From: a virus
DNA length: 30,395 bases
IMG/VR virus record: IMGVR_UViG_3300030406_006603
Location: 1 to 30,395 of that record
Reading direction: 5' to 3' (one strand)
Shown: positions 1 to 30,395 of the stretch, one piece after another
Position numbering within the stretch: position 1 is the stretch's first letter
Layout of the letters: each line of letters starts with the position of its first letter
The notes under the pieces: model-generated
Database searches by the model: none
What the model saw: only the letters and a program-made list of their open reading frames with translations
Told to the model about the DNA's origin: nothing
Translations under genes and position numbers: made by a program

Positions 1-1
1 C

Positions 2-418
2 TTGCCTGGTACAATGGAAGAGAAGATGATGCCCTGGATTGCGCCCTTAAGAGATAACCTAGAGTATCTCTATGGTGACCGAATGGCACTAGACCAACAG
101 TTAGAAACTGGAGTCATTGAAATAGAGGCTATGACCTACATCCGTGGTCGTTCTATAGCCAACTGCTATATTATTGTTGACGAAGCACAAAACTTAACAT
201 CTCACGAATTAAAGACTATAATAACAAGAGTAGGGCACAATACTAAATTGGTCCTTACTGGAGACGTGCAACAAATTGACAACTCTTATGTAGATTCTGT
301 GTCCAATGGATTAACCTACGCAATAGAAAAGTTTAAAAATTACGACATTGCAGGGCATGTAACACTATCTAAAGGGGAGAGAAGTCGTTTAGCGACTATA
401 GCAGCAGAGATTTTATGA
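2..418 (+). CDS. phoH: PhoH-like P-loop ATPase, C-terminal part (5' end outside window)
   Basis: This is the C-terminal 138 or so residues of a PhoH-family NTPase, a cytoplasmic RNA/DNA-associated P-loop protein very common in marine T4-like phages. The Walker B segment YIIVDEAQN is intact at about residues 56-64. It is followed by the conserved stretch LTSHELKTIITRVG and the sensor-like LVLTGDVQQIDN, both hallmarks of PhoH. The Walker A loop is missing only because the gene starts upstream of the window: the frame is open at base 2 and the first codon, TTG, is not believed to be the start. The stop overlaps the next gene's start (ATGA), so the two are probably translationally coupled. The family's role in phage is unsettled. 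It is often treated as a phosphate-stress auxiliary gene, but the sequence here does not show phosphate control. Confidence 0.93.
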   Translation: MPGTMEEKMMPWIAPLRDNLEYLYGDRMALDQQLETGVIEIEAMTYIRGRSIANCYIIVDEAQNLTSHELKTIITRVGHNTKLVLTGDVQQIDNSYVDSVSNGLTYAIEKFKNYDIAGHVTLSKGERSRLATIAAEIL

Positions 419-1107
419 CAAAAACAATAGATTATATTAAGAACCGCTCATCATTGATTCAAGAAAACGTATCCATCAATTCAGTGGACGTAAAACTTCA
501 GTCTGACTTACCAGATGATGTTAACTTGGCTAAGATTCTGACCACCGTGAAAGGTAGCCTTCCAAAAGCCTACTTTAAAAAGCTGGATGGCATTGAAGTA
601 GTTGACTTGGAAGAGTTTGACGAAAGAGATATCTCAGCTAAGTACTCACTAAGCGATAAGAAGTTATATATTAGTGCTAATAGGCAAGATGACAGTAGCG
701 ATATGTTAGATGATATTTATCACGAAATCGGTCACCATGTTGAGTCTCTCTATCCAGACCATATTTATGGTGACAAGGCAATCCGAGACGAATTTCTTCT
801 CAAGAGAAAGCAGCTATACTTTGAATTGGCTTCCGAGGGATATGACCTAACACGATATAATTTAGCCGACCCAGAATATAATAAAGAGTTGGATTACTTT
901 TTCTATGAAAGGGTTGGCAAAAGGATGATGAATATGGTCACAGCGGGTATTTCTATCCGACCATATGCAATGGTATCGCTAAAAGAATACTTTGCCGTTG
1001 GTTTTGAGCAGTATTACCTAGGCAACGATAAACAACTGCACAAGATCAGCCCTGTACTATACAAAAAAATATCAGAACTGCATAATTTAGCAAGAAAAGA
1101 AAGATAA
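415..1107 (+). CDS. Putative HEXXH zinc metallopeptidase
   Basis: This 230-residue protein has a zinc-peptidase motif, YHEIGHHVE, with H103, E104 and H107 forming HEXXH. A second acidic motif about 84 residues later (KEYFAVGFEQYY, E191) is well placed to give the third metal ligand, as in gluzincins of the anthrax-lethal-factor-like type. There is no signal peptide or membrane segment, so it probably acts in the host cytoplasm or on phage proteins. It starts at an ATG that overlaps the phoH stop (ATGA) and ends one base before the TTG of the nuclease gene, so the three form one unit. The substrate is unknown. A role in cleaving a host regulator or processing a virion protein is a guess. The peptidase assignment rests on the motif pair alone. 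Confidence 0.6.
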   Translation: MTKTIDYIKNRSSLIQENVSINSVDVKLQSDLPDDVNLAKILTTVKGSLPKAYFKKLDGIEVVDLEEFDERDISAKYSLSDKKLYISANRQDDSSDMLDDIYHEIGHHVESLYPDHIYGDKAIRDEFLLKRKQLYFELASEGYDLTRYNLADPEYNKELDYFFYERVGKRMMNMVTAGISIRPYAMVSLKEYFAVGFEQYYLGNDKQLHKISPVLYKKISELHNLARKER

Positions 1108-1108
1108 A

Positions 1109-1933
1109 TTGAAAAAACATATCTCCTATTCCGAGTGGAAGGACTGGAAGGTCTGTCCTTACTTTCATAAGCTCCGTCATATTGATAAAATTGGGACTTT
1201 TGAGGGAAATATATACACAGCTTTTGGAAAAGCTCTTCATGAAGCCATAGAAAAGGACTTAGTGTCTGAAAATGCTGGTAATATACCAAAAATGGAGGAA
1301 AATTTCAAGTTTTTCTTTAAAAAAGAGCTACAAATGCTACCCGAGGGTGAAAAAAAGGAAATTTTATCAAATTTTAATGTAAAAGAGTGGTTAGAGCAAG
1401 GAAATGCTATTGTAAAAGAGGTTTTCTCAGAGTTAGTCAAACAATTTGGACCGTATGGGGAAAAATGGGAAGTATTAGCTGCTGAAGAGCAGTTGTATGA
1501 AGAGATTGAAGGATCTAAAAAGAAATATAAGGGATTTATTGATCTGGTGATGTATAACCACACCGATCAGAAGGTTTATATCATTGATTGGAAGACTACA
1601 TCGTGGGGTTGGGATAGTAGAAAGAAATCTAACTCAACTTTAGCGTACCAGTTGGCGTTCTATAAATATTTTTACGGTAAAAAGTACGATATTGACCTTA
1701 AGGATATTGAGACCTACTTTGTTCTATTGAAAAGAACAGCAAAATCAGGTAAAAAAGTAGAATTCGTTAGAGTGACTAATGGAGAGAGAAGAATAAAAAA
1801 TGCACTTAACGCTTTACAAAAAGCGATTTATAATATAGAAAATGGAAACTACATTAAAAACAAACTTAACTGTAATAGCTGCGCTGATAGGTTTGGTAAG
1901 TGTGAATTTATGAACACTGAATATTGTAGATAA
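1109..1933 (+). CDS. RecB/Cas4-like PD-(D/E)XK nuclease with probable Fe-S cluster
   Basis: This 274-residue protein has the layout of Cas4/AddB-type exonucleases. The N-terminal segment SYSEWKDWKVCPYFHKL carries C16. The nuclease core shows H44 (GKALHE), D145 (YKGFIDLV), D160-W-K162 (IIDWKTT) and Q181 (YQLAFY). A C-terminal cysteine group (C255, C258, C265, C273) could, with C16, hold a [4Fe-4S] cluster. These are the expected metal-binding and catalytic residues of the RecB-like family. The start is TTG, one base after the upstream TAA. An in-frame stop at 1088-1090 closes the frame upstream, and the N-terminal motif would be lost with any later Met, so TTG is needed. The upstream sequence is purine-rich but has no strong Shine-Dalgarno. 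It likely acts in DNA recombination, repair or host DNA degradation. Confidence 0.85.
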   Translation: MKKHISYSEWKDWKVCPYFHKLRHIDKIGTFEGNIYTAFGKALHEAIEKDLVSENAGNIPKMEENFKFFFKKELQMLPEGEKKEILSNFNVKEWLEQGNAIVKEVFSELVKQFGPYGEKWEVLAAEEQLYEEIEGSKKKYKGFIDLVMYNHTDQKVYIIDWKTTSWGWDSRKKSNSTLAYQLAFYKYFYGKKYDIDLKDIETYFVLLKRTAKSGKKVEFVRVTNGERRIKNALNALQKAIYNIENGNYIKNKLNCNSCADRFGKCEFMNTEYCR

Positions 1934-1947
1934 TAAGAGGACAAAAC

Positions 1948-3201
1948 ATGACAGACAAAAAAATTAAGATACTCACACTTAGCGACCATCCATTGCTACC
2001 TTCTGGTGTTGGTACACAGACCAAATATATTCTAGAGGGTTTGCTAGCAACAGGTAAGTTTGAGATTATATCATTTGGTGGTGCGGTAAAGCACAATGAT
2101 TATAATCCTGTAAGGACTAAAGAGTGGGGTGATCTTTGGACTATCTACCCAATTGATGGATATGGCACAGAAGAGTCAATAAGATCAGCATTACACGTAC
2201 ATAAGCCAGATATCCTTTATTTTATGACAGACCCTAGATTTTTCACTTGGTTGTGGGAAATGGAAGATGAGATAAGAAGTTTGGTACCAATGGTCTATTA
2301 CCATGTGTGGGATAATAAGCCATATCCAACATTCAATTCTGTCTACTATAACTCAACAGATAAAATTGTTACTATCTCTAAGGTTACAAGCGACATTGTA
2401 CAGAATGTAGCTCCAGATGTTGAAGAAGAGTATTTACCCCATGCTGTCAGAGCAGATATATTCAAACCACTAGATGAAGAAACAACCTCTAAATTAAGAG
2501 AAAAGAATAATCTTACAGATAAGTTTGTAGCAATATGGGTAAACAGGAATGCCAGAAGAAAACAATCAGGCACGCTGCTGTTCTGGTGGAAGCAATTTTG
2601 CGATCGGGTAGGACACGATAAGGCAACATTAATTATGCATACAGATCTAAGAGATCCGCATGGGCAACCACTAGATGTCCTTGCATCACACTTGGGCTTA
2701 ACTCAGGGACAGGTACAATTCTCTACTAGTAAAATAGGTTTGTCTGATATGGCACAGTTATATAATATAGCTGATGTTGCAATTAATATTTCTGATGCAG
2801 AAGGTTTTGGATTAGGAACTCTTGAAGCATTATCTTGTGGCACACCAATTATTGTTAATATGACTGGCGGCTTACAAGAGCAAGTAACAGATGGTGAAAA
2901 TTGGTTTGGTGTTGGGATAGAGCCATCCTCAAAAGCAGTAATCGGTTCTTTGCAGGTACCATGGATATATGAAGACCGAATCAATGAGAACGACTTTGTA
3001 GATGCGCTAGAAAAAATGTTCAACCTATCCCCAGAAGAGCGAAACGAATTAGGTAAATTGGGAATGAAACATGTTGATAAGAACTATAATTTCAAAAACT
3101 TCCAAAAACGATGGGTTGAGATCATGTTAGACATTTATGAGCGGCATGGTTCATGGGAGAATAGAAAAACATATAAAAAATGGGAGCACAGAGTAATATG
3201 A
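1948..3201 (+). CDS. GT4-type glycosyltransferase (GT-B fold)
   Basis: This 417-residue cytoplasmic glycosyltransferase opens the glycan island. The N-terminal Rossmann half begins ILTLSDHPLLPSGVGTQTKY, the glycine-rich acceptor-side loop of GT-B enzymes. The C-terminal half has the donor-binding EX7E motif in DAEGFGLGTLEALSCGTP (near residues 285-300), followed by the usual GTPII segment. It would move a sugar from a nucleotide donor to a growing glycan, but donor and acceptor cannot be read. The start has a good ribosome binding site (AAGAGG at 1937-1942). It ends in an ATGA overlap with the next glycosyltransferase, so the pair is coupled. A few GT4-type proteins are glycogen or sucrose enzymes, but the gene neighbourhood favours surface-glycan work. 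Confidence 0.87.
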   Translation: MTDKKIKILTLSDHPLLPSGVGTQTKYILEGLLATGKFEIISFGGAVKHNDYNPVRTKEWGDLWTIYPIDGYGTEESIRSALHVHKPDILYFMTDPRFFTWLWEMEDEIRSLVPMVYYHVWDNKPYPTFNSVYYNSTDKIVTISKVTSDIVQNVAPDVEEEYLPHAVRADIFKPLDEETTSKLREKNNLTDKFVAIWVNRNARRKQSGTLLFWWKQFCDRVGHDKATLIMHTDLRDPHGQPLDVLASHLGLTQGQVQFSTSKIGLSDMAQLYNIADVAINISDAEGFGLGTLEALSCGTPIIVNMTGGLQEQVTDGENWFGVGIEPSSKAVIGSLQVPWIYEDRINENDFVDALEKMFNLSPEERNELGKLGMKHVDKNYNFKNFQKRWVEIMLDIYERHGSWENRKTYKKWEHRVI

Positions 3202-4454
3202 CCAAAAAGGTAGTTATACAAGCACCACTGCTATCTCGTAGTGGTTATGGTGAACATGCAAGGTTAGTTGTTGATGCATTATCTAGCAGACCTGATCTAT
3301 TTGATTTGTATGTTTCTCCTACAGGTTGGGGTAAAATGCCCTGGATTACAGATACAGATCACAAAAGAAAATATTACGACTTTCTTATAGCTAAAGCACA
3401 TCAGTATAAAGGTCCATATGATCTTGCAATCACAGTATCAATACCAAATGAATTTTTGACAGTAGCTCCCAAAAATATTGGCATCACCGCTGGGATAGAA
3501 ACAGATTGTGTGACACCACAGTGGATTTATAATGCAAACCAGATGGATAGGCTAATCGTAACATCTAGACATGCAAAAAGCGGGTTTATAGATAAAAAGA
3601 TATCGCTTCAGGATGACCAAGGGCAAAGTCAAGTTATTGAAATGACCAAACCTATTGACATAATCAACTACCCTATTAAGAATAAGACACCGCAGGATTT
3701 ATCTGATAAATTGAAATTAGATACAGATTTTAATTTTCTCTGTGTTTCACAGTGGGGTCCAAGAAAAGATTTGGAAAATACTATCAAATGGTTTGTAGAA
3801 GAGTTTAAAGATGAAAATGTCGGACTGGTTGTCAAAACTAGTAAGGTAAAAAACAGTATAGCAGATCGTGATTGGTGCACGACTAATATTAGCAGACTTC
3901 TTTCAGCATACCCAGATCGCAAATGTAAGATACATCTAGTTCATGGAACAATGACAGAGGAAGAGATCCATGGATTATATACACATCCAGACATATATGC
4001 ATATGTTACTACAACACATGGAGAAGGATATGGTTTGCCTTTATTTGAAGCAGCATATAGTGGTATGCCTGTCATAGCACCTGGGTGGTCTGGGCACATG
4101 GATTTCTTGTGTATAGACAAGAAAACTAAAAGCGGCAAACCTAAAAGACAAACAATGTTTGAGAAGGTAAAGTATACGCTCCAGCCAATTGGAAAAGAAG
4201 CTGAATGGCCAGGCGTATTAGATCCAGGAACAAAGTGGGCATATGCAAATGAAGAATCATATAAAAAGTCAATACGAAAAGCATATGAAAACATTTCCGT
4301 CCTAGAAAGACAGGCAGAAGATCTAGCAGAATCCATTAAGAAAACACACGCACAGCATATTATCTATGAGCAGTTTGTTGATGCAGTTAGTGGTGTGCTA
4401 GATAATAAAAATGATGAGTGGCAAAAAGAAATAGAAACTGTAGAAACATTATGA
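3198..4454 (+). CDS. GT4-type glycosyltransferase (second of the island)
   Basis: This second GT-B enzyme of the island is 418 residues long from the chosen start. The N-terminal half has the loop LLSRSGYGEHARLV. The C-terminal half has EX7E in HGEGYGLPLFEAAYSGMPVI, followed by the sugar-binding-like APGWSGHMDF. The ATG at 3198 overlaps the preceding stop as ATGA and lies 11 bases after GGGAG. An in-frame ATG at 3180 would add six residues but has no ribosome binding site, so 3198 is preferred. It is related in fold, not closely in sequence, to the preceding gene, so the two probably add successive sugars. Linkage and donor are unknown. Confidence 0.86.
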   Translation: MTKKVVIQAPLLSRSGYGEHARLVVDALSSRPDLFDLYVSPTGWGKMPWITDTDHKRKYYDFLIAKAHQYKGPYDLAITVSIPNEFLTVAPKNIGITAGIETDCVTPQWIYNANQMDRLIVTSRHAKSGFIDKKISLQDDQGQSQVIEMTKPIDIINYPIKNKTPQDLSDKLKLDTDFNFLCVSQWGPRKDLENTIKWFVEEFKDENVGLVVKTSKVKNSIADRDWCTTNISRLLSAYPDRKCKIHLVHGTMTEEEIHGLYTHPDIYAYVTTTHGEGYGLPLFEAAYSGMPVIAPGWSGHMDFLCIDKKTKSGKPKRQTMFEKVKYTLQPIGKEAEWPGVLDPGTKWAYANEESYKKSIRKAYENISVLERQAEDLAESIKKTHAQHIIYEQFVDAVSGVLDNKNDEWQKEIETVETL

Positions 4455-6061
4455 AGCTAGTTTTTATAGCTGATGTCTTTGCCGATGAGATACCAGGCGG
4501 CGGCGAACTTGTAAATAAGGAAGTTATTAGACTCTTGACCAACCAAGGTCATACAGTTGAACGTATAAAATCCCAACTAGTAACAGTTGAATACATCACA
4601 ACTAAGAATACTCAGGGGTACTCATTTATATTAGGTAATTTTCTTGGCTTGAATCCTCAAGCTGCAAACGCACTAGCAGCAACAGAATATATTCTATATG
4701 AACATGATCACAAATATATAAGCACTAGAGACCCATCTAAGTTTAAGAACTATCTTGCACCAAAAGACCACATTGTAAATGAATTTATTTATAATAATGC
4801 AAAAGCTGTTTTGTGTCAAAGTAAAGGTCATGCTGAAATAGTCTCAAAAAATTTACCAAATGCAACTGTTGTGAATCTTTCTTGCTCTGTGTGGGATGAG
4901 GATTTCATTACTTATATTAGCAGTATGAATATTTCTGATTCTGATCGCAGGTCCACAGTCGCTATTTTAGAATCAAGCAATCCAACCAAAAACCAAATGA
5001 AGGCAGAGTTTTACTGCCAGAGAAATAATATTAGCTATGATTTGATTAGTGCACCAAATCCGACCGAACTACTAAAAAAACTATCACAGTATGATTCACT
5101 AGTTTTTTTCCCAAGTGTGTATGAAACGTTCTGCCGAACTGTAGTGGAAGCTAAAATAGCTGGCTGTAAGATTATTACAAACCCTAATCTTCTAGGGGTT
5201 GCCAGCGAAGAGTGGTTTAGTAAGGGTAAGGAAATAATCTTGAAAAAGATTCAACAGGCTCCTGAAGAAACGACCAAAACAATCATTGACATCTTTGAGA
5301 AAAAAGAATATAAAGGTGAAGAAGTAGATGTAACAGTAATTCTTAATTCATATCGTCGTCCATACAACCTTAAAAAACAAATTGAAGCAATCAGGTCGCA
5401 AACAAAAAAACCTAAACAGATATGGGTTTGGGTTAACCATCATGAAGACAACGCCAATTTTGATCACCAAGAACTAGGAGTTGATAGGGTATTTCAAAAT
5501 GATTTTAACTGGAAGTTTTACGGTAGATTTGCCGCAGCACTTTTAGCAGATACGGAATACATCGCTATATTTGATGATGACACAATTCCAGGCAATCGTT
5601 GGTTTGAAAATTGTTTAGATACAATATCAATAAAACAAGGTATACTAGGCAGCGCAGGAGTTATCTTGAAGAGTAAAGATTATTATGTTATGCACGATCG
5701 CTGCGGATGGCCTACACAAAATAGCGAGACAACCCGAGTTGATCTGGTTGGACATGCCTGGTTTTTCAAAAGAGACTGGCTGCAATATCTTTGGAAGGAA
5801 AAACCATTTACTTGGGATAATGGCGAGGATATACAGTTTTCATACTTAGCACAAAAACATGGTGGTATACAAACATTCTGCCCACCCCACCCACCAGAGG
5901 ATAAATCCTTACATGGCTCTATTTTGGGGAATGAACTGGGCATAGATTCAAAAGCTACTTCTAACAATCATTCTGTCTCACACCAACAGTTTTTCAATGA
6001 GAGAGATGAGTGTGTCCAAAATGGTATTCGTGGTGGCTGGAAGACAGTGAATAAATTATGA
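4451..6061 (+). CDS. Two-domain glycosyltransferase: GT-B half fused to GT2/GT64-like GT-A half
   Basis: This 536-residue protein appears to be two transferases in one chain. Residues 1 to about 270 form a GT4-like GT-B unit. It starts KLVFIADVFADEIPGGGELV and carries a degenerate EX7E motif in YETFCRTVVEAKIAGC. From about residue 290 a GT-A domain follows, with TVILNSYRRPYNLKKQ, WVWVNHHEDN, the metal-binding DDD of IFDDDTIPGNRWFEN and the acceptor-side GEDIQFSYL. The wording of the second half recalls GT64/exostosin-like and GT2 enzymes. The ATG at 4451 overlaps the upstream stop (ATGA). An in-frame ATG at 4418 lies deep inside the previous gene and is rejected. The fusion suggests that two consecutive sugar additions are tied together. 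Whether the GT-B half is still active is uncertain. Confidence 0.82.
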   Translation: MKLVFIADVFADEIPGGGELVNKEVIRLLTNQGHTVERIKSQLVTVEYITTKNTQGYSFILGNFLGLNPQAANALAATEYILYEHDHKYISTRDPSKFKNYLAPKDHIVNEFIYNNAKAVLCQSKGHAEIVSKNLPNATVVNLSCSVWDEDFITYISSMNISDSDRRSTVAILESSNPTKNQMKAEFYCQRNNISYDLISAPNPTELLKKLSQYDSLVFFPSVYETFCRTVVEAKIAGCKIITNPNLLGVASEEWFSKGKEIILKKIQQAPEETTKTIIDIFEKKEYKGEEVDVTVILNSYRRPYNLKKQIEAIRSQTKKPKQIWVWVNHHEDNANFDHQELGVDRVFQNDFNWKFYGRFAAALLADTEYIAIFDDDTIPGNRWFENCLDTISIKQGILGSAGVILKSKDYYVMHDRCGWPTQNSETTRVDLVGHAWFFKRDWLQYLWKEKPFTWDNGEDIQFSYLAQKHGGIQTFCPPHPPEDKSLHGSILGNELGIDSKATSNNHSVSHQQFFNERDECVQNGIRGGWKTVNKL

Positions 6062-7230
6062 GTAAGTACGCAGTCAAATTTATAAACCATGCTTCGTTCT
6101 GTTTTGAAAACGAAGAGGAGATTCTTTTAATTGATCCTTGGTTTAGCGGCAGGATATTCAATAATTCGTGGGCACTCTTAAAAGAGGAGCCAATGGATGA
6201 GAGTCAGATCAAAAAAATATCTAATATTTTTATAACACATGAACACCCAGATCACTTAAACTGGTCAACCTTAAAAACTATTGTTTCTATAAGTGACAAG
6301 AAAATCAAAGTATACATACCCAAAAGAGATAATGATAATGTATCTAAGGCTCTACAGGGATTAGGTTATGATGTTGTAGAAGCAATGCCTTTTAGGTGTT
6401 ACAATATTAATGATAGGGTTCAATTTTATTCGTATCCTGAGCCTAATGGTCATGATAGCATACAGGTATTTAAAGTTGATGGTGAAGTTCATGTTAATCA
6501 AAATGATTGTTATATGCCAGACTCTCACTTATCGCTTCTTAAAATGAACTTCCCAGTAATAGATTATTGGTGGATGCAATTTTCTCTAGCTGGTCATTAT
6601 GCTAACAAGGATGATCACGAAACTTTACAAACAAAAGGTAAAGATTTTCATGTAAATATTTTTAAACACTATTATGATATCTTACAGCCAAAGACTGCAA
6701 TTCCGTTTGCTAGTTATGTTTATTTTTGCAAAAAACACAATAACTTTCTTAACTCTTGGGTCGTTTCACTGAGCGACCTAGTTGAGATGTACGACCAGAT
6801 AGATTTTATAATTCCATCTATCAATGAAGTTCTAAATGGAAATAATAATAGTGAAAATATACATAAGTGGGAACAGATGTTCTCATCAGATAAAGTAATA
6901 TACGAGCCTGAAGAGGTAGAAGATGCCAAAGTGCTATCTTCTGGGAACCGATGGCTAAAAAACATAAAAGATAAAATGCCTGAAAATATCATGGCACTGG
7001 ATCTTTATGATGATGAAAGAAAATTTGTTCTTGACTTTGAAAACAAGAAGTGTTACTTTACAAATAATGATGTAAACACTATAGCAATCTTGCCTAAAGA
7101 GGAACTAAACTTTTTCTTAAAATTTCCTTGGGGTGCTGATACCTTGAATATTACATCATGTTTTGAGGTATACGACAATCAAAGATGGAGGTTCTTGTTG
7201 GAATACAAGGATAGTATGTATGTTAGATAA
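6058..7230 (+). CDS. Metallo-beta-lactamase-fold hydrolase/oxygenase, CMAH/UlaG-like
   Basis: This 390-residue protein has an MBL fold. The metal motif HxHxDH is present as H61-E-H63-P-D65-H66 in FITHEHPDHLN. The N-terminal strand pattern ILLIDPWFSGRIFNNSW resembles CMP-N-acetylneuraminate hydroxylase-like proteins, a sub-branch found in bacterial polysaccharide clusters. It also resembles, more distantly, UlaG-type lactonases. A second histidine cluster follows at GHDSIQVF and GEVHVNQNDC. No Rieske iron-sulfur motif (CxH...CxxH) is visible, so a true CMAH oxygenase is unlikely and a hydrolase acting on a sugar or sugar nucleotide is the better guess. It overlaps the preceding gene by ATGA. 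Its C-terminal 100 or so residues are unassigned. Confidence 0.7.
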   Translation: MSKYAVKFINHASFCFENEEEILLIDPWFSGRIFNNSWALLKEEPMDESQIKKISNIFITHEHPDHLNWSTLKTIVSISDKKIKVYIPKRDNDNVSKALQGLGYDVVEAMPFRCYNINDRVQFYSYPEPNGHDSIQVFKVDGEVHVNQNDCYMPDSHLSLLKMNFPVIDYWWMQFSLAGHYANKDDHETLQTKGKDFHVNIFKHYYDILQPKTAIPFASYVYFCKKHNNFLNSWVVSLSDLVEMYDQIDFIIPSINEVLNGNNNSENIHKWEQMFSSDKVIYEPEEVEDAKVLSSGNRWLKNIKDKMPENIMALDLYDDERKFVLDFENKKCYFTNNDVNTIAILPKEELNFFLKFPWGADTLNITSCFEVYDNQRWRFLLEYKDSMYVR

Positions 7231-8032
7231 TAAGAGTACAAAAGATTTTCTAAAAGTTTTTGATCTGTTTATGCAGAAAATAAAAAACACTGATAACTTT
7301 GCATTCACAAGATTTTCAGATGGTGAGTTGTTCATACTTAAAAATGAAACCGTTGTGTTAGCACCAGGGTATTTTGTAACTGGTAACAGAGTAGGACCAA
7401 ACATTTATACTAAAGAAGAACAGAAAGAGTTTATACCAGAAAAGCATAGTTTCTATCGTGACAAGCTCTTAGAGGCTTTTCTATATGAAAAGAAGAACTA
7501 CTATAAAGGGATTTGTCCAATAGCAGATGTTGGGAAACAAGATTTTGAATATCAGATTAAACTACTTGGAGATCATGATCACGATCAAATAACTTATGCG
7601 TCTGCTTTGATCAACAGAAATTATCGCAGATTTGTAGAGGAAATGGTGCCATTATTTAATGATAGAGAAGTCATTTATGTGGTAAACGAAATGGCAGATT
7701 TGTCTGGTCTTCCGTTTAAGGTGAAGAAGGATTTCCGTATAGGAAGCAACTGCATGGTAGACAGCTACGATACTGTTGAGCAGGTTAAAGAATATATTGC
7801 ACAAAACGATATTAAGGATCATATTATTCTGTGTTCTGCCGCTAGCTTAAGTAATTTTGTAATACATGAGTGTTTCAAGGAGAACGAAAACAACACCTTT
7901 TTGGATATAGGGAGTTGCTTGAACCCAATGCTCAATTTAGAAGGATGGAAGTTTACTCGTGGTTACCTAACACACTACTGGTTAAAAAGCGATAGTCCAT
8001 ATGGTGACCTTGTAAGTTATTGGGATAAATAG
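7220..8032 (+). CDS. GT-D-like glycosyltransferase (DUF1792-type motif)
   Basis: This 270-residue protein has the motif FTRFSDGELFIL (R31, D34, E36), close to the RxGDGE signature of the GT-D glycosyltransferase fold first seen in streptococcal adhesin glycosylation. A late segment, LDIGSCLNPML, fits the end of that family's core. It would transfer a sugar in the cytoplasm, with unknown donor and acceptor. The start is ATG 7220, eleven bases before the end of the upstream gene, with AAGGA at 7207-7211. A longer reading from TTG 7163 lies within the upstream gene and has no ribosome binding site. The family call depends on one short motif plus the neighbourhood, so it is moderate. Confidence 0.6.
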   Translation: MLDNKSTKDFLKVFDLFMQKIKNTDNFAFTRFSDGELFILKNETVVLAPGYFVTGNRVGPNIYTKEEQKEFIPEKHSFYRDKLLEAFLYEKKNYYKGICPIADVGKQDFEYQIKLLGDHDHDQITYASALINRNYRRFVEEMVPLFNDREVIYVVNEMADLSGLPFKVKKDFRIGSNCMVDSYDTVEQVKEYIAQNDIKDHIILCSAASLSNFVIHECFKENENNTFLDIGSCLNPMLNLEGWKFTRGYLTHYWLKSDSPYGDLVSYWDK

Positions 8033-8446
8033 ATGAACAAAAAAATAGAAATAATCCCCTGCACTAGACACTATTGGGAAGCAGTCCGTGTTCTTCGGAA
8101 TCACAAAGTTGTGAAAAAGGGATTTATACAACAAGAGGAAATTACCTGGGATACACATGAAACATACATGAAGGTTCACCATAGAAAATATCGTGTATGT
8201 CTTTACGATGGCGAAATGGTTGGTTATGTTGGGAGTGTATATGGCGACATTAGAGTTGCAGTTCTACCCGATTATCAGGGTAAAGGAATTGGCAAAGCTA
8301 TGATAGAATATATCATGAAGGAACACCCATCATCAGAAGCTAAAGTAAAAATAGAAAACGAAGCAAGTATTAAGTTGTTTGAATCTTGTGGCTTCAAAAA
8401 GAAATATTACATATTGGAGAGAGAAGATGAAACAAAATCCGTATGA
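8033..8446 (+). CDS. GNAT-family N-acetyltransferase
   Basis: This 137-residue acetyltransferase has the acetyl-CoA pyrophosphate-binding motif A as VLPDYQGKGIGKAMIEYI (Q/RxxGxG/A pattern). The C-terminal motif B/N-terminal exchange is seen as NEASIKLFESCGFKKK. It would acetylate an amino group from acetyl-CoA. Its place directly before an aminotransferase gene, with which it overlaps by 20 bases, suggests it acetylates an aminosugar such as a 3- or 4-amino-deoxy sugar nucleotide, as PseH- or PerB-like enzymes do. That substrate is inference. It begins immediately after the TAG of the GT-D-like gene, so translation is probably coupled. Confidence 0.82.
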   Translation: MNKKIEIIPCTRHYWEAVRVLRNHKVVKKGFIQQEEITWDTHETYMKVHHRKYRVCLYDGEMVGYVGSVYGDIRVAVLPDYQGKGIGKAMIEYIMKEHPSSEAKVKIENEASIKLFESCGFKKKYYILEREDETKSV

Positions 8447-9047
8447 CGTAGTTAAGATGTTTGAGCAATCAGTTGCTGATTATACTGGTGCTCCATATGC
8501 AGTATCGCTAGACTCTTGTACCAATGCATTATTCCTTTGTTGCATGTATGAGAACGTAAAAGGTAAAGAGGTCCGTATCCCTAAGCAGACCTATCTCTCG
8601 GTACCACAATCTATTATGCACGCTGGAGGTGAGGTTGTCTTTGAAGACTTGCGCTGGCAAGGCATCTATCAGTTGAAGCCATTCCCAATTTTTGATGCAG
8701 CCAAAAGATTTACCTCAGACATGTACCGACCAGGCACACACATGTGTTTATCCTTTCACATCAAGAAGCACCTTAAGATCGGTAAGGGTGGAATGATTCT
8801 TACTGACAATAAGGACATGGCAGACTGGGCTAGGGAGGCAAGGTATGAAGGGCGCAGTGAAGGCGTAAGATATCAGGACGATGATATTAAAATACTTGGG
8901 TGGAACATGTATATGACACCACAACAGGCATCACATGGGTTGGCTCTTATGCAAAACTTTCCAAGGATCAATCCAGATATCCCAGAAGCTCCTCCTTATA
9001 GAGACTTAACTGAATTCACGTTGTTCAAGGACTGCAAAGTAAAATGA
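8427..9047 (+). CDS. Short DegT/DnrJ/EryC1-type PLP aminotransferase, small domain absent
   Basis: This 206-residue protein matches the large PLP-binding domain of sugar aminotransferases. YAVSLDSCTNALFL fits the PLP phosphate-binding start, and FDAAKRF supplies D90, which would contact the pyridine ring. SFHIKKHLKIGKGG places K114 where the internal-aldimine lysine lies in SFHxxK enzymes such as PseC. GWNMYMTPQQASHGLALMQ matches the usual G.NYRM...QA.IGL stretch, after which the protein ends within about 25 residues. Family members are normally near 370 residues, so the C-terminal small domain is missing. The ATG at 8427 follows GGAGAG (8416-8421). The longer reading from 8379 is rejected. 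The catalytic set is kept, so it may be active as a dimer, but it may be a remnant. Confidence 0.75.
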   Translation: MKQNPYDVVKMFEQSVADYTGAPYAVSLDSCTNALFLCCMYENVKGKEVRIPKQTYLSVPQSIMHAGGEVVFEDLRWQGIYQLKPFPIFDAAKRFTSDMYRPGTHMCLSFHIKKHLKIGKGGMILTDNKDMADWAREARYEGRSEGVRYQDDDIKILGWNMYMTPQQASHGLALMQNFPRINPDIPEAPPYRDLTEFTLFKDCKVK

Positions 9048-9766
9048 AAGTAGCACTTTGTTTACATGGTTTATTTGACTCGTTAACTGATGGTAACTCA
9101 AAGGGATTAGATGGGTACCATCACATAAAGAAGCACATATTAGACAAAGTAGATACGGATGTATTTATCCACTCCTGGGAACGAGAAAAGAGCGACGAAA
9201 TAAACAGTCTTTATAATCCTAAAAGATGTATTTATGAAGAACAGATTGACTTCAGTCCTCTGATTGAACAAAGGGGCATACATCATATACCCAATTGTCC
9301 TCGCCCTCCATTTTCTGTTTTATCACATCTGTATAGTGTGACGCAGGCTATGAAGTTGCCATATGAGCATGGTGAGTACGATATTGTTATAAAAGCAAGA
9401 TTTGACTTGGGAAGAATCAACAGGATGACTTCAGGACCAGGAAGACAAAACCCATACCCAGTCCAGTGCATCAATTTCACATTTCCTATTCAGAGTGATA
9501 AAATTTATATGGCAGATTGGAACCATTTTCACATGGGTCCAGCAGATATGTGGTTTTATGGTGACATGAATACAATGAAGTCGTTTACAGATCTGTATTA
9601 CAGCTTAGAAAAGAATTTCTTTATAAACTCAAAGTTCCACGAATTTGCAACTAGTATTGAAGGTAATTTTGGAGATCTATCTAATGCAATAGCGTTTTAC
9701 AAGTGGTGGATGATTAATAATGGCTTGTGGGAAAATAGAATATTACTTCCCACAGAATGGGAATAA
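9044..9766 (+). CDS. Unassigned glycan-island protein, glycosyltransferase-like
   Basis: This 240-residue protein has no confidently recognised family. It starts KVALCLHGLFDSL, then DTDVFIHSWERE, YDIVIKARFDLGRI, MADWNHFHMGPADMWFYGD and FTDLYYSLE. This order (a short CLxG strand, DVFIHSW, a YDxVIxxRFD segment and a P-x-D-x-WFYG segment) resembles uncharacterised glycosyltransferase-like proteins of capsule clusters. The RFD and AD motifs could bind metal. I cannot name the family securely. No signal peptide or membrane segment is seen. Both ends are tied to neighbours: the start is an ATGA overlap with the aminotransferase, and the stop lies two bases before the next ATG. A sugar-transfer role is inferred from the neighbourhood. 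Confidence 0.5.
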   Translation: MKVALCLHGLFDSLTDGNSKGLDGYHHIKKHILDKVDTDVFIHSWEREKSDEINSLYNPKRCIYEEQIDFSPLIEQRGIHHIPNCPRPPFSVLSHLYSVTQAMKLPYEHGEYDIVIKARFDLGRINRMTSGPGRQNPYPVQCINFTFPIQSDKIYMADWNHFHMGPADMWFYGDMNTMKSFTDLYYSLEKNFFINSKFHEFATSIEGNFGDLSNAIAFYKWWMINNGLWENRILLPTEWE

Positions 9767-9768
9767 AC

Positions 9769-10473
9769 ATGCATAAACCTTTGGTAGTATTATACACACA
9801 TACAGATGCTATTGACGTTTGGGATATGTGGTACGGTGAATATGAAAAGTATCTTAATGAATATGAGGTATGCCTGTGTGTGAACAGTGGTGTTGATATT
9901 GACCACAAAAAAATATCAAAACACCGCAAGGTATTTTACGATGACAGTCAAACATACACGCAAAGATTACAGCATATCATGAAAGAGTTAGGCGAAGAGA
10001 CAATATTGTTTCTTCATGAGGATATGATATTGTATTCTGAGGTAGACCACGATAGAATATCACAATACACAAATCTAGTAAACGAGAGTAAAGTCAAGTC
10101 TGTAAAGCTAATATATGTTGGGGATAGGTGCTACATTTCTAATATACATGATGAGTTGGTTGAAAACCAATACTCTAAGTTTTCTATTCAGCCAACAATT
10201 ATAAAAACCAGCACTCTTTTAGATATTTTAGAAGATGTTGATGATCTTAATATATGGGATTTTGAAAATGCCATAAACCATTATGAAGGTCATTATATGG
10301 CAAAGATTGGTAATGAAAAAAAGAGGGGTATTTACCACTATGATTCGTTAGTATTCCCGTATGTTGCCACAGCTATTGTAAAAGGTAAGTGGAACCTTTC
10401 TGAATACCCAAAGGAGCTTAGTTATATGTTAAGTGAATATCAGATAAATCCTGAAGACAGAGGAACAGTGTAA
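9769..10473 (+). CDS. Unassigned glycan-island protein, possible GT-A-like fold
   Basis: This 234-residue protein is not recognised with confidence. It begins PLVVLYTHTDAIDVWDMWYG, then CLCVNSGVDIDH, then a strand ending in an acidic pair, ETILFLHEDMILYSEVD, then VKSVKLIYVGD. The pattern of a hydrophobic strand followed by HEDM, about 85 residues in, is like the DXD region of GT-A glycosyltransferases, which suggests a transferase. This is only a structural guess. ATG 9769 lies seven bases after GGGAA (9758-9762). ATG 9757 would overlap the previous gene but has no ribosome binding site. The stop shares a base with the next start (TAATG). Confidence 0.45.
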   Translation: MHKPLVVLYTHTDAIDVWDMWYGEYEKYLNEYEVCLCVNSGVDIDHKKISKHRKVFYDDSQTYTQRLQHIMKELGEETILFLHEDMILYSEVDHDRISQYTNLVNESKVKSVKLIYVGDRCYISNIHDELVENQYSKFSIQPTIIKTSTLLDILEDVDDLNIWDFENAINHYEGHYMAKIGNEKKRGIYHYDSLVFPYVATAIVKGKWNLSEYPKELSYMLSEYQINPEDRGTV

Positions 10474-11081
10474 TGGATAAAATGTTTGTTTTTGATTTAG
10501 ATGGTGTTTTAGTAGAGGCTTGTGATTGGCATAGGGACGCTCTAAATGATGCTTTGCAAGAAATGTATGGGTTTAAAATTAGCCAACAGGATCATGTAAA
10601 GACATTTAACGGCATTCCCACAAGTAAAAAATTACTTGTTTTATCTGAAAGAGGTCTTGTTCCATACGGGGATCACGAAAAAATTAACAATCTAAAACAA
10701 GAAAAAACTATTGAGATTATCAATAACCAGGCTGAAGTCAGACCAGAAAAAATAGAGTTGATTGAGTATCTAAAAGAAAAAGGTTATATTGTTTGTTGTT
10801 ATACAAACAGCATAACAAAAACAGCCCACCTAATGTTAGAAAAAACAGGTGTTAAGGACTTGTTTGACACTATCATGTCCAATCAGGATGTAAAAAATCC
10901 AAAGCCAGACCCAGAAGGGTATTTACATCTTATGGAAAAATATGGTATAGAAAAGAATAGGTGTTATATTGTAGAAGACTCGCCAAAGGGCAGGCAAGCA
11001 GCATACGCTAGTGGAGCCAACGTAATTGAGGTTGAAGATTCATACGATGTAACATTAGGATATATAAGGAGTATGATATGA
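10473..11081 (+). CDS. HAD-superfamily phosphatase (subfamily IA)
   Basis: This 202-residue phosphatase has all four HAD motifs. Motif I is FVFDLDGVL with nucleophile D8 and acid/base D10. Motif II is the CCYTNS region. The lysine and motif III follow in KNPKPDPEGYLH, and motif IV is IVEDSPKGRQAA. The small helical cap between motifs I and II is typical of subfamily IA, which includes beta-phosphoglucomutase and phosphoglycolate phosphatase. It sits directly before a sugar nucleotidyltransferase (ATGA overlap). It is therefore likely to remove or move a phosphate on a sugar phosphate before activation, though the exact substrate is not visible. It starts at a TAATG junction with the upstream gene. 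Confidence 0.85.
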   Translation: MDKMFVFDLDGVLVEACDWHRDALNDALQEMYGFKISQQDHVKTFNGIPTSKKLLVLSERGLVPYGDHEKINNLKQEKTIEIINNQAEVRPEKIELIEYLKEKGYIVCCYTNSITKTAHLMLEKTGVKDLFDTIMSNQDVKNPKPDPEGYLHLMEKYGIEKNRCYIVEDSPKGRQAAYASGANVIEVEDSYDVTLGYIRSMI

Positions 11082-11797
11082 AAGTTTTAATCCCAATGGC
11101 AGGAGAAGGCAGCCGATTTGCAAAAGAGGGTTATACATTCCCAAAGCCACTAATTGATGTTCGTGGTAAACCTATGATTCAAAAGGTTGTTGAGAATTTA
11201 GACTTTGATTGTGAATATGTTTTTCTAGTAAGAAAAGAACACATGGAAAAATATGAAGGTCTACCTGATACACTAGAGAGAATTACAAATGGAAGTTGTA
11301 GCATTGTTGAGGTAGATGGCTTAACAGAGGGTGCAGCCTGTACTGCTTTGTTGGCTGAAAAGCACATTGACAATGATGAAGATCTACTGATCGCTAACTC
11401 AGATCAGTTTATTGAATATGAGCCAAACAATTTCATATCGCTAAAAAACATAACAAATGTAGATTCTATTGTGTGGACGTTTAACGCAGTGCACCCCAAA
11501 TGGTCGTTTGTTAAGACTAACGCAAGAGGGTACATTACTGAGGTTGCAGAGAAAAGACCAATATCAGACATTGCAACCTGTGGTATATATTGGTATCGGC
11601 GAGGATCAGATTTTGTTAAGTACGCTAAGTCAATGATTGAAAAAGATATTCGGGTAAATAATGAGTTTTATATTGCTCCTGTTTATAACGAACTGATAGC
11701 AGACAATAAAAGCCTTATTCCTTTCTATGTACATAAGATGTGGGGCTTGGGAACACCCGAAGACTTAAGGCATTTCTTAGAAAATAAATCTTCATAA
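11078..11797 (+). CDS. Sugar-1-phosphate nucleotidyltransferase-like protein
   Basis: This 239-residue enzyme belongs to the NTP_transferase family. The NTP-binding signature is MKVLIPMAGEGSRF (G9-E-G11-S-R13), with the following FPKPLIDVRGKPMI supplying the conserved PKP lysine. LLIANSDQFIEY holds the aspartate that in relatives binds the catalytic metal. GIYWYRRGSDF and NEFYIAPVYN fit the sugar-binding half. It would join a sugar-1-phosphate to a nucleotide to make the activated donor used by the island's transferases. It lacks the C-terminal extension of RmlA or GlmU. The base and sugar cannot be assigned. It is coupled to the HAD gene by ATGA, and a 20-base gap separates it from the next gene. 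Confidence 0.85.
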   Translation: MKVLIPMAGEGSRFAKEGYTFPKPLIDVRGKPMIQKVVENLDFDCEYVFLVRKEHMEKYEGLPDTLERITNGSCSIVEVDGLTEGAACTALLAEKHIDNDEDLLIANSDQFIEYEPNNFISLKNITNVDSIVWTFNAVHPKWSFVKTNARGYITEVAEKRPISDIATCGIYWYRRGSDFVKYAKSMIEKDIRVNNEFYIAPVYNELIADNKSLIPFYVHKMWGLGTPEDLRHFLENKSS

Positions 11798-11804
11798 AAC
11801 TCCT

Positions 11805-11810
11805 AAAGGA
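11805..11810 (+). promoter_or_regulatory. Ribosome binding site of the methyltransferase gene
   Basis: AAAGGA lies seven bases before ATG 11818. This is one of the few junctions in the glycan island that is not an overlap, so translation here starts on its own site and is not obviously coupled. The site is part of a short palindrome (TCCTAAAGGA, 11801-11810). Confidence 0.7.
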
Positions 11811-11817
11811 ATATATT

Positions 11818-12459
11818 ATGGGTTTTGATGACCACGGGTACCCACGCTGGAATGATGCTAGGATAGACCACTTAACGTCAGAATACGGAGAAGATTTCTT
11901 TAAGGGCAAGACTGTATTAGAACTTGGGTGTGGTTATGCTGGGATAGGCACCAGGCTTTCAGACATGGGTGCAAAAGTTACAGTTAGTGATGCCCGTGAA
12001 GAGCATATAGCTATTGTTAAAGAAAGGTACCACAAATTAACAGCACTAGTAGTAGACTCAGAAGATACAGAGTGGAAGTATCCAGAAAATGAATATGACA
12101 TCATTATACACTACGGATTATTATATCATTTATCAAATCCCGATGAAAATATTAGAATGATTTCTAAACGTTGTAAATATCTCTTTTTAGAGACAGAAGT
12201 TTTAGATTCGTCAGACCCAGAATATATTCTTTATAAGAAAGAGAATAAATCTAGCTTTGGGATGTCTTATAGTGGTGACGCTTGCACTCCAAGTTGGGCT
12301 TACGTAGAGAGACTACTAGATGAAAATAACTTTGAGTGGCAAAGAGTAAAACCACGTAAATCAGACTGGCACTGTTATGATTGGCACAGGACAGGAGAAG
12401 ATCCATCTTTCAAATCAGGTCAAAGGGCTATGTGGTACTGCAAAAGAAAAGAGGAATAA
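11818..12459 (+). CDS. SAM-dependent methyltransferase (class I)
   Basis: This 213-residue methyltransferase has motif I as VLELGCGYAGIG (E35, G37, G39), which binds S-adenosylmethionine. The acidic end of beta-2 follows in VTVSDAREEH (D58), and motif IV-like YDIIIHYGLLYHLSNPD is typical of small-molecule and sugar methyltransferases. It would methylate a sugar, a lipid-linked glycan or a small precursor. Methylation caps O-antigen chains in some bacteria, but that use here is inference. The gene has its own AAAGGA site and is followed without a gap by the GTG of the next gene. The C-terminal region has several Trp/His/Cys residues (SDWHCYDWHRTG) of unknown role. Confidence 0.85.
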   Translation: MGFDDHGYPRWNDARIDHLTSEYGEDFFKGKTVLELGCGYAGIGTRLSDMGAKVTVSDAREEHIAIVKERYHKLTALVVDSEDTEWKYPENEYDIIIHYGLLYHLSNPDENIRMISKRCKYLFLETEVLDSSDPEYILYKKENKSSFGMSYSGDACTPSWAYVERLLDENNFEWQRVKPRKSDWHCYDWHRTGEDPSFKSGQRAMWYCKRKEE

Positions 12460-12915
12460 GTGTTATTAATATCGCACCGTGGCAATCTATTTGGACCAGA
12501 TGATCTGCTGGAAAATAATCCTACTAAGGTAGCAGAGTTAGTCAATAGGGGATTTCATGTAGAAGTTGATGTATGGTCGCAAGATGGTAAGTTATATTTA
12601 GGTCATGATGAGCCATCTATATTTGTAAAAACTGATTTTGTATTGCACCCTAACATATGGTGCCATGCTAAGAACATTGAGGCACTTGAATATTTATTGA
12701 CTATCAAAGCTAAATGTTTTTGGCATCAAACAGATGAATACACGTTAACAAGTGAAAACATCATCTGGACATATCCAGGGTATACTATAACACCAAAATC
12801 TGTTATAGTATGTAAGACAATAAAAGAAACAGAAAAAGCACTACAGCAAGATGTATATGGTGTGTGTAGTGATTATGTTGGGTTCTATAAAAACTCTATG
12901 GAGGTGACACTATGA
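12460..12915 (+). CDS. Small GDPD/PI-PLC-like phosphodiesterase-fold protein (GTG start)
   Basis: This 151-residue protein resembles the core of glycerophosphodiester phosphodiesterases. LLISHRGN gives the HR pair (H6, R7), GFHVEVDVWSQDGKLYLGHDEP gives the E35/D37 metal pair, and H49 is the second catalytic histidine. Standard GDPDs are about 240 or more residues, so this is a shortened TIM-barrel version, like short forms seen in some capsule clusters. A GTG start directly after the upstream TAA is well supported by AAGAGGA just ahead of it. Its job may be hydrolysis or transfer of a phosphodiester on the glycan, such as a glycerol-phosphate decoration. That is inference. It overlaps the dehydratase gene by ATGA. 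Confidence 0.68.
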   Translation: MLLISHRGNLFGPDDLLENNPTKVAELVNRGFHVEVDVWSQDGKLYLGHDEPSIFVKTDFVLHPNIWCHAKNIEALEYLLTIKAKCFWHQTDEYTLTSENIIWTYPGYTITPKSVIVCKTIKETEKALQQDVYGVCSDYVGFYKNSMEVTL

Positions 12916-13865
12916 AAATTGTTGTTGTTACAGGATGCATGGGTCTTATAGGTTCTCATCTTACAAGTGAACTCTTACAAAGGGGTTACCTTGTTTTAGG
13001 TATTGATAAGTTGACCTATGCAGCAAACAGTGAAGCAATGCAAACCTTTTTGGGTTTGCCAGGCTTTACATTTCTGCAAAAAGATATCTGCGATCTAAAA
13101 ACACTACCAGATTGTGACTATGTTATTAACCTAGCAGCAGAGTCTCACGTTGGCAACAGCATTATTGATGGTACAGATTTTATTAATACAAATATTAGTG
13201 GTGTGCAAAATTTGCTCAAAGTTATTCAAGGTAAACCAGGTAACGTATGTGATCGCCCAGTTTTATTACACTTTAGCACAGACGAAGTGTATGGTGATAT
13301 TGAGGACGGAGCATTCACAGAAGAAAGTAAACTGAACCCAAGTAATCCGTATTCAGCAACAAAAGCTGCCGCAGACCACTTGATTAAATCTTGGCACCGA
13401 ACACATGGAACAGATTATATTATTGTTCGCCCAACAAACAACTATGGCATCTTTCAATACCCAGAAAAATTAATTCCACTGTCAGTGAAGTTATTACAAA
13501 GGGGTAAAAAGATTAGACTACACAATAATGGTGAGCCAATCAGAAACTGGCTCCATGCAGCCGATACAGCCAACGCTATTATCACTATCATGGAATCTGG
13601 TGTAAAAAATGAAGTTTTCAATATATCTGGTGGTTTTGAGCAAAAAAATATTGATACAGTAAAGAGTATTATAGATTGCTACTTTGACGGCAAAGTTGAC
13701 GATTACAATGAATATCTAGACTTTTCTCATAACAGAGAGGGACAAGATGTTCGCTATTCAGTAGATGACAGTAAGATCAAAAATTTAGGCTGGGAGCCAA
13801 AGCTGAAGTTTGAGGAAGAAATAAAACACATCGTAGAACATTATAAGAAAACATTTGTGTGGTAA
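12912..13865 (+). CDS. NAD-dependent sugar epimerase/dehydratase, RmlB-like
   Basis: This 317-residue extended short-chain dehydrogenase has the NAD-binding motif VVTGCMGLIGSH (G8, G11, G14). The active site is STDEVYG (T123, D124, E125) with Y147 and K151 in PYSATKA. The T-D-E triad is the mark of dTDP-glucose 4,6-dehydratase (RmlB), in which D and E carry out the dehydration, rather than of simple 4-epimerases. It should therefore make a 4-keto-6-deoxy sugar nucleotide, the substrate an aminotransferase of the type at 8427 would use. Its length is slightly below the usual 340-360 residues. It is coupled at the front by ATGA, and its stop precedes the next ATG by one base. Confidence 0.85.
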   Translation: MKIVVVTGCMGLIGSHLTSELLQRGYLVLGIDKLTYAANSEAMQTFLGLPGFTFLQKDICDLKTLPDCDYVINLAAESHVGNSIIDGTDFINTNISGVQNLLKVIQGKPGNVCDRPVLLHFSTDEVYGDIEDGAFTEESKLNPSNPYSATKAAADHLIKSWHRTHGTDYIIVRPTNNYGIFQYPEKLIPLSVKLLQRGKKIRLHNNGEPIRNWLHAADTANAIITIMESGVKNEVFNISGGFEQKNIDTVKSIIDCYFDGKVDDYNEYLDFSHNREGQDVRYSVDDSKIKNLGWEPKLKFEEEIKHIVEHYKKTFVW

Positions 13866-13866
13866 T

Positions 13867-14856
13867 ATGCTTCTGATAACCTATGGCACGAGACCAGAGT
13901 ACATTAAAGTGCTTCCTGTGATTAATGAAATGAAGAAGCGGCAAATGCCGTATAAGACCTTTTTTACAGGTCAGCATACTGACTTGCTTAACAAGGCAGA
14001 AAAGCCAGATCACATCTTATCAATTAAAGATGGACCTAACAGATTAGACTCTATTGTACAATCAATACTAAACAAAGAAGAAATATTTGACGATATAACA
14101 TGTGTGATGGTGCAAGGCGATACGTCATCTGCATTTGCTACTGCCTTGGCAGCTTTCCACAGAAAGATACCAGTGGCACACCTAGAGGCAGGACTTAGGA
14201 CATATGATAAATACAGTCCTTACCCAGAGGAGTTTAATCGTTGTGCTATTTCAGCACTAGCAGAAATGCACCTTTGCCCAACAAAGATATCAGCATCTAA
14301 TCTAAAGAAAGAAGGTCGTACTGGTGTGCATATAGTTGGTAATACAGTATTAGATAATCTAAATGATGTCAAGACGACAACCTCTAATACAGTTATGGTT
14401 ACTCTGCATCGCCGAGAAAAGTTGGATGAGATACAGGACTGGTTTAAAGAGGTAAACAAATTAGCAAAGAAACACAAAAACTTAGATTTTGTTTTGCCAA
14501 TTCATCCTAATCCAGAAGTTAAAAAGCACGCCAGTATATTAACAAATGTTAAAGTTATTGATCCGCTTGGGCACGCTGAATTCATTGAATATTTGTCATC
14601 TTGTGCGTTTATTATAACTGATAGTGGCGGCGTACAGGAAGAGGCTGCGTTTCTTAAGAAGCCCTGTATTGTGTGTCGTGACTTCACTGAAAGAGTAGAA
14701 GGGCTTCATTCATTTGCGGTTCTATGTAGAGAACCAAAATATTTATCAAACTTAGTAAGCAACTGGGCGCTAAAGATAGACTTATCTGATAAGATATGTC
14801 CCTACGGGGATGGTAAGGCATCACAATATATTTGTGATTTAATAAAGAATATTTAA
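13867..14856 (+). CDS. wecB: UDP-N-acetylglucosamine 2-epimerase
   Basis: This 329-residue non-hydrolysing UDP-GlcNAc 2-epimerase interconverts UDP-GlcNAc and UDP-ManNAc in the cytoplasm. The start MLLITYGTRPEYIK is typical. Catalytic residues of the WecB family are seen as D85 (MVQGDTSSA), E107 (AHLEAGLRT), E121/E122 (PYPEEFNR) and H181 (TLHRRE). The C-terminal nucleotide site is TDSGGVQEEAAFLKKPC. It is a little shorter than the usual 370 residues but has all key parts. ATG 13867 lies one base after the upstream stop. ATG 13855 would overlap the dehydratase and add four residues. It is the last gene of the island. A 44-base gap with a promoter-like sequence follows. Confidence 0.92.
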   Translation: MLLITYGTRPEYIKVLPVINEMKKRQMPYKTFFTGQHTDLLNKAEKPDHILSIKDGPNRLDSIVQSILNKEEIFDDITCVMVQGDTSSAFATALAAFHRKIPVAHLEAGLRTYDKYSPYPEEFNRCAISALAEMHLCPTKISASNLKKEGRTGVHIVGNTVLDNLNDVKTTTSNTVMVTLHRREKLDEIQDWFKEVNKLAKKHKNLDFVLPIHPNPEVKKHASILTNVKVIDPLGHAEFIEYLSSCAFIITDSGGVQEEAAFLKKPCIVCRDFTERVEGLHSFAVLCREPKYLSNLVSNWALKIDLSDKICPYGDGKASQYICDLIKNI

Positions 14857-14860
14857 CAAC

Positions 14861-14889
14861 TTGACAAAAGTATTTTAGTATTATATAAA
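14861..14889 (+). promoter_or_regulatory. Sigma70-like promoter candidate
   Basis: TTGACA (14861-14866) is followed by a 17-base spacer and TATAAA (14884-14889), nearly a perfect host-type promoter in one of the few real gaps of the window. It marks the border between the glycan island and the gp55 block. Oddly, normal spacing would start RNA near 14896-14897, only four or five bases before ATG 14901 and downstream of the AAAGGAGA ribosome binding site. Either the RNA is nearly leaderless, or this box pair is not used as drawn. Confidence 0.55.
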
Positions 14890-14894
14890 GGAGA
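14887..14894 (+). promoter_or_regulatory. Strong ribosome binding site for gene 14901
   Basis: AAAGGAGA lies six bases before ATG 14901 and is the strongest Shine-Dalgarno match in the window. It fixes this start. It overlaps the last bases of the TATAAA box, so it would be in the RNA only if transcription starts further upstream. Confidence 0.8.
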
Positions 14895-14900
14895 CTAAAA

Positions 14901-15101
14901 ATGAAACTTTCTAAACAAGCAGTTGGAACACTTTTGATGACACTACAGAAGTGTTTGATTGAAGAAACAGATATTACTGTTCTTTTAGAGGACTGGGATT
15001 TGGAAGTTCGTGATAATGAAGTGTGGGTTACAAACCCACCACAGTTTGTTGCTGAAAGTCAACAAGCATTTGAAGAATCACAAGCTACCGAAAATGCCTA
15101 G
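14901..15101 (+). CDS. Small acidic protein of unknown function
   Basis: This 66-residue protein starts MKLSKQAVGTLLMTLQKCL and continues EETDITVLLEDWDLEVRD, then an NPPQF segment and an acidic tail. No domain is recognised. It looks like the small proteins found near the late sigma gene in other marine T4-like phages, but I cannot confirm that by search. The N-terminal 45 residues are probably helical, with no membrane segment. The start is secure because of the strong ribosome binding site, and the end overlaps the zinc-ribbon gene by eight bases. It is first in the gp55 unit. Confidence 0.75.
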   Translation: MKLSKQAVGTLLMTLQKCLIEETDITVLLEDWDLEVRDNEVWVTNPPQFVAESQQAFEESQATENA

Positions 15102-15345
15102 ATACACTTATAAGTGTGATAGTTGTGAAACAACATTAGAAGCCGCACATCCATATAACGAAAAGATACAGAATTGCCCCGAGTGTGGTTCTGATCTTTT
15201 CAATATTGTGCCAAGTATGGTTATGTTTAGCAAACCATCAAACACCAAGAAAGGTGTCGGTGCAGAAGTGCGACAGACGATAAAAGAAACAAAAGAAGAA
15301 ATTAAAAAAGACCAAAGAAGAACTAGAGAGGACTATAAACCATGA
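15094..15345 (+). CDS. FmdB-like zinc-ribbon protein
   Basis: This 83-residue protein begins MPRYTYKCDSCE and has a second pair in CPECGSD, giving the CxxC...CxxC zinc ribbon of the FmdB/CxxC_CxxC_SSSS regulatory family. Its C-terminal third is very rich in Lys and Glu (KETKEEIKKDQRRTRE) and is likely a helix. The ribbon probably binds protein or nucleic acid, and its position next to the late sigma factor makes a transcription role possible but unproven. ATG 15094 overlaps the previous gene. A longer reading from 15010 lies inside that gene and is rejected. It overlaps the next gene by ATGA. Confidence 0.8.
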   Translation: MPRYTYKCDSCETTLEAAHPYNEKIQNCPECGSDLFNIVPSMVMFSKPSNTKKGVGAEVRQTIKETKEEIKKDQRRTREDYKP

Positions 15346-15650
15346 CAGCTTGGATATTATTTTCTATTAGTTTGATTATAAACATTGTGTTTGTCTGGTA
15401 CTTACGACAACTTGCAACACAGTTCACCAGTTTTAGAAGTAGCTTTGAGGAGTTTATCTATGTGGTTGATCAGTATAAGGAGCACGTTAGTGAGGTTAGT
15501 CAAATGGAAGCATATTTTGGTGACGAAACAATTGCAAACCTGTTGCGTCACACTGTAGAAATACTTGAATTTGTAGATGGATATAGTCAATCGTTTTCTC
15601 TAGATCTAGAAATAGAAGAGGAAACGGAACAAGATGCCGAGGAAATCTAA
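15342..15650 (+). CDS. Small membrane-anchored protein of unknown function
   Basis: This 102-residue protein has one clear N-terminal membrane segment, WILFSISLIINIVFVWYL (residues 4-21). A helical, charged domain follows (FRSSFEEFIYVVDQYKEHVS) and then a strongly acidic end (EIEEETEQDAEEI). The likely layout is an inner-membrane anchor with the rest in the cytoplasm. No family is recognised. It is coupled by ATGA to the zinc-ribbon gene and overlaps the gp55 start by 17 bases, so it is made with the transcription block. Holin is unlikely: there is one membrane segment followed by a long soluble tail. Confidence 0.7.
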   Translation: MTAWILFSISLIINIVFVWYLRQLATQFTSFRSSFEEFIYVVDQYKEHVSEVSQMEAYFGDETIANLLRHTVEILEFVDGYSQSFSLDLEIEEETEQDAEEI

Positions 15651-16320
15651 ATCAAAAAGACTTTACTTTACAAAAGAGACAGAAAAAGCAATTGTAGAAT
15701 ATGCTAGTACTGATGACATAAACATCAGAACAAAACTTTATATTGAAGAGATACAGCCAGCATTAAATGAGCTAGTGGATAAAATTGTTTATACCTATAA
15801 GTTTACTTCATTAGAAAATATAGACACTCTAAAAGAAGATTGCAAACTATGGCTGACTACGATTTTAGATAAATTCAATGCCGATAGGGGTACAAAAGCG
15901 TACTCATATTATTCAGTTGTAACTAAAAACTGGTTTACCCATCAGGCTAAAAAACAATCAAAAAAGAACAGACGAGAAATACAATATGATTCAGTAGCAC
16001 TGAAGTTAGAATCATCTACAACAGATGAAGACAACGACATATCAGATGAAATAGAGGATAGGCAGTTTTGGCTTTTTTTGATGAAAGAAATTGATAGCTG
16101 GGAAACAGAGGATCTTCGTGAGAATGAGCGTAAAGTTTTAGGCGCTATTAGAACTCTCTTCACCAACATTGATAAGATCCAGATTTTTAATAAGAAGGCT
16201 ATTTATTTATACATGCGTGAAATCACAGGTCTAAATACTAAGCAAGTAGTAGGTGGACTTAAAAGACTTCGGGCAAAGTACCACGACTTCAATAAGAAGT
16301 GGAATGAAGGTGAGGTATAA
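15634..16320 (+). CDS. 55: Late-transcription sigma factor, T4 gp55-like
   Basis: This 228-residue protein matches the T4 gp55 type of reduced sigma factor, which directs host RNA polymerase core to late promoters. The sigma region 2-like core reads LKEDCKLWLTTILDKFNADR and continues GTKAYSYYSVVTKNWFTHQA, the helix pair that grips the beta' clamp and reads the TATAAATA box. The basic N-terminus (MPRKSKSKRL) and a KKQSKKNRRE stretch follow the same pattern. There is no region 4, as expected. It is slightly longer than the T4 protein (185 residues). No clear C-terminal sliding-clamp-binding motif is visible in KKWNEGEV. It starts inside the membrane-protein gene after a GGAA site. Confidence 0.88.
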   Translation: MPRKSKSKRLYFTKETEKAIVEYASTDDINIRTKLYIEEIQPALNELVDKIVYTYKFTSLENIDTLKEDCKLWLTTILDKFNADRGTKAYSYYSVVTKNWFTHQAKKQSKKNRREIQYDSVALKLESSTTDEDNDISDEIEDRQFWLFLMKEIDSWETEDLRENERKVLGAIRTLFTNIDKIQIFNKKAIYLYMREITGLNTKQVVGGLKRLRAKYHDFNKKWNEGEV

Positions 16321-16323
16321 TGA

Positions 16324-16620
16324 ATGTCAGACAACTTAGATGTATTAATTGCTAGAGCCCTTACCAATATTGATGATGATAGAGCCACAACAGAAGAGCT
16401 TTTATCAGAGTTAAAAGATTACCTGTCTGTGTCAAAAGATAGATACGCTGAATCAGGCACTGTAGCAGCAAAACTAGTGGAAACACTACAGAGATCCAAC
16501 GAACAATTAGTTAAGTTAGCTGCCATTGTTCATAAGAAAGAGGCAACTAAAAGTTCACAGAACTTAACAGAGTTAGATAAAGACGAGCTATTTGATATAA
16601 TTCAAAGTGGCGGTGAATAA
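16324..16620 (+). CDS. Small acidic helical protein between gp55 and hub genes
   Basis: This 98-residue protein starts MSDNLDVLIARALTNIDDD. It is almost entirely helical in character (TEELLSELKDYLSVSKDRYA, VAAKLVETLQRSNEQLVKLA) and ends with TELDKDELFDIIQSGGE. No family is recognised with confidence. Its size, place after gp55, and acidic-hydrophobic end would fit an accessory factor such as the gp33 late co-activator, but a small terminase-type or packaging protein is also possible. The start follows GAGG by a few bases and a TAATGA junction. The stop overlaps the next start (TAATG). Coupling to gp55 is likely. Confidence 0.65.
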   Translation: MSDNLDVLIARALTNIDDDRATTEELLSELKDYLSVSKDRYAESGTVAAKLVETLQRSNEQLVKLAAIVHKKEATKSSQNLTELDKDELFDIIQSGGE

Positions 16621-18710
16621 TGCCCAGCGGCACCAAGAAAGATACAGTCTTTGATAAGTTCTTGGAGATGGTAGATACTATCAGCAATACACCAGTAAAT
16701 TCACCTGCTAGTACGCAAAAGCCAAAGAGCGTTGTTAGATCTGCTGCCGAGGCACAAGTAGAAAAAGCTTCTCCTGATGTTGGGACTGGTCGTTCTTTTG
16801 AAATGGGCATGGTCCTAAAAGTAACGGAGCAAGATGATAGCCGACTAGCAGGAAACAACTTTATATTTTCTGCAACAGGGGCAAAAACAATTGTTGTTAA
16901 AGCACTCACAAAAGATGTGTCAAAAAGATTCCCAACAGATAAGAATGATAAAATTATAGATCAGTACCCAACGTTTACTGGTCCTATAAGCACACTTGGT
17001 GGTGTAAAGCCAACTGTTGGTTCTATTATTGATATCATGTATTATGATAGAAACAATCCATTAGGCGGCGGGATCATTTTGGGCTTTCATCGTGGAGGTC
17101 AAAAACAGCAAGATGATTTTACTATATTTGACTCTCTTAAGGGTTGTAAAGAGGTCTTATCACAAGGAATGAGCACAACCCACAATGCAGGCGAAAGCTT
17201 GCCTGGCAGAAATGCTGAAATACAATCGGGAAAAGATGCAGACGGTGTTCCCCTACCAAATAAAGCTCGCAAAGAGGAAGGGAGCACTGTAGCAGAAGCA
17301 GCAGCTACTCCTAGTAATGGCGTTCCCACAACAAAGAAAAAAATTGCTGAAGTAGATAAAGCAAAGGAATCAACAGCTAGCGGGGAAGCAGCAGAGCCAG
17401 TTAAGTGCAACACTTCATATCAGCTTTCGGATGTATCAGAAACTGGAAACCAAACAGGAAAGAATGAAGACCGCACCAGACAAAAAGATATCCCAGATGA
17501 CTTAGCAAGAGCGTATGAAATATCTAAAGCTACAGGCATATCACCTAGGCTGCTACTAGCATTTATTCGTGTTGAGAGCAAGGGTAATCCCAGGGCAGTT
17601 AGATTTGAACCACATGCTTTTCTGAGTAAAAACAAAAAAAGAAGACCATGGGCAAGACCAGACTTAGAAGGTAAGATACCTTATACTCCAAGAAATAAAA
17701 AGCCTCCTCAAAGCAAGGACCGAGCTTGGTACTTAAGTAGAAAAAGAAATGAGACAAATAAGTCTGCTTTTGATAAAGCATTTGCACTTGATGAAGAGGC
17801 AGCCGTCAAATCAACATCATTTGGATCATTCCAAGTTATGGGCGAGTGGCTTATAAAAGCGTATAAAACTGCACTGGCAGGCGTAACAGCATATAATAAT
17901 GACCCAGTAAAAGTTTCTGATGAGATGGTTACTGCTTGGATTAATGCAAATCGCCGCTTTAAACGAGCAGCTTTGAAGCCAGAAGCGTCTTTAGATTTTG
18001 TTTTGTTAGCAAGATACTACAATGGACCAGGACAAAAAGAATATTATGGAAAACTATTAAAAGAAGCATATGCTGATATAGGTCCAGTTCCAGCAAATGC
18101 TGAAGCAGCGAGACGCCAGCGCCCTTCTCCTGCAACAGATGGTCCAACAGTAGACAGGTATAATACGAGATCAGGACAATTAATAGAGCGTGGGGCACCT
18201 GCTAAGGATGTTAAAAGATATAATAATAATCTTATGAGCAGACCGAATAATCAAACTAAAGTGGTGTGGGAGCCAGTTGCACAAGCTTTTGAAAGAATGA
18301 GAGCAGATGCGCAAAAAGAGGGTCATAACATTATTCTAAATTCTGGACAAAGAACATTTGAAGATCAGCTAAATTTAAGAAGACGATTTGTAATTGATAA
18401 AAGCAAAGTAGGAGATAACAGATATCTTACAACTGCCTCAGTAAGAAAATTTAAACCTTTATGTGCAGCGCCAGGACGATCTAATCACCAGAGTGGAATA
18501 GCAGTTGATATAAACACAGGCAGTCCCTTGCGAGGCGGCGGACCAAGCCCAGTTTATAAATGGCTTTGTTTAAACGCTCACCGCTTTGGGTTTGTACGAA
18601 CTGTTAGAAGTGAAAGGTGGCACTGGGAGTTTAAAGGCAACAAGGCGTCCAGACTTCGTTTTTCTAGAGTTAAGAAAAATCACCCAACTTGGGATGGAAT
18701 ATTCGCATGA
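16620..18710 (+). CDS. 5: Baseplate hub protein, gp5-like: OB fold + N-acetylmuramidase + M15 peptidase
   Basis: This 696-residue hub protein counts as the gp5 equivalent of the tail tip. Residues 55-160 form an OB-fold-like unit (FEMGMVLKVTEQDD, VGSIIDIMYYDRN, GGGIILGFHRGGQ). A low-complexity Ala/Lys/Glu linker follows (about 165-290). Residues 295-490 match phage N-acetylmuramidases: LLLAFIRVESKGNP with candidate catalytic E319, then RFEPHAF and STSFGSFQVMG. Residues 545-690 are an M15/VanY-like peptidase: SNHQSGIAVDIN with zinc ligands H623 and D630, then SERWHWEF with E665 and H668. So one chain can cut both glycan strands and peptides of the host wall, whereas T4 gp5 carries a single lysozyme domain. 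The beta-helix needle of T4 gp5 is not in this chain. ATGA links it to the next gene. Confidence 0.87.
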   Translation: MPSGTKKDTVFDKFLEMVDTISNTPVNSPASTQKPKSVVRSAAEAQVEKASPDVGTGRSFEMGMVLKVTEQDDSRLAGNNFIFSATGAKTIVVKALTKDVSKRFPTDKNDKIIDQYPTFTGPISTLGGVKPTVGSIIDIMYYDRNNPLGGGIILGFHRGGQKQQDDFTIFDSLKGCKEVLSQGMSTTHNAGESLPGRNAEIQSGKDADGVPLPNKARKEEGSTVAEAAATPSNGVPTTKKKIAEVDKAKESTASGEAAEPVKCNTSYQLSDVSETGNQTGKNEDRTRQKDIPDDLARAYEISKATGISPRLLLAFIRVESKGNPRAVRFEPHAFLSKNKKRRPWARPDLEGKIPYTPRNKKPPQSKDRAWYLSRKRNETNKSAFDKAFALDEEAAVKSTSFGSFQVMGEWLIKAYKTALAGVTAYNNDPVKVSDEMVTAWINANRRFKRAALKPEASLDFVLLARYYNGPGQKEYYGKLLKEAYADIGPVPANAEAARRQRPSPATDGPTVDRYNTRSGQLIERGAPAKDVKRYNNNLMSRPNNQTKVVWEPVAQAFERMRADAQKEGHNIILNSGQRTFEDQLNLRRRFVIDKSKVGDNRYLTTASVRKFKPLCAAPGRSNHQSGIAVDINTGSPLRGGGPSPVYKWLCLNAHRFGFVRTVRSERWHWEFKGNKASRLRFSRVKKNHPTWDGIFA

Positions 18711-19645
18711 GTAAAGATACTATTGTAAAAGCAGTTGATACACAGGGCGTATCACAAACAAAGAAAAACCTTATAGAGCGCAAGAAGGGTGATGCGGGTG
18801 GTGTAGACCACACACATATCACTGAGCCGCATGGTAATCTCTTAATCAAAGGTCAAGAAAAAATAATAGAGGGGCAAAACAACAACTTTATTATTATGGG
18901 TAGGGACCGTCCTGGTGATGGTAAAGACGGCTATGGTGGCGCAGGTCACACCCACACTTCTACAATTAGGCTTATTGCTGGCTTACATGGGAGAGATGTA
19001 AAAGAAACAAGCATCAAAAAAGATAATAATAGTGTCCAAGAGGAAAGGGTGTTTTTGCAGCCAAGCCCCTCAAAAGATGCGGCGACCATCTATATGTCCC
19101 AAAAGACAGACATTGATAGTTCATTTAATATTTCCACAGGCGGAAGATACGGTGCACCACAAGGCAGATCAGCAGTACTAATGAAAGCTGATTGCATTAG
19201 ATTAGTTGGTCGTGAAAGTCTTAAAATAGTAACAAAGACAGAAAACAAAAACTCTTTGAAAGGCAATATTCGTGGAAGACCAGGCATTGAATTGATAGCT
19301 GGTAATGACACTACAGATATGCAGCCGCTCGTTAAGGGTAAAAATTTAGTATCTGCAATGTCTGATGTTATAGAAGTAATAAACCAGTTATCAAACATTG
19401 TAGAGCAGTTAGCTATTGCAGTTCAGTCTGGTGCTGCTGGTATGATACCCTCTCCAACACCTGCTGGCTTGGTTGGCATAGCAGCTTTCCCAGGTAAATT
19501 AGTAGCTGCACCACTGGCAGTAACATATAGCACAATGGCATTAAGTTATCTGCCTGCACTAAAAACTAATTTAACAATGTTAGAAGAGATCAAGTTAAAA
19601 TATTCAGAGAACAAATTACTTAGTAGACATAATATGACTAACTAA
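18707..19645 (+). CDS. Putative baseplate spike/needle protein (beta-helix-like)
   Basis: This 312-residue protein directly follows the gp5-like hub gene (ATGA overlap). It begins with a histidine-rich part (VDHTHITEPHGNLLIKG, then GYGGAGHTHTSTIRLIAG). A central region of short alternating strands follows, such as RSAVLMKADCIRLVGRESLK and IVTKTENKNS, of the kind found in the triple beta-helix of gp5/VgrG spikes. A hydrophobic C-terminal helical part follows (LVSAMSDVIEVINQLSNIVE). The best guess is the needle half of T4 gp5 as a separate gene. The His clusters could bind a metal, as in spike tips. No family is certain. ATG 18707 is chosen. The reading from 18689 lies inside the hub gene. Confidence 0.6.
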   Translation: MSKDTIVKAVDTQGVSQTKKNLIERKKGDAGGVDHTHITEPHGNLLIKGQEKIIEGQNNNFIIMGRDRPGDGKDGYGGAGHTHTSTIRLIAGLHGRDVKETSIKKDNNSVQEERVFLQPSPSKDAATIYMSQKTDIDSSFNISTGGRYGAPQGRSAVLMKADCIRLVGRESLKIVTKTENKNSLKGNIRGRPGIELIAGNDTTDMQPLVKGKNLVSAMSDVIEVINQLSNIVEQLAIAVQSGAAGMIPSPTPAGLVGIAAFPGKLVAAPLAVTYSTMALSYLPALKTNLTMLEEIKLKYSENKLLSRHNMTN

Positions 19646-19655
19646 AGGATGTGAC

Positions 19656-22600
19656 ATGTCAGAACGTATAGATCAAGACTTAGCAGGAAATCCAGAACCA
19701 GACCTCCGCCCTCTATCAAATGAGGAAAAGTCACAGGTTGATGCTAGTCCAGACCCAAGTCCATTCCTAGATCCAAGGGCATGGGAGCCAAGCTTTCCAA
19801 GTTCTACAATAGAACGAGCAGGTATTGAAGGCAATACTTGGTTTCAGCAGTATCACGAGAAAACAAAGTCTGACCAGCTTATTCAATTCAAACAAAAATG
19901 GATTCACTATTGTGTAAAAAAACACATTAAGTTTGCTTTTCCATATAAACTAACAAGGGATAGGTTCACAGCACAAAGAATCAAAACAACGATTGATTAT
20001 CAAGACGTTTTATATTATGCTGCGCTCCACCCTCACACTATCGCTGGCTTTATTGAGAGAAGGGATAAAGAAAATAATATAAAACACATTTTTCAATACC
20101 TTGAAAAAACTAAAGTAGGTAACGAGCCTGGTATCATATATTGCCGTCGGATTATGACGAGCAGAGGAATGATCGTACAGTCAGCTACTACTACTATAAA
20201 TAACCCAATTACACCTGAGCATAAAGAAGTTGTTCCTACTGCTGAAGAAAGTAAAGAGATAAAAGAGTCTACCGACAAGGCAGCTTCAGAAACAAAAGAT
20301 CTCCAACCTAAGCCTCGTCCTCAAAGAACTTCCATACAGAGGAGAGAAGAGCAGATAGCACGCCGATCGCAGCCTGATCACGACCCCGCAAAGCCAACAG
20401 CAAATGAGGATAGGGAGGCGGTTTTTACAGGCGGTTATGGATCACTTACTTGGGGCTATACCCTAGTTGATGGTAGTTCTGGATTTCTAGATCGTCCAAC
20501 ATCTAAAAACATAGGCAAGATGATTGGTGCGCTAGAATTAAGTGTATCAGGATCTAATAATATTACCGTTAATAAATCTGAATGGACAGATATAACAACG
20601 CTAGCTATACAGTATAATTTTTACGATATAAAGAATGACCCTGGTAAACAGAAGTACATTTACAGGCTGAAATTAAATGAAGGTGAAAATATTGTCCCGA
20701 AACCTCCACCAGAGAGACCACAAAGTGGTGACGGGCAAGTACCAGAAGAAGTTATTTCATATGATCGTATTGCAGAGATCTATCTTGGATCACAAAAGTT
20801 TGAGGATGAAATAAAAGCTCTTGGTAACACAAGGGGAAATGCTAATGCTGCTTTACAAAAATCTGATCTTAGACAGCGCCAACTTGAATACTATAGAAGT
20901 CATGGTATAGCGGGCGTAAGAAAAAAACTTATTGGTGAGCCACCAAGCCAAAAAACAGCTTACACTTATGTGCGAGCAAATGATATAATTGGAAGAACCA
21001 TAGAAGTTAGAGAGCCAAACAGAACACCAGATGAAGAACGAAGAGTGCGAAGAACATTACCAGGTGGTAGAACTTATTTCTTAGAGAAGAGGTTTAAAAA
21101 CCAAAGTCTTGAAGACATTCCACCTGCACAGCGAGATGAAGAGGCTAACAACACAAGGACTGCTACTGAAGCAGTTAATTTTGATGATTGGAAAACAAAC
21201 GTACCAAAAGAAAAAGGTGAGATATTTGCTTATCTTGACAATAGACGTAGAATTTCAGAGAACGGAATCTATGAAGCTGTAGGTACAGCTAGTGGATCTA
21301 TTATAACAAAACAAGATTTTGAAGCACAAAAACAGGCTGAGCAACTTCGTTTTTATAATGCAATATGTAAAAGATTTGGCAAACCAGAGGTGGAAGAATT
21401 TCCACAAGCTATTAAATATTTCTTTTTTGCTAACTACCCTGAACGACCAAACACTCAGGCACTCATGAAGTTCTCTATAAGAAAAGAAGAATTTGATGAG
21501 GCATCACAAGACCAGAATACAAGTCTTGATGTATTGACAATCTCTAGGGCAATTAAAGCTAGTGACCAAAGAGCAAAGAAGAAGTTCTCATATAGCATTA
21601 AGCAACTAGGCGATATTGGCTTTAAGGTAAGTAAGGTGTTATCAAATTACCATGAAATAATGAATGGTCCTGTTTATAGTAACCGTGGTAAAAAAGAAAG
21701 AGAGATTGGAATGAAGCAACTTAATATTGAATCAAATAAAGTAGCTAATTTCCACCATCGTGTTACGGATTTTATGGAAGAACAAAAAATAGAGTTTTCT
21801 GATGATGACCAGATTGAATTCTGCCTAAGTGATAATTTTAAGTTGCTGCACATTATACACAAATCAAAAGTCTACTTCAGCGGCTTTTACAGGGATACAA
21901 TTGATAATGAGATAGGTGCTGCCTTTGATTTGCAGAACGAACCTTTTCCAACGCAATTGACAAACGGCAGAAAGATTATTGATGCAACACATAACCCAAC
22001 AACATTTGGATATCTCTATTTTGCTGAAGAAATAATCAAGCAACATAATAAGATTGGTAAGAAGGACTTGATGCCATGGGTAAAGTTTTTGCAACTTTAT
22101 ACATTTCCAGTGCCAGAAATCAAGCCAGACCAAGCTAAACCAATTCAGAACTCAGAGGAAGAGAGCCCAGGAGATATTGAGCCTATTGTTTCAGGAGATG
22201 GAGTTGATTCTGGACAAGGTGTTACTAATTCTTTAGAGCCACGCTCAGTCACAGAGGGTTCACTTGTTGCATATGAGGCAGACCCAGAGAAAGAAGAAAG
22301 AGAGTCTGCAAGAGCAAGCCGTGTTAAAAATATGGAGACCAAAGCGCAAGACGCAGTATTAAATTGTGATAATCTTCCTGAGCTTGCTAAGCAAATAAAA
22401 ACTATTGAAGATATATTTGAAATCGTGCTTGACAGGATAACTCTATTAGAATTGTTTGGCGAGTTAGCTAACAAGTCAATGCAAGATCTAAAGAAAAACT
22501 TTGCTCTGCTAGATCTTTTAGAAGGGTTTTCACCAGAAGGTCTTAATGGATTTTCAAATAGATTTGATCAATTTGTAGACCAAGAATTATCTTGTGTGAT

Positions 22601-22901
22601 GGATTTTGTTGGCAAATCGCTAGTAGAAGAATTATTCAATGGTGCTAAACTAGAAGATCTTGATATTAATAATTTAGAAGATATTATAAATTCTGAAAGA
22701 TTGCAAGACTATTTTGGTATTGAGTTGCCGTTTATTCCGATTATGGGCTTGATGGATTTCATTCGTAAGATAGTAAAAGAAACTCTAGAGAAAGCACTTA
22801 CACAAGTTCTTCTAGCTCTTGTGTTGGAAGGCTTAGAATCGTATTTAGGGTGTGATGATCTTCCTGGCTCGTTACCAAACGACCTAGCTTCAAAAAACTA
22901 A
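19656..22901 (+). CDS. Large tail/baseplate structural protein of unknown function
   Basis: This 1081-residue protein lies inside the baseplate block, so a structural virion role is likely, but no family is recognised. The N-terminus is acidic and Pro-rich (to about residue 50). A globular part with many aromatic residues follows (60-180), then a charged linker (185-255), then a mixed domain (255-815), then a second acidic linker (about 820-890), and a Leu-rich helical end (about 900-1081) with LLELFGELANKSMQ and LVEELFNGAKLEDL. No signal peptide or enzyme motif is seen. Start 19656 follows AAGGATG. The gene ends TCA-AAA-AAC-TAA, a perfect A_AAA_AAC slippery heptamer directly before the stop. 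It may therefore be read into the next ORF. Confidence 0.75.
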   Translation: MSERIDQDLAGNPEPDLRPLSNEEKSQVDASPDPSPFLDPRAWEPSFPSSTIERAGIEGNTWFQQYHEKTKSDQLIQFKQKWIHYCVKKHIKFAFPYKLTRDRFTAQRIKTTIDYQDVLYYAALHPHTIAGFIERRDKENNIKHIFQYLEKTKVGNEPGIIYCRRIMTSRGMIVQSATTTINNPITPEHKEVVPTAEESKEIKESTDKAASETKDLQPKPRPQRTSIQRREEQIARRSQPDHDPAKPTANEDREAVFTGGYGSLTWGYTLVDGSSGFLDRPTSKNIGKMIGALELSVSGSNNITVNKSEWTDITTLAIQYNFYDIKNDPGKQKYIYRLKLNEGENIVPKPPPERPQSGDGQVPEEVISYDRIAEIYLGSQKFEDEIKALGNTRGNANAALQKSDLRQRQLEYYRSHGIAGVRKKLIGEPPSQKTAYTYVRANDIIGRTIEVREPNRTPDEERRVRRTLPGGRTYFLEKRFKNQSLEDIPPAQRDEEANNTRTATEAVNFDDWKTNVPKEKGEIFAYLDNRRRISENGIYEAVGTASGSIITKQDFEAQKQAEQLRFYNAICKRFGKPEVEEFPQAIKYFFFANYPERPNTQALMKFSIRKEEFDEASQDQNTSLDVLTISRAIKASDQRAKKKFSYSIKQLGDIGFKVSKVLSNYHEIMNGPVYSNRGKKEREIGMKQLNIESNKVANFHHRVTDFMEEQKIEFSDDDQIEFCLSDNFKLLHIIHKSKVYFSGFYRDTIDNEIGAAFDLQNEPFPTQLTNGRKIIDATHNPTTFGYLYFAEEIIKQHNKIGKKDLMPWVKFLQLYTFPVPEIKPDQAKPIQNSEEESPGDIEPIVSGDGVDSGQGVTNSLEPRSVTEGSLVAYEADPEKEERESARASRVKNMETKAQDAVLNCDNLPELAKQIKTIEDIFEIVLDRITLLELFGELANKSMQDLKKNFALLDLLEGFSPEGLNGFSNRFDQFVDQELSCVMDFVGKSLVEELFNGAKLEDLDINNLEDIINSERLQDYFGIELPFIPIMGLMDFIRKIVKETLEKALTQVLLALVLEGLESYLGCDDLPGSLPNDLASKN
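22892..22898 (+). other. A_AAA_AAC slippery heptamer, candidate -1 frameshift site
   Basis: AAAAAAC is in the correct phase of the gene 19656-22901 (A|AAA|AAC) and is followed at once by the TAA at 22899-22901. Slipping one base back gives AAA-AAA-CTA, which continues for 673 codons to the TAA at 24917-24919. No downstream stem within 5-9 bases is strong, and no upstream Shine-Dalgarno-like stimulator is seen. Confidence 0.5.
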
Positions 22902-22939
22902 ATGACTTACTTAAAGAGCAAGGTATAGATTTAGAAGCA

Positions 22940-24919
22940 GTGGCTAATAAACTTAATTCTACGCTAGAAAATGTAGAAAATTTTATGGAGGTCTTATCTA
23001 ACACGCTTAACGCTGCTGAGATTCGCTCACTATTAGAAGGCGACCCTGGTCCACTCTTGCTAGCAATTGTAGGAGAGATCATGGAAAGGTTTGGGCTAGA
23101 CCCAGACGAGGGTAAAAGTACATTTAGAGAAATTGGACAAAGTATACCAAGTGATGTGTTGTTGGATTTTGTACCAGAAAAGTATTATGTAGAATTTTGT
23201 GACGAGCGTGATTTTCTTAATGCTGCACAAATATCTCGTGACCTTCTAAGAAATAAAGGCTTAAATGATGATGATCAAAAACAGCAGGCACAAGATAACA
23301 TTGATGCTGCTGCGGAAAAACTTAAGTCCTTATGCGATATAAAATCACTAGCTCAAGACAGTCTATCAAGTGCACTAGCTAATATAGAAACACCATCTGT
23401 CGTAAAAGATATACAGCAGTCTTCTGAAAATGCACTCAAAAGTTCTGTTAACAATTCTATGTTTAGAGAAGCAGAAAAGTTTATGCTAGGGAGCAGCAAG
23501 CAGGGCGGTTTCTTTTCTGGAGGAGACAGGATAGATTGCGTTACTATGGGCAACGAGAATACACAAACTAAAATTGTTATTGGCTCCTCTAATCCAAACC
23601 AACCACGAGACAGAGAAAAGATTAGATATCTAGATGAAATTGGGAAATATGCACTTGGCGATCTGGAGCTTTATATTGGCGAACAAGACGAAACTGAGTT
23701 TGATAAGCCAAATAAAATTATGATATACCGCCGTGGTGTAAATCTTCAGCAGATGTTAGAAAACCCAAACTTGGCGGAAGAAAACAGAAATGTTCTAGTC
23801 AATCTAACATTACCTGCTCTTATAGACGGGCAAGACGTAGAAAACTACGGCAGTCGTACTCGTGAAGTAGTAAGCCTTTTACCATCTTGGAGAACTGAGA
23901 TACATACTCAAATTGTTCACGGCTTATCTGTCAATAGAGACCAGATAGTTGCCAGCTTTAGTAAGGCGTCTGCAATACTAAGACCGCCAACTGAACAGGA
24001 GGTTGGCTCATATCCAAAACCATTCCTAGATAAAACAGTATATGATAAAGGCGACGGTTTAGAATTTTTAAACGCTGCTTTCTCATTTGGTTTTGGTAGG
24101 GCAAAGCCATCCAAGTCACCAAGACAAGCTTATATAGAATCACCATTATTTGACATAGAAACAGCTTATAAATCTCTTTATGCCCCAATAGAGGATGCCC
24201 CAAAGCTTATTGACGCTGGTCCAAACTTTGAAAAGAAAGCTAAGCGAACAAATATGCTTGTTGGTCTCAGTACAAGAATATATCCATACTTCTGTTCAAT
24301 ATGGCCTATTCTCAGTGATAGTAGAACGGAAAGAGGATTTAGAAACACATTCTCAGGTGGCAGAATACAGTTCCCAGCTAGTGATATAGAAAATCCTGAT
24401 TTAATCATGAGGAAGATGATTGTTAACTATTTGGCTAGAAAGGTCAGGTTTGACCTTGAAGATGAAAGATTAGATGAGGTATACAATAAAGTAATACAAG
24501 AAGACTATTCTTTGGAAGAAGTTATTGATGCTATTGTAGAGCCACTATTTTCTGATCCAGTTAATAATAGTCAGAACATCCTAAGTCAATCACCTAGAGC
24601 AAACTATGGAGCGATGTTTACACAATATTTTGATCTTGTGCCAAGACAACAAAAAGCAACATTTTTACAGTCTGCGGAGCGGGTAGCCCCTCGTCTATCC
24701 AATGAATCAGACGAAGACTATCTAGAAAGAGTGTTTGCCAGTTCAGTGCCAGATGATGTATACAGTCCAACACAAGCATTATGTGCCATGGCAACTATTT
24801 ACTTAGATGCATCTACAAATATAGATTCTTTGGTTGGTACAACGTTCAGTGGCACTAAAAATAGTGCTGATACCATACTTAAGAAAATGGTTGGTCTATC
24901 AGAAGGAAACTTTAAGTAA
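22940..24919 (+). CDS. Large tail/baseplate structural protein of unknown function (possible frameshift product of the preceding ORF)
   Basis: Read from GTG at 22940 this is 659 residues. No ATG is available: the frame opens at 22859 and GTG 22940 is its first usual start codon, with no clear ribosome binding site before it. From the shifted frame of the preceding ORF it gains 14 residues (LNDLLKEQGIDLEA), and the join reads as one helix running into ANKLNSTLENVENFMEVLSN. The N-terminal 60 or so residues are Leu-rich helices, then SLLEGDPGPLLLAIVGEIME, two cysteine-containing stretches, and a mixed C-terminal body with LPSWRTEIHTQIVHG and FCSIWPILSD. No family is recognised. It overlaps gp25 by one base (TAATG). 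A baseplate role is inferred from position. Confidence 0.7.
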   Translation: MANKLNSTLENVENFMEVLSNTLNAAEIRSLLEGDPGPLLLAIVGEIMERFGLDPDEGKSTFREIGQSIPSDVLLDFVPEKYYVEFCDERDFLNAAQISRDLLRNKGLNDDDQKQQAQDNIDAAAEKLKSLCDIKSLAQDSLSSALANIETPSVVKDIQQSSENALKSSVNNSMFREAEKFMLGSSKQGGFFSGGDRIDCVTMGNENTQTKIVIGSSNPNQPRDREKIRYLDEIGKYALGDLELYIGEQDETEFDKPNKIMIYRRGVNLQQMLENPNLAEENRNVLVNLTLPALIDGQDVENYGSRTREVVSLLPSWRTEIHTQIVHGLSVNRDQIVASFSKASAILRPPTEQEVGSYPKPFLDKTVYDKGDGLEFLNAAFSFGFGRAKPSKSPRQAYIESPLFDIETAYKSLYAPIEDAPKLIDAGPNFEKKAKRTNMLVGLSTRIYPYFCSIWPILSDSRTERGFRNTFSGGRIQFPASDIENPDLIMRKMIVNYLARKVRFDLEDERLDEVYNKVIQEDYSLEEVIDAIVEPLFSDPVNNSQNILSQSPRANYGAMFTQYFDLVPRQQKATFLQSAERVAPRLSNESDEDYLERVFASSVPDDVYSPTQALCAMATIYLDASTNIDSLVGTTFSGTKNSADTILKKMVGLSEGNFK

Positions 24920-25317
24920 TGGCTATTGGGATATCACCAGCACTACCTTTATCCATAGATCCTAAAGACGGAGCATATGGACTAAACAAAAACCTTCGCC
25001 AATCAATCAGACAAAACCTTAAAAACCTAATTCTTACTACTAAAGGTGAGAGAGTAATGTTACCAGACTTTGGTGTTGGGTTAAGAAATTTTCTCTTTGA
25101 AAACTTTACTCCTGCGGTTCTTACCAATATAAGCGACGAGATAAAATCTCAAGTGGCTAGTTACATGCCTTTCGTTAATGTACGCCGTATTAACTTTTTT
25201 GATAGCGAGTCTAATCCAGACACGATCGCTGAAAACGAATTAAGAATATCAATTGTCTACGATATTTTACCGTTAGACGACACAGATACATTAACCATAA
25301 CTGAAGTAACGAGCTAA
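24919..25317 (+). CDS. 25: Baseplate wedge protein gp25
   Basis: This 132-residue protein is the T4 gp25-type wedge subunit, the same length as T4 gp25. It belongs to the GPW_gp25 family that forms the core bundle of contractile-tail baseplates and type VI secretion systems. The signature is LILTTKGERVMLPDFGVGLR, followed by NFLFENFTPA and PFVNVRRINFF. It works with gp6 and gp53 to hold the wedge and start the sheath. It overlaps the upstream gene by one base and leads into gp6 after 21 bases, the usual gp25-gp6 order. Confidence 0.93.
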   Translation: MAIGISPALPLSIDPKDGAYGLNKNLRQSIRQNLKNLILTTKGERVMLPDFGVGLRNFLFENFTPAVLTNISDEIKSQVASYMPFVNVRRINFFDSESNPDTIAENELRISIVYDILPLDDTDTLTITEVTS

Positions 25318-25320
25318 ATA
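25314..25320 (+). promoter_or_regulatory. Candidate T4-type late promoter (CTAAATA) before gp6
   Basis: CTAAATA overlaps the gp25 stop and lies 18 bases before the gp6 ATG. It differs from the classic TATAAATA late box but keeps its TAAATA core, in the right place to serve gp6 with a short leader. It is plausible because this phage encodes a gp55-type factor, but a seven-base match in AT-rich DNA can be chance. Confidence 0.35.
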
Positions 25321-25338
25321 TTAGAGTGGTGGTATACT

Positions 25339-27129
25339 ATGGCTAAAAAAAGACCTGTAAAATATGTTAGTAGAGATTTCCAAGATATCAAGAATTCCTT
25401 GGTTAATCATGCTAAAAGATATTATCCTGACTCATTTAAGGATTTTAACGAGGCTTCATTCGGTTCACTCATGTTAGACACAATAGCATATATTGGTGAT
25501 AACCTATCATTCTATTTAGATTATCAAACAAATGAAGGGTTCTTGGACAGCGCCATAGAAACTAAAAATATTAACCGCTTAGCAAAACAACTTGGATATA
25601 AACCAACAGGAACTTCCTCCACAGAAGGTGTGGTCACAATTTATATTCTCATACCAGCGTCTACAAACGCCAGAGGTGTAGATGAAGAATATCTACCGAT
25701 TTTGAAGAGGGGGTCTAAATTTAGTGCTGAGGGCGGCGGCGTATATACTCTACAAGAAGACGTAGATTTTGCTAACCCAGATAATGAAGTTGTAGTTGCT
25801 AAAGTAGATACCAATACAGGTGATCCAACCTACTTTGCAGTAAAAGCAAAAGGAAGGGTAATATCTGGAGAGTTGTTCACAGAAAATATTACTGTTGGTG
25901 ATTACAATAAATTTCTAAAACTCAAACTTGATGGCGTAGGGATAAGTGAAATTATTTCTGTATTTGACACAGAAGGTAATCAGTATTATGAAGTCCCATA
26001 CCTATCGCAGAATGTTATTTATGAACAGATAGAAAACAGAGCAAGTGATAAGACATCAGTTCCATTTAGTTTAAGACTTAAGCCAGTTCCAAGAAGGTTT
26101 ACAGTTGACTTTGAAGACGGTGAGACTTACATACAATTTGGGTTTGGATCTTCAGACAACCTCACAACAGATTTGATTGCTGACCCTGCGGATGTAGTTT
26201 TAGATGTGCACGGAAGAAACTACCAAACAGATGATTCATTTGACCCAAGCAACTTAATTAAAAATGATAAGTTTGGTGTTGCACCAGAGAACACTGTTCT
26301 AACGATTGCTTATCGTGCGAATGACGCAGTTACATCCAACGCAGCAGTAAATACAATTACAACCGCATTAGAGCCAAATCTTGTATTTAAAAACAGAGCT
26401 TCACTCTCGGAAAATGTAGTAGAATATATTTTATCAACTATAGAATCAACAAACGAACAAGCGATAGTCGGCGACGTATCAGAACCAGATCAAGAAGAAG
26501 TTAGAACAAGAGCATTTGATTCTTATGCTTCACAGAATAGAGCAGTAACAAAACAAGACTACATTGCTTTATGTTACAGAATGCCAAGAGGCTTTGGTTC
26601 CATTAAGAGAGCGTCCATATCTCAAGACAAAGATTCATTCAAAAGAAATCTTAATTTACATGTTTTGTCAGAGGATGTCAATCAAAATTTTATAACTCCA
26701 TCAATAACTTTATTAAATAATTTAAAAAACTGGCTGAATCAGTATAAAATGATTAATGATACTATTGATATCATACCAGGGAGGATTGTCAACTTGTCAA
26801 TTGATTTTGAAGTTGTTACTGATGTAGACGTCAATAAGTTTGATGTTCTCAATGCATGTATCGCTGAGATTAAAGATGAGTTTGGAACAAAGAAAAACAT
26901 GGGTGAACCTTTCTATATCTCTGATGTATTTAAGGTACTAAATAGAGTGCCAGGCGTTATAGATACAGTATTTGTTGATGTTGATACAAAAACAGAATCT
27001 GGGTACAGTCAATTTCCATTTGATATTGACCTAAACACAAGCCCAGATGGAAAGATTATATCTGCGCCCGATAACACTGTGTTTGAAATACGAGATTTTG
27101 ATCAAGATGTCCAGGGAGTTGCTAGATAA
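25339..27129 (+). CDS. 6: Baseplate wedge protein gp6 (Baseplate_J-like)
   Basis: This 596-residue wedge protein is near the length of T4 gp6 (660). It starts with the typical YVSRDFQDIKNSLVNHAKRY and has SLMLDTIAYIGDNLSFYLDY close behind. The central part includes FEDGETYIQFGFGSSDN. The family core follows at VRTRAFDSYASQNRAVTKQD, where gp6/J proteins orient on the wedge. The C-terminal half has the GDVSEPDQEEVRTR and VPGVIDTVFVDV elements. It assembles as a ring in the baseplate inner part and undergoes the hexagon-to-star change. Its stop overlaps the next start (TAATG). Confidence 0.93.
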   Translation: MAKKRPVKYVSRDFQDIKNSLVNHAKRYYPDSFKDFNEASFGSLMLDTIAYIGDNLSFYLDYQTNEGFLDSAIETKNINRLAKQLGYKPTGTSSTEGVVTIYILIPASTNARGVDEEYLPILKRGSKFSAEGGGVYTLQEDVDFANPDNEVVVAKVDTNTGDPTYFAVKAKGRVISGELFTENITVGDYNKFLKLKLDGVGISEIISVFDTEGNQYYEVPYLSQNVIYEQIENRASDKTSVPFSLRLKPVPRRFTVDFEDGETYIQFGFGSSDNLTTDLIADPADVVLDVHGRNYQTDDSFDPSNLIKNDKFGVAPENTVLTIAYRANDAVTSNAAVNTITTALEPNLVFKNRASLSENVVEYILSTIESTNEQAIVGDVSEPDQEEVRTRAFDSYASQNRAVTKQDYIALCYRMPRGFGSIKRASISQDKDSFKRNLNLHVLSEDVNQNFITPSITLLNNLKNWLNQYKMINDTIDIIPGRIVNLSIDFEVVTDVDVNKFDVLNACIAEIKDEFGTKKNMGEPFYISDVFKVLNRVPGVIDTVFVDVDTKTESGYSQFPFDIDLNTSPDGKIISAPDNTVFEIRDFDQDVQGVAR

Positions 27130-28610
27130 TGGCTATCAAAAGATATGACGCAACTCAAGATAATACAATTACCAATGCGTTTAAGGCAGATCTAAGAACA
27201 AAAGCTACAGGCTCTAATATGGGGGCTTCTGATATACTTGAAACGTTTGTTATTCATGGGCAAACATCTGCTAGTATCGGAGCACAAAATGCTGAAGAGG
27301 CAAGAATCCTGATTCAGTTTGATGTTGATAAGATTAGCACAGACAGGTCAGCAGGGACAATACCAGCATCAGGGTCGGTCAACTTTTATCTTAAGATGTT
27401 CAACGCAGATCATGCAGATACTACACCAGAAAACCTAATACTTGATGTAAAAATACTATCTAGATCGTGGGACGAGGGTCGTGGCTTAGACATGGAAAAT
27501 TATACTGATGTCGGCAAGTGCAATTGGAAAAATGCAACCAATGCAGTTGCCTGGACAACAACAGGATCTGATTACCACTCTATACAAGCTACAGACAACT
27601 TTTCTGGGTCCATGTTATTTACAAAAGGAAACGAAGATCTTGAAATAGAGGTTACCCCTGCTATAGAAGACTGGCTTGGCGGGGCAAAAGATAACTATGG
27701 GTTTCTTATTAAACAAACCCAAGCAGCGATTACTGGATCTTCAGGTTCATTATTTACTAAAATGTTTCATGGTAGAAGCACGGAATTTGTCATGCAGAAG
27801 CCTGTTATTGAGGCAAGGTGGAATGACTCCCGAAAAGATCACAGAGGGAGTTTCATATTAAGTAGTTCAGTGTTGTCAGGTCCAAATAATCTTAATACTC
27901 TGTATTTGTATAATAAGTTTAGAGGACAACTTACAGATATAGTTGGGTTAGCTCACGATCGCCTTAGTGTAGCTTTTTATACAGCCTCATCTAATGAAAT
28001 ACCAGTTGGTATACGAACAATTGTCACTGATGCAACAGGTGCTGCTGTTACCGCCGTAGAGGCTGGCAAGTTAGTAGAAAACGGCAAGCAAATAACTGGA
28101 GTATATACAGCTTCATTTGCAACAACAAGTTCTTTTTCAGAACTATATGATGTGTGGCATACTGGTTCAACAGAATTCTTTTCTGGATCGTTCACTCCCT
28201 CTTCATTTAAACTAAAGTTGGAAGACAGAACTGAACCTTTCATGTCTAAGATAACAAACCTAAATTCAACATATTCTACCAAAGACAAACCAGTGTTTAG
28301 AGTATTTGTTCGCCCAAAACGATGGCAACCAACAATCTATTCTGTTGCTTCAGTAGCAGTAGAAAATACCATTGTTGAAGATGCCTACTACAAGGTTTTT
28401 AGAATAGAGGATAATTTAGAGGTTATATCTTATGGCACTGGTACGTTGCAGTATACTAAAATGTCTTACGATGTAAGTGGAAATTACTTTGAACTTAATA
28501 TGGAGCCGTTTGAGGCAGGGTTTAGTTATGGTATTCAGTTTGCTTACCTTTTGCAGGGCGACTATATTGAGCAGCCAGAAATATTTAAATTTAGAGTTGA
28601 AGAACCGTAA
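27129..28610 (+). CDS. Virion structural protein with DNRLRE-like domain
   Basis: This 493-residue protein follows gp6 and is probably a baseplate or tail-fibre-associated protein. Residues from about 1 to 230 resemble a DNRLRE/CBM-like beta-sandwich: ILIQFDVDKI, then VKILSRSWDEGRG, CNWKNATNAVAWTTTGSDY, LEIEVTPAIEDWLGG and NYGFLIK. That pattern of WDEG, repeated Trp and VTPxxxxW occurs in surface and adhesive proteins. The rest (about 240-493) is beta-rich with Thr/Ser-rich segments such as YTASFATTSSFSELYD and no known motif. There are no enzyme residues and no signal peptide. Function beyond structure is not visible. It overlaps gp6 by one base and is followed after three bases by the LamG gene. 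Confidence 0.72.
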   Translation: MAIKRYDATQDNTITNAFKADLRTKATGSNMGASDILETFVIHGQTSASIGAQNAEEARILIQFDVDKISTDRSAGTIPASGSVNFYLKMFNADHADTTPENLILDVKILSRSWDEGRGLDMENYTDVGKCNWKNATNAVAWTTTGSDYHSIQATDNFSGSMLFTKGNEDLEIEVTPAIEDWLGGAKDNYGFLIKQTQAAITGSSGSLFTKMFHGRSTEFVMQKPVIEARWNDSRKDHRGSFILSSSVLSGPNNLNTLYLYNKFRGQLTDIVGLAHDRLSVAFYTASSNEIPVGIRTIVTDATGAAVTAVEAGKLVENGKQITGVYTASFATTSSFSELYDVWHTGSTEFFSGSFTPSSFKLKLEDRTEPFMSKITNLNSTYSTKDKPVFRVFVRPKRWQPTIYSVASVAVENTIVEDAYYKVFRIEDNLEVISYGTGTLQYTKMSYDVSGNYFELNMEPFEAGFSYGIQFAYLLQGDYIEQPEIFKFRVEEP

Positions 28611-28613
28611 ACT

Positions 28614-30395
28614 ATGAGTATTAAAAAGTTATTTGATGCTAAAAAAGCAGGTAAAATAGGAAACGTAGCAACCAGCACAGGAAAGAAGCTGGGAGATAAT
28701 GTTGAGTCTATTGAGCAAATACAGGAGGCGGTTCAAAAGAGTACCACCTTTATTCCAAAGTTAGATTATTCAAAACCAGAAAACTTTGTAAAGTATGGTT
28801 CTGCTTATAGGTATTACTACGACACATTTACATACATCAAGGATTACTATCCATATGATGGAAGCTCAAAAGAAAAGTTAGAATTCTTCAATGACCTAAC
28901 TCCATTTGAACAACATATCTTAGATAATGAATATCCTAGAACTACAGGGTATGTAACCATAGGGGCTACTTATGGCACTGATGGTGCTTCTAAACAAGGT
29001 TATACCACACCAACTACCGCTGAATACATACAATTTAATGGTGGTCCACATAGTGGGACATTCTATGCAACTGGATCGCACCTATCAAACAATTTAGAAT
29101 TTGGTGGTGTTAGTGGTTCAACAATTGAATTCTTTTATAATAAAACTGAATTTGACAGTTCTACTTCTTCACCAACAGAAGTTATTCTAGATGTCTGGAA
29201 TGGTGTATCAAGTGGATCTCATGATTATGGTCGCCTAACTATTGAAACGGATTCAGGTTCAGCAGATAGATTTTATGTGTCTTATCAGTCAGGATCTAGC
29301 GGCGTTTTCAAGGCAGCAGTTCCAACTGCTGGTGGCTTGACACTAGGAAGTGGTTCGTGGGATCATTATGCTTTTGTTCTCTCAAGTAGCGGAGCATCAA
29401 CTGCTATTAGTCTTTATGAAAATGGCACATGCAAGCAAAGCAACATCCTTACGGGATCTTCCATTAACTTAGTTACTGGTAGTTTAATAGGTCGTTTGGG
29501 TGCTCTAAGGACAGCCCCAGGACCAATAGAGACTAATGGTTATGGTGCCCAAGCAACTGCTACAGATGCCATAGATATGGCAGGGTATCAAGCCGCTGGT
29601 GATCCTGCTATTAAGTTTAATATAACAATACCACTTGCCGCAGGTGGATCTAATACTGCAATAACAATAAAATTTGACATCTCATCTGCTGGTTCACCCT
29701 CAAGTGCGGGTGCAAACCACATTACAATCGGTACCGCAGGTTCAAACGACACAGCTAATGCTGCTCTAGTTGTGAAAGCAATCAATGGTGAGGCAGATAG
29801 TAGAATAACATACGGCAACGTTTCGGGCGACGGGTCATCAGGAGTAGGTGTTCAGGGTCTTTCAGCATCAGCAGGAAGTTCAGGTACTAAAGTTACCCTA
29901 ACAATTATCAAGGGCGGTACATCAGGAAATATTACTAGTGCAGTTGCTCATGGTGCAGGCACTGTTAACGTAGTAGATTTAGCCAACTTTACTGGTGGTG
30001 CAGTAATACCAGCAGGAGACGGTAAGCTGTCAGCATCTTTAGATGAATTTAGGTTCTGGAAAGAGCCCAGAAGTTCTGTAGAGATAGGACAGAATTGGTT
30101 TACCGCTGTTAATGGTGGTGCAAATACAACATATAATAATAGCACTCTTGGAGTGTATTATAAATTCAATGAAGGTATAACGCAGGTTTCTGCAACTGAT
30201 TCTAAGGTATTAGATTATTCTGGGCGTTTATCAAACGGAACATGGACGGGGTACTCCACCTCGGGAACAAGAAACACTGGCTCAGCTATAGTATCTTCCA
30301 GTGCTGCTCCATTTGAAATAACAGACCCAATCATATATGCGGAGCACCCAACTTATATTTCTTCAAGAAATGATTTGGCGCTACTGGGAGAGACT
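28614..30395 (+). CDS. LamG-type virion structural protein with an inserted domain (3' end outside window)
   Basis: The frame is open from ATG 28614 to the last base: 594 codons, no stop. Residues 1-110 are a helical/aromatic N-terminus (SAYRYYYDTFTYIKDYYPYD). From about 115 a LamG/concanavalin-like jelly roll starts (EYIQFNGGPH, STIEFFYNKTEF, WDHYAFVLSSSGAS, LIGRLGAL). Its last strands appear only near 465-560 (LDEFRFWKEPRSSVEIGQNW, LGVYYKFNEGI). In between, about residues 304-464, lies a separate Gly/Ala/Ser/Thr-rich domain (ANHITIGTAGSNDTANAALV, GTKVTLTIIKGG, FTGGAV). LamG domains bind glycans or proteins, so host-surface contact or baseplate decoration is likely. Three bases separate it from the preceding gene. 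Confidence 0.8.
   Translation, partial: MSIKKLFDAKKAGKIGNVATSTGKKLGDNVESIEQIQEAVQKSTTFIPKLDYSKPENFVKYGSAYRYYYDTFTYIKDYYPYDGSSKEKLEFFNDLTPFEQHILDNEYPRTTGYVTIGATYGTDGASKQGYTTPTTAEYIQFNGGPHSGTFYATGSHLSNNLEFGGVSGSTIEFFYNKTEFDSSTSSPTEVILDVWNGVSSGSHDYGRLTIETDSGSADRFYVSYQSGSSGVFKAAVPTAGGLTLGSGSWDHYAFVLSSSGASTAISLYENGTCKQSNILTGSSINLVTGSLIGRLGALRTAPGPIETNGYGAQATATDAIDMAGYQAAGDPAIKFNITIPLAAGGSNTAITIKFDISSAGSPSSAGANHITIGTAGSNDTANAALVVKAINGEADSRITYGNVSGDGSSGVGVQGLSASAGSSGTKVTLTIIKGGTSGNITSAVAHGAGTVNVVDLANFTGGAVIPAGDGKLSASLDEFRFWKEPRSSVEIGQNWFTAVNGGANTTYNNSTLGVYYKFNEGITQVSATDSKVLDYSGRLSNGTWTGYSTSGTRNTGSAIVSSSAAPFEITDPIIYAEHPTYISSRNDLALLGET

Follow-up and report, generated by a model that had tools for sequence, protein, structure and literature searches.

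The window, by which we mean the whole 30,395-nucleotide stretch analysed here (positions 1 to 30,395 of IMG/VR record IMGVR_UViG_3300030406_006603), contains a run of genes in the order 98-aa gene, 696-aa ORF, 312-aa gene, one large gene, gp25 and a gp6-type wedge. Coordinates are reported in Table 1. The 696-aa ORF is tightly packed between its neighbours: its start shares one base with the stop of the upstream gene (TAATG, 16618-16622), and the 312-aa ORF starts at the ATG at 18707, so that the sequence ATGA (18707-18710) overlaps the stop of the 696-aa ORF. In related loci, the position upstream of gp25-gp6 is fixed, and the two genes bordering the slot occupied by the 696-aa ORF were kept in 131 loci. 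The 98-aa protein on the left border (16324-16620) is highly conserved, with an almost constant QRSNEQLVK stretch, and its gene adjoins a gp55-like gene, the 228-aa gene at 15634..16320, whose product we take to resemble the T4 gp55-type late sigma factor. For gp6, the closest annotated isolates were Flavobacterium phage immuto and Microcystis phage Mel-JY01, at ~32-33% identity.

Table 1. Coordinates of the features of the hub-type locus in the window
Feature	Position	Strand	Residues	Remarks
Conserved 228-aa gene	15634..16320	+		Upstream of the 98-aa gene
Conserved 98-aa gene	16324..16620	+		Left border of the slot
Predicted two-enzyme hub-type protein	16620..18710	+	696 aa	ORF with ATG start
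OB-like N-terminal domain	16797..17096	+	aa ~60-159	Common to the slot family
Linker	17187..17489	+	aa ~190-290	Low model confidence (pLDDT), relaxed (dN/dS)
Predicted N-acetylmuramidase domain, PF11860	17556..18077	+	aa 313-486	E319, E330, H332
Predicted VanY-type M15 metallopeptidase domain, PF02557	18273..18638	+	aa 552-673	H623, D630, E665, H668, R578
Coupled neighbour, possible spike	18707..19645	+	312 aa	ATGA overlap
gp25 baseplate wedge	24919..25317	+		PF04965, E 1.3e-15
gp6-type baseplate wedge	25339..27129	+		phrog_219, E 2.7e-21

Two other features of the window were recorded. The large downstream gene (19656-24919) is split into 1081 and 659 aa, and is a single 1767-aa ORF in the related locus L002; the pieces of a BLASTN comparison of the two, whose ends overlap by 9 bases, imply that the window lacks 40 bases near 22887-22895, through either a deletion or the assembly collapse of a repeat. 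Between 1948 and 14856 lies a long series of genes resembling those of glycosyltransferases, epimerases, aminotransferases, acetyltransferases and methyltransferases, a sugar-modification island flanked by PhoH/exonuclease genes and by the baseplate genes.

A first-pass annotation of this DNA had described the 696-aa product as a tail hub carrying two different wall-cutting enzymes, and had proposed structure prediction and a survey of hub domain combinations as checks. With Pfam, both enzyme domains were well above their gathering cut-offs: PF11860 (Muramidase) scored 57.1 bits against a cut-off of 22.3 (E 3.7e-15) and PF02557 (VanY) 59.9 bits against a cut-off of 25 (E 2.9e-16). PHROGs matches of the muramidase part pointed to endolysin families, and those of the VanY part to a tape-measure family. 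The AlphaFold2 model of the full protein had a low overall pLDDT of 58.2, with values below 50 at residues 158-292, in the linker region, and at residues 611-625, near the M15 site; both enzyme domains nevertheless matched known folds, the muramidase domain with Z 13-14 to the Pae87, AP3 and LysT84 muramidases, and the M15 domain with Z ~10 to LdcB/VanY peptidases. The same two domains, in the same order, were also found in loci L035, L006, L008, L054 and L142. Because two independent domains exceed curated thresholds, because the pair and its order recur in relatives, and because dN/dS is low (see below), the pairing is not a chance one. Domain matches and models thus confirm that a single ORF encodes two different wall-cutting folds, both predicted enzymes.

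The annotation had also held both catalytic sets to be intact, and at the level of residues this proved right. All residues were found at the numbers given (E319; RFEPH, 328-332; TSFGSFQVMG, 399-408; H623; D630; E665; H668), and E319, E330, H623, D630, E665 and H668 were unchanged across five aligned relatives. In ten hub muramidase domains, E319, R328, F329, E330 and H332 were constant, and when a profile of these ten domains was aligned with LysT84 (7rum), the VES and FEpH motifs of the two coincided, the window contributing E319 and E330. For the M15 domain, H623, D630 and H668 are presumably the zinc ligands and E665, in ExxH spacing, the base, as judged from the family; together with R578, all are present. 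Within the slot family as a whole, the seven-residue M15 set was identical in 24 of 47 aligned domains, the others differing or being unaligned at some position. Concerning the muramidase, Pae87, another PF11860 enzyme, is reported to require Glu29 and Glu46 (PMC8972805), and AP3gp15, of the same family, Glu101 (PMC5674055). The second muramidase glutamate of the window, E330 within RFEPH, to which the first-pass annotation had given no separate mention, corresponds to Glu46 of Pae87 (PMC8972805), and E319, E330 and H332 align with E29, E46 and H48, so that the catalytic set of PF11860 is complete.

Purifying selection acts on the muramidase and M15 domains, and both are retained. For the pair L006 and L008, the Nei-Gojobori method gave dN and dS values of 0.041 and 0.622 for the muramidase, 0.035 and 0.638 for the M15 domain, and 0.131 and 0.707 for the linker, whose dN/dS is above that of both enzyme domains. 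Between the window and L004, dN was 0.265 for the muramidase, 0.141 for the M15 domain and 0.193 for the linker, dN alone being informative in this pair as dS is large or saturated.

What the M15 domain may cut is a separate matter. The classical activity of VanY-type M15 enzymes is that of a carboxypeptidase, so that cleavage of cross-links by this domain cannot be claimed. It is conceivable, although we rather doubt it, that one domain alone opens the wall and that the M15 domain serves for binding, or for trimming as a carboxypeptidase, and leaves the mesh uncut, an arrangement compatible with a hub role. The closest M15 sequences and structures, which are VanY/LdcB carboxypeptidases, are in line with this, as are L019 and L016, in which the last two M15 motif residues are unaligned; the retention of H, D, E, H and R in the window lineage under purifying selection argues against it. 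The first-pass annotation had gone further, and explained the cutting of both glycan and peptide by a thick or unusual peptidoglycan. This reason found no support, as the slot holds a single enzyme, or none recognised, in phages of identical gene order, and as enzymes resembling carboxypeptidases need not cut cross-links. Thick peptidoglycan is not needed as an explanation and was set aside.

The assignment as a tail hub held in part. In its favour are the baseplate position, the gene overlap and the OB-like N-terminus. Residues 55-159 matched the OB-fold chain IF1 with Z 7.4 and the P1 baseplate chain q with Z 7.1, values near 7 which may mean a common arrangement only. The corresponding profile was present in 101 of 124 slot proteins, including those of L027, L031 and L191, which are 163-214 aa long and consist of the N-terminal domain alone, with no recognised enzyme. 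This persistence in short proteins indicates that the slot is a structural part, to which enzymes are optional. Sequence homology with T4 gp5 was not detected. Gp5_OB (PF06714) gave no match in the 696-aa protein at E up to 1, whereas T4 gp5 itself matched at 5.4e-66; hhalign of the N-terminus against T4 gp5 gave a probability of 0.3, and a profile search of the PDB returned no T4 gp5 homology. Profile comparison likewise detected none between the N-terminus and gp5 of P-HM2, nor was any sequence homology found between the coupled 312-aa gene and either T4 gp5 or the P-HM2 gp5 pair. The model of the 312-aa product (pLDDT 49.7) was too poor for use, and the matches listed for it, mostly coiled coils, included no phage spike. 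From place and architecture, rather than from shown descent, the 696-aa protein is likely of the hub type.

Could it instead be a two-domain endolysin, serving lysis and lying in a baseplate operon by chance? PF11860 is best known from endolysins, and two long contigs, G001 and G002, have no match to PF11860 or to PF02557 other than the ORF of the 696-aa type. We consider this very improbable, given the overlaps with genes on both sides, the fixed place before gp25-gp6, and a large conserved OB-like domain, retained even where no enzyme is recognised in the slot protein. A virion wall enzyme that is an accessory of the tail tip and not its hub is also unlikely, albeit less remote. P-HM2 offers a precedent, with a separate 610-aa VanY protein (PF02557, E 3.2e-8) as well as a distinct gp5 pair, and the lack of gp5 homology in the window protein would fit. 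Against it, no other gp5-type gene was found with Gp5_OB in any of the 11 related long contigs searched, nor in immuto or Mel-JY01, with a profile that matched the T4 and P-HM2 records but may miss divergent hubs. Moreover, an OB-like N-terminus followed by an overlapping gene is reminiscent of P-HM2, in which gp5 is split into two genes.

We surveyed the slot in relatives. Used as a single-sequence query against viral contigs, the full 696-aa protein retrieved no relatives; these were found through anchors, namely gp6, the coupled gene, an alignment of hubs and the 228-aa gene lying upstream (80 of 561 relatives kept in the latter scan). We examined 198 sequences, the window and L001 being one gene. 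The slot was complete in 131, and the other 67 were dropped; the 131 represent 106 distinct viral sequences, and 99 clusters at 90% identity. Retrieval of the loci relied on similarity to the window, so that the frequencies below are not natural ones, and the hub-query loci (L048-L117) were chosen partly by their M15 motif. Labels came from local iterated domain profiles seeded with Pfam-identified domains. The N-terminal domain was accompanied by M15 in 25 of 99 clusters, by M23 in 14 and by a separate M15 gene in 10, and in 21 it stood without any of the four profiled enzymes. Muramidase plus M15 was found in 5 clusters, amidase in 4, M15 plus amidase in 3, amidase plus M23 in 2 and muramidase in 2, besides rarer kinds; some slots hold two or three genes, part of which may be split genes, and one distinct slot (L101) has no listed ORF. 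Two enzyme types in one polypeptide were thus present in 10 of 99 clusters, and in 12 of 87 distinct slots, near-copies included, among loci retrieved with anchors other than the hub.

For most of the labelled proteins submitted to it, a subset, Pfam agreed with the local labels. Two domains above cut-off were found in the window, L035, L006, L008, L054, L142, L154, L171, L040 and L044. Slightly below cut-off were the VanY domains of L019 and L016, the muramidase of L155 and the amidase of L039; L042 was weak, and L181, labelled M15 locally, had no Pfam match. Among 30 slot proteins with no local enzyme label, Pfam recognised SLT in 3, Phage_lysozyme in 2, M74 in 2, DUF2272 in 2, GDSL in 1 and M15_4 in 1. 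Judged from these domain assignments, the slot is a carrier of exchangeable predicted enzymes, M15, M23, amidase, muramidase and others. For 98 of the 106 distinct slots, a tree of the upstream 228-aa gene was built by a quick method, nine long branches being flagged as unsure; on it, the enzyme labels required at least 31 changes, for a minimum possible of 8 and a mean of 55 after shuffling. Enzyme labels are clustered on the tree, yet have changed many times. The muramidase-M15 pair accounts for 2 changes and may have a single origin.

Several slots contain more than one gene with a docking domain or with an M15 domain. In L155 (10006-14627, IMGVR_UViG_3300030419_007281), three tandem paralogues, each with the N-terminal docking domain, bear a GDSL hydrolase-like, a muramidase and an amidase domain, of which the GDSL-like and the muramidase domain scored below the Pfam cut-off; they might assemble into a hetero-trimeric tip armed with three enzymes of different kinds. 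Locus L028 (593-3163; likewise in L032) has two adjacent docking-domain paralogues of 411 and 433 aa, the second with a sub-threshold SLT match only. In L103 (6353-8597) and L100 (6200-8582), the first gene is M15-like, its last two motif residues being unaligned, and the second is an M15 with the full motif. As a tentative generalisation, to which we give limited credence, the hub gene might, across this large marine T4-like family, be a socket, a conserved docking domain on which wall-cutting enzymes are exchanged again and again, singly or paired, some hubs such as that of L155 perhaps being hetero-trimeric with three enzymes.

As to the host, psbA was absent from 15 of 15 contigs searched. 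The major capsid protein of one relative, L198, had its nearest counterparts in Mel-JY01, immuto and an uncultured phage (37-45% identity). In the slot region of the nearest isolates, immuto, Mel-JY01 and LR756508, seven proteins had no Pfam match.

Taken together, the 696-aa protein is quite probably a tail-tip hub subunit of a marine T4-like (far-T4) phage, whose muramidase and VanY-type peptidase would open the wall locally. In this scheme it is part of the virion, docked into the baseplate through its OB-like domain, putatively as a trimer, with the N-acetylmuramidase and the VanY-type zinc peptidase borne by the flexible linker. Upon sheath contraction, the hub and the coupled downstream protein would cross the outer membrane. 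The muramidase would then cut glycan strands and the zinc peptidase attack stem peptides, leaving a small local hole in the peptidoglycan.

According to a review, virion lysins with endopeptidase domains are almost confined to phages that infect Gram-positive hosts (PMC6116005). In the slot survey, M15, M23 and amidase domains were frequent on the probable tail-tip gene of marine T4-like phages. The slot family offers natural enzyme combinations on one scaffold for asking which wall-cutting activity an injection machine needs. L155, with three enzyme domains on three docking-domain paralogues, is a more unusual lead than the muramidase-M15 pair.

Compared with known systems, the locus resembles that of T4 gp5 in having a baseplate gene with an N-terminal domain that is OB-like in the window, a predicted wall enzyme and then a possible spike. 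Pfam recognised a single Phage_lysozyme domain in T4 gp5, as the first-pass annotation had stated; the T4 spike is in the same chain, and no sequence homology to the window protein was detected. P-HM2 has hub and C-terminal part as adjacent genes, as would be the case in the window, and a VanY enzyme in its tail-tip gene cluster; there, however, VanY is on its own gene near gp26/gp51, and neither hub nor coupled gene showed detectable sequence homology. Pae87, AP3gp15 and LysT84 share the catalytic domain family and residues of the window muramidase, but are endolysins and not tail proteins. In phi29, gp13 also has a lysozyme-like domain, and so pairs it with a peptidase at the tail tip; its N-terminal part (3csq) matched the window model with Z 9.1, and to our knowledge it has no OB-type hub domain. 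It differs in belonging to a Bacillus podovirus, and the peptidase of this tail-tip protein is of the M23 type (PMC9662197).

INPHARED yielded no protein that combines muramidase and M15 in a single chain: 61 records had single-domain matches and 0 covered 80% of the 696-aa protein. Nor was a description of this pair found among the titles and abstracts listed for the open-access literature. The nearest precedent is the hub gp15 of cyanophage A-1(L), for which lysozyme, endoglucanase and peptidase domains are reported, the latter two being separately active on host cells in vitro (PMC10966104). Both are contractile-tail hubs, by prediction in our case, with several hydrolytic domains, the activities of the window protein being predicted from sequence. 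In two record pieces taken to be gp15, Pfam found DPBB_1 (E 2.6e-17) and Peptidase_M23 (E 4.3e-11), not PF11860 and M15, and the phage is of another lineage. From what is reported for gp15 (PMC10966104), the principle of a hub with two hydrolytic activities is already known, and it is the enzyme pair that differs here.
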